From assembly GCA_014084085.1 (NCBI GenBank), contig NPFB01000110.1:37656-101655 (forward strand): a stretch of DNA of 64,000 nt. Direction: 5' to 3'. Positions 1 through 64,000 of the stretch are shown here, piece after piece. Under the pieces are notes generated by a model. That model was not told the DNA's origin and did no database searches. It worked only from the letters and a program-made list of their open reading frames with translations. Source of the stretch: Hondaea fermentalgiana. Taxonomy: Eukaryota; Sar; Bigyra; Thraustochytrida; Thraustochytriidae. The position numbers and the translations under genes were made by a program. The first letter of the stretch is position 1. Each line of letters begins with the position of its first letter.

Positions 1-2
1 TG

Positions 3-143
3 CCGCCCGCGGCGCCCGCGGCGCGCGCCCGAGGCAGCGCCGGGCGCGCGCCGCCCCCGCGCCTGGCCCTGCGCTTGCTGCGCACGGGCGTCCACCCGTC
101 CTCGCCGCCGGCCATGCGCGACGGAATCGCCTTCGGTGTTTGA
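3..143 (+). CDS. Possible 3' end of an upstream gene (partial)
   Basis: From the left edge an open frame runs to a TGA at 141-143 and its last 20 or so codons (ending ...MRDGIAFGV) look protein-like, with an Ala/Pro/Arg-rich stretch before them. No family can be recognised from so short a piece. The composition is extremely GC-rich, so an open frame of this length can occur by chance. It would be the C-terminal tail of a gene lying off the window. Confidence 0.25.
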   Translation, partial: PPAAPAARARGSAGRAPPPRLALRLLRTGVHPSSPPAMRDGIAFGV

Positions 144-394
144 TGTTTGAATTCGCGTTCGTTTGAATGCTCGATGTTTGCCCGAGTGTTTGACGTATGT
201 CCTGTGCCGCTGGCCGGTTGCTTCTTCTTCAGCTCGTTGTTATCTTACTTTATCCACGAATACTATGCAGGCGCTCCTACTTCTGGCATAGTGGATGAAT
301 GATACTAGCAAGAACGAAAAGGAGCACGCGGCTGCAGAGGCTCGCGGGCGCGGGCGGCCCGCTCGCCTGCGTGCCTGCGCGCCTGCCTACGGGG

Positions 395-418
395 CTGCCT
401 GCCTGCCTGCCTGCCTGC
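395..418. repeat. CTGC tetranucleotide microsatellite
   Basis: About six tandem copies of CTGC. It lies in the upstream flank of the gene at 786 and belongs to a series of tetranucleotide arrays that recur in intergenic DNA across the window. Confidence 0.85.
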
Positions 419-703
419 GTGTCTGACGGCAGTCCGCGCAGACGCACAGGTAGGCTCCGCGCGCGCGCGCGCAGCAAGGCCCTTGCGCGGGCCTCGGCAT
501 CGGAACGAATTGGATCGGATCGGGGAGCTCGCTCTCGTTGTCCATCCACTCGTCCGTCCAGCCGCCGGAGCCGCCGCCGGTCGGTCCCTCTCCCGGCGCT
601 CTCGCTCCCTGCGGCCGCCCGCCCGCCCGAACGCGGCGCCGAGCGCGAGCCGCCGGCCCCGCGTGTACCCGGCACGAGCGACGCGTGCATCGAGCACGAA
701 AGC

Positions 704-769
704 CTCGTCTCGTCTCGTCTCGGCTCGTCTCGTCTCGTCTCGTCCGTCTCGGCTCGGCTCGTCTCGTCT
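704..769. repeat. TCTCG pentamer array in 5' UTR
   Basis: Imperfect tandem copies of TCTCG (with GGCTCG and CCG variants) directly upstream of the start at 786. Similar but looser TCTCG/TCATC-rich stretches occur at 28371-28440 and 19545-19600. The position suggests 5' UTR or a pyrimidine-rich initiation region; no function is shown. Confidence 0.7.
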
Positions 770-785
770 TAAGCCCCGGGCCGCG

Positions 786-3023
786 ATGTGGACGCGAGGC
801 CTCAGCGCAAGAAGCGCCGCCGCCGGCAGCGGCGGAGGAGGGCCCGGCGGCGGCCACGGCGAGCACGACCCGGACGAGGCCCTGACGCCGACCTTCGAGG
901 ACCTCGCGATCGACCCGGGCTTGGACGACGTGGACCGCGTGGTGCGGTACGCGACCGGCACCGTGGAGCTGCAGCGGCTCGTGCACGTGATGATGCTGAG
1001 CGACACGGCGCGCTCCGCGGGCTTTGAGACCGCAGCTGCACGCCTCTTCCCGCTGACCCGCGAAATTTGTAGAGACCAGGAGCCCGTGGTGCGGCAAAAC
1101 CTTGCGACACAGTTGTCGGCCATGTGCCAGTTCTGCAGCGAGGTCGGCACCGAAGAAGCCTACAAGGCCTCCATCAGCATGCTTGTGCCAACCTTTCGGA
1201 CCTTGGTTCTCGACGGCGTCGACGACGTGCGCGAAGCCGCGAGCATTCATCTTATCAAGTCCGCCGCCCACGTGCGCGAGGGGGACCTCATGGAGCATAT
1301 TCTGAGCATCGTGCTAGAGCTCGCTCACGACGAAGGCAACGAGAAACTACGCATTACCTCGGCAGGTCTGCTTAATGGCCTTGCACCTCGCTTCGGCCCC
1401 GAACTATGTCAGCAATTCGTCGTGCCCGAGCTCGTCTCCTTGTCGCAAGACCCAAGTTTCAAAGTGCGCAAGGCTGTGGCATTGAGCATGGATAAGATCA
1501 TGCGCGTGGCGCACACATGCAGCGTGCGTCTTTTGCCCGCGTACGAACGTCTTAGCAAGGATTCTATTTGGGGAGTTCGCAAGGCTTGCGCTGACTCGTT
1601 GGCACTCCTCGCCGAGGGCGTCGATGAGAGTGATCGCGTAAGTCGCCTGTTACCGCTTATGCGCCGCTTTGTTCGCGACAACTCAAAGTGGGTGCGAGGC
1701 GCACTCTCGCAGCGACTAGGGCGATTCATTGCTTGTCTTCCTGAAGATCAAATCACCGACGAGCTTCTCGACCTCTTTCTTGGCATGGCGGACATTCACT
1801 CGCCGTCTTGCTGGATCAACTCTAACAATGGTGCGGGCCCTGGCAGCAATGGCGGGAACAATGCGAGCGGCGGCGCGTCGGCCAAACGCGCGTCCTATGC
1901 GAGTGGCGGGGATTCACTGCGGAGCAGCTTTGGCGGTCCTCCCGAGGGGGTCCTTGTCGGCGGGCAGAATGCCCCCAACGATTTCGCAAATAATATCATG
2001 TACTGCTGCGCTTTTAGCTTTCCTGCTGTTGTGCTCAAGGCCGGGGCCGGGCGCTGGCTCAAGCTGCAAAGGACCTTTTTTACGCTCGTCAATTGCGACA
2101 ATCAGCTTGTGCGCCGCGTGATGGCGTACTCGTTACACGAGCTCGCCAAGATCCTCGGCCCCGCCATCACAGAAACCGACCTCTTGCCAGTTCTCGTTGC
2201 CTTTTTGCGCGACGTTGATCAAGTCAAGACCGGGACCCTGCTCTCCATGTCACAATTTTATTCTTGTCTCGCCAACAGCGCGCGCGAGGCGAGGGTGCAA
2301 TTACTCGTCGATGTTTTTGACGAGGCCTCTGCGCGCAATCGCAGCGCTTCCATGACTATCAACGAGCTCACGATCGGCGCCATGGGTGCCAATGCCGTGG
2401 GTATGCCTGTGGCCAACCTCACGAGCGCGACAAATCGTTGGCGGTTTCGCAAAATAATCGCTTCGCAAATGGCCGATTTTGTCGCCCTCTTTAGCGTGAG
2501 CACCACCGTCAAGTACATTGTGCCTCTTGGGGGCCGACTTTTGCATGATGATGTCTACGAGGTGCGCGAGGCGGCGCACAGCATGGTGGGCCCTTGCTTG
2601 CGCCGATTGCGCGAGGCAGACGAGAACAACAATTACCAGAACTTTCAGGACTCGCTGCTTACCTTGGCGCGTGCGCGCTCTTACGCGGATCGCCAGCATT
2701 ATGTATTGATCTGCTCATCGCTCGTACTCTCGAGCCAGTATCGCGACGAACTCACCGATTATTTGGGCGCCGCCTTTTTAGATTGCGCCATGGACCCTGT
2801 TGCCAACGTTCGCCTTGCCTGCATCCGTTCTCTGGCCAAAATCGCAGAGCAGCGCGTCGAGGAAGACACCGCTGCTGATCTCGCGGGTGAGCTTTCGCAT
2901 CGACCTCCCTCTTTCTTTGAGCGGTTTCCCGCCGCTATTGGCGCTCTCGAGTCATTGGCAAGGGATCAAGATCGCGAGGTGGTCACAATTGCACGTAATG
3001 CGCTCGCATTAATGCACTTGTGA
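786..3023 (+). CDS. Serine/threonine-protein phosphatase 4 regulatory subunit 1-like HEAT-repeat protein
   Basis: A 745-residue HEAT-repeat scaffold of the PP2A/PP4 regulatory A-subunit type. In animals PPP4R1 binds the PP4 catalytic subunit and directs it to targets. What I see: an acidic leader, then helical HEAT pairs along most of the protein, including the family-typical DSIWGVRKACADSLALLAEG and NSKWVRGALSQRLGRFI, a low-complexity Gly/Asn/Ser insert (about residues 345-395), and a second block with FSFPAVVL and RRVMAYSLHELAKILG, which matches PPP4R1 better than the PP2A PR65 subunit. The open frame extends further upstream only from a TTG; ATG 786 is the first methionine that makes sense. 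Human PPP4R1 is somewhat longer. PR65/PPP2R1 is the main alternative. Confidence 0.8.
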   Translation: MWTRGLSARSAAAGSGGGGPGGGHGEHDPDEALTPTFEDLAIDPGLDDVDRVVRYATGTVELQRLVHVMMLSDTARSAGFETAAARLFPLTREICRDQEPVVRQNLATQLSAMCQFCSEVGTEEAYKASISMLVPTFRTLVLDGVDDVREAASIHLIKSAAHVREGDLMEHILSIVLELAHDEGNEKLRITSAGLLNGLAPRFGPELCQQFVVPELVSLSQDPSFKVRKAVALSMDKIMRVAHTCSVRLLPAYERLSKDSIWGVRKACADSLALLAEGVDESDRVSRLLPLMRRFVRDNSKWVRGALSQRLGRFIACLPEDQITDELLDLFLGMADIHSPSCWINSNNGAGPGSNGGNNASGGASAKRASYASGGDSLRSSFGGPPEGVLVGGQNAPNDFANNIMYCCAFSFPAVVLKAGAGRWLKLQRTFFTLVNCDNQLVRRVMAYSLHELAKILGPAITETDLLPVLVAFLRDVDQVKTGTLLSMSQFYSCLANSAREARVQLLVDVFDEASARNRSASMTINELTIGAMGANAVGMPVANLTSATNRWRFRKIIASQMADFVALFSVSTTVKYIVPLGGRLLHDDVYEVREAAHSMVGPCLRRLREADENNNYQNFQDSLLTLARARSYADRQHYVLICSSLVLSSQYRDELTDYLGAAFLDCAMDPVANVRLACIRSLAKIAEQRVEEDTAADLAGELSHRPPSFFERFPAAIGALESLARDQDREVVTIARNALALMHL

Positions 3024-3476
3024 CGCCTGCGAGAACCTAATTTCAGGCCTGACCACATATACCGATCTTGATGCTTTGTCACGAAGTTCGTCCATCTCTT
3101 TCTCTTGCAAGCTTTGTCGCTGTCGCCGCTCGATACAGACCCGAACTGTGTTTGATTGTCATTCTCAGAAACAAGGGTGGCATGTCAGTATCTTTCTGGC
3201 GAAGGACACCTGCACAGCGCAGCCAAGCTCGTGTTGTGGACGCAGCTGCTCCGCTGCCGCTGCCGCTGTCGCAGTCACTAGTTCGGGAGATCCGGAACGG
3301 ATCCAGGAGGACATGATGACGCAGACGCGCCAATGCCATCTTTAAACGTTCATAGTGAAAGGACAGCGGAATCGAGCGAAATCGCGGAAAAGTTCTTCTT
3401 TCTGAAGCTTTCTGATGCAAACAACGATCGCAAAACAACTTGAGAAAGCTACGCTCGAAGTCTACGCGCGGACAAG
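3024..3476. other. Intergenic region
   Basis: Holds the 3' UTR of the PPP4R1-like gene and the 5' flank of the SDR gene. I see no convincing gene, RNA or strong repeat. Confidence 0.6.
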
Positions 3477-4517
3477 ATGGACTACGTAGGCTATGATAGC
3501 AACGTGTTCTTGCTGGCCGTCTCGGCCGTGGCCATGGCGCGTTGTCTCGGACTGTCCCTGCTGCGTCGCAAGCCCATCGGGGTCGTCGCCGGTGCGCTGG
3601 GGGCGGTCTGCATGGCATGGCTCACCGCGACGCGACCGACGTTCCCGGTGCCAGATCCAGCCAAGGCTTCGGTGCTCATCACTGGCGCAAGCAGGGGCAT
3701 TGGCCGCGCTGTTGCAGCTGCCTATGCAGACCAAGGATTTCTGGTGTTCGCTGGTGTGCGGTCCGAGGAAGATGCTGCGAGCGTGGCCGAGACAGGCCGC
3801 ATTGTGCCCTTGATGCTGGACGTCACCAAATCCGAGCACATCACGGCTGCCAAGGAGCGCATTCTTGCTGAAAAGGACCGCAAGCTCGTCGCTGTAGTCG
3901 CGAATGCAGGCATTATTTCTGAGACCCGCCCCACCGAAATGCAAGATACGACAAACTTTGGTAAGATGATCGAGGTCAACTACCTTGGCAACGTTGACCT
4001 GGTGGGGGCGTTTGCGCCAGAGCTACGCAAGAATGGTGGACGTATCATCGCCACCAGCTCGCTACTTGCACTTGTGCGCATGCGTGGCTATACGCCCTAC
4101 ATCGCTTCAAAGGCGGCTCTCGAGGGATATCTTACTGGAATCCGACGCGACGCCATGCACATGGGCACGCCCATTTCCGTGTCCATTATGCGCCCCGGTC
4201 TCACAGACACTGATCTTGCGCGTACACTGGGCCCTGGCACTCTCGATGGGCCCGCGGATATCCACTCGCGATTGCCAAAGGACGACCCCGCAATGAAACA
4301 GTTTTTTGAGAGTATCCAGGAAAGCGCGCGCCGTGAGCTCGAGATCGCGAAAGAGAATGTCGTTCCAGTTGCTACCGTTATTCCCGCATATGTCCACGCG
4401 CTTACAGACCCGCACCCTCTTGCGTATTACTACACCACACTTCCGCACAAGATTGTGACCGGGATTCTTCATTTCATTCCGGATCACGTCGCTGACATCA
4501 TCCTTGCCCAGCTGTAA
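3477..4517 (+). CDS. Membrane-anchored short-chain dehydrogenase/reductase
   Basis: A 346-residue classical SDR that should use NAD(P)(H) to oxidise or reduce a hydroxyl/keto substrate. One or two hydrophobic segments (about residues 8-25 and 33-50) precede the Rossmann fold, suggesting ER or lipid-droplet anchoring. The cofactor motif TGASRGIG is at 69-76, NAG at 143-145, the catalytic serine at about 195, and YxxxK is intact (Y208, K212). The layout (anchor, extended substrate loop, C-terminal extension) resembles the retinol/11-beta or 17-beta hydroxysteroid and beta-hydroxybutyrate dehydrogenase branch. The substrate cannot be told from sequence. The ATG at 3477 fits a purine-rich start context (gacaagATGG). 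Confidence 0.85.
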   Translation: MDYVGYDSNVFLLAVSAVAMARCLGLSLLRRKPIGVVAGALGAVCMAWLTATRPTFPVPDPAKASVLITGASRGIGRAVAAAYADQGFLVFAGVRSEEDAASVAETGRIVPLMLDVTKSEHITAAKERILAEKDRKLVAVVANAGIISETRPTEMQDTTNFGKMIEVNYLGNVDLVGAFAPELRKNGGRIIATSSLLALVRMRGYTPYIASKAALEGYLTGIRRDAMHMGTPISVSIMRPGLTDTDLARTLGPGTLDGPADIHSRLPKDDPAMKQFFESIQESARRELEIAKENVVPVATVIPAYVHALTDPHPLAYYYTTLPHKIVTGILHFIPDHVADIILAQL

Positions 4518-5337
4518 AGAGCCGTGGAAAGAAGCTTGTTTGGTTAAGTGAATTTCCATTGGGGTCAGTCAATTTGCGAGGCTGGCCGAGTCGACGCAAG
4601 ATGGATAATACCACCACAACTCGAAGACTTGCTGGGTGCTGGAGGCATTTGGAGGGCACAGAACGAAAGCGTGTACGTCATCTCGGCCTGTTCGGAATCG
4701 AGTCTAACCTTTCCATGCTTACCACGCACGTCTTACATATACTTCGAAAGCACATGTGCTTTTGAAGGCTATAGCGACCCGAATACCAAAATCTGAATAA
4801 TGATCATCTCGATGATTATGATGACAATGATGCTGAAACGATTGAAGGGTTTCTGAGCCTGCAACGTACGCGATTTTCTGCTGTGCTCGCATCAGTTCAC
4901 GTGCGTGCTCTCTCAAAGAGAGTTGCCTCGAAAAAGAGCATCCATCCTAGCTCTTGCTCTCCTGCAACGCCCTCTCAGCTAAAGCCAAAAAAAAAGAAAG
5001 CAAAAGTCGGCAAAAGCCGACAAAAGCGCAAAACGGGCGCGAGCGCAGCGTATCGCGGCACAGCGCCGACGCGTCGCAGACGCTGCGAGAGGGCGTGCAG
5101 CGACGCTCTCTGGCTCCCACCTTGGAGACTCGGACGCTGGGCGAACGAAGCCAGCCGCGCGGAAGCGAGACCGTTCCTCTTTGATCGACAGGGATCGATC
5201 CAAGGACGAGCGTCACCGAAGCTGGCGGCGTGTCGGCGAGAGCTTTGCGTGGGTGCGCGTGCGCGCGCGCGTGGACGTGCTTGGTGCGGTCGGAGAAGGA
5301 GTGACGGCGGGGTTATAGTAGTAAAGGTACAAGGAAA
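4518..5337. other. Intergenic region upstream of LSM14-like gene
   Basis: No convincing gene in 820 bases. Contains a 16-base perfect palindrome (4747-4762) centred on CACATGTG, an A-rich stretch (4980-5035) and a small perfect stem with an AAAA loop (GTCGGC/GCCGAC, 5006-5021). Then GC-rich DNA up to the ATG at 5338. Confidence 0.6.
4747..4762. promoter_or_regulatory. 16-bp perfect palindrome with E-box core
   Basis: AAAGCACATGTGCTTT is self-complementary, and its flanks (TTCG before, TGAA after) extend the symmetry to 24 bases with one mismatched pair. The centre CACATGTG is a classic E-box-type site bound by bHLH dimers. It lies about 230 bases past the SDR stop and 575 before the LSM14-like start. 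A role as a protein-binding site is inferred from symmetry only. Confidence 0.35.
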
Positions 5338-6612
5338 ATGTCGCGACCGTACATTGGCGCGCGCATCTCTCTCGTGAGCAAGAGTGAGGTGCGCTACGAG
5401 GGCGTCTTGTACAATATCAATACGCAAGACTCCACGGTGGCACTGCAAAACGTGCAGGCTTTTGGTACAGAAGGCCGACGGAAGGACGGTCCTCAGATTC
5501 CCCCGAACACGGAGCTCTTCGAGTACGTCATTTTCAAGGGTGCAGATATCAAGGATCTAGAGGTCCGTGAGGCTGCTCCGACGCCGGCCTTCGAGGACCC
5601 GGCCATCGTTCAATCCAAGACGGCAGCGCCACAGCATCCCGCTCAACCGCACGCTCAACCGCAGCAAACGCAGACGCAGATGCCGGCAGCAACCGCGCCG
5701 CCAACGTCGCCGCCCCTTTTGTCGCCATTACAGCCACAAAGTATTCCTCCTCCTTCGACGGCACAACAACCAGCCCCCAAGCAGCAAGAACAGCCAGCTC
5801 AACAACAGCAGCAACAGCACCAGCAACAGCAGCAACAGCACCAGCAACGAGAGGGCCACAGTAGGCACCAACCGCGTCGCCGCGGCCAAAGTAATGGTCG
5901 AGGCCCGAAGCAAGACTTTCACCACCAGCATCAGCAGCAACAGCAACAGTCCCAACCGCATCGCCGGGGCGGTCGATCCGACGTGGGACTCGGATCGCAC
6001 CTGCTCGGCATGAAAACGCGCGATGCCGTGGGTGATGTGAAACTCGATGAATCCGCAACCTTTGACTTTGCCTCCATGAACGAAAAGTTCGACAAGGCAG
6101 GAGAGTTCGCAAAGTTGTCACTCGAGGACAATCAGACGAGAAACCCGAACACGGGCGAGTTTGGCAATGGAAGCGAGGCATATGCGTCGGGCGCGAACGC
6201 CGACGAGGATCAGGTGGGGGGCTACTCCAAGAGCTCCTTCTTTGATACAATTTCGTGTGATATTACCGATCGTGAGAACGGCAAGAGACATGGCCTTTAC
6301 GGTCAAAAGGAACGGGATCTGAACAAGGAAACCTTTGGGGCCACGGGCCTCAATCACGGCAACAATCGTTATCGTAACCGCCGAGGTGGGCATCGTGGGC
6401 GCGGCCGCGGCCGCGGCCGTGGTGGCCGAGGAGGTCGTGGCGGCTATGCCGGCAATGGACGCAACGATGGTGGCTACCACAATAATGCAGGCCGAGGTCG
6501 CGGTGGATACCGTGGTGTGTCGAATGTGCCGAAGCACAACTCAGGCAGCGGCAACTCTGGGCATCAACAGTCTTCCTCTGGCCAGGTTACCTTCACGAAC
6601 GCGTTTACATAA
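5338..6612 (+). CDS. LSM14/RAP55/Scd6-family mRNA decapping and P-body protein
   Basis: A 424-residue protein with the full LSM14 order: N-terminal divergent LSm domain (about 1-75, beginning [19 protein letters not shown]), a long Pro/Gln-rich linker with polyQ/QH runs (about 100-200), an FDF motif ([13 protein letters not shown], about 238-250), an FFD-type motif ([10 protein letters not shown], about 300-310), a TFG-like motif ([11 protein letters not shown]) and an RGG-rich RNA-binding tail (about 350-395). Scd6/LSM14 proteins act in the cytoplasm, binding DDX6/Dhh1 and eIF4G or decapping factors to repress translation and nucleate P-bodies. The linker is carried by CAG/CAA trinucleotide runs. 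A likely polyadenylation hexamer follows at 6665. Confidence 0.93.
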
Positions 6613-6664
6613 GTAGTCAGCCGTCCATCCATTTCCTTTTCTTTTCTTTCCTTTCCTTTCCATC

Positions 6665-6670
6665 AATAAA
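6665..6670 (+). terminator. Candidate polyadenylation signal (AATAAA)
   Basis: AATAAA lies 53 bases after the LSM14-like stop codon, after a pyrimidine-rich CTTTC/CTTTTC stretch. Its place and orientation fit a cleavage/polyadenylation signal for that gene. One hexamer can occur by chance. Confidence 0.45.
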
Positions 6671-7421
6671 TGATTGTGCTGCTAAAACTTCCCAACAACA
6701 AATAGAAGAAAGGAAGAGGATCTGATGATCCGTCTTTCATTTTCCCTCCCTTTATGATGTTCATGGCATTGATGACTGACGGTCAGAAATGGCATCCTCG
6801 CGGCCATGAACGTGGTCCATGTCCAAATACATATATATATTTTTGAAAGCGACTCACTACTTGCCCTTGAGACCCAAATTAGCGGACCAATCATTCACCT
6901 AGACAGAGACTGTCAGGTAACTTTTTCAGCAATCTTGAGCTCTTGCTCGTCAACAAGCTATTTTTGCAGACCAAGGATCCATCGAGAGGCGTAACTCTGT
7001 GTTTCCTAAAAGAGGTCTAACTGCTTAAATAGACCATTTCCTTCAACGTCTCTCTCTTTCACCGGTCTTACTGTGCGCGCGTCCCCGTCCCAGGCATGCA
7101 TGCACGCAAGCAAAGCAAGCTTGCATTCGTTCTTGCAGGACCGTAAATCATATCGGGCGCAGCCTGCGCAGACTGCAGTTGGGCCTCGGTTCGCGCAGGC
7201 GCGGTACCACGGCGGCAAAGACGCAACGTTGTGCAGCACTTTAACATCTCTGCTTGACACCGGACACGGACGCCAGCGACACCACTTCTTCTTCTCTCGC
7301 TCGCTTGCTCGCTTCATCCCGGGGTGAGCCGAGCGCGAGTTGGGCAAAAGCAGCGGACTGCGTGAGTAGGGTTTGCTCGTGCGCATTGGGGCTCTTTGCG
7401 CGAGAAATTGTTTTTGGCAAG
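6671..7421. other. Intergenic region between LSM14-like and LC8 genes
   Basis: AT-richer first half with a TATA-like run around 6829-6841, GC-rich second half. No supported gene. The last part is the promoter/5' UTR of the LC8 gene. Confidence 0.55.
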
Positions 7422-7907
7422 ATGGCGAGCCAGCACAACAAGCAGATCACCTTTGCGGAGGATATGACAGACGAGCGCCAACAAGAGGTCTTGACGCTCG
7501 CCAAGGAGGTCTTCCTCAGCAGCCATATTGCGGACAGCCGTGGAGAGACGCAGTACACAACAATCGCCAAGAAAATCAGGTCAAAGATGGATCAGCGACA
7601 TGGAAAGTAAGTTGATGAACCTCGATGAAGTGAGGTGAACGCAGAGACACACCAAGCCAACCACGGTTGGTCGCGAGCAAAATAAGAAAACAAAAAAGTT
7701 CAAACGAGCGCTGACGATTCTGCTGATTCCACCTTATCCCTCGTCGGTATTCCGAAACAATCAACAAAAACAAAATAATTGCATCATCTATGCAGAGGTT
7801 GGTGCTGTATTGTGGGTCGCAACTTTGGCTCGTACGTCACGCACCAGATGAAAACCTACATTCACTTTTCGATGTTTAGCGTGCACGTGTTGCTGTTTAA
7901 ACCATAA
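7422..7907 (+). CDS. Dynein light chain LC8-type, two exons
   Basis: Exon 1 is 7422-7606, the intron is 7607-7795 (donor GTAAGT, acceptor TATGCAG), and exon 2 is 7796-7907. Splicing joins codon AA|A and gives 98 residues. Exon 1 supplies the N-terminal helices ([32 protein letters not shown]). Exon 2 supplies the family core [17 protein letters not shown] and the beta strand [15 protein letters not shown], as in LC8/DYNLL. Family members are about 89 residues; the extra length is an N-terminal extension ([15 protein letters not shown]). LC8 is a homodimeric hub that binds dynein intermediate chain and many partners; some paralogues are axonemal. Without the intron the first exon runs straight into a stop, so the splice is needed. 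Confidence 0.9.
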
Positions 7908-7974
7908 ATGTCATGCACTCTACGCGCTGCGTAATCTTTTGTACTCGCGAGACGCACTCGCATTGATTCGCTTA

Positions 7975-8958
7975 CTACTGAAGCTCCCGCAAGGCACTCT
8001 CCAGATGCTGCTTGGCCATCTCGATGTCATCGAGCTCAATCGCACGCAGCGCGTAGCGCGTGTATTCCATGGCGTCTTCCTTTGCCGCATCGGCAAGGTT
8101 CGATGTGAACTTGGGCGGCTGTTTGGCCGACGACTTCTTCTTCACTGTCCGAGAGGGTTTCTTGTATCGTGGCGCCTCCTCCTCTTCTTCCTCCTCCTCC
8201 TCCTCATCGTCATGAAAGCGACTGGCCCCGCGCGGCGCCGGGGCTCCGGTCGGGGCAGGAGGCGGGAGCATGCCCAGACCGTCGTCATCATCTTCTTCAT
8301 CATCTTCCTCGCCATCTTCTTCATCGCGCGTCCTGGCAAGCTCCTCCTCGGATGGAACAGGAGGCCGACCCTCCTTGATAGCCTTGAGAATCTCCGTGGC
8401 GCGCCATTTGGCAAAGAGAGCGGACTTTTTCGTGGCGTCATCGATCTTCTTGTCCGGCGAAAAGGTTGCAAGCACCTCGAAAAAGCTCGCTGCTGCGTAA
8501 TAACGGCGGGCCGTATTCTTGTTGGCAGCGCCGTCCATGTACTCGTTCTCTGCCTCGGTGAGCTTCTCCTTGGCGTACGAGCGAATCACGTCTTCACATT
8601 CAAGAGTGTCGCTCAAAGTCGGCTCTTCCTTCTTTTTCTCCTCCAGCATGTCCATGAGTACTCCAAGAAAAGCATTGTCCTCCGGGCTGCGCTTGCAGGC
8701 CAGCGCGAGCTCTAGGGCGCGCCTGCAAAATTGTCCAGAATTATTCAAGCACAGCCAGCAAGTTGTTGGCCGAGAGTACGTATTCGGTTAGCGAGACAGT
8801 CTTGCCTTCGTCTTTTGGGTTCACATGGTGCGCCAAACTTACGTTCTGCAATAGTACGCGATCACAAAGGCCCGCTCATCGCCGGTCTTCTCCACCTCCT
8901 CCGCACGTCTCACGTACGGGGTGATGCTTTTGAGCCCGGGAGGAATCGCGACTACCAT
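7975..8958 (-). CDS. VTA1: VTA1/LIP5 homologue (Vps4 activator), two exons
   Basis: Exon 1 runs 8958 down to 8843, the intron is 8842-8723 (donor GTAAGT, acceptor TTTTGCAG, 120 bases) and exon 2 runs 8722 to 7975. The product has 287 residues. Exon 1 encodes the diagnostic start MVVAIPPGLKSITPYVRRAEE and exon 2 completes the MIT-like helical domain (YYCR/TRALELALACKR, LGVLMDMLEE, YAASFFEVL-type helix). A long acidic Glu/Asp linker with Pro and a Lys-rich piece follows (about 165-240). The last 40 residues (YTRYALRAIELDDIEMAKQ) are the VSL dimer domain that binds Vps4. VTA1 promotes ESCRT-III disassembly in multivesicular body sorting, cytokinesis and membrane repair. It is tail-to-tail with the LC8 gene, only about 67 bases apart. 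Confidence 0.93.
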
Positions 8959-9338
8959 TTTCGCACGTCTCTATTGCCTAGCTCGCTCGTCACGAGCACG
9001 CAATGCGCAGCAAGAGCGTCTCTTTGCAGCCGCGCGAGTGCCCAGGAGCCGGAAGCGTACCGGAGAGAAGCTCTCTCGAGTCCTGGGTGTGAGCGAGGGA
9101 AGCGAGACCGCTTTGATCGCCACTCCGTTCAGTCCCGCGGAACCTGCTGGCGCTGCACCTTTCGGGGCTCAGCCAGCGGGCTGCTCTGAAATGCCTCGTG
9201 CTTGCGCTCGCGATGGGTGGCGCGCTGTCGCTGTCTTCGCGCTCGTTCTCGCTTTGTTGCTGTCGCCTGGTGATGAAACATAAAGGCGAAACAGAGAGGA
9301 GAATGGTGGTAGTAGTATCTATCAAGTATCTATCAAGT

Positions 9339-9373
<35 letters not shown>

Positions 9374-9656
9374 TTTCAATGCATGAATCAATCTTTCAAT
9401 TAATCTTTCAATGAATTGTCCAACTGGCAAGCGGCTCTTGCTATGACGAGCGGGTTGACTTGAATGCACACGCGTGCACGGCCAAAGCGTAGAGGCGATG
9501 TCGCTGCTTCGAATCGGCACATATCTCAACAGGCTTAACAGTAAATCTTTCCTCTTGTCAAAGGAAGTGACATTGCAAAGGAAACATGCATGACGAAGTT
9601 GGAAATGGTAAAAATGTCGCCAAAACATGGAAAACAAAGTATATTTATACAGCAAC
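8959..9656. other. Intergenic region with AATC-type repeats
   Basis: Upstream flank of VTA1 and 3' flank of the LAM-like gene. Holds a CAAT/AATC microsatellite and short ATCTTTCAAT repeats (9341-9413). No convincing gene. Confidence 0.6.
9341..9413. repeat. CAAT tetranucleotide array with ATCTTTCAAT copies
   Basis: About eight tandem CAAT units (9341-9372), followed by three spaced copies of a decamer like ATCTTTCAAT. It is preceded by two copies of TATCTATCAAG. Intergenic, upstream of VTA1. Confidence 0.85.
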
Positions 9657-12600
9657 TCAACGAGCGTGTGCTTCGTGAGTTTGACCTTGTGAAAAAAGTG
9701 TTGCGAGCGCCTTGATGTCCTCTCGCGCGGCTCGCAGCTCAAAAGCTAGGAGTAAGCAAAGAAGGACCATGGCGAGTTGCACGAAGGCAAGAAGCCAAAC
9801 GAGATACTGCGACCAAGGCTGTGGCGTGTGCGCAGGCTCCGCCTGAGGCTTGAAGACAGCCTTTTCACTGGCGTCGCTGCTCTCGCCGCTGGTTGTGGGC
9901 TGGGACCCAGCATCTTCGGATTTGCCGCCCTCCTGAGCTACAAATCGCTGCAGCTCAGGAAACCATTGCGACTCGAAATTCTTTTTGATCTCGCGTGAGC
10001 TGCTCGACTTGATGAATCCCTTCATCATGGTACTCTGACGAAAATCTACGTGGTGCGAGACCTGTATCCGCGTGGAAGTCGGTGACGCGGCCTCGAGCGC
10101 AAGCCTCAAAAGCGTAGCAAAAGTCTTTCCATAGGGGACCTCTGGATTGCGTACCTCCTGATCCACGTGGAAGCCGACGCGTGGCACAGCTTGAACAATC
10201 TCCCACGAGGCATAACACGTGTTGCGCGGGATGGGGCCCTTGCGCGGAATGAGGTACTGCATTTCGCGGGTGCTGCCTGCGGTATTGCCTTGGGACCAGT
10301 CGCTAACCGTGATATTTTCAGCCTTGTCGAGCTCAAACATGCGCTGCCCAAAGGCTCTGTCGAGGTGAAGGATTCGGTGAACCGTGTCCACGTCCGCATC
10401 AAGCGTACCGTCGATAATAACGTTTTCGTAAGGATCCGGAAATGTAAAGTTACCTTGGTCTGCGTCTTGCGCCTCTTGGCCATCTCCTTCCGCCTCTGCG
10501 CCTGTGCCCAGATCCGCCGACGATGTCCCATCCTTTTGCGCAAGTTGTGAATGGAAGTTTCCGGACCCAAGATTTCGACTTTGCAAAAAGCTTTCGAGCT
10601 CTAAAGTGGCCTTCTTGTACGACGTGCGCACTTCGCGCAAAGTGGCTGCGCGAATAAAAGCCCGCATGACTACATGCTCGAGAAAGACAACCTCGTGCGA
10701 AATGACTAGACGCGTCGCCGATTCCGACTCTGCCTCCAGATTGAATCGCAAGACGGAGCGAAACGATGTGCCACAGGGAATGCTCGGGTTCATTGTCGAC
10801 TTTTCTACCTGGTAGCCCTTTCCTGTCAATATCTTGCGGCAGGTAAAGGTACTAAAGGCACGCGTCTCCGGGACAGGTCCTTTTTTCGGGATCGTGTATG
10901 ACGACTTGCACCGCGCCCCCTCCGTGAATCCCTCTTCGCCACCAGGGACTGTCCAAGCGGTGCGGACAACGTGCGTGTACTCCTTGATCGAATCGAGGCG
11001 CTGCTGAAACTCAGGCTCAACGAACATGAGCTTGACAAGCGTGTCAACGTCGACGCTGAGGGAGAGTTCGAAAAGTTCACTGCTCAGGTTCGAGAACTTG
11101 ACAGCTGTCGAGGTTGCACTTGTTGTCGATTCATTGCTCGAGCCGGACCCCGAACGATCAAGAGCAAGAGATGATGTGTTCTCTTCTGGGTTCGCAACTG
11201 CGTCCTCAGCTTCCCCGTCTGCTGCTTTGGGCTCGTCCGCCGGAACGCCGTCACCGTTCGCGAACTCTTCGTCCTGCCCCATGGGCGGCCCACTATCGTC
11301 CTCGTGACGCTTCAGATAGCGCCGTACGGTAAGCATGCCAAGACCAGAGCCCGTGCGGGCCAGCGGCGTCCTGATGCGCCTACGTGAAGACAGCTCGAAA
11401 TTTGAGGGGCCTCCATCGCCATGAGGACTCGCCATCCTGCTGCTATCGCTATTTCGCGAGGTATCGTCAAAGAAAGCAGCCGTACTCTGGAGCGCATCCA
11501 TAGTCTCGAGCACCGAATGGCTCGCGGCAATGGCCTCGCGAAGGGCACGAATCCACCGGACGCGATTTTCTCGTGTTTCGGCATTCAGCATGCGTGGCTT
11601 ACTTTCGCCGCTCAGGTGCAGCTCAAAATAGCCCGGGTGGTCAACGGTGGCGACACGATCGCTCACCGAGCAGCTGCGGTCGAGAGGCTTGATGTGAAGG
11701 AGCTTGTCCGGGAGTGACGCCCAGTCCACATCATACAAGTTTGTGACTGCGCCATGGCCCTTGAGATCTTTTGTAAAATACGCCCAAAAGGCAACATTGA
11801 TGCCACCAGGGCGCGGCGCGGACTTGTCAGAATCACAGTCTTCTGCGGAGGCGCTGCAAAGGTCTTTTGGCATAACGATCATTGCGTAGCGCGAGCGCCA
11901 TAGCACCCCTGTCGACATGCCACGCATGCCGAGCCAGCCATGAGCCGCAACCCAAGAGGGCGTGCGCGCAGCTTGTTCTGGCGCATCAGACACGGGCTTT
12001 CGCCGTCGGTACCAGCGCCGCTGGCGCACGACCCAGCGGGCATTGGCCTGACCGCGCTGGGATCCCTTGGCCTGCTTGGAATCAAGTGCATTGAATTGCG
12101 ATTCGTAGCGCCAGCCCTCGGCATCGCAGCGCGATTGGCTGACCCCACTCATGTCGACAATGAAGGGCGTGGTGATCTCCCAGCCAGGAGGAACGGGAAG
12201 GGCGGCTTCGACTTCGTCCAGATCGCGTCCAAGGCCATGGCCGATGCGATTCGTAAACGGTTTGCGCTCTTGCGGAAGGAGCGAAGCCCCACTCCAGCCA
12301 CGCTTGATCCGCTTGTCTTTGAGATCGAGAAAGCTCCAACGCTGGTTTTCCCAGATCTCGTCTTCCTCCTCACCCTCTGCGAGCGGAACGACCCAGCGCG
12401 CGGCTTCGGTGTCCGCGCAGTGCGTGGGACCGATTTGCAGACTTTGTGAGCGTCCGTGTTGGATCAAACGCGGCGTGCGCGCTGTGGGCGTGCCAGGCTC
12501 CGACGCAATTTCCTCAACGTCCGTACCTGGATCAGAGTGAGTTCCCGAGTCCTGTCGGCCGAGGAAAGGGCGAAGCATGTTGGGGAGAAAGCGGGTGACA

Positions 12601-13577
12601 TGGCCGCCTCGGAGACTGTGACGCCGACGCGAAGATCGCTTTGATCCTTGCGAGGCCTCGGCGAGCGCGGCTCGCACGCGCGGACGCACGGCGCGCTGCA
12701 GTTTAGTAATGCCGCGGTGCACGATGCGAGAAAGGTCATCGAGATCCTCGCTGTAAAGTCCCGAGCGAAAAAGCAAGAGCGCTGCCCAACGCGCAGTGAG
12801 GTCAATATCGCCGTCTTCGATGCCCTTGAGCTGGATCGTGCGCAGCTTGCTTGCGCCGTGTGCGGAGTCGCGATAGACGAGACGGATCGCAAAGCGCACT
12901 CTGTGATTTGTTTTGTCGACAAAGGCGACCGGGGCGACACTTTCGAGGGTTGCGAGGTCGATGGCAACTTCGGCTTCGGCATTTTTCTCGAGCGACTTGC
13001 CCATGGTTTTATACAGTCTGAGCGAGAGCTTGGAAGGTTCAAAGACGACGTACCGGCGATCCCAGTCGTCATGGGTGATGCGGAGCAGAGAGCTCGCACC
13101 CCGCACAGCGCGTGTCACGGCTTTAGAGGACTGGTCCAGGCACAGCCAGCCCGCGACGCGAGCCTGATCTTCCTCGACCGCAAGGCACTCTTCACAAAGA
13201 GCCTCCTGGGAACTTTGCGCTATGGGCGCGGCGGAGACCACGCCCGGCGGTAGCTGTTGCTGTTGCTGTTGTTGCTGAGTACTGTGATGCACATGTTCGC
13301 ACCTACGGAGCCCAAAGGTTGATCCGCCGATCTGGCGCACCATCACGTTGACGAGGTGCTCGCGCACCTGTGCCCTGAAACGCTCTTGCGCGGTTGTGTT
13401 GTGGACAAATTTGTCCTTTCTCGCAAGCGCTTCGGCCATGCTCGACGCGCTTCGTCGGAGCATCTTGGACGGCGTGGTGCTTTCTTTGGTCCGTGTGCCG
13501 TTCGCCATGCTCATCGTGGTCATTATGGCCGGCGGCGGCGCCGCCGCCGCAACGGGGTTTGGAGCTTCATTGGCCAT
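9657..13577 (-). CDS. LAM-like sterol-transfer protein: two PH, two VASt/StARkin domains, C-terminal membrane anchor
   Basis: A 1306-residue single-exon protein. In order: low-complexity N-terminus with a polyQ run (about 100-110); PH-like domain 1 (about 138-275, starting VAGWLCL); Arg/Ser-rich linker; PH-like domain 2 (about 545-690, GWLGMRGMSTGVLWRSRY ... RWIRALREAI); VASt domain 1 (about 840-1000, FELSLSVDVDTL ... YTIPKKGPVPE ... GTSFRSVLRF); VASt domain 2 (about 1050-1212, YLIPRKGPIPRNTCY ... GKTFATLLRL); one hydrophobic helix at about 1259-1282 and a short tail. Lam/Ysp (yeast) and GRAMD1/Aster (animal) proteins sit in the ER at membrane contact sites and move sterol. Those carry a GRAM domain; here PH-like domains stand in that place. 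Two VASt copies recall yeast Lam2/Lam4. ATG 13577 is the first in-frame methionine. Confidence 0.85.
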   Translation of the reverse strand: MANEAPNPVAAAAPPPAIMTTMSMANGTRTKESTTPSKMLRRSASSMAEALARKDKFVHNTTAQERFRAQVREHLVNVMVRQIGGSTFGLRRCEHVHHSTQQQQQQQQLPPGVVSAAPIAQSSQEALCEECLAVEEDQARVAGWLCLDQSSKAVTRAVRGASSLLRITHDDWDRRYVVFEPSKLSLRLYKTMGKSLEKNAEAEVAIDLATLESVAPVAFVDKTNHRVRFAIRLVYRDSAHGASKLRTIQLKGIEDGDIDLTARWAALLLFRSGLYSEDLDDLSRIVHRGITKLQRAVRPRVRAALAEASQGSKRSSRRRHSLRGGHVTRFLPNMLRPFLGRQDSGTHSDPGTDVEEIASEPGTPTARTPRLIQHGRSQSLQIGPTHCADTEAARWVVPLAEGEEEDEIWENQRWSFLDLKDKRIKRGWSGASLLPQERKPFTNRIGHGLGRDLDEVEAALPVPPGWEITTPFIVDMSGVSQSRCDAEGWRYESQFNALDSKQAKGSQRGQANARWVVRQRRWYRRRKPVSDAPEQAARTPSWVAAHGWLGMRGMSTGVLWRSRYAMIVMPKDLCSASAEDCDSDKSAPRPGGINVAFWAYFTKDLKGHGAVTNLYDVDWASLPDKLLHIKPLDRSCSVSDRVATVDHPGYFELHLSGESKPRMLNAETRENRVRWIRALREAIAASHSVLETMDALQSTAAFFDDTSRNSDSSRMASPHGDGGPSNFELSSRRRIRTPLARTGSGLGMLTVRRYLKRHEDDSGPPMGQDEEFANGDGVPADEPKAADGEAEDAVANPEENTSSLALDRSGSGSSNESTTSATSTAVKFSNLSSELFELSLSVDVDTLVKLMFVEPEFQQRLDSIKEYTHVVRTAWTVPGGEEGFTEGARCKSSYTIPKKGPVPETRAFSTFTCRKILTGKGYQVEKSTMNPSIPCGTSFRSVLRFNLEAESESATRLVISHEVVFLEHVVMRAFIRAATLREVRTSYKKATLELESFLQSRNLGSGNFHSQLAQKDGTSSADLGTGAEAEGDGQEAQDADQGNFTFPDPYENVIIDGTLDADVDTVHRILHLDRAFGQRMFELDKAENITVSDWSQGNTAGSTREMQYLIPRKGPIPRNTCYASWEIVQAVPRVGFHVDQEVRNPEVPYGKTFATLLRLALEAASPTSTRIQVSHHVDFRQSTMMKGFIKSSSSREIKKNFESQWFPELQRFVAQEGGKSEDAGSQPTTSGESSDASEKAVFKPQAEPAHTPQPWSQYLVWLLAFVQLAMVLLCLLLAFELRAAREDIKALATLFSQGQTHEAHAR

Positions 13578-13853
13578 CCCGTCTCCGCGTCAAAGACGAT
13601 CCGCAGAAGTGACAGCGATTTCTGCTCACCGTGGTCTATAAAGATATCTAGCAATCTTTCTGCAGAGAATTGAGCTTTTCCTGTCTTCGCGCTCCTGCTC
13701 GCCGCCCCTGCTCGGCGTCGCTGCCGCCCGCCCTCTCCCCGTCGTCGTCGTCGACGCCGGCGGCGGCCAGCTCAGGTTTGTTTGCTTGCTTGCACACGAA
13801 AGGCTTCCTCGCTCCGGCGGCGGCGTTCGGCCTCGCCCTCGGCGACGACAGGA

Positions 13854-13882
13854 AGCAAGCAAGCAAGCAAGCAAGCAAGCAA
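13854..13882. repeat. GCAA tetranucleotide microsatellite
   Basis: Seven tandem GCAA units in intergenic DNA, about 60 bases before the assembly gap. Confidence 0.85.
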
Positions 13883-13939
13883 CAAGAATTCGCGGCAGCG
13901 CAGCGACGCGGGCCCGAGCCCGGCCGCCCCCTCGCGCGG

Positions 13940-14039
13940 NNNNNNNNNNNNNNNNNNNNNNNNNNNNNNNNNNNNNNNNNNNNNNNNNNNNNNNNNNNNN
14001 NNNNNNNNNNNNNNNNNNNNNNNNNNNNNNNNNNNNNNN
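13940..14039. other. Assembly gap (100 N)
   Basis: Exactly 100 N, the usual placeholder for a gap of unknown size. Flanked by very GC-rich sequence. Confidence 0.99.
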
Positions 14040-14557
14040 CGCGTCGCGGCGGCTGCGGCGGCGGCTGAGAGCGCGCCGGAGCTGGCCCGCCGCGCCGGCC
14101 AGGCACTCGACTACCGGCAGAAACGAAGACGACGGGGCTGCTGCCGCGGCGTGCGCGCGGTAAGATGCAAGAAGCACGTGCGGATGCGGCGCAGCGCGTG
14201 CGTGCGCATGGAGGAGCAGCAGGCAGGCGACGCGCGAAGGGCCAGACGGAGGATGAGCGCGCAGAAATCGAAGGCGCAGAGCGCAGCGGTGCGGAGCAGG
14301 GACAAGCAGAGCAGAGCAGAGAGCAGGGCAGGGCAGAGGGCAGTGCACGGGCCTGGTCTAGTACCTGCAGCTGCTGCTTGCTGCCGCAGGCGGTGGGTGG
14401 GTGGGTGGTCGGCTCTGTGGCAAAGCCGCAAGGTGCGAGGGCGAGCGGAAGAGCGCGCAGAGGAGGCGCAGGGAGCGCATAAGAACGGGTCGCGGGGACA
14501 GAGGTAGACAAAGGCCGGCGGCCGGAGCGCCGTCGACGAGGCTCGCGGAGAAACAGT

Positions 14558-14586
14558 AGAAGAAGAAGAAGAAGAAGAAGAAGAAA
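14558..14586 (+). repeat. GAA/AGA purine tract abutting a start codon
   Basis: About nine tandem AGA units run directly into the ATG at 14587, so the tract is almost surely 5' UTR of the kinase-PP2C gene. Confidence 0.8.
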
Positions 14587-16659
14587 ATGGGCCTCCCCGT
14601 CGAGGAGCTGACCAACCTGGACGGCCTCGAGCTCGGCGCGCAGCTGCACAGGAGTAATGAGAATGTCTGCTTTCACGCCAAGTTCCGCGGCGAACCGGCC
14701 GTGGTCAAGAGGCTCATCTTGAGCCGCGCAGACAGTCTTGACAAGTTCGAGGAAGAGGTCCGCATGCTCTTGCGCCCCGAGTACAGGGAGCACATGGTCG
14801 TGCCGCTGGCCATTGTACGGTGCCCGCCGCACTACTCGATCGTGCTGCCCCTCATGGAGAACGGGAGCTTGAGCACGATTATGGCGCGCAATGTCTTGCC
14901 CCTGGAACTCATCGTGTGCTTTGCCGTCGACGCGGCCCGCGCCCTCGCGGCCTTTCACAAGACTGGCTTTGTGCACCGTGACATCAAATCAGCCAACATT
15001 CTCGTCGACAGTGCCTGGCGCGCGCGCCTCACCGATCTAGGCTCGGTAGAACGCGCAGGCGAGCTCGACGACAACGGCCAAATCATCCGCCAAATCACCG
15101 ACACGGCACGTCTGGCGCAGCCCTCGGGCGGCTTTCACAAGTCCATCATGGATGGCACAACACTCGGGTACACCGCGCCCGAAGTCCTGCGCAACAGCCC
15201 AGCCATCCAGGCCTCGGACGTGTACGGTCTTGGTATGACTTTTGCCGAAATGCTCACGGGCACGCCTCCGTATGTTGGCATGGAAAAGGAGGATGCCGAT
15301 ATGCACACCGTGATGGACGCCTCGTACTCTGAGCATGCCCTTATCATGGCCATCTGCATGGACCATCTTCGCCCTGGTCTGGTGACGGTTTCCGAAAAGC
15401 CTGGCATGCCCGTCGAACTCATTGACCTCATCCGTGAAATGTGGCACCCTAACATTCTCACGCGGCCTACCGCTGCCGCCGTCGTGGAGCGTCTCGAGGC
15501 CATTGCCACGCGCGCCGGCTTTGACCTTTCCTCTGACAACGCCCGTCAAGAGTACGCTCGCCACGTCGAGGAGGTAAAGCAGGACGGCGGTCAGCAAGGT
15601 GTCAATGCCAAGCTCATGGCCGAAGCCATGGGCATGGCTCCGCCTCCTGCTGGCGCACAGCAGGGCTACCAAGTCCACGACGTCCCGACTGTGCCGCTGA
15701 CAAACCCGAACGGCATGGATGTCGACGAAGACGTGGAAATGACGTCTGGCGATGCGTCGGTCTCCGGGGCCGGCAACCAGGTCAAGTCGAATTCCTCCGT
15801 TCTCGTCGGTGCCTTTGCTACCTCGGGGCGCCGCGGCGCTGACAAAATGGAGGACCGCCATGCGGTCTCTCACTACTCTTTGGGCGATGGTCGAGGCGAG
15901 CTTAGCGTGATTACCGTCTTTGATGGTCACGGTGGACCCACGTGCTCGCACTTCGCCAACACCTACTTGGGCCCTCGCATCGGGGCCCAGCTCGCAATGG
16001 GCAACTTCCCGGACGAGGCCGCGCGCAGAGCGACCGTGGCGCGGGAATTCGTTGCCGTCGATGAAGCCTTCCGCAAGGGCCCCATTGCAGACAAGTCGGG
16101 CTGCACGGCGCTGGCTGCCGTGGTTTGGCAGCCTGAAAAGGCCGCACGGCCGAATCACATTCGTATGCTTTTTGCCAATGCGGGTGATTGCCGTGCGGTC
16201 CTTTGCCGTACCGAGAATGGTGTCGATCGCGCAGTCCGTCTCACGCAAGACCATAACGCCGCGAGCGCAAGCGAGCAGGATCGCATCCGCGCTGCGGGCG
16301 GCACGATCCAAATGACTCGTGATGGCAAGCTGCGCGTCAATGGTCACATTCAGGTAACGCGAGCGCTAGGCGACGCGGCCATGAAGCCGTATGGTGTCAC
16401 AGCGGAGCCCGAAATCTTCGAGTACAGCTTTGACGCCACCGGAGGCGACGACTTTATCATTCTCGCCACCGACGGCGTCTGGGATACCCTTTCCGATGAA
16501 GCAGCTTGCCTTGCTGTGCGCAATACTGCCAAGGAGTGTGGTCTTGCTGCCAAGCGGATCGGCGGTGACGCGCTGAATGCAGGAAGTTCTGATAACATCT
16601 CGGTGGTGGTGATTTTCCTCAAGAACTTCAACCAACACCAAGACGTGATCTATGTTTAG
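14587..16659 (+). CDS. Protein kinase-PP2C phosphatase fusion
   Basis: A 690-residue protein with two opposing activities. The N-terminal kinase domain (about 12-310) has the lysine in AVVKRL (K41), HRDIKSAN (130-137), DLG for DFG (150-152), YTAPE (195-199) and DVYGLGMTFAEML. The glycine-rich loop is not recognisable (LGAQLHRSNENV), so ATP binding may be unusual. The C-terminal PP2C domain (about 403-682) keeps the metal-binding residues: MEDRH (421-425), VFDGHGG (444-450), FANAGDCRAVL, ATDGVWD (627-633) and SSDNISVVV. Plants have a family with the same order (protein kinase and PP2C-like domain-containing protein), so the fusion itself is known; its target is not. Kinase best fits a TKL/plant-like serine/threonine type. 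The start is set by the only ATG after the purine tract. Confidence 0.92.
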   Translation: MGLPVEELTNLDGLELGAQLHRSNENVCFHAKFRGEPAVVKRLILSRADSLDKFEEEVRMLLRPEYREHMVVPLAIVRCPPHYSIVLPLMENGSLSTIMARNVLPLELIVCFAVDAARALAAFHKTGFVHRDIKSANILVDSAWRARLTDLGSVERAGELDDNGQIIRQITDTARLAQPSGGFHKSIMDGTTLGYTAPEVLRNSPAIQASDVYGLGMTFAEMLTGTPPYVGMEKEDADMHTVMDASYSEHALIMAICMDHLRPGLVTVSEKPGMPVELIDLIREMWHPNILTRPTAAAVVERLEAIATRAGFDLSSDNARQEYARHVEEVKQDGGQQGVNAKLMAEAMGMAPPPAGAQQGYQVHDVPTVPLTNPNGMDVDEDVEMTSGDASVSGAGNQVKSNSSVLVGAFATSGRRGADKMEDRHAVSHYSLGDGRGELSVITVFDGHGGPTCSHFANTYLGPRIGAQLAMGNFPDEAARRATVAREFVAVDEAFRKGPIADKSGCTALAAVVWQPEKAARPNHIRMLFANAGDCRAVLCRTENGVDRAVRLTQDHNAASASEQDRIRAAGGTIQMTRDGKLRVNGHIQVTRALGDAAMKPYGVTAEPEIFEYSFDATGGDDFIILATDGVWDTLSDEAACLAVRNTAKECGLAAKRIGGDALNAGSSDNISVVVIFLKNFNQHQDVIYV

Positions 16660-17104
16660 AACAACTATGCCTAGCGTAGCAAAGATGATTGCACCGGTAG
16701 ACCGGTTTACCTTAGGAAATGATAGACAATTTAGCCATAGCCACGATCTGGATTTGTCTGTAAATGTTGAATTTTCTTGGCTCTGTCAGTGAGTGAGTGT
16801 TCTTGTTTGCGCAGCCTTTTTGCCTCGACTTAGTCTTTTGGCGAGCGAGGCCGGTAACACACGCGCAGCGAACTAGAGCATGCACCATCCCCAGATGCAT
16901 TTCAATGCTAAGAATTCTCGACGCCAGATTATATGCAAGAAGTCGGCGTGGAGCGGAGGTAAAAGGAACGAATACTTTGAATATCGATGAATGTCGAAAA
17001 GAAAACGCAAGACAAAACGAGAATGAAAAAAGAAAACACAAGAATGTTGAAATTCACAATGTGGGAGGTCGGTCGATGGATTTAATTGAAAAGAAGAGCC
17101 CCGT
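16660..17104. other. Intergenic region, tail-to-tail
   Basis: 3' UTRs of the kinase-PP2C gene (plus) and the PKA gene (minus). AT-richer than the genes. Two copies of the self-complementary hexamer ACCGGT lie 8 bases apart (16693-16706). No gene seen. Confidence 0.6.
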
Positions 17105-18349
17105 TTACACCTTTGATTCCTCGACATCTGCTGCTGTGGTAGCTATGAGCGCCTTTGCCACACTGCCTTGCGCGGACTGCCCACCTTGCGTGCTGCTCGC
17201 CATCGAGTCAACGCGCTCAAGAATCTGATCAAATTCGTCAAATCTGGCAGCCTCCGATTTTGTGGGCGTTCGCAAAGATCCTGGTGGGCTGTCAGGGTAT
17301 TTGTCGAAGTTTGAAGTGTCTGTCTCGTCAGCGACGGTTGGGACGTACGAGGCCTGTACGCGACCCTCAAATATAGCCTTGAAGTCGGTGGCACTGAACC
17401 ATTTGCTACGTGTGATGTCAAGCACGCCGTTCTTGAGGCATCCGATACGCTTGGTGAGATCAGCTTGCAGAAGCTTTTTGATAAGCGCCGTGGCGTTTGG
17501 ATCCATGTACGTGGGGTAATCCACGACACCATGCAAAATGCGCTGGTAAATCCCAATGGATGACTCTGCGTAAAAGGGAGGGCAACCAACCAACATTTCA
17601 TAAATGAGCACTCCGAGCGCCCACCAGTCAACGGGGCAACCGTGACCCTTGCTTTGAATGATTTCTGGGGCAAGGTACTCTGGCGTACCGCAGAGCGTAA
17701 AAGTGCGATCCTTGATCTTCTTGGCGAAACCAAAGTCGGCAATTTTGAGGTAGCCGGTACGCGTGATGAGCAGATTTTCCGGCTTGAGGTCCCGGTATGC
17801 AATGCCAAGATGGTGTAAATAGCCAAACGCTAGGACGACTTGACTCGCGAAGAAATTAGCCTCCGAGTTTTGTACGCTTACCTCGTTACGCAAGTAAGTA
17901 AAGAGCTCGCCGCCCGGTACATATTCGAGTACCATAAAAATGCGTGATTCATCCTGGAAAAAGGTCGTCATGTTCACGATAAAGGGATGATCAAGCTCGT
18001 TCAGCAGCAAGACTTCATTTTTCACATGTTCCACCTGTTTGAGTCGGAGAATTTCCGTCTTTTTCAGAGTTTTCATTGCGTAGACGCGGCTGACCTTTGA
18101 CTCATCTTCCTCGTGGCCAGTGTACTCGACAAGGCGCACTCGACCAAAGGTACCTGTGCCGAGCGTTGTTCCATCAACAAAGTCGGATGCCTTGGCGCCA
18201 ATGAGCTTGCTTCCCTGGTGCTGCGTGTATCCATCAACGCCAAGCGATGAAGCGGCTTGGCTGCCCTGGGTGATGCTGAAGCCATCAACACCTGTGCCTC
18301 CTGCGCCGCTGCCTCGCGAGGAGCCAAGGACCTTGCGAATCGACTGCAT
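17105..18349 (-). CDS. cAMP-dependent protein kinase catalytic subunit-like (AGC kinase)
   Basis: A 414-residue AGC kinase very close to PKA C. Motifs: GTGTFGRV (64-71), AMK lysine (K93), catalytic YRDLKPENLLI (185-195), DFG (205-207), the activation loop RTFTLCGTPEYLAPE with the phosphorylatable Thr218, and an AGC tail with FDKYPDSPPGSL. A 50-residue Gly/Ser-rich N-terminus with a repeated GVDG(F/Y) motif precedes the kinase core. It phosphorylates Ser/Thr in basic contexts and is held by regulatory subunits until cAMP binds. Instead of ending at the usual FxxF it carries about 60 extra residues. ATG 18349 is used; the frame opens at a TTG six bases earlier. An upstream splice donor on the same strand near 18660 allows a 5' UTR intron, not proved. 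Confidence 0.9.
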   Translation of the reverse strand: MQSIRKVLGSSRGSGAGGTGVDGFSITQGSQAASSLGVDGYTQHQGSKLIGAKASDFVDGTTLGTGTFGRVRLVEYTGHEEDESKVSRVYAMKTLKKTEILRLKQVEHVKNEVLLLNELDHPFIVNMTTFFQDESRIFMVLEYVPGGELFTYLRNEVSVQNSEANFFASQVVLAFGYLHHLGIAYRDLKPENLLITRTGYLKIADFGFAKKIKDRTFTLCGTPEYLAPEIIQSKGHGCPVDWWALGVLIYEMLVGCPPFYAESSIGIYQRILHGVVDYPTYMDPNATALIKKLLQADLTKRIGCLKNGVLDITRSKWFSATDFKAIFEGRVQASYVPTVADETDTSNFDKYPDSPPGSLRTPTKSEAARFDEFDQILERVDSMASSTQGGQSAQGSVAKALIATTAADVEESKV

Positions 18350-19985
18350 GCTCAAGGCTTGAATGTGTCGACAACCTTATGCGCCGAGAGACTGCGGCGC
18401 GTCGCGATCGATAGGTTGTGTACGCCCTCTTGGTGCGCGCAGGCGTAGCAGCCGCAAAGGCGCTCACGCAGCCGCGTGAAGCGAGTCAGGACCCCTCGGT
18501 GCCCGGGACCAAGCGCTGTAAGACTGCTTTGCCCGCGGTCTGCCCCTTGGCAACCAACCCTCACCATGCGCAATGATTGCCCAGGATCTCAATGTCAATC
18601 GAGGTGTGTGCTTGCGGCGCGGTGCCGCGCTGAGAGCTTGTAGTTCCCGTACAGAGCACTCACCTTTTGTTGTACAGTAACCCGAGTCCAATTTGTCCAC
18701 TTTTGGAATCTGAACTCCGCGCTGAGAAGCTACAGCAAAGTCACTTGGGCCGCTTGCTCCATTGGGCACCGTGTATCGAGCTATTTCGAACGGAATTATC
18801 CCGTCTTTAGCTTGCTTGGGCTTATTTCTCTCCCCCTTTCCGATGCTACGTTGGTCGCACGCACATGCAATGCCACTGTAGGCTTTTTCTCCGCATCCAA
18901 GGCTTGGTTTTCTTTTTTTTAAACACTCTTACTTTTGCAGCCATTTCTGCCTCACTATCAACACGAATGACTTTGTTGTAACAATAAGACGAGGCCTACG
19001 CTTTCCCCTCCCCTCCCCACCTCCTCCCCCTCTTTCTCACGAAATTGCCATGCGCTCGCAAGTGGTGCGTGTGGCTCGCACGAGAAGGCGGCTGGACCCC
19101 CGCCGCCAGAGGCATTGGTGGTAGATGTGGCCCGGACAAGCGATCCGACCTGGACTACCGCGCTTCCCTGCTCCCCCATGGACTCTCTCTAATGAGCCTA
19201 TTATCCACTCACCAACCAACCGCCCGCCTCTGTAGCAGTAACGTACACCGGCGGCTGGCAGCTGCGACTCGAACTCGGAGCCAAAGGTGCTCAACGGATG
19301 GGTGTGCGAAAGCTGGGGGTGCGCGCAGGGGGTGCGCGGTCGGCCCCGATTTCGGGGCCAAACGGAACGTTTGAGCTCTTCATCCATCATCTCCAGGCGG
19401 AAGCGACTCACAGTCAGTCGAAGAGTGACGAGGCAGGTCCGCTTCGCGCTGAGACGGACGACGGCGCGGCGCTCGCTCCGGCCGCAAGCGTCCTCGTCTC
19501 TGCGCAACGAGCCGCGACGGAGTCTTGGGATTTCACTTGGTCTTCGCGAGGCCGTCGTTTCGTCTCGTCGCGAATCGTTTCGTCTTCAGCTCATCGTCCC
19601 GCGCGTTATCGTCGTTGCGTACTACTGCCGCGAGCAACTGACCATACAGAGCGCCAAGAGGGAAGCTAGCGTTTTGAAGAATTGGAAAAAGCAGAGAGCG
19701 AGTGATTTCGTTCGCTCTCGGCGTCGAATTTTGCCTCCCGTCTTTGCGGACCGAGAGGGCCACGAATTGGTCGCCGTGGGTTGGGTTTCATTCTGACTTT
19801 CCCGGTCCATTCACCACGAAACATCACGCCTTGCTTTTTCCTTGCTTTGGTTTTCACTTTGATTTGGTCACGGGATCGATCACATCCGGCCTATATCAAC
19901 ACCAACCTTGTTCGGATCGAAACGCTGCAATATTTTACAGGGCATTTCTTGGGTGTCCAGAGTGTGAATCTTTGTGGACTGCAAG
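18350..19985. other. Long intergenic region between PKA-like and C2HC genes
   Basis: 1.6 kb without a supported coding region on either strand. It must hold divergent promoters and 5' UTRs. A GTGAGT donor on the minus strand at about 18660 could start a 5' UTR intron of the PKA-like gene. A TTTCGTCTCGTCG-rich stretch at 19545-19600 resembles the TCTCG array before the first gene. Confidence 0.5.
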
Positions 19986-20465
19986 ATGAGTGGATATGCG
20001 AGCAGATATGCAGATCGAAACGCGACAGCGGCTCGCGACTGGGCGGCAGAGCGACAGGCCAAGATCGAGCGCGCAAAGCGCCTTCGCGAGGAAAGAAAAC
20101 GAGGCACCGTCACCGAAGACTGCACATTTGCACCACAACGCTTCAACAATGTCGAACCGAGCGTTGGCTCGAGTCGCATGGGCCCAGCGTCAGAGTACTC
20201 TCAGGATTACATTAGCAACTTTCATTACGCCCCGGCGCATGAATCGCCGCGGGACGAAACAAGCGTACCTCTGTATGCACTCAATCGTAAAATGAGCGCA
20301 GGAAGTGTGAGCAGCAAAGGTAGCGTCGATAGCTTTGGTCTTAATCATGCACCAGCGCCCCGAATGGGCCGCATGAGCCATGCCGGCCATGCCATCGTCT
20401 CGCAACACCATCCGCACCAAATGCAGGACCAACATGCAAATCAACATCAGCAACAACACCAACAT

Positions 20466-20508
<43 letters not shown>

Positions 20509-22544
20509 GTCAATATCAATCAAGATACCAGCATCGCGACTACCAACCCCAGTTACAAACTCACTCGAACCAGCATCACCAGCACTATCAGCAACAATAC
20601 GACCAATATCAGAATCCTTCCCAGTACGCTCCTTCGATTCAAACGGGAGGGACCGAGTATGAGCGCAAGAGCTCGTCTCCGCGGTTTGATGCTCTTGCCA
20701 GCGAGGTGCACCGCCATGGGCATCAAGGGCCGGCTTCTGAGTCAAGGAACGGCAATGACCTGTCGAGCAACTATGCTTCTCAGAACATGAACAACGGAAA
20801 CAACTGGGGCGCGAGCAGGAACGAGAATACCTTTTCTGACCTTTCGTACGAATTTGCGTCAACCTCATCTCCTCACATGGGCAATCAGCGTCAACGCAGC
20901 CGTAATCAACTCGAACATGACACGGAGGCAAGCTCGCATCATCATTCCCATCATGGTTATGAACCTAGTGAGGCGCATGCGCAGCATTACCACAAGACGC
21001 AGCAACCCCCCTCCTCGGCCTCATCTGCGTCCTCTTCGAACTCGATCGAGCCGTCGCAGAGCGCAGAGCAATATCTAGGTGGCGCAAGTCGCTTGGTGCT
21101 ACTGAAAAATAAGCTAGCAAGTCCAAGTGCAACGCGTCGCCGTCCTTCTTCGCGAACGACAAGCGGTGGACCACTGTCCTCTCGCGCACGTATGGCAGCT
21201 ACAATCCCCGCGACCTCAGCGCCACGAAGCACGGATGTTTGTACACGCCAATCAGGGTGCACGTGCTCGCAGTGCGGCGCTCACGCGGACCTGCACAACA
21301 CTGCGGGCGCAACAAGTCATTTTCAGGGGGACAAGCCCGAGTCGCAAAACCATCCTCGAGGGAATTCGAAGAAGAAGGCCACCACAAGACCTCCATGGAA
21401 CGACGATTTTGCTGCAGCAACGCCACCGGAACCTGAAGTCGACCTGGATCAGCATGACACGTTCGTAGGAAGAGGAGGAGGAGGAGCAACTGCAGCAGAA
21501 ACGATGGAAACGCGCGAACCTCGAGCCAGACCTGCACGCAGGTCTGCGAGCCGGCGCCGTGCAGAATGGCGAGGTCCGCTTGATGATACTCCGGAGAGTC
21601 GCGATAGCCCGGAGCCACAAAGTGCGCGAAAGCAGCCCAGTCATGAGCAAATTTCCGTGAACGAGATGCGCCGTGAGCTGCGTGGTGATGGCGCCGACTT
21701 TATCCAGCAAATGCACAATCAAAAGCCGAAAGCAAGTGCTGCAGCCAGTGCCTCACGCGGTGGACAGTACCCCATGCAGCGCGCAAATCCCCGGCAGCAT
21801 CAACGTTCCGCCTACGAGCAACCTGAGGAAAGACGTATGCCTGCCCAGCAATCGCATCAGTCTGCCATGGATCAGTCTGCAGCGCAAGCGCCCTACCGTG
21901 GGATGTTCGTCCCGGGAAATAACGACGAGCCTGTTTCCTTGGAGGAGATGCCTGCGGTGGCAAGCGGTAATGTTCCGACGGGCGAGGAGATTCCAGAGTA
22001 CGCACCTTCAGAGCCACTTTACCCATGTCCGAGCTGTGGACGCAAATTTCGCAAGCCAACGCTTGAAAAGCATAGCAAGGTCTGCAAAAAGGTCTTTAAG
22101 CAAAAACGCGAGGCCTTTGACACCACGCAGGCACGCCTCAAGGGTGTCATGCAGAACCCAGATGATGCTCGCGTCGTCAAGTCGGCGTTGAGCAAGGGTG
22201 CATCCCGCGCGGGTGCCGCGCGCGCCTCGTCGGGTGCCACGAAGAAGAGCGGCGGCAACAAGTGGAAGAAGCAATCGCAGGCGCTGCGCGAGGCGATGAA
22301 GTACAACAAGATTCTTGCCAAGGCGAAAGCCGATGGCAAGGATATTTCCTCCGTTCCGCCTCCGCCCACAAGTCAGGATGATAGTGATCTCGTGCCTTGC
22401 CCTCACTGTGGGCGTACTTTCAACGAGAAAGCGGCGGAACGACACATTCCGCGATGCAAGGACACGAAAGCAAAGCCGACACGTCTGGTTCGGGGCGGAG
22501 GCAAGAATGCCGCAGCACGGCCGCGGGGCGGCATGCGAAGGTGA
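19986..22544 (+). CDS. C2HC zinc-finger protein with long polyQ/His-rich region (ZC2HC1-like)
   Basis: An 852-residue mostly disordered protein. It opens with MSGYASRYADRNATAARDWAA and a basic helix (KIERAKRLREERKR), followed by a Gln/His-rich stretch (about 140-215) made of CAG/CAA/CAT codons and long low-complexity Ser/Arg/Pro segments. Near the C-terminus are two C2HC fingers of the zf-C2HC_2 type: CPSCGRKFRKPTLEKHSKVC (about 680-700) and CPHCGRTFNEKAAERHIPRC (about 804-823), separated by a basic helix rich in Lys and Ala. Paired fingers of this type occur in ZC2HC1 proteins and in several flagellar and nuclear proteins; the function is poorly known. The open frame begins at a GTG 12 bases earlier; ATG 19986 with A at -3 is preferred. 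Confidence 0.8.
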
Positions 22545-23079
22545 ATTGGATCGAAGAGCTCGCGTTTCACGCAACGCGGATCATCGCTCGCAGAGCAACA
22601 CGTGCCCATCATATGCACCCGTTCCCTCTTTCCCTTCACGCCAAAGAGATGTTGAACAACCAATATCAGCCTGGATACTTTGACACAGACGCTTTTATTA
22701 GCGAAAATGGTGACGTCATCGCTGTCTGCGGCATTTCTGTACTTGATGGCTCCGGGTTCGACAAAGAAGAGCAAATTTCATATAAAACACATTTTTTCCA
22801 CTCTTTCTCTCGAATCAAGCTTCAGTCTTCACATTTCAATACTGGGTGGAACCTGGACACGCAAGAACAGCGGGGGCAAGTCCTTGCGCGCGGGACCTCG
22901 CGCAAGGACGAGGTCCCGCACGGTTTCAATGTTAAATACCACATTTTCCGCATTGCATTGTGAGCAATCAATGTCAACCGAGAAATTTGACTCAGACGCT
23001 GGTAGTAGCGACGACGGTGATGCCATTGCCGCCTGCTCGCCCAAGAAAAGCACATTTATTCCACTCCTTCTCCCTCGGA
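22545..23079. other. Intergenic region made largely of a tandem duplication
   Basis: Mostly the diverged outer copy of a tandem duplication whose inner copy includes the 3' end of the SLC12A9-like gene (see the repeat entry). Otherwise no gene. Contains two interlocked perfect inverted repeats at 22881-22919. Confidence 0.7.
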
Positions 23080-23194
23080 TCAAATTTCAGTCGTCACGAT
23101 TGGATCAATATTGGAACCTGGGCACGCCAAAACAACGGGAGGAAGTCCTTGCGTGAGGACCCGCAGGTTTTCAATGTATATTGCCGCATTGCGC
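22655..23194. repeat. Tandem direct duplication covering the 3' end of the SLC12A9-like gene
   Basis: Copy A is about 22655-22961 and copy B about 22962-23194, head to tail. Matching landmarks include AACAACCAATATCAG/GAGCAATCAATGTCAAC at the starts, GACACAGACGC/GACTCAGACGC, CACATTTTTTCCACT/CACATTTATTCCACT, TGGAACCTGGACACGC/TTGGAACCTGGGCACGC, AAGTCCTTGCG in both, and CCGCATTGC near both ends. Copy B contains the last 38 or so codons and stop of the transporter. Copy A encodes a degenerate version of that tail on the minus strand (NVVFNIETVRDLVLARG for NAAIYIENLRVLTQG) plus an insertion that creates a hairpin. Confidence 0.75.
22881..22919. repeat. Two overlapping perfect inverted repeats (alternative hairpins)
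   Basis: TCCTTGCGCG (22881-22890) pairs with CGCGCAAGGA (22899-22908). GCGGGACCTCG (22890-22900) pairs with CGAGGTCCCGC (22909-22919). Both have 8-base loops. The arms interleave in the order A, B, A', B', so the stems compete or could form a pseudoknot after trimming a base or two. Confidence 0.8.
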
Positions 23195-26100
23195 GTATTG
23201 ATTCGCGAGTGACTTGGGGGCCGCGGAAGTGGTAAGAACACGACGCATCCTTTGTTCCCGCTGTGTTCCTGCACCATTGCATTGAGCTCAGCACAATGCT
23301 CGAGCTCCGTGAGGGGATGTGTGCGAGGATTCCGACGAACCCTGCGGAGCGCGCTGTGGCTGGAAGAGACTGGACCGAGATCTTCAAGCTGGTTCTGGGC
23401 GCTGTTGATCGCGGCGGAAGAAGAGTTACCAACGTCGGCAAAGTCATCATCTTCGGCAAGGGCTGTGTGTTCCTCGAAGAGCGCCGCGCCAACTGCGGGC
23501 AAAACAAGAATCTCGGCCTCAACACGAATCGCCCGGAGGAGCTTTCGAAGGGTTTCGTATGCCTGAAACGCGCTTCGTTTGGCCTCATCGGAACCTCTTG
23601 CGTGTGTCACGCTAGGGCATGCCGCAATGACGCGTAACTTGGTATGATCTTCCCAAATATTGCAGCGGTGAAGACCAAAAGCTAATTGCATCTGTAGCGC
23701 AAGAGTCCCGGATGGATCATTCCAATCGGATTCGTCCGTGGACCACAAATCGATGGTTGTCAACCGATCCAACTCGTCGTCCTCAAGGGTCTCTTCACGA
23801 ATCGGTGTGCCCTGCAAGGATGAAGGGAACGAAAAGCTTTGCGCAGTTCGCACGCGTGCACCATTGTCGCTCTCATTCACATCATCGGCAGCCTCCTCGT
23901 CCAACTCGCTGCTTTCCCCAAGATGGTACGGAACATCGACGGTATCATCGGGATGAGCACGTTGTGCCTCTTCGTTGGTTTCAATGTCGATGTCCAAGGC
24001 GCTGCCATCGTGCACCACGTCATTGTTGATTTCAATTTCATCGTGTGCATCTTGTGCGCGTGCTCCTGGAAAACAAAGGCCAAGGGAAGATGCAGGCGAG
24101 GAACGAAATGGAAACCTACTCGACCGACGGTGCCCTGCGGCGTCGCGACGTCGCTTACACTCCATGATGAGATTCTTGTCAAGCCGATCAAAGTGCTCGG
24201 CGACAAGAAGGTTCTTTTCGAGCACGAGAATGTCTGCCAGGGTCTCGCAAAAGTTAACTTTGGCCTCCGCATCTGTCTCGGCCTCTGCATCCTCTGCAAA
24301 GGCGTCGACGAGATGATTGATTTCGTCGAGCATAGCGGAGGCTTTGGTGTCACTGAATGAGATGGAGGAGGTATACTGTGACGACAACGGTCGTGGCGAT
24401 GAGGTGGGCGGCAAGTCCGAGTTTGTCGAGAACGTAGCGCCCTGTGCAGAAGGCGCCATTGTATTGTCAACAATTGCATTATTGCCTAAATGCTGCGCGG
24501 CTGCGGATGTGTGAGAAAAGCTCGCGGCTGCGGACGAAGAAGGAGATGGCCCCGAGCTTGACGTGCTTTGAAAAGCCTGAATGCAAACTGTGTTTGGGCG
24601 CAAACCGCCAAGGCCGGCGCTCATGAGCAGACTGCGCATACCGCTAACGAGAGAGGGCGCGAGGACAACCTCGTGAAAAGCTTTTGCGCCAGTTTGCGCG
24701 AAAAAGTCTACCCAGAGCTGCTTAAGCCTCTCACACGCGAGAGCGAAGTCAGGCATCTCGGCGAGGACACCTTTTTCAGGCTGTCGCGCAATGAGAACGT
24801 TACCAACGACGTAAAGACCGCCTTTTTTGAGATTGTTGCAGAAGTTGAGCAAGGCAAATTGTCCTTTGGGGTAGCGCGGTAAGAAGAGTACAGAGGGCCG
24901 CCAAAACTTGGGATGGCTTCGACGCAGGTCCAGACGCAGCAAGTACTTGCGAACCTGGTGGTAGATGAGAGCCTGTGAAACGTCGCCCCAGGGGGTCACA
25001 GGAGCAGTCACATGTACGTAATAAGCGAGACCAGCGAGCATGCAAAATGCGAGCATGCCTTGCTGCGGGGATGTAATGAAGATGATAAAGAGAGCGGATA
25101 GTGCGCCTGCGAGCGCCGTGTGCCATGAAAAGTAAGCGAAACGCGGACGAAAGTTTGGCGCGCTGGTCATGCGTAGGGCAAAGCACGCGAGATTGAGGAA
25201 AATGTAGACGAGCAGGACGCAGTCCGTGACGAGCGCAGCGATGGCGTCGAGGCGGCCGTACAAGAGACAAATTTGGGCGACAGCCCAACACAGCCCGAGG
25301 GCGACCTGCGGCTCGTCCTCCCGAGCCGACCCTTGCTTGAAGGGCGCGAGGAGAGGCAAGAGGCCATCCCGAGCCAGCGACTGGAGTAGGCGAGCTGATC
25401 CCTGTATGTTGCCAAGAGCGGACGATAGCGAGCAAGTGAGGATACCGACGATGATGAAACCGGGGACGACGCATTCGTCTTTGAAGATGGTGCGATTCTC
25501 CTTGAGCGTCTGTCGGGGAAGCGTTAGCGCAAAGACACAGATGAGCAAAAGGTAGAGGGACACGGTGAAGGCGATCGCTCGCAAGGTCCCGGGGCCGATT
25601 GAGGCTGCCGGATCCCGAAGCTTGCCCGAGGACCCCGCGCCTGCAGTAATACCGGTGAACGCAGGGAAAATAATCACAAAAACGCTGAGAAATGACTGTC
25701 CTGCGTCCACGTTCGAGGTTGATGTGGAAGGTTCGGGGACTGGGAGGGGAGACGAAAAGTTGAACCAAAAGTTCTCCATGAATCGCGACATTGAAGGTTT
25801 GGCTTCCCCCCCCGGCACAAAGAGTAAGCTGGCGATGCCGAGCACAACACTGGCCATCATGACTCCAGTAATAAGATTGGTGAGTTTACCCATGGCAGTG
25901 CCGACGGTGGACGCAGCAGCCGTGAGCACGAGCAGTGTAAGACTGGCAATGAGTGTGCTGAGGTGCGCGCGGTTTTCAACAAAGGTAGTGCAGTTTTCAG
26001 CATCCTCGTCGCAGAGGAAAGAATTCACAAAGGTCTCGGCAAAAGCAATGAGGCTGAATGCGGTTGAAACGCTAAGCGAGAGCGAGAAAATGACGCCAAC

Positions 26101-26610
26101 AGAGACGCCGAGTTCGGGGCCAATGCTCCTAGAGATCATAAAGTACGCGCCTCCGCCCTTCATGGTCCCGTTGGTGGAGATGGCTGCGAGGCTTAGCGCT
26201 GTCATGACATTAACAAATGTGCCTGCGCAGAGCATGACAAAGACCCCGAAGAACCCTGCCTCACCGACGGCCCAGCTCATGCGCACAAAGAGAACGGCGC
26301 CGAGGATGGATGAGAGGCACGGGAAGAAGACCCCTTCGAGGGTCCCAAGACCATTTGCTCTGTACTGACTGCGACTCCGGATCCCGCGCAATCGGGCCCG
26401 CGACGCGGGACCCCGTCTCCTTGGTCCCGAGCTACTGTTGTTGCTACCATTGTGGTGACTGCTGTTGTAGTTGCTGTTGCTGTTGCTGATGCTGTGCCCG
26501 CTGCCGCTGCCGCTGGTGCTGGTGAGACTGCCGCTGTTGAAGCCGGCATCACTGGCGCCAGCACCAAGCAGAGGGGCCTCGTGCGAGCCAAGCGGCGTAA
26601 GCTGGTGCAT
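23080..26610 (-). CDS. SLC12A9-like cation-chloride cotransporter family protein
   Basis: A 1176-residue member of the SLC12 family. The first half has about 12 membrane helices, from LEGVFFPCLSSILGAVLFVRMSWAV and the family signature NGTMKGGGAYFMISRSIGPELG onward. The cytosolic C-terminal half has APNFRPRFAYFSWHT, SQALIYHQVRKYLLRLDLRR, KFWRPSVLFL and NLKKGGLYVVGN, which point to the SLC12A9 (CIP1) branch rather than KCC or NKCC. SLC12A9 acts on endolysosomal membranes in animals; yeast Vhc1 is a vacuolar relative. Acidic and Ser-rich inserts split the C-terminal domain. I chose ATG 26610 (G at -3). An in-frame ATG at 26760 exists but would translate a GCTT microsatellite into KQAS repeats. 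The stop lies inside a tandem duplication. Confidence 0.88.
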   Translation of the reverse strand: MHQLTPLGSHEAPLLGAGASDAGFNSGSLTSTSGSGSGHSISNSNSNYNSSHHNGSNNSSSGPRRRGPASRARLRGIRSRSQYRANGLGTLEGVFFPCLSSILGAVLFVRMSWAVGEAGFFGVFVMLCAGTFVNVMTALSLAAISTNGTMKGGGAYFMISRSIGPELGVSVGVIFSLSLSVSTAFSLIAFAETFVNSFLCDEDAENCTTFVENRAHLSTLIASLTLLVLTAAASTVGTAMGKLTNLITGVMMASVVLGIASLLFVPGGEAKPSMSRFMENFWFNFSSPLPVPEPSTSTSNVDAGQSFLSVFVIIFPAFTGITAGAGSSGKLRDPAASIGPGTLRAIAFTVSLYLLLICVFALTLPRQTLKENRTIFKDECVVPGFIIVGILTCSLSSALGNIQGSARLLQSLARDGLLPLLAPFKQGSAREDEPQVALGLCWAVAQICLLYGRLDAIAALVTDCVLLVYIFLNLACFALRMTSAPNFRPRFAYFSWHTALAGALSALFIIFITSPQQGMLAFCMLAGLAYYVHVTAPVTPWGDVSQALIYHQVRKYLLRLDLRRSHPKFWRPSVLFLPRYPKGQFALLNFCNNLKKGGLYVVGNVLIARQPEKGVLAEMPDFALACERLKQLWVDFFAQTGAKAFHEVVLAPSLVSGMRSLLMSAGLGGLRPNTVCIQAFQSTSSSGPSPSSSAAASFSHTSAAAQHLGNNAIVDNTMAPSAQGATFSTNSDLPPTSSPRPLSSQYTSSISFSDTKASAMLDEINHLVDAFAEDAEAETDAEAKVNFCETLADILVLEKNLLVAEHFDRLDKNLIMECKRRRDAAGHRRSSRFPFRSSPASSLGLCFPGARAQDAHDEIEINNDVVHDGSALDIDIETNEEAQRAHPDDTVDVPYHLGESSELDEEAADDVNESDNGARVRTAQSFSFPSSLQGTPIREETLEDDELDRLTTIDLWSTDESDWNDPSGTLALQMQLAFGLHRCNIWEDHTKLRVIAACPSVTHARGSDEAKRSAFQAYETLRKLLRAIRVEAEILVLPAVGAALFEEHTALAEDDDFADVGNSSSAAINSAQNQLEDLGPVSSSHSALRRVRRNPRTHPLTELEHCAELNAMVQEHSGNKGCVVFLPLPRPPSHSRINTRNAAIYIENLRVLTQGLPPVVLACPGSNIDPIVTTEI

Positions 26611-26656
26611 GCCCGCTCCTCCTTCCAGCGCTCCCGGTTTGCGCCGGAGTCCTCTG

Positions 26657-26695
<39 letters not shown>

Positions 26696-27224
26696 CGCTT
26701 GCTTTCTTGCTTGATTGTTTGACGCACGCATCTCTCACCGACTTTTGTCGATTTATACATGAATCGAGCATGAAAGGCGAACAAGAGGGAAGGAAAGAGG
26801 GAGGAAGATAAGATGGGACGGCACAACTCACCGCGGCTTTTTCCGGCACGACTTTACAGAAGAGACGAATTGAGGCGACAACGTGCGTGCAGAAGAAATG
26901 CACGCCTGACGAACACAAACGTCTCATGTTTGGCATGGCGGTCAAGGCGATCTATGGCGGTCAAGGCAATCTATCTATCCATCGGCTTCAAGCATTGGCT
27001 TCAAGCGAGTCAAAAATCATACATGAGCTTTGCCATTATTTGTAACGAGCGAGCGACATCACAGGTATGGTGTCTTGTTGTGTGTGATGCCGACGCAAAG
27101 GGGTTGTGGCCAAGCCAAGACATATCGTGTATGGAACCACTGTCAGGTCGAGTCAGGAGCGCGAGAGACATCAATCACATTTGAGGCGCCCAAAGAGAAA
27201 GAGATTGCCCTCTTTGGACATGGT
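26611..27224. other. Intergenic region / 5' flank of SLC12A9-like gene
   Basis: Holds a GCTT microsatellite (26657-26712) close to the SLC12A9-like start, a two-copy 19-base direct repeat (26935-26953 and 26954-26972, ATGGCGGTCAAGGCGATCT type), and the 3' flank of the four-helix gene. No gene seen. Confidence 0.6.
26657..26712. repeat. GCTT tetranucleotide microsatellite
   Basis: About 12 near-perfect GCTT units, decaying to GCTC and TTGA at the right end. On the minus strand it lies 47 bases upstream of the chosen start of the SLC12A9-like gene. Confidence 0.85.
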
Positions 27225-27779
27225 TTAGGCCTTGGACATCATGGTATCGGTCTCCGAGACAGGAGCCTCTGAGGTGTTTGCGTTGTGTTGCTGGTTCAGG
27301 GGTTCGCCCTGGCGCTTGCCGTTGTCGACGTCTTCGCTCGCGCGGGTGAAGAGCGCGAGGCAGATGAGCCAGGCAGCAAAGGCGGCCGTAATGATCTGAA
27401 ATGCAAAGCCATACCCATACTTTACGCCGAGATAGTCGGCGAGGAACTCCTCGTCCCGCACGTGGACCACCACGAGACCAACTGCAGCCATCGAAGCGCC
27501 GACCACGCCGCAGTTGAGCACGGTCACGAGCACGTACACCTTGTTGATACAGCAGCACGCCAAGAAGGCGAGGCCGCTCGAGAGCACCGCGAGCGCGAGC
27601 GCCACCGCGCTGCTCTTCATGGCGGCGTCCAGCCAATCCTTCTCAATCGCATTGTCCCCCACCAGGCTCACCTCGACCCCCGTGTTATCGAACTCGATCC
27701 ACACGCCGCCCAGCGCGACCGCCGCGAAAACCACGTTCAGGGCCGCCGCGCCCACGGTCAGCAGCGCCATGAACCCCAT
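27225..27779 (-). CDS. Four-helix membrane protein (claudin/PMP22-like topology)
   Basis: A 184-residue protein with four hydrophobic segments: about 3-24 (FMALLTVGAAALNVVFAAVAL), 57-78 (SAVALALAVLSSGLAFLACC), 84-106 (VLVTVLNCGVVGASMAAVGLV) and 126-147 (GFAFQIITAAFAAWLICLAL). A tryptophan directly follows helix 1 (GGVWIEFDNT) in a long first loop. The C-terminus is polar, probably cytosolic. This topology is shared with claudin, PMP22 and related families, and with the two proteins encoded at 31738 and 32607. No specific function can be given. The open frame continues far upstream from non-ATG codons; ATG 27779 is the first methionine at the hydrophobic start. Confidence 0.75.
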   Translation of the reverse strand: MGFMALLTVGAAALNVVFAAVALGGVWIEFDNTGVEVSLVGDNAIEKDWLDAAMKSSAVALALAVLSSGLAFLACCCINKVYVLVTVLNCGVVGASMAAVGLVVVHVRDEEFLADYLGVKYGYGFAFQIITAAFAAWLICLALFTRASEDVDNGKRQGEPLNQQHNANTSEAPVSETDTMMSKA

Positions 27780-30046
27780 CACTGCCGCCGCCTTGCTCCT
27801 TGCTCGCCTCCTCGCCTGCTCGCCTGCCTCGCTGCTGCTGCTGCTGCTGCTGCTCGCTGTCGATGCGGGTCTGCCGCTGCGCCGAGGCGGGCTTCGTCGC
27901 TGCTGCTGCTGCTGCTGCACGCGCACTAGATGATGAATCGATGCGTCGATCGGATGTGGTAGTGCTATGGCGAAGTAGTTTGGTACTACAGCCTTTCTGA
28001 CATGGTACCACTGGTCGTAGCGCCACTGCGACGAGTGCGCCCCGAGATTCCAGATTCCTTTCGCGTCCCGCGCTCGGCCGCGACGCGATGCGATGCGCCG
28101 CGCGACGCACGCGCCGGCCCCGCAGCCTCGCCTCCCTCGCCGCGGCCTCCCCGTGACGGCCGCCCGACGGACGCGAGGCGCGGGACGAGCGCTCTTGCCC
28201 GGCGCCGCTCTCCGGCGACGGGAGCACGCGCCTCGCAGCTGGCTCCAGCTGCAGCTGCAGGCAGGTCTGGGCCGGCTGCGCTCGGGGCTGGCTGCCGCGC
28301 TCTCGCGGCGTGCGGGGCCGAGACGTGACGCGCGGCGTGCGACGCGACGCGAGCCTTGAGGCCATCTCGTTTCATCCCATCGCATCGTATCTCAACTCAT
28401 CTCATCTCGACTCGTCTCAACCCGTCTCTTGTCGTGTCAAGTCAGGCCAGGCCGTCGCGCAGCCCTGGCCGCGCCGTCGCCAGCGCTGGCCCGGCGACGC
28501 AGCCCGTGCAGGCGCTCGGGCGCCCTTCCTTCGCGCCGCGCCGAGGGACGCGCGCTCGAAGCGAAACGAAGCACGCGACGCGCGAGGTGTCCACCAAGAT
28601 TCGATCGAGCGAGCGATCGAGCAATCGAAGCGTCACACTATTACCGCCAGGTTGCCTGGATGCTAGAAGGAGCTGCAGCGACGCGCTCCGCGTCGCAGTC
28701 GCGTTTCGAGAAAGAGCCGCGGGTCTATAGGGCCACGGCGGCCAGTCTGCAACCTCGCGGATCTCGCGGATCTCGGGCCCGGCTGCACGGGAATGATGAA
28801 CGAGGGAGAGAGAGTGAGTGGGTGAGTGAGTGAAGGGACGCGCGCTGCATGGGACGAATCTTGGGGCGCGTGTGTCTGGCTCTGGCCCTGGCCGGATTGA
28901 CAGTGAGTAGGAGAAGCTGGAGTGGACATGGCTTTCTGGGACGAGAGGGTGCCCGTGAGCGGGTTTCGCTTTGTTTGGATAGAAGCCGCTTGGGAAGGAG
29001 CGTCTCCAGGTCGCGGCGTTGACGCGAAGCAGACGAAGGCTTGGAGTTCCCAAGAAACCAAGACTTTCCCCTCAGCTGCAGATGTGTCATCGCGCAAGGT
29101 ACTCTTCCGCTGCTCAGAGCAGGCAAACGCTGAGTAACAATCTGACGCAGACCTGTATACGCATTCAGGCTGCCAATGCCACGGGGCGATCGCCTTAAAA
29201 TTGACAGCACCCCTCGAGCTGGGTCAGGTGTCTGAGGATTCATCGACGATTGCACAGCATGTCCTCCTTGGGCTACAATGTCTGCCTTGACAAGAACTAT
29301 GAGCAGCATTGTGGCTGTAGTCTCCCTCTACACATTCTGATGTCATGAGCAAGACATATCTTGACGTTGTGGGTTCATAAGTCAGAATAATGTCAAAGCG
29401 TCACTCTTCTTTCATGGTCTCGCCAGCGCTTGCTGTCACTGCTGGTAGCGTACCATGAATTGAGGCCTGCAGGCACGAGACCTTCTCGCCGATGTTGTGC
29501 TGTGACGGGTCACTTGCATCTTTTCCTTACTGATTTCTTTCATCCGCAGGATGCGGTGAATACCTTGATCTGGCATACGTTAATGTGATTGCTGCTCTCA
29601 CAGTCGTCGAGCGAGAAAGGTACCGCATTTACATAAGATAGTTGGCTTTGTAATTGAAGCCTCGCTTCGCATGAAACACAATTAATGTAAGCTGCTTTTG
29701 TCGCTTCTCTGTCAGACTTGGTCTCTTCTATCTGTCTCATTGTGAGACCAAACGGATTAGGAGCCAGCTATGCATGCGCTCAGAGGTTGGGTTCGAGAGA
29801 GATCTTTGAATGATGTTTTGTTAGAGTGAAAGCCAGACACCTTCGACTGGGATTCTCGCGGACGCACGACCGAGGCGCCCGGCGGTGATTTTCTTCAGCA
29901 ACGGAAAAAGGCTCAATCAGTCATCGGTGTCTCTCGTCTCATCAGAAAAGGCAAAAAAAAAAGTGTTGTTTGTTGATTTGTTGTGAAAGATTACGGACAT
30001 ACGCCATTCAGACAGACTCTCTCACGAGCGAGTCGAGCCGCTCACG
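27780..30046. other. Long gene-free intergenic region
   Basis: 2.3 kb with no convincing gene. The left part (27780-28700) is very GC-rich, with CTG/CTGCTG runs (27832-27852, 27900-27920) and a TCTCATC/TCTCGTC-rich stretch (28371-28440). The right part (29100-30046) is AT-richer and leads into the GT10 gene. Open frames here have skewed compositions and no recognisable domain. Confidence 0.5.
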
Positions 30047-31372
30047 ATGCTGGCAGCGGCGCGAGGCAGACCTTGGATGCCCTCTTGCTCGCGCTCGCGC
30101 ACATGGTCGTTCAGAGCGCTATCAGCCACTTTTGTGGTGGCGGCACTGGTGCTCGTCGCGACGGTCTTGGAGATTGAAGTCGCTAACGTGGCCGTGCTCG
30201 CGTCTTCAGGGGAGATTGTGGTGAGTGCGCTTGGGGCGCGGCCCAACACGCTCTTCACCTCCACGCAGAGAGAACTGTTAGACCTGCACTGGCACACCTC
30301 GTCCACGCGGACGAGAGCCCTTGTCAAATATCAGCTCGAGCGACGTGAGCAAAATGCGGCTCGCGACTGGGCTTCCAAGTCCAAGGTTTCTCTTGTAGTA
30401 TGGAGCCAGGCAACACCCGTCTGGTTTGGAGACGTGCATAAAGGACATACGAATCCAAGCTGCAGAATATCGTGCGAGGTCTCCTTCGATCGCGATCAAG
30501 CCACAAGTGCCGATGCGCTTGTGATGATGCTTGATCGACCCGAATCACCTCTGCCTTCGAATCACCCTCCATGGATTGGCATTACCTGGGAGAACCTCAT
30601 GGGTCACCAACGATACAAGTCCTTCGGCTCTAAACTACGCCCTTCGACCAGTGTCGAGGCGCAATTAGACGCGAGTTTGATTCGGGGCTTGCGTCCAGAT
30701 CTCCTTGTATCCCACGAGCTCGATGCCGACATTCCCTTCCCGTACCCTCAAATTCGGACCTTTGTGGAACGATTCAAGACACAAGACCGAGTGGATGTAT
30801 CTGCTCGTGTCCGGAATCAGCGGCGTGGAATCTATGTGCTCATTTCAAACGGGGATGCGCATATTCTCCCAGACCGGCTCAAGCTACTCAAGGCCGTGCA
30901 ACGCGCAGGATTTCCTGTGGCGTCCTACGGAAAAGCCATGCTTGACCCATACCTGCGGCAAGAATTTCTCAAGCTAGACAATGCGGAAAATCGCGAGGGT
31001 GCGGGCCTCGAATTACAAGGCTCATACCTCTTTAGCAATGCGATCGAAAACTCCTTTGGTGTGGACTACGTCACTGAAAAGCTCTATTTGGCGCTCACTG
31101 CGGGTGCAGTGCCACTGTATCTGGGGGCGCCAAATATTGTAGACTTTCTCCCGGACAGAGACGCGGTGATTCACGTCAACGACTTCGAGACACCAGATGA
31201 TCTGGCTCGCTACCTTGATCAGCTCAGTGGAGATCTTGATTTGCTCATCGATCGCCATCATGCCTGGCGTTTCCGCGAGAAACTTCCACAGTTGCTGACG
31301 GACATTAGTCTTCTTGCCCCCTCGTCTCTCACTTGCGCCCTCTGCGAGGCAGCAGCAGACCTCCGCTCATGA
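30047..31372 (+). CDS. GT10 family glycosyltransferase (alpha-1,3/4-fucosyltransferase-like)
   Basis: A 441-residue type II membrane protein: short basic N-terminus, signal anchor at about 22-42 (FRALSATFVVAALVLVATVL), a stem, then the catalytic domain. Diagnostic motif at about 327-350: YLFSNAIENSFGVDYVTEKL followed by YLALTAGAVPLYLGAPNIVDFLP, and then VIHVNDFETPDDLARYL. GT10 enzymes transfer fucose from GDP-fucose to N-glycan or other acceptors in the Golgi lumen. The protein should therefore reside in the Golgi. The acceptor is unknown. The stop is followed within 5 bases by a long CT dinucleotide run. Confidence 0.88.
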   Translation: MLAAARGRPWMPSCSRSRTWSFRALSATFVVAALVLVATVLEIEVANVAVLASSGEIVVSALGARPNTLFTSTQRELLDLHWHTSSTRTRALVKYQLERREQNAARDWASKSKVSLVVWSQATPVWFGDVHKGHTNPSCRISCEVSFDRDQATSADALVMMLDRPESPLPSNHPPWIGITWENLMGHQRYKSFGSKLRPSTSVEAQLDASLIRGLRPDLLVSHELDADIPFPYPQIRTFVERFKTQDRVDVSARVRNQRRGIYVLISNGDAHILPDRLKLLKAVQRAGFPVASYGKAMLDPYLRQEFLKLDNAENREGAGLELQGSYLFSNAIENSFGVDYVTEKLYLALTAGAVPLYLGAPNIVDFLPDRDAVIHVNDFETPDDLARYLDQLSGDLDLLIDRHHAWRFREKLPQLLTDISLLAPSSLTCALCEAAADLRS

Positions 31373-31423
<51 letters not shown>

Positions 31424-31737
31424 GACAATTGTCGTGCATGTGTACCACGGGACACTTGCGTTCGTCACATCAAGCGACTCACGAGGTTGAAAGCGCGATC
31501 CAGAGGAAGAACGGTTGTTGAATCATTACAAAAAACGATTGGCGATTTCTTTATTGTAAAAAGAGATGATTCGATGGAATGTTTTCCAAGCTGCATCTCG
31601 TTGCGCGCTCATGGTATCCTGCTCAAACCGTTCTCGATCTTTGGAGTGATCAAAAGTTCAAGTGCATGTATTCACGCTTAGCTAGTTTTAATTATTAAAA
31701 ATAGAGCCCTCGTTGTGTCAAGGTGCAAGGCAGGCGC
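31373..31737. other. Intergenic region with CT microsatellite
   Basis: 3' flanks of the GT10 gene (plus) and a four-helix gene (minus). CT dinucleotide array at 31377-31420, then AT-rich DNA. No gene seen. Confidence 0.6.
31377..31420. repeat. CT dinucleotide microsatellite in 3' UTR
   Basis: About 22 tandem CT units starting 5 bases after the GT10 stop codon. Confidence 0.9.
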
Positions 31738-32235
31738 TCATGGCGCCTTGCGATAATCATCCTCGACCTCGGACGTGTTGGAAGCCCCAACGCCGTACGT
31801 TCCTGCATTGTACCGTGCATCTGGAGTTGCCAATCGGGTGAAGAACATGGCAATCATGGAAGTCATTAGCGTCGCGACGGCCAAGACAAAGCCAATTCCA
31901 AAGGGCTTGTGGGTGAGTTTATGACAAGTAGAGTTGAAAAGCGAGATTGCAACTGCAGAGAATAAAAGAACCAAGGCTTGAGCAAGAACTGTAAGCTGCC
32001 AGCCAAGCCTCTTGTTCTTATGGAAGCTGTAGACTGAAAGGACTGTGGCGAAACAACATGAAACAAACATGAGCACAATCAAGACCTTTGCAGCTCCAAG
32101 GCGACCATCGGCAACCGCGATTTGCCACAACGAAAACGAGTGCTCATCGATATCCACCCAGCTCGTCGCCATGGCCAACACCGAGAAGATAAAGAGCAGC
32201 AGATTGAGGCAAAGCGCTACCAGAGCGGCGTCCAT
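31738..32235 (-). CDS. Four-helix membrane protein (claudin/PMP22-like topology)
   Basis: A 165-residue protein with helices at about 4-24 (LVALCLNLLLFIFSVLAMATS), 50-71 (AKVLIVLMFVSCCFATVLSVY), 80-101 (QLTVLAQALVLLFSAVAISLF) and 113-134 (FGIGFVLAVATLMTSMIAMFF). As in the product at 27225, a tryptophan follows helix 1 (TSWVDIDEH) and a glycine-rich GxGF motif opens helix 4. A short polar tail ends in EDDYRKAP. The open frame begins at GTG 32256; ATG 32235 is preferred. It is divergent from the similar gene at 32607, with 371 bases between starts, so a local duplication is likely. Confidence 0.75.
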   Translation of the reverse strand: MDAALVALCLNLLLFIFSVLAMATSWVDIDEHSFSLWQIAVADGRLGAAKVLIVLMFVSCCFATVLSVYSFHKNKRLGWQLTVLAQALVLLFSAVAISLFNSTCHKLTHKPFGIGFVLAVATLMTSMIAMFFTRLATPDARYNAGTYGVGASNTSEVEDDYRKAP

Positions 32236-32606
32236 CTTTCCTTCTCTTTTGTGCACGTGCCCGGTCCCCGTGCCTCGGACAGGTTTCGCCTTTTGATGGC
32301 GTTGTTCGCTGACGTGAAGGATGGGTCAACGCCCAGCGCGAGCGACACCACGCAGGCTTTGCAGCGCGTCGTACGCCACGTCTCGCTTCTCTGGGCAGGC
32401 GGCACGCTTGCCCGTCGCCCGCCTGCCTGGGCGGCCAATGGAGGACTGCAGCTGCTGTCGATCTTCTTTCAAGTGGCGCATTGACGTTCGTTCTCTGACA
32501 TACGTAGTAGGTAGGCTAGGACGGTGATCTCTTCTCTTCACTTTGTCAACGACGTGAAGAGGGCTCACATCATAGCGCGCACAGTCTCAGTCTCAGTCTC
32601 GCAACG
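32236..32606. other. Divergent upstream region of two four-helix genes
   Basis: 371 bases between two head-to-head starts, probably a shared promoter. A CTCAGT hexamer repeats three times just before the ATG at 32607. No gene seen. Confidence 0.55.
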
Positions 32607-33191
32607 ATGGCGCGGAGCGTCGCCGCGGCGGCCGTGGCCAGCGTCGTGGCGGGTCTGGCCGTTCTCTCCGTCACGGTGGGCCCTTGGCTCGAGCGTCCAG
32701 GCAGCGACAGCCAGCCGGAGGCCAGTTGGCACGTGCTGCAAGGCAGCAGAAGCAGCGATGGAAAGACGGCGGCGCACGCGATAGCCGCGAGAGTAACCAA
32801 AGCCTTCACGCTTGTGTACCTCGTGGCAGCCCTGGTTGCCTTTGCTCTCGCTATTGTCGCGCTTGTTCTTCCACTGAGGGTCTCCAAGTTAAATGCCACT
32901 CTACACACAATCGTAGGGTGCGCTGCTGTGGTTGCAGTCTCGATAGCCAAGGCTTCCGTGGAGGACCCTGGCGTTCACATTGCCCAGGGCTGGCGGATGG
33001 CTGTTTGCACAAGTATCATTGCCTTTATCGCTGCGTGCTTCGACATCAGTTTTACAGGGTCTTCTGATCGAAATCACCTGCACCAGCAGACCAACTATCA
33101 GGGTGCCTACGGCGCAGGAGTTCCCGTCCGACTTTCAAAGCCAGACACGGGCTTCGAGGATGCCAAATTACCCCTCGCATCCGAATCATAG
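32607..33191 (+). CDS. Four-helix membrane protein (claudin/PMP22-like topology)
   Basis: A 194-residue protein with helices at about 3-24 (RSVAAAAVASVVAGLAVLSV), 68-89 (LVYLVAALVAFALAIVALVL), 97-113 (ATLHTIVGCAAVVAVSIAK) and 126-148 (GWRMAVCTSIIAFIAACFDI). First loop again opens with a tryptophan after helix 1 (VGPWLERPG). C-terminal tail polar with Tyr and Pro. It shares topology with the products at 27225 and 31738 but has little clear identity beyond that. Function unknown. Confidence 0.72.
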   Translation: MARSVAAAAVASVVAGLAVLSVTVGPWLERPGSDSQPEASWHVLQGSRSSDGKTAAHAIAARVTKAFTLVYLVAALVAFALAIVALVLPLRVSKLNATLHTIVGCAAVVAVSIAKASVEDPGVHIAQGWRMAVCTSIIAFIAACFDISFTGSSDRNHLHQQTNYQGAYGAGVPVRLSKPDTGFEDAKLPLASES

Positions 33192-33303
33192 CATACCTCA
33201 AAATTCTCACACTCGCAGAGAAGCTGCCTGTCTATCTGTCTATACGTTGGATCATACATGTTTGTTTGTTTTTCTTCTTTTATGCTCTCGACTTTGCCCC
33301 TTT

Positions 33304-33986
33304 TCAATTCATGCCTCGAAAACTGTCGATCGGATTGGATTTCATAAAATTTTGCACGTCCACGTCGGGCTGGCGCGCCAATGCATCTAAAAAATGCCAA
33401 AGTGCGCCGCCTTCACCAAAGTCCTCATCCTCGTCTTCGTTACCTGAACCAAACTCGGCATTTTCCTGAGATGGATCGAATGTCGTCACACGCACAGCAT
33501 TCTCCGCGTTAAGAGCAGTCTTGGACTCTTCGTTGTCTAGAATAAGTGTATTGGCCGACGTGTAAACGTTCTCATATTTGGGGTTTAGCCAGATTCGTTC
33601 GAGCGGTTTAACGAAATTGGGCGTGTTGCGGTCGGTACGACCTTTGCGTCCGCATGCGGTCTGATCTAGGACCATGACGCAATCGTGTAGCAAATCAAAC
33701 TTTGGCGCTGCAAATATGTGCTTGGCCACACCCTGTGCCACGGGTGCCGATGCAGATGTCCACAGAGCGAGTTCGTACCCGCGTTTATGTCGCGCCCAGT
33801 GCAAGAGCTCGCGCATGTGCGGACGATCGTACACGTGAAATCCAAGCGGGTCCCGGTAATTTTCAGCGAGACCAGCGATTTTTGCTCGACTTCTTGCCAC
33901 TAATACCCCATTTACGTCGAGGACGAGCAGGCGAGTGGGCCAGCTGCGCTCTTCGTCACCCTCTTGGTCGAGGAAATTGAGGTTCA

Positions 33987-34021
<35 letters not shown>

Positions 34022-34524
34022 TCCTTCTTTTCTGTGTTCTTGTTTCCCTGCTTCTTGTCTGCTATTTCTTTCTTCTTCTCGTCGCCGGACTTGCTGTCTT
34101 CATTTTCTGTCTTGGCATCATTCTTCGCTTGTTCATCTTGATTACTTGAAGCTGCGTCGATCGATTCCGATTCCTTTCGCGTTTCTTCCCTCTTAGCAGA
34201 TACTTGCCCATCTGATAGATCGCGACAAACGCCCTGTTCGTTTTCTGCATCTGGTTTTGCGCTTGTGGGATGGGTTGTGTTCGTGGCTTCGACGCCTTTT
34301 TTCTCCTCATGGGACGTTGAGGATATGCCTCTTCTTGCTGGGCCGGTTCTTTGCCTTTTCGGCTTGATCTCTCCTCCGTCCGCGCGTAGCGCACCTTCTG
34401 CACCAGCATCGACGAACGTTTCCTCATCCCCATCTCTTGCGCGTTTCTGCACTGCCTCCGTAGCACTTGTCAAAGCCGACGTCGTGGAAGAAGCGGAGAA
34501 GGACGACGACGAAGTGTTGCCCAT
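33304..34524 (-). CDS. FCP1/SCP-like HAD domain protein with altered catalytic motif and N-myristoylation signal
   Basis: 406 residues. The start MGNTSSSS fits the MGxxxS/T N-myristoylation consensus, so membrane attachment is possible. A long charged, disordered region follows with a run of about 11 lysines (168-179), then an FCP1-homology (NIF) domain from about 196: LLVLDVNGVLVARS, RPHMRELLHWARHKRGYELALWTSA, KPLERIW and TLILDNEESKTAL. FCP1/SCP phosphatases use DxDx(T/V); here it reads DVNGV (D203, N205), so the general acid aspartate is asparagine. Plant FCP1-like proteins with DLNG are known, so the change may be ancestral in a subfamily. It may be weakly active or a phospho-Ser/Thr binder. 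The frame opens at GTG 34545; ATG 34524 is preferred. Confidence 0.78.
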
Positions 34525-34867
34525 GGCGAGGTACAAAGTCTGCACGACAGCGCCGCACAGGTTAGGGCCACTCTCTACACTTTTTGCGCTTGAGCAGGCA
34601 CGCCTTTTCCCTTACGCCCAAATCGCTTCGACCAGCGGCGGCCTCGGACGCGCACGTGCGATCGCAGAAGCTTTTCGCTTTGTATCTGTTTGTTGATGGG
34701 CGCTCCAACCACCAACTGGACTATTATCTGCAGAACCCATTTTCGCCGCCCGGCGCCCTCGTGGGTTCCAACGGATCGTCGAGCAGATAGTAAGTACTTT
34801 ATAGGCAGGCAGGCAGGCAAGCAGGCAGGCAGGCAGTCTAGGCCAAACTTCTTGCGTGGTGCGGACG
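34525..34867. other. Divergent upstream region with GGCA repeats
   Basis: 343 bases between head-to-head starts at 34524 (minus) and 34868 (plus). Contains a GGCA microsatellite at 34804-34836, close to the plus-strand start. No gene seen. Confidence 0.6.
34804..34836. repeat. GGCA tetranucleotide microsatellite
   Basis: Eight GGCA-type units with one GCAA variant, 32 bases before the ATG at 34868. Confidence 0.85.
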
Positions 34868-36505
34868 ATGGCGCAGCGCCGCGTCGCGCTCGTGAGGCCC
34901 CGCCAGACATTCGAGCGATGGGCCTTCGACGAGAGCGCCTCGGGCAACTGCATTAATATTATCGGGTGGCTCCACGAAGGCGGCGTCAACGGAGCGCGAC
35001 TGCAGCGAAGTTTCAACGTGCCCAACACGCTCATTTTCCACCAAGGGTCAATTGCGGCCTGGTTCTTTAGCTCGAAGCAAAATGGCGCCTTACTTTGTAA
35101 GCACCGAAGCCACCTCAATGTTGACAACGTACTCCATAGCTTTCGCTCTGCCCTCAAGGCACGCTCTGGCTCGCGCTCCAGCAGAAAAATCGCGCTTCTC
35201 TTCCGTGGACCCAATGAACCACTTCGATACCTTAGCATGGGAGAGCTCCACATTTACTTGGAGCACAAATCAATCAGTGACTACCAAAGTGTCGCCTCCA
35301 TCGTGCAGTTGACTGACGATCCCGCTGAAGAATGCGACATACTCAAGGTCTCCTGGATCAATGGTCACTGTTTGGTCGAGGCAAGAACGATATCAGAACT
35401 CGCCGTACAGACCAGTGGTGCGCACATTGAAACCCGTATGCGTCCCTTGGACTCTTTTGTGAATGAATGCAATCCAATACACAGCATGAATTATAAGCTG
35501 GCGTATCGCGACGTTGACGAGACATGGGTCGGTGCTAAATTGCGTGAACGCTTGCGCATTCTTATGACGTCCTTTGTTCGCCACATTGAAGGGCTACAGC
35601 CCCGAAACATTAAGCGGCTCGTTTGCATGTTTCGACTTGGTTCTCAGAATCAACTTAGCTACCTCTTCCCCCTATCACTCGAGACAACAAGTCTCGAACC
35701 TTCGCGCGAACTCATTGAGGCGGTGGCCACAACGGACTATCAGCTAAAATGGGCTGCACATCGGCTTGCGGTTCGCAAGCCAATATCTGAGCAAATGTTC
35801 GAGTCTGTGAATGCAATGCGTCAGGGCGACGCTGATAGCGATTCTGGAGACGAAGAACAAAGGGAGTCAGACAGAGACGAAGCTAGCCGCAGTGGCACGC
35901 TCCCATGTCTTGTGCAGAAACAGAGCACCGGGTCTTCGTCCACTGCGCAAAAGACCGGTGGGTCACATCGTGCCAAGGATTCTGCCGCACTTGCCAGTGA
36001 AACTTTTGCAAAAACCGGCAAAGAGGGCACGACGAGGGAACCTCGAAGAGCTGAGCGGAAGAACAAGGCAAAGCAGCGTCACTGTCCTCGTCCTCCTAGC
36101 GACCCTCGGCCATCGCGAGGCTTTCAGAATCCTGTGCGGAAGCTGCTTCGGGCGTATGGGTCTTCTAGCTCGGCACGACGCCTCGAGTCTTGGCTCAAGC
36201 GAAAGCAAGAGCGCTCGAAGCGTCTTGAAAGATATCGTGCAAGTGGCGTTGGGCACCGCGCATTTCTTGAAAAGTTGCATAGCAAACTCAAGTCTGATCT
36301 CAAACGGCAAATGATCTGCGCCATGGCTGAAAGTGCAGCTCGCGACATTTTAAAGGAAGCTTGCTCGCATGTATTGGCTAAGCGATCATCTCAACGCCAT
36401 GTCTTGCAGGTCCCGAATCTCACGGCTGAAGAGCAAGATGCACTTGAAAATGCTCTTCTTGGCATCGACAGTGCGAGGATGAAGTGTCTGGCCTTGCAGC
36501 TGTAA
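34868..36505 (+). CDS. Protein of unknown function
   Basis: 545 residues, single exon. The N-terminal 320 residues look folded and mixed alpha/beta (FERWAFDESASGNCINIIGWLH, RKIALLFRGPNEPLRYLSMGEL, LRILMTSFVRHIEGLQPRNIKRLVCMFRLGSQ). An acidic, then Lys/Arg-rich disordered linker follows (about 320-430), and a helical basic C-terminus (SWLKRKQERSKRLERYRASG ... RDILKEACSHVLAKRSS). I recognise no family. The linker has several basic clusters that could be nuclear signals. The frame opens at GTG 34856; ATG 34868 is used. It is divergent from the FCP1-like gene. Codon use and GC content match its neighbours, so it looks like a normal gene rather than a recent arrival. Confidence 0.8.
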   Translation: MAQRRVALVRPRQTFERWAFDESASGNCINIIGWLHEGGVNGARLQRSFNVPNTLIFHQGSIAAWFFSSKQNGALLCKHRSHLNVDNVLHSFRSALKARSGSRSSRKIALLFRGPNEPLRYLSMGELHIYLEHKSISDYQSVASIVQLTDDPAEECDILKVSWINGHCLVEARTISELAVQTSGAHIETRMRPLDSFVNECNPIHSMNYKLAYRDVDETWVGAKLRERLRILMTSFVRHIEGLQPRNIKRLVCMFRLGSQNQLSYLFPLSLETTSLEPSRELIEAVATTDYQLKWAAHRLAVRKPISEQMFESVNAMRQGDADSDSGDEEQRESDRDEASRSGTLPCLVQKQSTGSSSTAQKTGGSHRAKDSAALASETFAKTGKEGTTREPRRAERKNKAKQRHCPRPPSDPRPSRGFQNPVRKLLRAYGSSSSARRLESWLKRKQERSKRLERYRASGVGHRAFLEKLHSKLKSDLKRQMICAMAESAARDILKEACSHVLAKRSSQRHVLQVPNLTAEEQDALENALLGIDSARMKCLALQL

Positions 36506-36961
36506 GAACTATTTGGCCCAGGATGTAGGGCCTAGTCCCGTTTATAGGACATGAAACAGTGCGCGAGCCTAATGGTCAGGGTTTCCTTTGATCGAAAAGA
36601 GACACGCAATTGCTCAAGGAAGGTGGCTGCTGATGACATTTGAAATATAGGACAGCAAATCATGCACAATTGTGGGCGATGCCGTTTGAAATGTTGAATT
36701 TCTACGTTGATGTGCTTGCAGCGTCTTTGACTCTTGTAAAAGTTTTCTATTTTGTTTGGAGTTGGAGGGGAGGGGGGGGGGGGTATGTATAAGAGATGAA
36801 CAGAAACCCTCGGCAAGACTCGGAACGCGCAGAATCTCTTTAGAGAACATAAGAAGACATGATGAGTATCGAGAAGAAGCAACCCGCGAAGAGATAAGTA
36901 AAAGTAAAAGATGACATGGCCATCCTCATTTTCTCACATCCTTTCTTACTTTCTCATTTGT
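36506..36961. other. Intergenic region, tail-to-tail, with poly-G tract
   Basis: AT-rich 3' flanks of the unknown gene (plus) and STN1-like gene (minus). A G-rich tract GGGGAGG followed by about 11 G lies around 36766-36783. No gene seen. Confidence 0.6.
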
Positions 36962-38320
36962 TTATTTTTCACTTTCTGCAGGAGATACAAGACGAAATCG
37001 ACGTCGCTTCGGCTCGTAAACATCACCCGTGCCTTGTAAGCGCGAGAGCGCAGACTCGACCACCTCTTGCGCTACAAAACGGAGACGCTCGTCCTCATGC
37101 AGGGTCTTGATAAGGTCATACATGGATACGCCTTCTTCGCGATCAAAGCGGTCAAGGACCAAAAGGATAGCAGGTATGACCAGAAAATCTTCTGAAACCA
37201 GCCCGTACAAGTCCTTGACGTGATAAAGCTTGCCACTCTTTAAAAGGCGTTCGAGTGCACCATTGAGAAATTTTCGTGTCTCTTCAGGGCGGAAACCCGT
37301 CCGGCGCTGCGCCTCCCGCCAAACTGAGTCTGCCTCGACAAAGTCGCGCAGCGTATAGAATGACTCATCTGCAAGTGTTTCACCGGCCCCCGCCTTGGCC
37401 TGGGAAGCGCGTTCGCGTTCCTGAACAAAGTGGATGAGAAGGTCGCCCAAGACCGTCTCTGTGCGTTCAGCAATCTCTGACACCGAGGTATCGCCCTGCG
37501 ACCCTCTCTCGGGTCCTTGCGATGATCTCGAAAAGTGTTGTTTCCATGAGGACAGAAACGAGGCGTCACACGGACGAGAGTACATGCTTTCCGTGAGGCT
37601 CTTGGCACGGGCAAAGTGTAAAAGCTCGGCGTTAGGATCAGATATGCACTCCATGGTCGTCACAATCAGCTCACGAGTCCACATGCCGTGGTCTGATGCC
37701 TTCTTGTTGATAATATTTTTGTTCTTGTTGGGAAGAGGAGATGCCTTCGTCGACGCACCGGTCGATAAGTCGCCATCCAAGTCATTAACAAATGTATCGA
37801 GACGAAGCTTTCCGAGAACGCGTACGCGCGAGCCAAGCATTGGACGTAGATGTGGCATACTTGTCTGTACGCTTATGCGCAGCGTGCTCATAGTTGTAGT
37901 ATTCTTGCGCCAGTCCACGCAGTCGATGACTCCTGTCCCATCATCAACGGCATATTTGACAACGTGTTCTCGCACATCAATCCGCACAATGATGCCAAGG
38001 ATTTCTGCGCGTGAAATGGGGTGAAGATTTGCTAAAATATGATCGCAGCGCGTGTGCGCGTCGCGTTTAAGGGCATGGATTTGCGCAATCATGAGCACCA
38101 CATGACACCAGAACAGCGGGTCGAGGCCCCAGTCATTTGCTTTGGCCAGGACTACCTTATTCATGGTTTCACGTTTTCCTCGCTTCGCTTCTACAGCACC
38201 ATCTTCGTCATTGTCAACGGAATCATTGGCCTCGAGGAGCACTTTTCTGTTCCGATGTTCTTGCTCGCTTTTAGAGGACTCACCGTCAGATCTTTGGCGT
38301 TTCAAAGAACCATCGGCCAT
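36962..38320 (-). CDS. STN1: STN1-like subunit of the CST telomere complex
   Basis: A 452-residue protein. After a charged leader, the OB-fold (about 64-240) opens with WGLDPLFWCHVVLMIAQI and has HPISRAEILGIIVRIDVRE, YAVDDGTGVIDCVDWRK and GSRVRVLGKLRL, matching the order in animal and plant STN1 (GLDPxF, PIxxxxxLGxVxxVxE, YxVDDxTGxIxCxxW). The C-terminal part (about 330-452) is helical and resembles the winged-helix region (YGLVSEDFLVIPAILLVLDRF, ESALSRLQGTGDVYE). STN1 with CTC1 and TEN1 binds single-stranded telomeric DNA and recruits DNA polymerase alpha for C-strand fill-in; CST also acts at double-strand breaks. An Asn/Lys-rich insert breaks the OB-fold. RPA2 is the main alternative, but the WGLDPLF start favours STN1. 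Confidence 0.82.
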   Translation of the reverse strand: MADGSLKRQRSDGESSKSEQEHRNRKVLLEANDSVDNDEDGAVEAKRGKRETMNKVVLAKANDWGLDPLFWCHVVLMIAQIHALKRDAHTRCDHILANLHPISRAEILGIIVRIDVREHVVKYAVDDGTGVIDCVDWRKNTTTMSTLRISVQTSMPHLRPMLGSRVRVLGKLRLDTFVNDLDGDLSTGASTKASPLPNKNKNIINKKASDHGMWTRELIVTTMECISDPNAELLHFARAKSLTESMYSRPCDASFLSSWKQHFSRSSQGPERGSQGDTSVSEIAERTETVLGDLLIHFVQERERASQAKAGAGETLADESFYTLRDFVEADSVWREAQRRTGFRPEETRKFLNGALERLLKSGKLYHVKDLYGLVSEDFLVIPAILLVLDRFDREEGVSMYDLIKTLHEDERLRFVAQEVVESALSRLQGTGDVYEPKRRRFRLVSPAESEK

Positions 38321-38840
38321 TGCTGACTAAATCCAGCTACGAACGCGCACGCGTGACTTTGTCATGCATTCGCTACGTTTGGTCCTTTTTATCGCTTGGC
38401 GTGCGCCGCCCTACGCACGCACGCCCGACGCATGCACGCACGCACGCACGCACGCACGCCCGACGCATGCACGCACGCACGCACGCACGCACGCACGTAG
38501 GCCGCGCCGCGCGCCGGCGCTCTTGCTTTTGCTTGTCCACTGGCATTGATTTCTTGCGCTCAGCGAATTCCGTTTCTTGGGTACCGTTCATGAAACCGCA
38601 TAACCGAGACAATGCGCAAGGAGAAGAATACGAGTTTTGCATGTAACCATCAAGACCGTGTTGGTGCTAATCAACGACCACATGGCCTCCGAGCTTGACC
38701 TTGCCAGCCAGACTGCGAAGAAGGGCCGACGCGTAGGCGCGCGCGCGCGGTGGTGCTAGCGCGGCGGCGGCGGTGCCGCCGACGTGCGCACGGCGAAAGA
38801 GGGTTTGCGAAGAGGAGCGAAGGTTTTGCCGCGAAAGACG
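38321..38840. other. Divergent upstream region of STN1-like and XRCC4-like genes
   Basis: 520 bases between head-to-head starts. The centre is an ACGC microsatellite (38412-38498) holding a larger internal duplication. GCG/GGC repeats (38738-38780) lie near the XRCC4-like start. A shared promoter is plausible. Confidence 0.6.
38412..38498. repeat. ACGC tetranucleotide array with internal duplication
   Basis: Two ACGC blocks, each introduced by CCGACGCATGC, so a unit of roughly 38 bases is itself duplicated. Lies between two divergent genes. Confidence 0.85.
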
Positions 38841-40631
38841 ATGATCTCTAAACTCGAGGTGCTGCTCTCAAAAGCGCGCGACGCACGGACTCGACCTTAC
38901 TACTTTGCTGTTCGCCCGCTCCCTGCTGCGGCGAGCGCCAGTGCATCAAGACTCGCAGAAAGAGACGCAACCGGCGCTGATCATGCTGCGCTGCACCGCG
39001 TCAAGGTCAGCTTTACGGATGGCGCAGATGAGTTCTGGGAAGGCGTCTTGGAAAAAGACCATGAGCAGGAGGGCGTCCAGGACCCGGAGGAGGCAACTTC
39101 CTTCGTACAGCGCAATCTGGACCGCTTCGACCCATGCGCAAAGATCCCGCTCCGCTACAAACTGGTCAAGGATCGAAATACGGAAAACTTTACTCTTGAT
39201 GTGTCCAAGGTGTCTCAAGAAGGCGTCGCGCACCGCCGTGCGCGCGTGCCCCTCGTGCGCGTGTCAGACCCCGCGGAGGTTTCGAAAGCGCGGAGGTTAT
39301 TTTTGGACGCCGTCAGCGTGGAGCATGCAGCGAGGCGTGCCGCTGCTGCCGAACATGCCGAGGAGATGGGGAAACTACGTTCAAACTATGAGATGGCGCT
39401 GCGGAATCTGAATGACCTCGCGGATGTTGCCCAGCGGCAGCGCGAGGATCTGGTCCAAAGATTTGCGCAGGTTCTCAACTACAAGAAAGAGGCAATGCGC
39501 AAGGCTTTGGCTTCAGGGTTGGGCTTTGGCGGCGATGCTCATGAATTCGATGATCACGAAAGCCAGGATGCTCATTCTGAAGCTCTCCGTCACAGTCCAG
39601 GCGGCAACGAAGACGAAAATGATGAGGATGAGGATGACGATGACGATGACGATGGCGACGGCAAGGTACCAAGCAGCAAAGATCCCCAAGAAAGTTATCA
39701 GACAACCTTTGCCAACGCATACGAAACAACAGCAACACAGGTGTCTCCGTCGCAGAGGCGATCACACGCCTCGCCTCTTCAACGAAATGCCCGCAAGGCT
39801 AGCCTGATGGAGCCAACGGACTCTCAATCGCCGTCCAAACAGGCCACAAGACGAACGACTCCAAACCGCGTCAAACGAAGAGTACCATCATCTTCCGCGG
39901 CGCTGACGACGCTGACGGGCACTTTGTCGGAAACGATGTCGGGAACGCAGATGGAGTCTGCGTCGCTCATGCCCTCTTCGCAAACGGTGGAGAGCATGCC
40001 ACCTTGCTTTACGGAAACAACGTCTGACAAGGACCCACAGCAGAAACGATACTTTGTCTTGGCGCCCGCGAAAACAACGCGAGAACAAATTTGTATCGGG
40101 AAAGTCCGCGATTGGCGCAACAAGCGCGTTGTGGCGACAGTGTGGCGAAAGTGGCTCGAGAACAATCCGAAAAGTGTCGATCTGGATGACGTGGATCCAT
40201 ACATTCAAGAAGCGGTACGCCAGAGCGACACCGAGCGGGGCCAAGGTCTGCGCCGCACAATTTCGACACGCGGGAGTTCGCTTCGTCGCAAACGGTCCTT
40301 TCCCACGCACAAGGTGTCAGAGGGAACAAACGCGGCGACGAATGCCGCAGGATGTGCAGTAAAGAGGCCCAGGGGGGGCTCTGCGAACACTTCGGACCCG
40401 AAAACGGACAGCGCTTCGTCCTTTGCTGAACGCGACACCGCCGTGTCCAAGCAAGCTGCGCAAGCAGCGCAGGCCACGCAAGCAACGCAAGCGCAGGGTG
40501 GTGAGCATACTAGCCGTACTACTAAAGTCGGAGGTGCCAAGACATCGCTCCTTCTCTTCGCAACCTCGCAAGACGAGGACGAGGACGGCAGCGACGGGGA
40601 GGCTGGTGGCGCCTTTGGCTGGCAAATCTAG
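38841..40631 (+). CDS. XRCC4: XRCC4-like non-homologous end-joining factor
   Basis: 596 residues. The head domain (about 1-150) has strands typical of XRCC4 (RVKVSFTDGADEFWEGVLEKD, NFTLDVSKVSQEGVAHRRARVPLVRV). A long helical stalk (about 145-225) ends in QRFAQVLNYKKEAMRKAL, close to the LNEKK-type signature where XRCC4 binds DNA ligase IV. A Glu/Asp-rich acidic run (about 250-275) and a Ser/Thr/Arg-rich disordered tail follow. Near 415-465 is a conserved-looking helical piece (QICIGKVRDWRNKRVVATVWRKWL) of unknown role. XRCC4 dimers scaffold ligase IV and XLF in the nucleus. The protein is longer than human XRCC4 (336) because of the tail. The frame opens at GTG 38784; ATG 38841 is the first methionine. 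The XLF, PAXX and SAS6 folds are alternatives. Confidence 0.78.
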   Translation: MISKLEVLLSKARDARTRPYYFAVRPLPAAASASASRLAERDATGADHAALHRVKVSFTDGADEFWEGVLEKDHEQEGVQDPEEATSFVQRNLDRFDPCAKIPLRYKLVKDRNTENFTLDVSKVSQEGVAHRRARVPLVRVSDPAEVSKARRLFLDAVSVEHAARRAAAAEHAEEMGKLRSNYEMALRNLNDLADVAQRQREDLVQRFAQVLNYKKEAMRKALASGLGFGGDAHEFDDHESQDAHSEALRHSPGGNEDENDEDEDDDDDDDGDGKVPSSKDPQESYQTTFANAYETTATQVSPSQRRSHASPLQRNARKASLMEPTDSQSPSKQATRRTTPNRVKRRVPSSSAALTTLTGTLSETMSGTQMESASLMPSSQTVESMPPCFTETTSDKDPQQKRYFVLAPAKTTREQICIGKVRDWRNKRVVATVWRKWLENNPKSVDLDDVDPYIQEAVRQSDTERGQGLRRTISTRGSSLRRKRSFPTHKVSEGTNAATNAAGCAVKRPRGGSANTSDPKTDSASSFAERDTAVSKQAAQAAQATQATQAQGGEHTSRTTKVGGAKTSLLLFATSQDEDEDGSDGEAGGAFGWQI

Positions 40632-41091
40632 TTCACGGCCCATTCTTCAAAAGAACCACTAATTCATCACAAATTTGCATTTTGCCAGCGAGGCTTGCCT
40701 AGTTCATACTCCACGCCAACGCGAATACATCCAAAATGGTCGTCTTCTCCGTGCCGTGCCGTTTCTCGGTGTACCCCATGGATTATTCATTGATGGTCCA
40801 ACCTCGACGACATTGACACTGCTTGGCTTGTCAATCACCCCAATCACCAAAAATCCCTGTAAAAAAAAAGTAAAACCAACGAAAACCAAAAAAAAAAGAG
40901 CTGCGGCAGCGCAGTAGGTCTCGTGCCGTGCAACGCCGCTCTGCGGCCGCGCTGGCAACAGAGAGCTTGCGAGCGGCACAGCCTCTGGATCGCAGGCAAC
41001 AGGCGCAAGCTTCGATCTCTGGTCGGCTTAGCTTAGTTTCGCTCATAATAGTCTCAGCACTGGCAGGGCCAGTTGAAGAAGGATAGATAGG
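40632..41091. other. Intergenic region with poly-A tracts
   Basis: 3' flank of the XRCC4-like gene and 5' flank of the PUB-Ubl-AlkB-like gene. Two A-tracts at 40860-40869 and 40889-40900. No gene seen. Confidence 0.6.
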
Positions 41092-43032
41092 ATGGACGCC
41101 GACATGATGGACGCGGACAGCGACAACAACTACAACAATACGACGGGAGCCAAGCGCGCGGCGCCTGCCAGCGCGCTCGAAGACGAAGGCACCTCGCAAG
41201 GTGAAAACAGCGTCCCGAGAAGCGACGATGCGGACAGAACAGGTGCGCTTCGCGCAGAGACGGCGCCGCCGTCTCCAGCACCCTCTCCTGCGCCTTCGAC
41301 AGCGTCCTTGGCAGCAGCCTCGACAACGTCTTTGGCAGCTCAATCCACGCAAGACGACGATCCGGGTGAGGTGGAGGCAAAGCGGAGACGCGGAGACCCC
41401 GTCGTGCTTGCTCGTACTGACTCACAGGGCGGCGACCAGGACCTGATGATTATGGGCCAACCTCCAGTTATGGATGCAGGAGGGGGCAATCGTTCACCAG
41501 GCAGCAGCACGAGCAGTCGCGCAGGTGCAAATCTCGATCGTGGGGCTGATGGCAAAAGTGCACAAGGTGCAAACGCCGAGCCTACTGACGAGCTTTTGCA
41601 AGAGGTGGCCAATCAATTCTCAACCTTGCTAGATCGCGTCGAAATGCGCTGGCTGCTTGGGATCAAGACGATGATGGCGTCTCTGCGCACTCTTTTGGAG
41701 CGCGCCCGCAGCGGCGGACGCCGGGTAATTCGCGTGGATGACTTGCGCTCTACTTGCTTCGAGACTCATTTTGGGACGGTCCTCCGCCTGCTCATGGCGA
41801 TTGGGTGGCGGCCTTCCATGTCAAACATGCATGAAATCGAATTTGATGGGCAGCCCGCACGACTTCACGACGGAAGAAGCGCCGTAGACGCTGCGCTCGG
41901 TATTGTGGGGTGGATCGAAGACTGCGTGCGGCTGCGTACCGAGCCCGAGACGAGCTCTCTTTTTGCATCTTCTGCGACCAGCATGACGATGCGCGTGTAC
42001 ATTGACAAGCGTAGGCGGTCCGTCATATTTCATTTGCCCAGTTCTGCCACGGTGCAGAATCTCTTTGACGCAGTAATTGCCAAGAACCCAGTGGCCTTGC
42101 AACGCAAAAGGTTTGTTCTGTCCATGGCAGCTTTTCAGCCCGCGCATCTCCGGCGCAGTGCGGACGGAGCTCGCACGCTACGGGACGCTGGTGCGCACAA
42201 CGGAACGGTTTTGGTCGCTCAGGAGCCTGTGCGTATGCAGCACGATCCTAATGCCTCGGACGCAGGGCAACCTTTGTCAGAGGTGCTTCAGTTACGCGTG
42301 CCGGAGAGGCTCGCAGAAGATCGTTTCATGATGCAACATGAGGACGTGGCTGAGCAGGTGCGCGTGTATGTCGCGCGTGGGCTGCCCGTGAGCCAAGAAG
42401 CCATCAAGCAAATGAGCCCTGTGCGACAGCCTCACGCTCCAGTTATTCTCGTGCGGAACTATTGCAGAGACGGCGGTCGGGCCATCTTTGAAGCCATTTA
42501 CGCATCAACGCACCTTTGCAGGATGGCGCCGCTACTTCAAATTGGCGATGGTCTGCGCATGAGTTTCCCCGCGTTTTCGATGCCACTGCACGCCGACTCG
42601 TGGACAGCTCACTTTGATGCCTCATTGGCAGCGGCGTACGAAGCGCTCGAGCGCAGCGCGAGCGCTTCAGCCGAAGATAAAAACGCTGGCAAACGCATGC
42701 TCGAGGAGTGTGGGTCCGCCCCCACGGCTGGGCGAGAGGCTCAATTACAGTGCTTTGTGCACGGTTGCGCGGAGGAGCCGCGACCGGTGCTTAACAATTC
42801 GTGCAAGACGCTTATTAGCGTGGGCGAGGACGCTATTGTAATCATCAATGGGGCGCCTGTCGTCATGAGGAGTGGCGACGCGCTTGTCTTTCGAGGAACG
42901 CCCGCGCACCCTATTCATCATGGCGTTGCTGAGGTTGCAATTGGCACGCAGCCTGAGTGGGCGTCCATATATCCCTTCATGTACGGAGCTCGTTTCGTCG
43001 TGGACCTCGCACAGTTTCCGCAAGCTGCCTAA
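41092..43032 (+). CDS. PUB domain - ubiquitin-like domain - AlkB-like dioxygenase protein
   Basis: 646 residues, single exon. After a disordered leader come: a PUB-like helical domain at about 165-282 (SLRTLLERARSGGRRVIRVDD, THFGTVLRLLMAIGWRP), as in PNGase and UBX proteins that bind p97/VCP; a ubiquitin-like or UBX-type fold at about 298-378 (MRVYIDKRRRSVIFHLPSSA ... ARTLRDAGAHNGTVLVAQE); and a C-terminal AlkB-like 2-oxoglutarate/Fe(II) dioxygenase region at about 400-646. For the last I see HxD (H500, D502), the double-psi-like strand AIVIINGAP, VVMRSGDALVFRG, the distal histidine in HPIHHG (H609/H610) and an arginine at 634. The AlkB core is interrupted by an Ala/Glu-rich insert. Substrate unknown: nucleic acid or protein. 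PUB and Ubl calls rest on pattern only. Confidence 0.62.
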   Translation: MDADMMDADSDNNYNNTTGAKRAAPASALEDEGTSQGENSVPRSDDADRTGALRAETAPPSPAPSPAPSTASLAAASTTSLAAQSTQDDDPGEVEAKRRRGDPVVLARTDSQGGDQDLMIMGQPPVMDAGGGNRSPGSSTSSRAGANLDRGADGKSAQGANAEPTDELLQEVANQFSTLLDRVEMRWLLGIKTMMASLRTLLERARSGGRRVIRVDDLRSTCFETHFGTVLRLLMAIGWRPSMSNMHEIEFDGQPARLHDGRSAVDAALGIVGWIEDCVRLRTEPETSSLFASSATSMTMRVYIDKRRRSVIFHLPSSATVQNLFDAVIAKNPVALQRKRFVLSMAAFQPAHLRRSADGARTLRDAGAHNGTVLVAQEPVRMQHDPNASDAGQPLSEVLQLRVPERLAEDRFMMQHEDVAEQVRVYVARGLPVSQEAIKQMSPVRQPHAPVILVRNYCRDGGRAIFEAIYASTHLCRMAPLLQIGDGLRMSFPAFSMPLHADSWTAHFDASLAAAYEALERSASASAEDKNAGKRMLEECGSAPTAGREAQLQCFVHGCAEEPRPVLNNSCKTLISVGEDAIVIINGAPVVMRSGDALVFRGTPAHPIHHGVAEVAIGTQPEWASIYPFMYGARFVVDLAQFPQAA

Positions 43033-43271
43033 TAATAAGCTTCTTTTTGTGTGTACGTGTGCGTGTGTCTTTGTGTATGGAGTGGGTTTGGGGGTTCAAT
43101 TCCATCCAAAGCTTTCGTGTAATGCGTTATCCGATCGATGGTTGGAGGAGGAGAAAACAGAAGAAAAGGAAGAGACCCAAAAAGTATAACGTGGTCGACA
43201 AAATCTTTCGTTTGGCAGAGCTGCAGCCCGTAAATTGAACATCAAAAGCTCTTTAAATACCTAATCGTAAG

Positions 43272-45170
43272 CTAAGGTGACTGGCTCGAAGTCTCGTTGC
43301 CGAAAAGGTTTGCAGCGTACTTGCGCACATACATGTCCGCAGACTCCACCTTATCCCAGTCAATTGGAAGACGCGTGAATTCGCGCCGCGCGAGCGGAGT
43401 GTCCAGAAGGGGCGGCTCGTCCAGCACAACTTTCACAGTAGCTTCGCGACCGAGCTCCTTGACACCTTCGGCCAAGCGAGTCGTCCAAGCACGCACGGCT
43501 TGCATTGATTTAATATAGGCTTGCTCCTTTTCGGTGCCACTCACACGAGCGGTAAAGTCGGGCTTGCCCGCATCGGAACCGACGACGACAATATACTTGA
43601 GCAGGTCCTTGACGGAGGAAGCACCATCTGCGAGCTCTGTAGTCTCGGGGCGCCCGGTGACGTCGATCTTGAAGGCGTCCGGACCGAGGGTGCGTGGGGT
43701 GTCCTCAGTCGAACGCAAAAGATCACTACGCTCGCTGGGATGAAAGCGGAGGAACCTTAACGGCGCATCGATTTGCTGTGCTAGGCACTTTGTGACCTTG
43801 ACCTTGCTTGCAAGATTTTGCTCGAGCAGCAGCGAAGGAGACTCTTGCAGAGCAGCGCCATCGTCCCAGGCAAAGGTGCCCGCAGCGAGAATAAGAGCGT
43901 CAAGCGCCGGAACACGAGACCGCATGGCTACGGTGAGTCTCGCGACCTCGGGCCACGACGAACAGTCCGCTTCAGTCGTAAAGACGGCAGGCTCGACCTT
44001 GGAAGACGTGCAGGACTTTTGCAAAGGCTCGACTGCGCGGACCAGGGCCGCAGCTGCGTCCAAGCGCCCGGAGTCACGAGCTACCATCACGACAGACCAT
44101 CCTCGCGTGCGCATCTCCTTTGCCCATGCAAGACCGATACCGGACGAAGCGCCCGTAACAAGAGCGACGCGCGGTTTTTGTTCATGAAAGAGCCAGCTGG
44201 CGGCCTTGTCTCGATATGAGTCAATGTCAATCTTGGCGTTTCGTAGTTTTTGCTTCGTGGCAGCATTGAGTCGATTAGGCACGTTAAGGTCGAGCGCATA
44301 GTCCCAGCTCATGGAGCCGCGATGATCCCGAATAATGTTGCACACCTGATCGACGGTGAGCACCTTTTTCCCATCGTGACGCTCTCGCTGCGAAAAGTAT
44401 TCCGTCATGGGGAGTTTGGCGGTGGGAAAGCCGAGGTGGGATGCCTTTGCCTGGGCAGCGCCCTTTTGTTTGTTGCGATCGATCAGACCACCAATAATGT
44501 ACGCTTTGGTTGGATCGAATGCGGTAATTGTCTCTGTGGCGTCTGCGGACAGATAGACGGCATTTCCCGGGGTGTAGAGCTCGTGAAAGGGTTCGCTACG
44601 TATCGAAAAGTCTCCGATTTCTGCCCATGATGCACCGCCTCCCTGACGCTCAGCAAGCTCCTTTTGCAGCTCAGACGACATTCCTGCAAGCACAAGGCAG
44701 CTTGGTCGCCATGTCGCCCGATTTTGTCCGTAGGTACCGCTGATCTGATGGTACAAGCTCCGGCGAAGGTCACGAGGCATGTCCCCGGCAAATTCCATGT
44801 CCACGACGATGGTCGGGTTTGACTGCGCAAGCTTGGGCACAGCCTGTTTGGCATCTTTGCGGAGCGCTTGGTCGGCGCTTCGCGGATTGCTGCCCCGTGC
44901 AATAGCTTCTGCTTTGTTACGCTTGGGCGCTTGCCTGGGTTGATCGGGCGTCTTCGCCCTCTTGCGCCGTGCGATTTCCGTCCGCACGAGAGCAGCTACC
45001 TTGCGCTTGAGCGCGTTTTTGGACTCCTTGTCGGCATACTGCTCCAGAAGCGCTTTGTTTTTTTCCTCCACAAAGGCCCGCACGGCGGCGTACTCTTCGC
45101 GACGCCGCTGTTCGGCCTCGTCCACTGGCTGGTGGTGGCGGTCCTGCTCTTCGCCGCCACTACCGTCCAT
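43272..45170 (-). CDS. TRM10-type tRNA (guanine-9 N1) methyltransferase fused to a degenerate SDR
   Basis: 632 residues in one uninterrupted frame. A coiled, basic N-terminus (about 20-115, ARRKRAKTP, APKRNK) is typical of TRM10. The SPOUT domain (about 118-300) has TIVVDMEFAGDM, SGTYGQNRATWRPSCLVLAG, the SAM-site knot KAYIIGGLIDRNKQKG with conserved Asp231, TAKLPMTEYF and KKVLTVDQVCNII. From about 331 a Rossmann fold begins: RVALVTGASSGIGLAWAKEMR (TGASSGIG 339-346), LILAAG for NNAG (427-431), N452, GSDAG (531-535), and Y552 followed by S555 and M556 where catalytic lysine should stand. TRM10 methylates N1 of G9 (or A9) in tRNA. In animal mitochondria MRPP1 (TRM10) needs the SDR MRPP2. No mitochondrial presequence is evident; the N-terminus is acidic. 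It is divergent from the DHX35-like gene. Confidence 0.85.
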   Translation of the reverse strand: MDGSGGEEQDRHHQPVDEAEQRRREEYAAVRAFVEEKNKALLEQYADKESKNALKRKVAALVRTEIARRKRAKTPDQPRQAPKRNKAEAIARGSNPRSADQALRKDAKQAVPKLAQSNPTIVVDMEFAGDMPRDLRRSLYHQISGTYGQNRATWRPSCLVLAGMSSELQKELAERQGGGASWAEIGDFSIRSEPFHELYTPGNAVYLSADATETITAFDPTKAYIIGGLIDRNKQKGAAQAKASHLGFPTAKLPMTEYFSQRERHDGKKVLTVDQVCNIIRDHRGSMSWDYALDLNVPNRLNAATKQKLRNAKIDIDSYRDKAASWLFHEQKPRVALVTGASSGIGLAWAKEMRTRGWSVVMVARDSGRLDAAAALVRAVEPLQKSCTSSKVEPAVFTTEADCSSWPEVARLTVAMRSRVPALDALILAAGTFAWDDGAALQESPSLLLEQNLASKVKVTKCLAQQIDAPLRFLRFHPSERSDLLRSTEDTPRTLGPDAFKIDVTGRPETTELADGASSVKDLLKYIVVVGSDAGKPDFTARVSGTEKEQAYIKSMQAVRAWTTRLAEGVKELGREATVKVVLDEPPLLDTPLARREFTRLPIDWDKVESADMYVRKYAANLFGNETSSQSP

Positions 45171-45607
45171 GGTGATGCCGCCGAGGTTCCTAATGCGCGA
45201 AGCGCCTGCCCGGGCTCGGGCCTTCCGTGCGGCGAGCCCTAGCGTGGTGCAAGTACTCTCTTCGCGCGCTTCGCAAGCTTTGCTCTCGAGGTTTGCTGTG
45301 CCCAGCGAGCGCCGCGGGTATACAACTCATCCTTATCGCCCGACTGTATCGCCTGGTATACTATACGTAAAGAACGCGTGGCCAAAGGTCGCCAAAGGCC
45401 AAGATAGCCCAAGACCAAGACCAAGGCCAAGACCAAGAAAGGTCAGACCGGCCAAGACCAGGCAAGACCAAGGCCAAGACCAGGAGCAAGGCACGATCAG
45501 CAACACCGGCCCGGGCACGCACGTCGAGGGCGCTGGGCTCCTTTACAGGAAAGAATCTGACGACGTGTAAAAGAGACGGCGCGGAGACTGGCGACGACGG
45601 TGGTCCA
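45171..45607. other. Divergent upstream region with AAGACC/AAGGCC repeats
   Basis: 437 bases between two head-to-head starts. An imperfect hexamer array (45381-45490) built from CCAAGA and CCAAGG units fills the middle. A shared promoter is plausible. Confidence 0.6.
45381..45490. repeat. Imperfect CCAAGA/CCAAGG hexamer array
   Basis: About 15 diverged 6-base units in the divergent promoter region of the TRM10-SDR and DHX35-like genes. Unlike the tetranucleotide arrays it keeps a period of three, but no long conserved frame runs through it. Confidence 0.75.
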
Positions 45608-47815
45608 ATGGAGCTCCCCGACGACCAAGACGTGAGCGAGGGCCTCGTGTTACTCGCGCCTGGCGGCAAGGACAAGGAAAGGAAGCATAAAAAGAGCAAA
45701 AAGGACAAAAAGGATAAAAAGGATAGGAGGAAACACAAACATCGTCGTGGCAAACATGAAGCCAACGACAGCAGCGACGATGCTCTCGACCAGCGCGGTG
45801 GCAAGAAGCGCGCACGCAATGATGCCAGGTCCACCGAATATAAAGGGACGCGTCTAAGACCTGAGGACCTGGTGAACGTGCTGAGTAGCTTTGCGGCGGT
45901 CGTAGGTCTCGGAGCTCGGGATCATGCGTGCAAGTTATTCCTCCGTGCTGTAATGCGTGACCCTGCGCAACAAGGACGCACCGTGGCGTGCACGTGGCCG
46001 GAACCCCTTCAAGCGCGAAACGCTGCATTCGATTTGCAGTGTGCCGCGTACGTTGAGCCCTTTGAGCGACGAAAGCTGGACAAGTATGGGAACTCCCGGG
46101 TGACGGCCTTTAATGCATGCATGTTGATCCAGGAGACATTCCGCGACCCGCTTCTGCAGCGATTCTCGCTTGTTGTCATTGATGATTTTCAACAGCGAGA
46201 CGTGCACGCAGATATCTTGCTCAGTCTTCTTGTCAAGATCCAGGCGAGGAGGCCAGAGCTGCGAATTCTCGTCTTTGCGTGCACAGAAGCAAGCGCCGAG
46301 GTCGCGGCCTCATACCTTCGTCAAACGCTAGCGTCGAGAAGTGGGCTTCTCGACGTGCGGCCGCCAAGACTCGATCGAACTTTCCAGCAGCGTCTCATGT
46401 ACCTGCAAACTGCGACTTTGGACTATCTACGCGAGTGCGTGGATCTTGTGGTGTTGTTGCACACGGAGCAATCAATGTCTGCAGGTAACATCCTCGTGTT
46501 TCTACCCTCGAACCGAAGCGTCAATGCGTTTATAGAACAAATGAACCATCAGCAAGGGTGTTCCAATCTCGACGTGGTTCCTTGGAGTTTGGGTTTCCAA
46601 CGCGGCGTCGCGCAAGGATACAGAAGTTGCACAGTTATATTCTCTGCACAAGAGTCTCTCTTCTTCCAGACAGCGACAGCGTCTCGAGAGGTCACCATGG
46701 TTGTGGACTCAATGCTTGCCGAGCGAAAGGTGGTGGATTGCGACACTGGTGTCGAGGATTACGGCGTTGTGGCGGTGATGCGCGAGGAGGCCGAACAGCG
46801 CGCGCAGTGCTCGCAGGATTTCGTTTTTCGCCTGTGCACTGAGCAAGCCGCCTCGGATCTCGTCATGGAAGAGGGGTCGCATACTGGGGCGGAAGTCACG
46901 CGAGCCAATCTCAGCACCTTGTGTCTGCAATTGAAGCGACTTCATGTGCGTGACCTGGTTCGCTTTCCGTATGTAACGGCGCCACCCGCTCGAGCCATGA
47001 CGCGAGCCCTTGATGAGCTTCATGCTCTTGAGGCCATTGACGACGATGGCGAATTAAGCACAATCGGTGCACGCATGGTGCGTTTTTTGCCCTTGAATCC
47101 AGCGTTGAGTCGGCTGCTGGTGCTTTCCCTGGAGTTTGGGTGCTCGGAGGAGGCTTTAACGATTGCTGCAATGCTTGAGACACTCGAGCACGCGAGTCTG
47201 TTCATGCGCGGTACGTCTGCCTTGTCATTGAAGGCAACTGACGCCGTGCGTGCTCTGGGCGCGCGGGAGGGTGATCTGGTCATGTACGTGAACATTTACA
47301 ATAACTTTGTTATGGCCGCGAACCGTACGACGTGGTGCGAGGCCATGGGGATCAAATTGCACACATTGAAACGGTGTCATTCGATTCGAAAGGTACTTGA
47401 GAAGGAATTGGTCCTACTTGCACAAGAAGCAAAGGTTCAAGTGTTGTCGTGCTGCGAAGATACGAACTCGTTGGTGCGTTGCATTTGCGGGGCTTTCTTT
47501 CTCTGTGCGGCACGACTGGATGGGAGCGGCCAGAAATACGTGACGATCGACGGGCGGACCCAATTAAGTGTTCTTTCTTCCAACGTTTTCTATCAGCAGT
47601 GCGGAGTTCCTCCGCAGTGGATTGTTATGCCCCGATTGGCGCGAAATGTTGAGAATGTTACGCGAATTGAGCCCAGCATGCTTTTAGAGTCGGCACCGCA
47701 CGTCTTTCGGGCGAGTAAACCCGTAAGCAGTCGGGATGGACAGGGTTCGTCATCGACTTCATCCTCCTCATCCGTCAACCGCATGCAGCGCCCAGCCTGG
47801 ATGGTGATGCCCTAG
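45608..47815 (+). CDS. DHX35-like DEAH helicase homologue with degenerate ATPase motifs (pseudo-helicase)
   Basis: 735 residues. A Lys/Asp-rich N-terminus (KDKKDKKDRRKHKHRRG) precedes two RecA-like folds and the HA2/OB C-terminal region of DEAH helicases. Alignment with DHX35 by eye is continuous, but the catalytic motifs are lost: motif I GxxGxGKS/T reads GLGARDHAC (100-108), motif II DEAH reads DDFQ (192-195), motif III SAT reads ACT (225-227 region), and motif VI QRAGRxGR is reduced to QRAQCS with the G/R residues deleted (about 397-402). The HA2/OB part is well kept (ALDELHALEAIDDDGELSTIG, RFLPLNPALSRLLV, VRCICGAFFLCAARL, PPQWIV). DHX35 belongs to spliceosomal C-complex-associated helicases. 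This copy probably works as a scaffold without ATP hydrolysis. Confidence 0.8.
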   Translation: MELPDDQDVSEGLVLLAPGGKDKERKHKKSKKDKKDKKDRRKHKHRRGKHEANDSSDDALDQRGGKKRARNDARSTEYKGTRLRPEDLVNVLSSFAAVVGLGARDHACKLFLRAVMRDPAQQGRTVACTWPEPLQARNAAFDLQCAAYVEPFERRKLDKYGNSRVTAFNACMLIQETFRDPLLQRFSLVVIDDFQQRDVHADILLSLLVKIQARRPELRILVFACTEASAEVAASYLRQTLASRSGLLDVRPPRLDRTFQQRLMYLQTATLDYLRECVDLVVLLHTEQSMSAGNILVFLPSNRSVNAFIEQMNHQQGCSNLDVVPWSLGFQRGVAQGYRSCTVIFSAQESLFFQTATASREVTMVVDSMLAERKVVDCDTGVEDYGVVAVMREEAEQRAQCSQDFVFRLCTEQAASDLVMEEGSHTGAEVTRANLSTLCLQLKRLHVRDLVRFPYVTAPPARAMTRALDELHALEAIDDDGELSTIGARMVRFLPLNPALSRLLVLSLEFGCSEEALTIAAMLETLEHASLFMRGTSALSLKATDAVRALGAREGDLVMYVNIYNNFVMAANRTTWCEAMGIKLHTLKRCHSIRKVLEKELVLLAQEAKVQVLSCCEDTNSLVRCICGAFFLCAARLDGSGQKYVTIDGRTQLSVLSSNVFYQQCGVPPQWIVMPRLARNVENVTRIEPSMLLESAPHVFRASKPVSSRDGQGSSSTSSSSSVNRMQRPAWMVMP

Positions 47816-48192
47816 TTGTTTCTTGATTTATCCCGTTTCGTGAGCTTTATTTGACAAACCAGAGGCGAAGAGCTTCACGGACGCAACGTGTGGGTTCGTC
47901 TTCTTGAAGAGCCCCACGCAAAGTACAGCATAGTATTCTCTATTCCAAGGCACGCAAGTAGCCAAATGAGGTCTTTCTCTACTTTTTTTTTTCTTTTTTT
48001 TTGCAAACAGTGAGACGAGGCAGCGCGATGATGCTTGCTGCAAGAGACGACTCCGTTTCATCAGAAGCCGATGTTCGGATGAGAACAAAGCCCCCCTCCC
48101 CCCTACCCTTCTTGTGATAGAGTTTGCAAACTTTTTACTTCTTCACCTTTCCTTTTCTCCAGCGGGTTGTTCTGTTCTTCTATTACTTTTCT
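47816..48192. other. Intergenic region, tail-to-tail
   Basis: AT-rich 3' flanks of the DHX35-like gene (plus) and ankyrin gene (minus), with a T-tract (47983-48002) and C-tracts near 48088-48106. No gene seen. Confidence 0.6.
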
Positions 48193-50571
48193 TCAGGAAT
48201 TGGACGATTGACGCTTGAGCAACGCAATCGTGGACTGCAGACTCATTTTCGACTTTCCAGGCGTTTGCTCTGCGCCTTTCAAAGATTGGGTCTCTCCGGC
48301 GGATAGGGTAGACTTGGTGATAGTGTTGGAGATTGGGGGGGGGACGTCGGCTGGGGTGGTCGTGGAGGGCACGCTAGAAGTTGCTTGTTTTCCTTTTGCG
48401 GCAAAAGGCAGCGAGCCTTGCGAAGACACTTGGGCCTCGGCGAGAGCAATGACCGAAAGGCCATTTTTGTTTTTCAGCGAAAAGTCGAAGCGGCGAGGAA
48501 TGAGCATACGGGTGACTGTCTGGCAAAGCTCATCGGTGACATCGATGCGCGACACATGAAGCAACAGCTCATGCAAGACGGTGTTTCGCTTCGCGTTGAC
48601 AGTATTGACGCGAAAAGGACCATACTTGGAAGGAAACGCGTCCAAGTAGGCTTCAATGGTGCGAATATAAATGGGGCCGTGGCGGATATACAAGTGCAAA
48701 CCCGTGTCGCGGCCATTCTTTGAGAGCTTGTTGGGATCCACACCACACTCATTGATCAAGAAGCGGAAGAGCTGGTCTCGATTGCTACCCTTGGTGGCAC
48801 GATGGAGGAGTGTTTCCCCATCTGCGCTCTCCAGTTCAAAATCGAAGCCGGCACGATGAAAAGCACGAAAGACGCGAAGATCGAGAACTCCAAACTTGAC
48901 AAAGGAGTCCATGTAGGCGTGGAGAAAAGCACTTGGGTCGATTCCAGATAGTTTCTCGGAAAGATCACTAATCTCGGTCTTCCCAGAGTTTTTGGTTCGT
49001 AGACCTGCGAGAAACTCTCTGAGCTCTTCGCTATTTTCTCTTGGGTGGAGAGAGGCAAGACGCAACAAGTAGTTTGCCCGGCGATCAGTCTCGTCGCTCG
49101 ACGCCGTGGAAGCAGTCTGTCCAATAGAGCCCTCCTGCGGTCTGTCTGCGCTGTCTACTGTCTGCGCCAAGGCCTTTTCCGTGGCTGTGGGCTTGCTGGA
49201 TTGCCGACCCACAGCTGTCGTTTTTGTTGCTGCTGCTGTTACTGCTGTTGTTTTGTCATGGCCTTGCGTATGATCATTGTCTTCGTCTCTATCCTCATTG
49301 AGCGCACCATCAGAGGCAGCTCTTGCGCTATTCTGCCTGCGCTTGGTGTGTCGATCTTTGGTGGCAGAGCCGGAGGACGTGGAGTGAGGACGTTTACGTT
49401 GTTTTGAGTGTCCCGGAGTGGCCGAGGAGTCCGATTGAGTGGTCAGGATCTGGGACGCATTCCCAGAAGCTGATCCACTGGAGCTGGCTGTTTGCACAAA
49501 TGGGTCGCTATCGGCAGCTTTGGTATCGCGGCTCCCTTTGTTGCTGCTGGAACTGCCTTCCCCGTTGCTGTTTCCGCTCGAACTGTTAATGTTATTGTCG
49601 GATCCGCTCGAGCCCGATCCCTCGGCGCGCGCGTTTCCAGGACGTGCGTGGCCCCTACGACCGCGTCCCGACGAAAGTGTAGAGTACGACGAGAACGATG
49701 AAAGAGGCGAATTGGAGGATCGCGAGTTCGAGTCCTCGCCACGGCGTTTTCGAAATTTTTTGCGAAACCGGCGTTTCTTGAGCGCGGCAACGGCAGTCTG
49801 TACCTGGCGCACTTGGTCTGAGAGATTCTCGACTTTGCTGGCTTGCTCGTTGACGCGCGCGGAGGCTTGGTCAAAGAGAACGCCCATGCTGGAGAGCAAG
49901 GTGTTTGCCTGATCAATGAGAAATTGTTGTTGTTTTGCTGAAGACGTGATCAGCTGGTACTGGCCGGAAGGCGTCTGCATTTGTTGTGGTTGCTGCATCT
50001 GATGCTGCATTTGTTGCTGCTGTGGGTGCGCAAGATGTTGTCCCGTGAGTTGAGGATATGATTGTTGTGAAGTAGTCGCTTGGGAAAACAAATTCTGAAG
50101 CATGGCCGGCGAGCCCGCATAAGGACCTGGAAAAGGTTGTCCACCAACACTAGTCTGGAAAATTTGCGGCTGTTGCTGACCAGAGTAATACTGAACCATG
50201 GGGGTTATGTTTTGCGAGCCCTGTTGGAATTGTTCCGGCGAAAGGACGGGAAAGAACACTTCTTGGTTGCCGATATCGGTTGAGTAGATGCGCTGCATTG
50301 GCATCTGCTGAGATGTTGACGATGAAGTCGACGATGACGTTGATGGCAGAGTTCCTTGTCGCGGCGCATCTGAGGCTTGTTGTTGTTGCTGCTGCTGCTG
50401 CTGATGCCGCTGCTGTTGTTGCGGTTGTTGATTGTGCCTTTGCGCAGGGCCTTGGTTCTGTCCTTGGTTCTGTCCTTGGTCTACTTGGTACGGGCGAAAT
50501 TGCTGCTGCTGCGGAAAATGCTGTTGCTGATCATTCTGGTTTTTGAATAGCAGCAATTCATTTTGATGTTG

Positions 50572-50607
<36 letters not shown>

Positions 50608-50694
50608 TGATTGCGGTTGCTGCTGCCGTTGCTGTTGACCTCCTTGCGCGCCGCCACTTTGCTGGCTGACGGGCCACGAGTAACCTGGCCACAT
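48193..50694 (-). CDS. Gln-rich protein with C-terminal ankyrin-type repeats
   Basis: 833 residues. The N-terminal 300 are Gln-rich with long CAG/CAA runs (about 20-45 and 85-115), plus a QNQGQNQG repeat. A helical piece follows (about 255-305: QYQLITSSAKQQQFLIDQANTLLSSMGVLFDQASARVNEQASKVENLSDQVRQVQ), a basic RFRKKFRKR patch, then a Ser/Gly/Asn-rich disordered stretch. The C-terminal 200 residues hold ankyrin-like units: DGETLLHRATKGSNRDQLFRFL, NGRDTGLHLYIRHGPIYI, AKRNTVLHELLLHVSRID and NGLSVIALAEAQ. The design recalls transcription or RNA regulators, but I cannot name a family. The open frame runs further upstream from non-ATG codons; ATG 50694 (MWPGYSWPVSQQ) is the first methionine. Confidence 0.75.
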
Positions 50695-51362
50695 AGTCTC
50701 CTTTTCCTGTCTCCCTCTCCAACCACCTGCGCCGAGCGTCGAGCAGGCGCGGACCCCCGTCCGCCGCCCGCCGCGCCGCGCGTAGCCGCCCCGCCAGCCG
50801 GCCAGACAGCCAGCCAGCCGCAAGCGAGCGAGCGAGCGGGCGCCGCGCCGCGCCGCGCGCTCGCAGCCTCGCCGCGTTGCCGCTCTGCGCCGCCCTGCCT
50901 GCCTGCCCGCCCACCGCCCTCTGCCAGACTCTGCAAGATAAGATGATCAGCTTGCGCCTGCTTCCTCTTTTCGCCACCCCTGAAATGCGCAGAGGCCGAA
51001 GCCAGGCCAGCCGCCCTGGCCGCCTGTGGGGCCGCCCTCTGCGAAGTATGCTCGTCGCCCTCCGTGGCGTGTCATCTCCAGACAGCCAGTCATCTCTCCC
51101 CCGCGCTCCTCTGCATCGGTGCGTGGCCTGCGCTGCGCTGGAGAGACGCGCTTTGTCGCTTCTGGCCGACCGAGCGAGCGATTCGCGGCGGGTCGATGAT
51201 CTCCCCCTCTGTCTGTTCTTCATATCTGATTGTCAGTCTGCCTCCGCGCGAGCGGTGGCTCCTCGGCTGCGGGGATCAGGACCCTCACCGCAGTCCACCG
51301 TGGACTGCGGTAGACTGCGGTGAGCTGCGGCGCGGCGAGGCAGAGGCTGCCCAGGGGGGGGG
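50695..51362. other. Intergenic region before assembly gap
   Basis: Very GC-rich 5' flank of the ankyrin gene. A perfect inverted repeat sits at 51287-51311 with an overlapping alternative arm to 51324, followed by a run of nine or more G directly at the gap. No gene seen. Confidence 0.55.
51284..51324. repeat. Nested perfect inverted repeats at gap edge
   Basis: ACCGCAGTCCAC (51287-51298) pairs with GTGGACTGCGGT (51300-51311), spacer one base. CTCACCGCAGTC (51284-51295) can instead pair with GACTGCGGTGAG (51313-51324). Such a cruciform-prone site beside a G-run is a typical cause of an assembly break. Confidence 0.8.
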
Positions 51363-51462
51363 NNNNNNNNNNNNNNNNNNNNNNNNNNNNNNNNNNNNNN
51401 NNNNNNNNNNNNNNNNNNNNNNNNNNNNNNNNNNNNNNNNNNNNNNNNNNNNNNNNNNNNNN
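51363..51462. other. Assembly gap (100 N)
   Basis: Exactly 100 N, a placeholder for unknown length. Begins inside a G homopolymer. Confidence 0.99.
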
Positions 51463-51677
51463 CCCTCCCAGGTCTCAGGCCGCCGGGCCCCGCTGCCGGG
51501 CTCGGCGCGAGGCCCTGGGGCGCCGCGGAACGCAGGGGCCGCGCGCTCGGGCCCGGCGAGCGCCACAGAAACCCCCCCTTCCCCTACCCGCAGCCCTTTA
51601 GCTGTCTGTGCGGTCTGTGGGAATTGCCCCGCAGCTGGCTGGCCAGCCGCCACCCCCCACCGCGTTTCTCAACTCGC

Positions 51678-51899
51678 ATGGAGCGCACGAGCTTCCTCCC
51701 GGGGCTCACGATGGTCGCCTCGTCCGGCGAAGCGTACGATTCCTTCCGGTTCAACTTCGTGGAGCGCTTGTTTCTCGCGACGGGGAACAGATTGGCAAGC
51801 GCGAGCAGTGCAGCAGCGGCAGCAAGAAGAACTGCCGTGGAGGGCGGCCTGAAGGAGGAGCCAGGAAAAAGAACACGGCAATGGGGAGATAGATACTAA
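51678..51899 (+). CDS. Small open frame, uncertain (73 residues)
   Basis: Begins MERTSFLPGLTMVASSGEAY and continues with a plausible amphipathic piece (SFRFNFVERLFLATGNR), then low-complexity Ala/Ser/Arg. No family recognised. It could be a first exon, a small protein, or chance in GC-rich DNA. Another frame of 78 residues (51919-52155) follows 19 bases later on the same strand. Confidence 0.2.
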   Translation: MERTSFLPGLTMVASSGEAYDSFRFNFVERLFLATGNRLASASSAAAAARRTAVEGGLKEEPGKRTRQWGDRY

Positions 51900-52446
51900 A
51901 GCAAGGATTAAAGATGAGATGGGAAAGCCACCACTGGCGCGCATTCCGTTGGCCGACCGAGACCAGAGGTCTTGGGCTGCAGAGATTAACGCAGGCCGAG
52001 GCGGAATTGGCTGGAATGGGTGGACGGCCGACGTGATGCAGGCCTGGCGGATCGCCAACTCGGAAGCGAATCCGGGGCTTTCTTCGCGACTCTGGCTGCC
52101 CGAAATCCATAGGGTGCGAAGACGGCATCGGTTTGTTACATGGCGCAAGGAGTAGTGGCACGGGACGGGCATGACTTGCGGTGGCGGCAAGAGCTCCTGC
52201 TTTCATCGTCGCAGCTGTTGTGTTATACAGCATCCTTTGGCCACAATGTTTGTTGCGTTTTGTTAGTTGATTTACAATGCCGTATTTCGCCAGTGACAGC
52301 GAGAAATTTTGCCAAAAGAGGGCCAATTTTTTTTTACCTGCAGCGGCGCAGTTGGCCACTGGTGGCTGTGCGAAAATATTGTTGGAGAAGGTCAATCATC
52401 ACAATAGCGATCGCTCAACGAACCCTGTGCACGCATCAGGACAAAC

Positions 52447-52524
52447 AATCGATTGGTTGGTTGGCTGGCTGATTGGCTGACTGGCATTGGCTGGCTATTG
52501 GCTGGCTGACTGGCTGACTGGCTA
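52447..52524. repeat. TGGC/TGAC/TGGT tetranucleotide array
   Basis: About 18 four-base units starting with TGG or TGA, decayed. Located in gene-free DNA at the edge of the AT-richer segment. Confidence 0.8.
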
Positions 52525-54388
52525 AAATGCTTGTACGACGTTACCCTGAGCGCGCGTGCTCTGCTTGTCGGCTGGTTTGTTTAGTTGCTTTTTCGAGTCA
52601 CTCACCGGCTGGAAGCGGAGAATTTATCTCGTCAGCGCCTCATCGAAGAAAGAACTTGGCACGTTATTCCTAAGTTGACGGTAACTTCTTCAGAGAACAG
52701 AAGAATGAAATGAAGAAGAAATTCCGCTTTATGGCTAGCACGAAATGGGAAAGTGGATTGTAAGCTTCTCACGTTGCTGGGTCAACGCGTTCTTCCTGCA
52801 TCTTGCCCCTTCGATATTTATTATCAAATAACTGTCTCTCTCTAGAGCAGCTTCCCGCCTGACATTTGGTCTTTGGAAAGGTCCACTTCCTCAGATATTA
52901 TTTGCCGGTTCCCTTCTTTCCGCTTTTAGAAAAGCTATCGTGAGCATGATGCGCTCAATGTATACATTTCTTCACGAGAGCCAAAAAGGTCGATCATGTG
53001 GTCTCTTTGAAATTCGATTACCATTAAGCCCTTCGAGAACGGAACCGCTGCTCCAAGCTTATTTTATCAAACAGTCTTATTTATCAATGTATACATCCTT
53101 CAAAATAATGCTTACGGCTCCAACTTCTTCTTCTGGACAAATCTCGCGTCTGCTCCTACAAAACCTTGTTTACTTTTCCTCCTAAAGAAGAGACCTTTCT
53201 GTAGTTTGTCCTCATCAGCCAGCCGGGAATGAGCCCACGTTCCAACTCTTTCCTCTTTTGGCATAACCTAAATTGACTGCCGGCATAATGGAGGCTGCCG
53301 GCGAAGTAAATGCTTCAAATTTAATACGATGGTTTCCTTGCGCAAGAAAATGTCTCTGCTCTGACTGTACGACAGTGATACAGTCGTCCAATATACTTTG
53401 GCGTGCAAGGACTGCAACGATCTGCTCGCATGTATATATAAAGTTGATAAGAGAGATGTTCTGGACATCGACATCTCACTGTCAGCCATCTTTGTCTCAC
53501 TCTTCGATCTCTCGTCTTGATGCTACGTGGAAGATGCCAGTAAAGCAGCCACCACCGTCCTCGTCGTCTCCACTGCTTGCGAAACGCAAGGTTGCATTTC
53601 CTGACCGGCGCTAAAGCGCGCTTCACCCATTTCCAGACTCTCGGCCGATCCTGGCGCCGATATCGGGATGCATTCTGCACTTTGGTAGTCTGGGAGGCTC
53701 CGCATTTTCTGATCTAGCTAGCACCCGTCAGCAACAGGCGCCAAAGTCGCAGACGCCCGCCACCGGTGAATCGGTCGGTCGGTTGGTCAGCTGGTCCATC
53801 GGTCGGCTTGTCATGCGCGATCCCGGCTGCAGCGCGGCTACATTCACGACTTGCGATGATTGGCAGCGATGCGAGTGCCGCTGGCAGCCACCAGCAGCCT
53901 GTGTGTGTCGACAAAACGACTTCATGACGACGCTGAGGATCCATCCTCTCGGCCGGGACAAAAATAACATCGAGGCCGAGGTTCAAAGGCCGAGTCGAGA
54001 AAGAGGCGTCGGCACGTTCGATCCACGAGACGCGGCAACGAGGACCGCAGCTTCAGCAGCATCCATGAGCACGGTGAACGTCAGACAGAAAAACTCTTCC
54101 CTCCACCCTTCGTACATTCATCGGTCCATGCATCCCTTCATTCATACATTCAGACCTCGCAGAAGAGCGTCATGGCCTCCGAACCCACCTCAACATGCAT
54201 CCGCCGCCGAACGGCGTCCTACCTGCGGCCGTCCACGTGCTCGCTCCCAGGAAGGACGCCGCGTCCTCCGGCGCCTTCCTCGACCGCGACTCCCGGCGCG
54301 AGCAGGACACGCACGCCGCAGCCGCCACGCCACGTGCGGCGCGTGCACGTGTCGCTCGCCACCGTGGGTGGTCAGACAGAGCCTTCGC

Positions 54389-54389
<1 letters not shown>

Positions 54390-54427
<38 letters not shown>

Positions 54428-54428
54428 T
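54390..54428. repeat. GTGC tetranucleotide microsatellite
   Basis: Nine near-perfect tandem units in gene-free DNA. Confidence 0.85.
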
Positions 54429-55387
54429 CGCGCTCCTTCTCCACGCCTGGCCGTCTGGCCTTGCGCAGCGACCACTGCATGCGGTGCAGGCTGGCTGGCG
54501 CTTGACGGCCCTCGCTTGCTCGGCCACGGTTGAAGGTACGCCTCCGAGCAGCAGTGCAGGCCTCGCAGCAGTGCAGGCCTCGCAGCGTCAAAGAGCGCGG
54601 CGCTAGAGCGCCTCGGCCTCTCGTGTAAACTCACGTCGCCCCGCCCCGCCCCGCCCATTCGAGCGACCGAACGTCCGCTCGCTCGCTCGGGACTTCAGCT
54701 TCGCGCGTGGCGGTCGTGTCTCGCCCCCGTCCCCGCCTCCGCCTCCGTCTGCGCCCGCTCCGCTGCCGCGCGTCGCGTGTGAGTTGTCGCAGCAGCAGCT
54801 TGGGTCGCGGCGTGCATCTGCGTCTTGCTCTTGCGATCAATCAATCGTCCCCGGGGGGCGGCTCGCCACCCTCGCGAGGCCCGCAGCGGGACAGCCTGAT
54901 CGACCACTTCGCGGCCGCTGGGTGACGCGCCCTCCCGCGCAACGCCAAGAACGCGCAGCCGCGAGCGACCATGGCGAGCGCAGCCGCGCCGCGCCAGCCG
55001 CACTCGCGGTCGCGGCGAGCGCGAGCAACGAGCAGTATCTATCTCTCTGCCTGTGTCTGTGTCTCCCACCACCCTCTGCGAGAGTGTGCGCCCGTGCACG
55101 CGCCGCGCACTTTGGCTGCTTGGCGGCCGCTCCAAAATGCGTTGCGTAGCCCCGCGGTCCCGCCCCGGACCGCCTCGCAGCTCCGGCCGGAACGCGCGCG
55201 CACCCCGCGCGCCTCCGCGCGTGCCCGCGGCGGCCTGCTGCTGCAGCTGCTCCTGCTGCGTGCGACAGCGGCCGGGCGACGGCGGCGCGAGCGGCTGCGG
55301 CTGCGGCAGCGAAGGGGGCAGCTGCGCGCGGAGGAGGAGCGGCGAGGAGGAGCGACCGAGGTCGATGCGAGCGGCACGTGCAGCGAC

Positions 55388-55503
55388 TCTTTCTTTCAGT
55401 TTCCCGTCTTCTTTCCTCTCGCCCTCTTTCTTTCCTTCTTTCTTTCTTTCTTTTACCCTTTCACTTTCTTTCTTTCTCCTTCACGGTCTTCCTGTTTCCT
55501 TGA
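55388..55503. repeat. Pyrimidine tract rich in CTTT units
   Basis: A nearly pure C/T stretch with TTTC runs on the plus strand, 370 bases upstream of the ROCO start. It may lie in the promoter or 5' UTR. Confidence 0.7.
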
Positions 55504-55607
55504 GGGCTGCTATCTTTCGGCAACTCGTGCGCGATCGATCGTCGCCGTCACCGCGAGCGCCATCACAGGCTGCGGCCGCGACGCAGGAAGTTGAGGCGAG
55601 ACGGACG

Positions 55608-55655
55608 GCCGACCGACCGACCGGCCGACCGACCGACAGACCGAGCGAGCGAGAG
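55608..55655. repeat. GACC/GAGC tetranucleotide array
   Basis: About eight GACC-type units passing into GAGC units, 220 bases before the ROCO start. A complementary GGTC array lies near 53768-53805. Confidence 0.8.
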
Positions 55656-55876
55656 TCTGACAGAGACGGGCAGCGCGCGAGCAGACCTGCAACTCGCGAC
55701 GCGCGCCGGAGGGAGGCGGAGCTCGGACGCTCCGACGCAAGGCGCAGCGGGCGGTTGCGGCGCGTCTTCGCGAGAGGTGCTCCGAGGCGGAGCGGGACGC
55801 GCGCGGACGGGCGACGAGGGCGCTCGCGGCCGGCGCATAGCTTGACTGTACTAGATAGAGAGAGAGAGCGAGGACG

Positions 55877-58800
55877 ATGGGCTTCTTCTCTTCTGTCGAC
55901 AGCCAGGTCGTCAAGGCGATCAAGAGCATCAAGACGGGCGCAAAGTATATCGTGTACGTAGCGTCGCGAGGCAAAGGCGAGTCAGCGTGTCGTCGTCTCC
56001 TGCGTGACTTTCTAATCTCGCCAATCTGAACGACGGAAGGACTGACGGACTAACTGGCTGACCATAGCCTGGTGAACGAGAATGTTGGCGACTCGGGAGC
56101 CAAGGCGCTCGCAGGTGCGCTCGAAGGCAACAACACGCTGCTGGATCTCGAGTAAGTCTTCCCAGCAGCACGAGCATCTACCGATGACCACCTCGACTCA
56201 CGTGCGTCTAACCTCTCTGCTTCTCTAGTCTTGGGCGAGACAACGTCGGCGCAGTGTAAGTTGACAAACCTTATTCTCGTCCACCCGCGCTTGTAGATAG
56301 CTCACACATCAAACCCCAACAGAATCTTTCTCGACAGCATCGGCGCCTCCGGCACCAAGGCTCTGGCCAAGGCGCTCGAGACCAATTACACCTTGAGATC
56401 GCTCAGGTACGTTCACAACATTCTCTTGCAACGCACGACCGCAAACAATTAAAGAAGGCAAGCCCAAAAACTTACCATTTTCGCTTCGTCCTGTAGTCTT
56501 CACGGCAACATGATTGGCGCATCAGGTGCAAAGGCCATGGCGAACGCCTTAAAAACCAGCACATCTCTCCAAACGCTCGAGTAAGTGGCTCTTTTACATT
56601 CGCTTTTTATTCTTGCAACACATACTCACTCACATATACAACGCGAACTCTACGTAGTCTCGGGGCAACTGGACTCGGCGACGCTGATATCAAGCTCATT
56701 GCTGGCTCATTGCAGCAAAATGGAAGCCTTCACACACTCCTGTAAGTACATTTGCATCACTCCGCATCATCACATCGTGACTGACGTACCAACTTCACAA
56801 TGCACATATGCAGCATCCAATCAAATGCAATCACGAACAAGGGCGCGACCTCGCTCGCGCAATCGATGGAAATGAACCTGGCGCTTCAAAAGATCAAGTA
56901 AGTCATGCTACAATCGCACCACAAAGAAAAATTAAAAAAGGGGGGCAACACCAAGTCTGACAATCGCACAGTCTCAGCGACAACCCGATCACGGACAATG
57001 CTCTCGTTGACCAAATCATGGCTGCCGCAAAGCGCAACAAGGAAAACCCAAGCATGAAGATCGACGCGAGGTGGCTCGAGGCGGTCAATGCCAGCATTCT
57101 TCAAGGCGATGAGCATGCCTGGGGGCGCGCCAAACTCATGATCGTGGGCCAAGGCGCCGCAGGAAAGACCTCGACCGTGCGTTCGCTTCTGGGTCTCGAA
57201 CCTGTCGCAACGCACGAATCCACTGAAGTCGCTGACGTGCATCGCACGCGTGCAATCGACTGGCAAGAAATTGCCGGCTATGATGGCGAGTTCGACATGC
57301 AAGTCCGCAAGGCCGCAAGACGCCGTCTCCGGCCCGACAAACCCCGCGTCAAAAGTCTGCCCCGCCGCGCATTGGACGCCTTGCGCCGCCGCACTTCGCG
57401 CGCGTCAACGGCGACCTCGGTACTCACCTTGTCAGATTCCGAAGACGCCCCCGATGTCACGCCTCTCGTCCCACAAGACGAATTGGCACAGCGATTCGCG
57501 CTAACCGAGGCCGACCAGTTCGTTCTCCGCCAAGCCGCGGGCAGCGATGCCGACGCGCTCCAGTTTGATCTGAGCTTTACCATCTGGGACTATGGTGGCC
57601 AGGAAGTCTTTTATGCGCTGCATCACATCTTCCTCACCGACAAGGGGATCTACCTCGTTGTCTTTGACATGCGCGAGCTTGCGGCTCTTTCCTCGCGCCC
57701 TAAGGCTCTGGCCAACCTTCGATTTTGGCTCAACAGCATCAAACTCCATGCCCCAGAAGCCCCCATCCTCATCGTTGGCACCCATTTTGACAAGGTTCAC
57801 GCTGGCGTTTTCCAAGCCGAAGGCTTCATCCAGGAAGCCTTGCCGCTCGCGGAATCGTATCCGCAGGTCGTACGCTCGGGTCCAGGTCGTTATATACACG
57901 CCATTGACAATATGTCTGCTTCGCCTGATCGCGCCGAGGCGCTTCGCACGGCCATTGCAGGCATCGCCGTCACGCAAGATTACGTCTTGCAGCAAGTTCC
58001 CCTCGCATGGCTCAAGGTTCACGAGGATCTACTGCACATGAACGAGCCCTACATCTTCTACGATCAGGTGGTCGAAATCGCTACCGCCTATGGCCGCTCA
58101 AGACGCGATGCGGACGCCATGCTTGCGTACTTTAACGGACTTGGCGTCGTCGTTCATCTCACAAGCTCGGAGACGTTGTCCCGGGTCGTGGTCGTCGATC
58201 CGCAGTGGCTTCTCGACAAGCTCTCACGTGTCATTGCTGACGACGTGCACGCGTCCCGCATTTCCGCATCCGTGGAACTTCAAGAAGCCGGGATCGTCGA
58301 TGCCTTTCAACGGCTGCGACAAGAGGCCGTTGCGACACGTTCGTTGCTCGAATTTCTTTGGCACGGTGAGGAGGTCGACTACCTTGTGGCGTTCATGGAT
58401 GCCAATCTGCTTTTGTGCAATTGGAACTTTGCTCCGGACGCTGAAGAGGACGAGTATCTCGTCTCGGGCCTCCTTTCCACGTCTATTCCTGATGTGGAAG
58501 TGGACGACTTCGAGCCCGGCCTCTCGTGCATCTTGGACTTTTCCGTCAGCTCTTTGCCCAATGGTGTCTTTCACCGTCTCGTCGCGCAATGTATTGCGTA
58601 CGGGAGCCGTCCCGAAGTCCTGGGGGATGCAGAGCCGGTCGCCCCGAAGCTGGATCGAACCAAGGCGCTGCTCGCCTTTGGCCCAAACGAGTTTCTTATC
58701 CGCGCCGATGGCGACGTGCTCGAGGTCTCAATTTCTCAAAACGCAGAGCGTCCAGCCATGGTCGCTTGTGTCCTCCAAGACATGGTGAGCGAGCAAGAGG

Positions 58801-59444
58801 AAACTGTGTTTCCCAACCTTCCGTGTACCCTGCTTCTCGTTAGTCCCGTGACTGGGGCTGTCGTTTCGTATGCAGACGTCGCCAGCGCTTTCATGAGCGG
58901 AGAAGACATGGACGTTGTGGGCCGCAACGGAGAGGAGGACTCCTCTGCTAGCTTTGCGCCGTTTTTCGCCGAGGATCACGCTGATATCCCCGACTATTCT
59001 ATTCCAGACTTGTGCGATGGCGAAACAACCCATGTCTTCCTCAGCTACGAGCCGACCCTGGGAGGAGAGCTTGCCGAAAACCTCAAGCTCAAGCTCGAGG
59101 ACCGTGGTCTGACCGTTCTGCCAGCCGAGGGCGACGACGCAGATGCTCAGCTCGAAGCTATTTCGCATGCCCGCGCCTACATTCTCGTGCTTACCAAGGG
59201 CGTTTTTGCCCTCGGTGCAGTAAAGCAGCAGCTAAAGTGCGCGCTCGACGCCAACACACGAATTGTTGTCGTGCGCGAGGCTGATGCTGGCCGCGCGTCG
59301 TACGCGCCAACGTGCGATTATATCGACACCGCACCAAGCTTCTTTCGAGATCAGTTCGCACCTTCAGAGTCTCTCGCGATGCAGCGAAAGCAGCATCGCG
59401 AGGAGGCCTTTTACGGCGAGCTCATTCGCCGGAGTATTGGGTAG
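55877..59444 (+). CDS. LRR-ROC-COR-TIR protein (ROCO family), eight exons
   Basis: Exons: 55877-55953, 56068-56151, 56229-56255, 56323-56406, 56497-56580, 56658-56741, 56814-56897 and 56972-59444. All introns are phase 2 with GTAAGT/GTACGT donors and AG acceptors. The product has 998 residues. Each 84-base exon encodes one 28-residue ribonuclease-inhibitor-type leucine-rich repeat (e.g. VGDSGAKALAGALEGNNTLL); exon 3 is a 27-base microexon. The last exon encodes a Roc GTPase (P-loop GQGAAGKT 234-241, switch DYGGQE 381-386, G4-like GTHFDK), a basic insert, a COR domain (about 515-830) and a C-terminal TIR-like domain (about 861-998, THVFLSYEPTLGGELAENLK). In the TIR helix where NADase members have Glu, it reads KQQL, so Gln replaces it. 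ROCO proteins are GTP-regulated dimeric switches; LRR plus TIR suggests a sensing or adaptor role. Confidence 0.88.
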
Positions 59445-60333
59445 AACGTTGAAAATCCCAAGCGTCAAGTATTGTTCCTGTTTATTCTTTTTCCGTAATT
59501 TTCACTTGAGTTGTTCAACTTTATCGTCGTGTTTTCAGGCCGCATCATTTGCTCATTTACTGTTAGGTAAATGCCACTCTCAAGAACAGTGACGGAAGGA
59601 ATCATTGGCCTACCGAACCCTATCCAAAAATGTTGACGGCCAAATTATAGACGCCCTACTAGGCCTACCACCATGCGATGCCGATTTTTTTCATTGATTT
59701 TTTTTTTCAAAGCGACACCTCAGCGTGTATTATTCAAACACCTGCACGCCTTTGTATTGTATAAAGAGGTTGATTGACGAGAGGCAGATAACCAGGCTGA
59801 TAGGTTCGTTCTTTCCTGTCTGTCGAATTGATCGCTGGCACTGCACTGGACTTCATCCCACCCGAATCACTGTTCTTTATGCGTTCTTAAATTTCACCTT
59901 TAGAACGATTCCTATCCGTTGAATGCTAAGGATTTCTACTACTACTATCTAGAAAGAACATTTCAACCGAGCAGTAGTACAGTACATTACATTGAGCTCG
60001 AAGCGGACTTGGAAAGCCACACTCGTGGTAGACGGACTACTAGTGAAGTTGCAGAGGAAAGGCCATAAAAATTCGGGCTTAATTTGCCCATGACAGCCTG
60101 AGGAAAAGATGCAATGAATGTCTTTTGCTTCTCGAACAACCAAAAGCAACGCCTGGTGTCCCAGCCATTGCCTCGAAAGGATTGCGAGACACACTCGCAC
60201 ACTTCAGCACGGCGTATGCGGGTCCGCATACGCTTGCGGGAGTAGTTCTTATTGATGGTTTGTCGCAACAGAGGCTGCCGTAGGTTTAGCCCGTCGAGGT
60301 AAACGTAAACAACCCAATTGAGCGACATAATCA
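59445..60333. other. Intergenic region
   Basis: 889 AT-rich bases with 3' UTR of the ROCO gene and 5' flank of the next gene. A T-tract is at 59699-59707. A striking 22-base inverted repeat lies at 60212-60233, about 100 bases before the next start. No gene seen. Confidence 0.6.
60212..60233. promoter_or_regulatory. Perfect 10-bp inverted repeat with 2-base spacer
   Basis: GCGTATGCGG (60212-60221), spacer GT, CCGCATACGC (60224-60233). It ends 100 bases before the ATG at 60334, where an operator for a dimeric DNA-binding protein could lie. Function is inferred from symmetry and place only. Confidence 0.4.
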
Positions 60334-62517
60334 ATGCCGACCGCGAGCGAACGTGCGCGACGCGCAAAGCACCTCGAGACCTTTGAGGTATTTAATAAGG
60401 CCTTTACGCGATCAAAACCCGTACGGCGCGCACTACGAGACGGATATTTAAGCGTAGAGCATCCTGCGCGAGCACTTCAATCACTTCGCGACGAGGAACT
60501 CGCCGTGTTACGTGGCCAAAAACGCGAGGCAGAGGAAGCCAAAGTTAGCGGTGTACCTTCAGAGTTGCTCGAACTCGTCAGCAAACAACGCAAGGAAGAT
60601 GGCAAGTGGCCAGTCGATGATACGCGGCTCGAGGAAATCCTTGGCAGCGGGCATGGCGTGCCAGACCCTCCAGACGGGATCGTTCGCTGGAAATGGACAC
60701 TTGCCCTCTGTGTTGCATATCTTCGCCGTCATGCGACTCATTTCGATCATGTACACGATGCACACGAGCGCGCCATGTTTTATCTGAGCGATCATACCCT
60801 GTTAGAAAAGGCAAAGGCGATGTTACCTCCAAAGGAACTCAAGGTAACCATCGACAAAGAGCTTGTGCGACAAGGCCGCTGGCGCGATGCTGTCGAGCAA
60901 CTACTCAGCAGGCGCGGACACGAGGCCTTCATAAGTGTCGAAGATGCACTGCACGATCCATGTCCTGCAGAAGATCCGGGAGTTGTACAATCAATCGTTC
61001 GCCAGAACCGGTCTGATCAGCGCCAGCTCTCCAGCGAGACTATTCAACGAACTCTATTTCGCGCCACCACGCTCCATGAAATAGGCATGGCCAGGTTTCT
61101 GACATCCGAGGCGCCAGACTTTCGTAGTGGCCAAGACACCGCAGTGCTCAATGCCCATGCCCCACTCGCCGAGGCGCTTCCTCTTTATTCTACTCTTGCA
61201 GATCAGCTCTCAATCGACAACGAGCGCGACTTGCGCGCAATTCAGGCTGAAGAGGAGCAGCTTTCTCCAAGGCAAACGGAGAATGCTGAAACAAAAGAGA
61301 CACAACCTCAAACACTCTTTGCTCGACCTCAAACGCCAAAGGTGACAGGCAATCCGCTTGTGGACGCTGACGAAGAACTTCGCGCGTCAATGCAAAGTCT
61401 TGTCGCATCAGGTGCAGAAAGCGAGGATGGTCTTGTGGACGCCTTGGTGCGTCACGAAGAGTCTTTGGCCAAGGAACTCGATCTTTTAAGACGGCGAGAT
61501 CATCTCGGCGCGGTTGCAGCGGCCGCGAAGCTTCAGAAACAGTGGAGCAAACCTCTTCGGCAAAAGGCAGAGCTTCGTCGCCTTGGCCGAGCAACGCAAC
61601 CGGTTCAGCGGCCCGAATGGTCCTTTCGTCATTTAGGAGCGCTTGGAAACCAGCGCACCGTTCCTCGTTCATCCAAGAAGCAAAAAGCAAAGGCGGATCG
61701 ATCCAGAGCAAGCTTGCAGAGAGAGCTCGGCCTTGATGCCAAGGCAGAGCTAGCGAGTACCGTGCCATCTGCATCGACCGCGGCACATCATGGAGACGTG
61801 CCGCTCAATGTAAGACTCCATCAAGAAAGACTTCACGACCAAGTGCAGCGCAAGCTGCAAACAGCCATCAAGCGTGCCATTTTGTACACACGTCTCGTTG
61901 ATGCCCTTAAGACAGTATCCCAGGCCAACGCACTTCGCTATCGCAACGCCGAGACACACGCAGCGCGAAATCACGCTTTTGATCAGACAACCAAGCTTGT
62001 TGTTGAGATTCGTCTTGCTACGTGCTCACTACTCGAAGGCATTACGCAATGGAGACAGGCGCGAAACGAGCTCACACAAAGCACTGACGCATCGCACGTT
62101 CCACAAATGTATCCCTTTATTTGGGACGGAGGCAATCTTATTGTGCGCATGCAGAGACGACTTGATTTCTTGCGCGAAAATAAAGAGCTGTCGCATTGGT
62201 ACGGAGACGCCATGCCACTCGAGGAGAACCCCTTTATGCTTGCCGTACCGATCCGGGAACGTCCCGAGTCACCTCGACAGGCAACCCGTCGCGTGTTAGT
62301 GGACGGCAAGCAAGTTTTACGTGTTTCTGAGAAGCTTGCTGCGCTTCGCGAGCAGGATGTGGCTCGAATGAACGCAGCCTGGACTCGCGTCAGTGGCGGC
62401 CCGCTCTGGTGGCCACGCTGCAGCAATGACGAATGGATCCGGGTTCGCGCTGCTGAAAAAGTGATTCGTTCCGAAATGGAGAGGCACGATCAATTACGTG
62501 CAAAGCTTTGTGAATGA
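60334..62517 (+). CDS. Protein of unknown function, helical (possibly flagellar)
   Basis: 727 residues, single exon, charged and mostly helical. N-terminal basic helix (ASERARRAKHLETFEVFNKAF), a folded-looking part (PPDGIVRWKWTLALCVAYLRRH ... HERAMFYLSDHTLLEKAKAML), a coiled linker, and a C-terminal region (about 560-680) with EIRLATCSLLEGITQWRQARNEL, YPFIWDGGNLIVRMQRRLDFLREN and MPLEENPFML. The last block, a helix followed by PFxWxGxNxxxxMxxxLDFL, recalls the tails of some IQ-motif axonemal proteins, but I cannot name a family with confidence. The ATG at 60334 is the first in frame and lies 100 bases after a perfect palindrome. A run of 13 G follows the stop within 8 bases. Confidence 0.78.
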   Translation: MPTASERARRAKHLETFEVFNKAFTRSKPVRRALRDGYLSVEHPARALQSLRDEELAVLRGQKREAEEAKVSGVPSELLELVSKQRKEDGKWPVDDTRLEEILGSGHGVPDPPDGIVRWKWTLALCVAYLRRHATHFDHVHDAHERAMFYLSDHTLLEKAKAMLPPKELKVTIDKELVRQGRWRDAVEQLLSRRGHEAFISVEDALHDPCPAEDPGVVQSIVRQNRSDQRQLSSETIQRTLFRATTLHEIGMARFLTSEAPDFRSGQDTAVLNAHAPLAEALPLYSTLADQLSIDNERDLRAIQAEEEQLSPRQTENAETKETQPQTLFARPQTPKVTGNPLVDADEELRASMQSLVASGAESEDGLVDALVRHEESLAKELDLLRRRDHLGAVAAAAKLQKQWSKPLRQKAELRRLGRATQPVQRPEWSFRHLGALGNQRTVPRSSKKQKAKADRSRASLQRELGLDAKAELASTVPSASTAAHHGDVPLNVRLHQERLHDQVQRKLQTAIKRAILYTRLVDALKTVSQANALRYRNAETHAARNHAFDQTTKLVVEIRLATCSLLEGITQWRQARNELTQSTDASHVPQMYPFIWDGGNLIVRMQRRLDFLRENKELSHWYGDAMPLEENPFMLAVPIRERPESPRQATRRVLVDGKQVLRVSEKLAALREQDVARMNAAWTRVSGGPLWWPRCSNDEWIRVRAAEKVIRSEMERHDQLRAKLCE

Positions 62518-62780
62518 AAATGGGGGGGGGGGGGATGAAAAGTTATAGCCTAAAAGAAAGACTGCCTGCGGTCCGTCACGCCGCGCTTCATTTTCGATAT
62601 CATCACATGAAAAACAAAATTGCCCAGAGGCTTCTTCTCATGGGGTTGGGTCCAGGGACGGGCCCCATTATCCCTTTGGGTGAGCAAGGTTCTTTCATTA
62701 TTATAAAAAGGAAAATAATCAGTTGTTGAGTCAGATTGTCTTGCAGACAAAATCGCCTCGATGTGCTCCGGCGAGAAGCA
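62518..62780. other. Short tail-to-tail intergenic region with poly-G tract
   Basis: A run of about 13 G (62522-62534) follows the stop of the gene at 60334. The rest is 3' UTR. No gene seen. Confidence 0.6.
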
Positions 62781-63983
62781 CTAGATCTCGTCAACCAAAG
62801 GCGCCCGCGAAATGCCCATCGGCGAGGCATTTCCTGCCGATACATCACGTTCGCAAGCGCGCTGCAGCGCATCGTAGAGAGGCTGCGCAGCCTTGGGCCG
62901 AGGAATGCGGCAGGCCAAAATCTCCTTCGGGTCGTGAGGGCGACCGTAGAATCGCTCATTTACGTCAGCGCGTTCACGAATGACGGCGCCCTCGAGGCTG
63001 ATGCCAACGAAGAGGCCCTTGGACTGGGAGTATGTGTACGAGGGCGCAAAACGGGCTTCGGTACCTACGCTCACGTTAACCGAGGCCTCGCCCGTGCGCC
63101 CAAGCGGTCCGGCAGCCAGGCTCAATTGCGAGCCGAGGGCCACTTGATTCTTCCCGCTAAAGGCATCCACAGCGCTTTCGGTGTTGAGAATGATGACAAA
63201 GTCGGTAACCTCGCCTCCCATTTGCGCGCCCCATCCCAAGCCAGCAAGACCGATGGCAGTGGGGGCGGTCCACGAACCTTGTCGATCGCGTCCGACCACG
63301 ATGCCGGTTCCGAATCGTGTCGTGACGACGAAGCCTACCTTGACCACGGTGAGGAATGCAATGCCTTTGGCTTGCTTGAGGAGCATGGCAGGAATATACT
63401 CGTCGCGAATCACCGACTGATGCGAGGTGCCGAAAAAGTTGTCCACGGCCGCAGCTGCCTTGAGAATCTCCGCCGACATGGAGAAGCTGACCGGAGACGA
63501 AATGTTGACGCGCGCCGCCAGCGGCCCGGCAAACGATGAAACGACCGACGCCGAACCCGTCTGCGCGCTTGCTTGCGGGCTCGCGGTGGGGGATGCGCTT
63601 CCACCACCGCCAATGCTGCTATAAGTGCTTGCAAAGTTGCTGGATGTATCGCTGCCACCGCCGCTGCTGCCATCGTTGCCAGGGCCGAGCTCGCGCGTGG
63701 CGTTGCTGATGGTCGCAGCCAGTTCATCCTGCATTGGGTCCAACGTCACACAGCATTTCTTGCATACTCGCTGTGGCTCGCGCACGCCAAACTGAGCGGG
63801 CAAAAGACGGAACTCGTTGCAGCATGTTTTGCAGTAAATCTTGCCGTCCATTCGGCAATGATGACGTCTCCGGAAAAAGTCAAACTTGTTGTGGCACAAC
63901 GTGCACTCGGACTTTGACGCGTCTGGCTCCCACGCAGGAGCTCCAGATGCTCCTGTGGTATCTACAGTTCCGCGACCGAACAT
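62781..63983 (-). CDS. FYVE zinc finger - SYLF (Ysc84/SH3YL1-type) lipid-binding protein
   Basis: 400 residues. The N-terminal FYVE-type finger (about 22-82) has CTLC (27-30), the phosphoinositide-binding RRRHHCR (38-44), CKTC (51-54) and CKKC (74-77). The cysteine two residues after HHCR in the consensus (xCG) is Asp46 here, so one zinc ligand may be replaced. A Gly/Ser-rich linker (about 105-160) leads to the SYLF domain (about 170-365): AVDNFFGTSHQSVIRDEYIPAMLLKQAKGIAFLTVVKVGFVVTTRFGTG split over two strands, WTAPTAIGLAGLGWGAQMGGEVTDFVIIL, and YSQSKGLFVGISLEG. SYLF domains bind acidic phosphoinositides and actin regulators; FYVE binds PI3P on endosomes. An endosomal or actin-linked trafficking role is inferred. 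The start lies 17 bases inside the right edge. Confidence 0.9.
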   Translation of the reverse strand: MFGRGTVDTTGASGAPAWEPDASKSECTLCHNKFDFFRRRHHCRMDGKIYCKTCCNEFRLLPAQFGVREPQRVCKKCCVTLDPMQDELAATISNATRELGPGNDGSSGGGSDTSSNFASTYSSIGGGGSASPTASPQASAQTGSASVVSSFAGPLAARVNISSPVSFSMSAEILKAAAAVDNFFGTSHQSVIRDEYIPAMLLKQAKGIAFLTVVKVGFVVTTRFGTGIVVGRDRQGSWTAPTAIGLAGLGWGAQMGGEVTDFVIILNTESAVDAFSGKNQVALGSQLSLAAGPLGRTGEASVNVSVGTEARFAPSYTYSQSKGLFVGISLEGAVIRERADVNERFYGRPHDPKEILACRIPRPKAAQPLYDALQRACERDVSAGNASPMGISRAPLVDEI

Positions 63984-64000
63984 GTACCACGGCTTGGCGG

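Follow-up and report, generated by a model that had tools for sequence, protein, structure and literature searches.

One gene in the window, the whole 64,000-nucleotide stretch of DNA analyzed here, encodes a TRM10 SPOUT methyltransferase continuous with an SDR domain, and the catalytic Lys of this SDR is replaced by Met both here and in three further fusions. The TRM10 family methylates N1 of the purine at tRNA position 9. On balance, we favor the view that the protein is a TRM10-family tRNA purine-9 N1-methyltransferase whose C-terminal, Lys-less SDR serves in cis as a platform, possibly one that responds to NADP(H). Beyond the initial annotation of this DNA, the chief new finding is that all four fusions have lost this catalytic Lys, and what is new is a conserved, catalytically altered partner domain on a known methyltransferase family. 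The initial annotation knew of no described fusion of this kind; likewise, the literature searched (titles, abstract openings, and some passages, with preprints and subscription papers largely outside) gave no description of a TRM10-SDR fusion.

The fused gene and its product

The initial annotation had described one uninterrupted 632-codon frame with a TRM10 SPOUT domain followed by an SDR, and this was borne out by the open reading frame, by Pfam, and by three further fusions (Table 1). Pfam matches on the 632-codon protein were tRNA_m1G_MT at residues 139-299 and adh_short at residues 334-465, and structure prediction supported both the TRM10 SPOUT and the SDR Rossmann folds. The protein carries the knot signature Y-x-I-G-G-x-x-D seen in aligned TRM10s; Y224, I226, G227, G228, and D231 were invariant in 21 aligned TRM10 proteins, hand-picked out of 89. 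The SDR-superfamily signature, a Rossmann fold with G-x-x-x-G-x-G, was also present. Among PDB sequences, the first half matched the TRMT10A domain (4fmw, E 1.7e-20) and S. pombe Trm10 (4jwh, 2.5e-19), while its best TRMT10C match was poorer (3.8e-14). The SDR half gave weak matches to generic SDRs, the best at 3.3e-06.

Table 1. Features of the fused gene, in positions of the window
Feature	Residues	Positions	Strand	Remarks
Whole fused gene		43272..45170	minus	632 codons + stop; intron unnecessary; single stop, terminal
N-terminal helical region	1-108	44847..45170	minus	predicted helices 18-37, 39-46, 51-73, 80-91, 96-107
TRM10 SPOUT methyltransferase domain	109-300	44271..44846	minus	
SPOUT knot motif YIIGGLIDRN	224-233	44472..44501	minus	includes Asp231
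Inter-domain linker	301-332	44175..44270	minus	without internal Met
SDR (Rossmann) domain	333-632	43275..44174	minus	
Dinucleotide-binding glycine motif TGASSGIG	339-346	44133..44156	minus	G340, G344, I345, G346 invariant in 4/4 fusions
Arg after strand 2, NADP-type position	365	44076..44078	minus	invariant in 4/4 fusions; Asp in L012, L016
SDR tetrad Asn, kept	452	43815..43817	minus	invariant in 4/4 fusions
Variable low-confidence insert ahead of strand 5	471-521	43608..43760	minus	pLDDT < 50
SDR tetrad Ser, kept (GSDAG)	532	43575..43577	minus	invariant in 4/4 fusions
YIKSM: tetrad Tyr552 kept, tetrad Lys replaced by Met556	552-556	43503..43517	minus	both invariant in 4/4 fusions

The stretch between residues 287 and 353 is free of Met, and the SDR thus lacks a start of its own near the first strand. 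GC content by codon position was roughly even along the frame, with its minimum in the linker, where N302 and W326 were the two of 17 filled columns invariant in all four fusions. The N-terminal region was basic overall (+8 over 110 residues) and acidic in its first 40 residues (-4). An Rfam scan of the 64-kb window gave no match.

Several other open reading frames of the window were noted. The divergent neighbor (45608-47815, plus strand) is DEAH-type helicase-like, with HA2_C as its only Pfam match at E 1e-5 or better and ATPase motifs that look degenerate by eye. A 646-residue frame at 41092-43032 (plus) had no Pfam match at E 1e-5, and its C-terminal part looks like a 2-oxoglutarate oxygenase by eye. 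At 14587-16659 (plus), one frame combines a protein kinase domain (residues 34-301) with a PP2C phosphatase domain C-terminal to it (412-671).

Related fusions and their origin

Three protein searches yielded 89 distinct proteins including the window's own (P0001), and at least four carried both domains in precomputed Pfam assignments; more may exist. In the remaining 85 of the 89, TRM10 stood without an SDR in the same Pfam column, and most of the named ones were from fungi. The initial annotation had proposed looking for the fusion in further species, and three further sequences proved to share the TRM10-SDR architecture, with 36-57% identity to the window protein. These were P0002 (JGI; 512 residues on a 1,589-base contig, start apparently missing; 57%), P0003 (JGI and MMETSP; 569 residues, named as a transcript and labeled 'type:complete'; 40%), and P0079 (546 residues, on a 39,538-base contig; 36%). 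MMETSP is a transcriptome project. Identity among the four was 33-67% for the TRM10 halves and 38-51% for the SDR halves, so selection appears to hold both halves to a similar degree. The searches also returned P0088 from Babesia ovis, a predicted 1-deoxyxylulose-5-phosphate synthase with a TRM10 domain, which may be a gene-model merge.

The TRM10 tree comprised 63 rows: 58 of 84 unfused proteins, left after thinning by shared words, one P0088 fragment, and the four fused halves. In it, the four fusions formed one side of a branch with support of 100/100, the bootstrap not having settled; within them, P0001 and P0002 grouped at 99/97 and P0003 and P0079 at 80/43. In the SDR tree of 17 rows, the four fused SDRs again grouped at 100/100, with P0003 and P0079 paired at 96/84 and P0001 and P0002 without clear pairing. 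Long-branch warnings were raised on both trees. Since each half forms one supported group and the inner branchings are compatible, a single fusion event followed by joint descent is the simplest account of these sequences. The structure alignments comprised 21 and 17 of the 89 proteins, chosen by hand. A scan of genome contigs with the SDR half gave 34 pattern matches and no relatives, and a scan of viral contigs with the alignment of the four fusions gave 70 pattern matches and no relatives.

Loss of the catalytic lysine in a conserved pocket

In the alignment register set against YxxxK, Asn452, Ser532, and Tyr552 of the SDR tetrad were kept and Lys was Met556 in all four fusions. The Asn-Ser-Tyr-Lys tetrad of an active classical SDR is incomplete in these proteins, with a residue central to catalysis apparently gone from the fused SDR. 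The initial annotation had called the SDR complete; its Rossmann domain and glycine motif are indeed present, but the loss of Lys had gone unseen. Of nine segments chosen by hand, the one around the tetrad (residues 525-563) showed the highest conservation, with 18 of 37 filled columns invariant, which indicates that the SDR pocket is constrained rather than decaying. The corresponding figures were 32 of 77 for the SPOUT knot segment and 0 of 12 for residues 471-524. Position 456 on helix 4 was K, K, R, and K in the four proteins, and Arg560, one turn past Met556, was invariant.

The lost residue is the one that human SDR5C1 can do without in its RNA role. In the study of PMC3526285, the K172A mutant of SDR5C1 had no dehydrogenase activity, tRNA methylation and cleavage were unimpaired, and an intact NAD site was likewise dispensable for the RNA role. 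Active sites with YxxMxxxK or YxxxN are described for other SDR classes, and the YxxxM of the fusions matches none of the three types of active site described in PMC3144213.

TRM10, PRORP, and SDR genes of the same genome

The assembly around the window amounts to 36.0 Mb in 238 contigs and is eukaryotic judging from its genes. Searches with the family and with a diatom TRM10, run in six frames and exon by exon, found no second, unfused TRM10, although a strongly diverged or intron-rich copy could escape them; the fused gene appears from these searches as the only TRM10 found in the genome. A PRORP gene (L023, G000:C125:284837-285511) was found at E 2.0e-29, and its N-terminus resembles a mitochondrial leader by eye and by charge (+5 over 40 residues). 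A search of the genome for nuclear RNase P RNA gave no match, and the controls were equally silent. A PfaA-type polyketide synthase match scored 461.9 bits, below the cut-off of 1010.1; PUFA synthases mark labyrinthulids, and the match agrees with the labyrinthulid origin that the initial annotation supposed.

Twenty SDR loci of the genome (L002, L004-L022) were considered; in one of the searches behind the row counts, 19 of 74 candidates were scored. L007, L010, L019, and L021 were dropped because they yielded no ORF with the motif used for selection, and L015, L017, and L018 were dropped as lacking the glycine motif plus Y-x-x-[ASTG]-K. The 13 that were kept carry YxxxK because they were selected for it. 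A further SDR gene lies in the window itself (3477-4517, plus strand; adh_short, E 7.2e-37). L012 is a clear HSD17B10 relative (1u7t, E 2.8e-77) with an intact YSASK, and L016, of HSD17B10 type by eye, paired with it at 100/98 in the SDR tree. L012 and L016 fill the role of HSD17B10 in this genome, and the SDR half was rejected as a candidate for it.

The initial annotation had also proposed placing the SDR in a tree against HSD17B10. The best tree set the fused SDRs apart from the HSD17B10 type, and an AU test left a shared clade unrejected (p 0.085). When a profile built from the four fused SDRs was run against the genome, L012 ranked 10th and L016 15th of 15 matches; in single BLASTP searches, L012 ranked 5th from P0001, 6th from P0002, 9th from P0003, and 3rd of 10 from P0079. 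HSD17B10 was absent from the best 60 of 436 PDB sequence matches of an SDR profile built from three of the four fusions. It was also unnamed among the best 50 matches of either structure comparison, where RNase P entries were represented by the TRMT10C chain only. Asp after strand 2, a trait of HSD17B10 present in L012 and L016, denotes the NAD type; all four fusions have Arg365 there. The C-terminal SDR strand serves tetramer formation, and in the alignment this strand with its LDGA motif was present in L012 and L016 and missing from all four fusions, which makes an SDR5C1-like tetramer doubtful.

In the three fusions that include a start Met, charge counts gave no sign of a mitochondrial leader at the N-terminus: the first 20 residues were acidic in P0001 (-6) and P0079 (-3) and neutral in P0003 (0). 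Upstream of 45170 on the minus strand, no stop interrupts the frame over the 52 codons ahead of the ATG, and the part close to the ATG is rich in Ala and Arg. A non-AUG start upstream of the ATG would add a basic leader.

Alternative explanations

A chimeric assembly, or two neighboring genes read as one, is exceedingly improbable. The gene is known here from genomic DNA, but homologous fusions come from three other sources, one of them named as an MMETSP transcript, the start of the SDR has no nearby Met, and the linker residues N302 and W326 are kept in all four; an artefact of assembly or gene model was rejected given that the other fusions exist. It is also very unlikely that the protein is a covalent form of MRPP1-MRPP2, the methyltransferase subcomplex of mitochondrial RNase P, sharing descent with its animal counterpart and acting with PRORP in mitochondria. 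The two domain types are identical in kind, the genome has a PRORP with a leader-like N-terminus, the AU value of 0.085 is compatible with a clade shared with the HSD17B10 type, L012 comes as high as third of ten in the BLASTP search from P0079 alone, and the Ala/Arg-rich open frame of 52 codons allows a non-AUG start with a leader. Against such homology stand the separate HSD17B10-type genes L012 and L016 and their low ranks in the four-fusion profile (10th and 15th of 15), the Arg of the fused SDRs where the HSD17B10 type has Asp, the missing strand, a TRM10 half that scores nearer to TRMT10A and Trm10, the acidic or neutral N-termini over 20 residues, and a review that reports mitochondrial TRM10 solely in metazoans (PMC10941002). 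The likeness to MRPP1-MRPP2 proposed in the initial annotation is therefore probably one of analogy, by convergence, and homology is not supported here. Its wider point stands, in that a natural fusion in the window and three further sequences place the association of TRM10 with an SDR outside the confines of animal mitochondria, and of the two options that it offered, an association that arose twice is the better one.

The SDR half could instead retain redox activity through a substitute basic residue, for example at position 456 or Arg560, making the protein a true two-activity enzyme. In complex SDRs, Lys is swapped into the tetrad Asn position; Asn452 is kept in the fusions, hence no simple swap of this kind has taken place. 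All four proteins retain the glycine motif and three residues of the tetrad, position 456 is basic throughout, Arg560 is invariant, conservation among the nine segments peaks at 525-563, and other SDR classes manage with YxxMxxxK or YxxxN (PMC3144213). We nevertheless regard redox activity as unlikely, since YxxxM falls outside all three classes of that paper and human K172A lacked dehydrogenase activity (PMC3526285). A chance ancestral fusion, kept for stability, expression level, or a separate ligand, would leave the SDR functionally unlinked to tRNA methylation. Any functional tie between the halves is proposed from sequence, and 85 of the 89 proteins, most of the named ones fungal, have TRM10 without an SDR; however, the four sequences are divergent and yet keep both halves at similar identity, and the search of one genome turned up no TRM10 besides the fused gene, which together make an unlinked SDR quite unlikely.

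Proposed role of the SDR half

According to the proposal of an in-cis platform, the SPOUT half would methylate tRNA position 9, and the SDR half would perform no ordinary dehydrogenation. The latter would act as a structural platform on the same chain, the counterpart of what SDR5C1 provides to TRMT10C in trans. This proposal is supported by the fused gene being the only TRM10 found, by the loss of Lys in four of four fusions, by the conserved pocket, and by human K172A; the residue lost here is the very tetrad Lys that is dispensable in that mutant, which suggests a platform whose chemistry was dropped. In animals, TRMT10C needs the SDR5C1 tetramer, its adapter helix sits on a face of that tetramer, and the tetramer used in this human RNase P work was 1U7T (PMC8437803). 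A scaffolding role of SDR5C1 has been suggested (PMC10602865). Human TRMT10A and other TRM10s are described as working alone (PMC6102140), so a platform is not required for methylation as such.

The SDR half may bind NADP(H), and methylation could then follow the level of the cofactor. Such an influence is plausible because the pocket and the cofactor motifs are still conserved. Altered catalysis could account for the conserved pocket just as well. Since human SDR5C1 needs no intact NAD site, the conserved pocket here does something that the human analogue leaves unexplained. We put forward, as a tentative and rather doubtful extension, that a protist TRM10, separately from animals, acquired an SDR that became a conserved NADP(H)-binding pseudo-dehydrogenase and gates purine-9 methylation, TRM10 having recruited the SDR fold more than once for its shape or cofactor and not for catalysis. 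If so, the protein would be a tRNA methyltransferase with a built-in redox or metabolite sensor, convergent with TRMT10C-SDR5C1.

Why TRMT10C should need a dehydrogenase beside it was termed obscure and enigmatic in a 2012 paper (PMC3526285), and a 2024 review still describes the role of SDR5C1 as 'probably the least obvious' (PMC10941002). A natural single-chain TRM10-SDR without the catalytic Lys looks like an independent evolutionary experiment on this question. It suggests that what TRM10 can exploit is the SDR fold and not dehydrogenase chemistry. Truncation and assay should be simpler with a single chain than with the animal complex, which makes the question directly testable.

Comparison with known systems

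Known TRM10s, TRMT10A among them, extend only briefly at the C-terminus, by 8 to roughly 60 residues in the account of PMC9508554, whereas the extension here is an SDR of 300 residues. Like the classical SDRs (sepiapterin reductase 2bd0, gluconate 5-dehydrogenase 1vl8, 17-beta-HSD13), the fused domain has the Rossmann fold, the glycine motif, and the tetrad Asn, Ser, and Tyr; unlike them, it has YxxxM for YxxxK, a degenerate NNAG, and no DGG-type strand. HSD17B10 (SDR5C1) and the fused SDR are alike members of the SDR superfamily. The TRMT10C-SDR5C1 pair resembles the fusion in joining a TRM10 SPOUT domain to an SDR that can fulfil its RNA role without the catalytic Lys (PMC3526285). In the human protein, the adapter helix precedes the SPOUT domain (PMC8437803), whereas the SDR here comes after it. 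The animal system consists of two polypeptides and the present one of a single chain, in which the SDR is not specifically HSD17B10-like, carries the NADP-type Arg, has already lost its Lys, lacks the C-terminal strand, and bears no sign of mitochondrial targeting.
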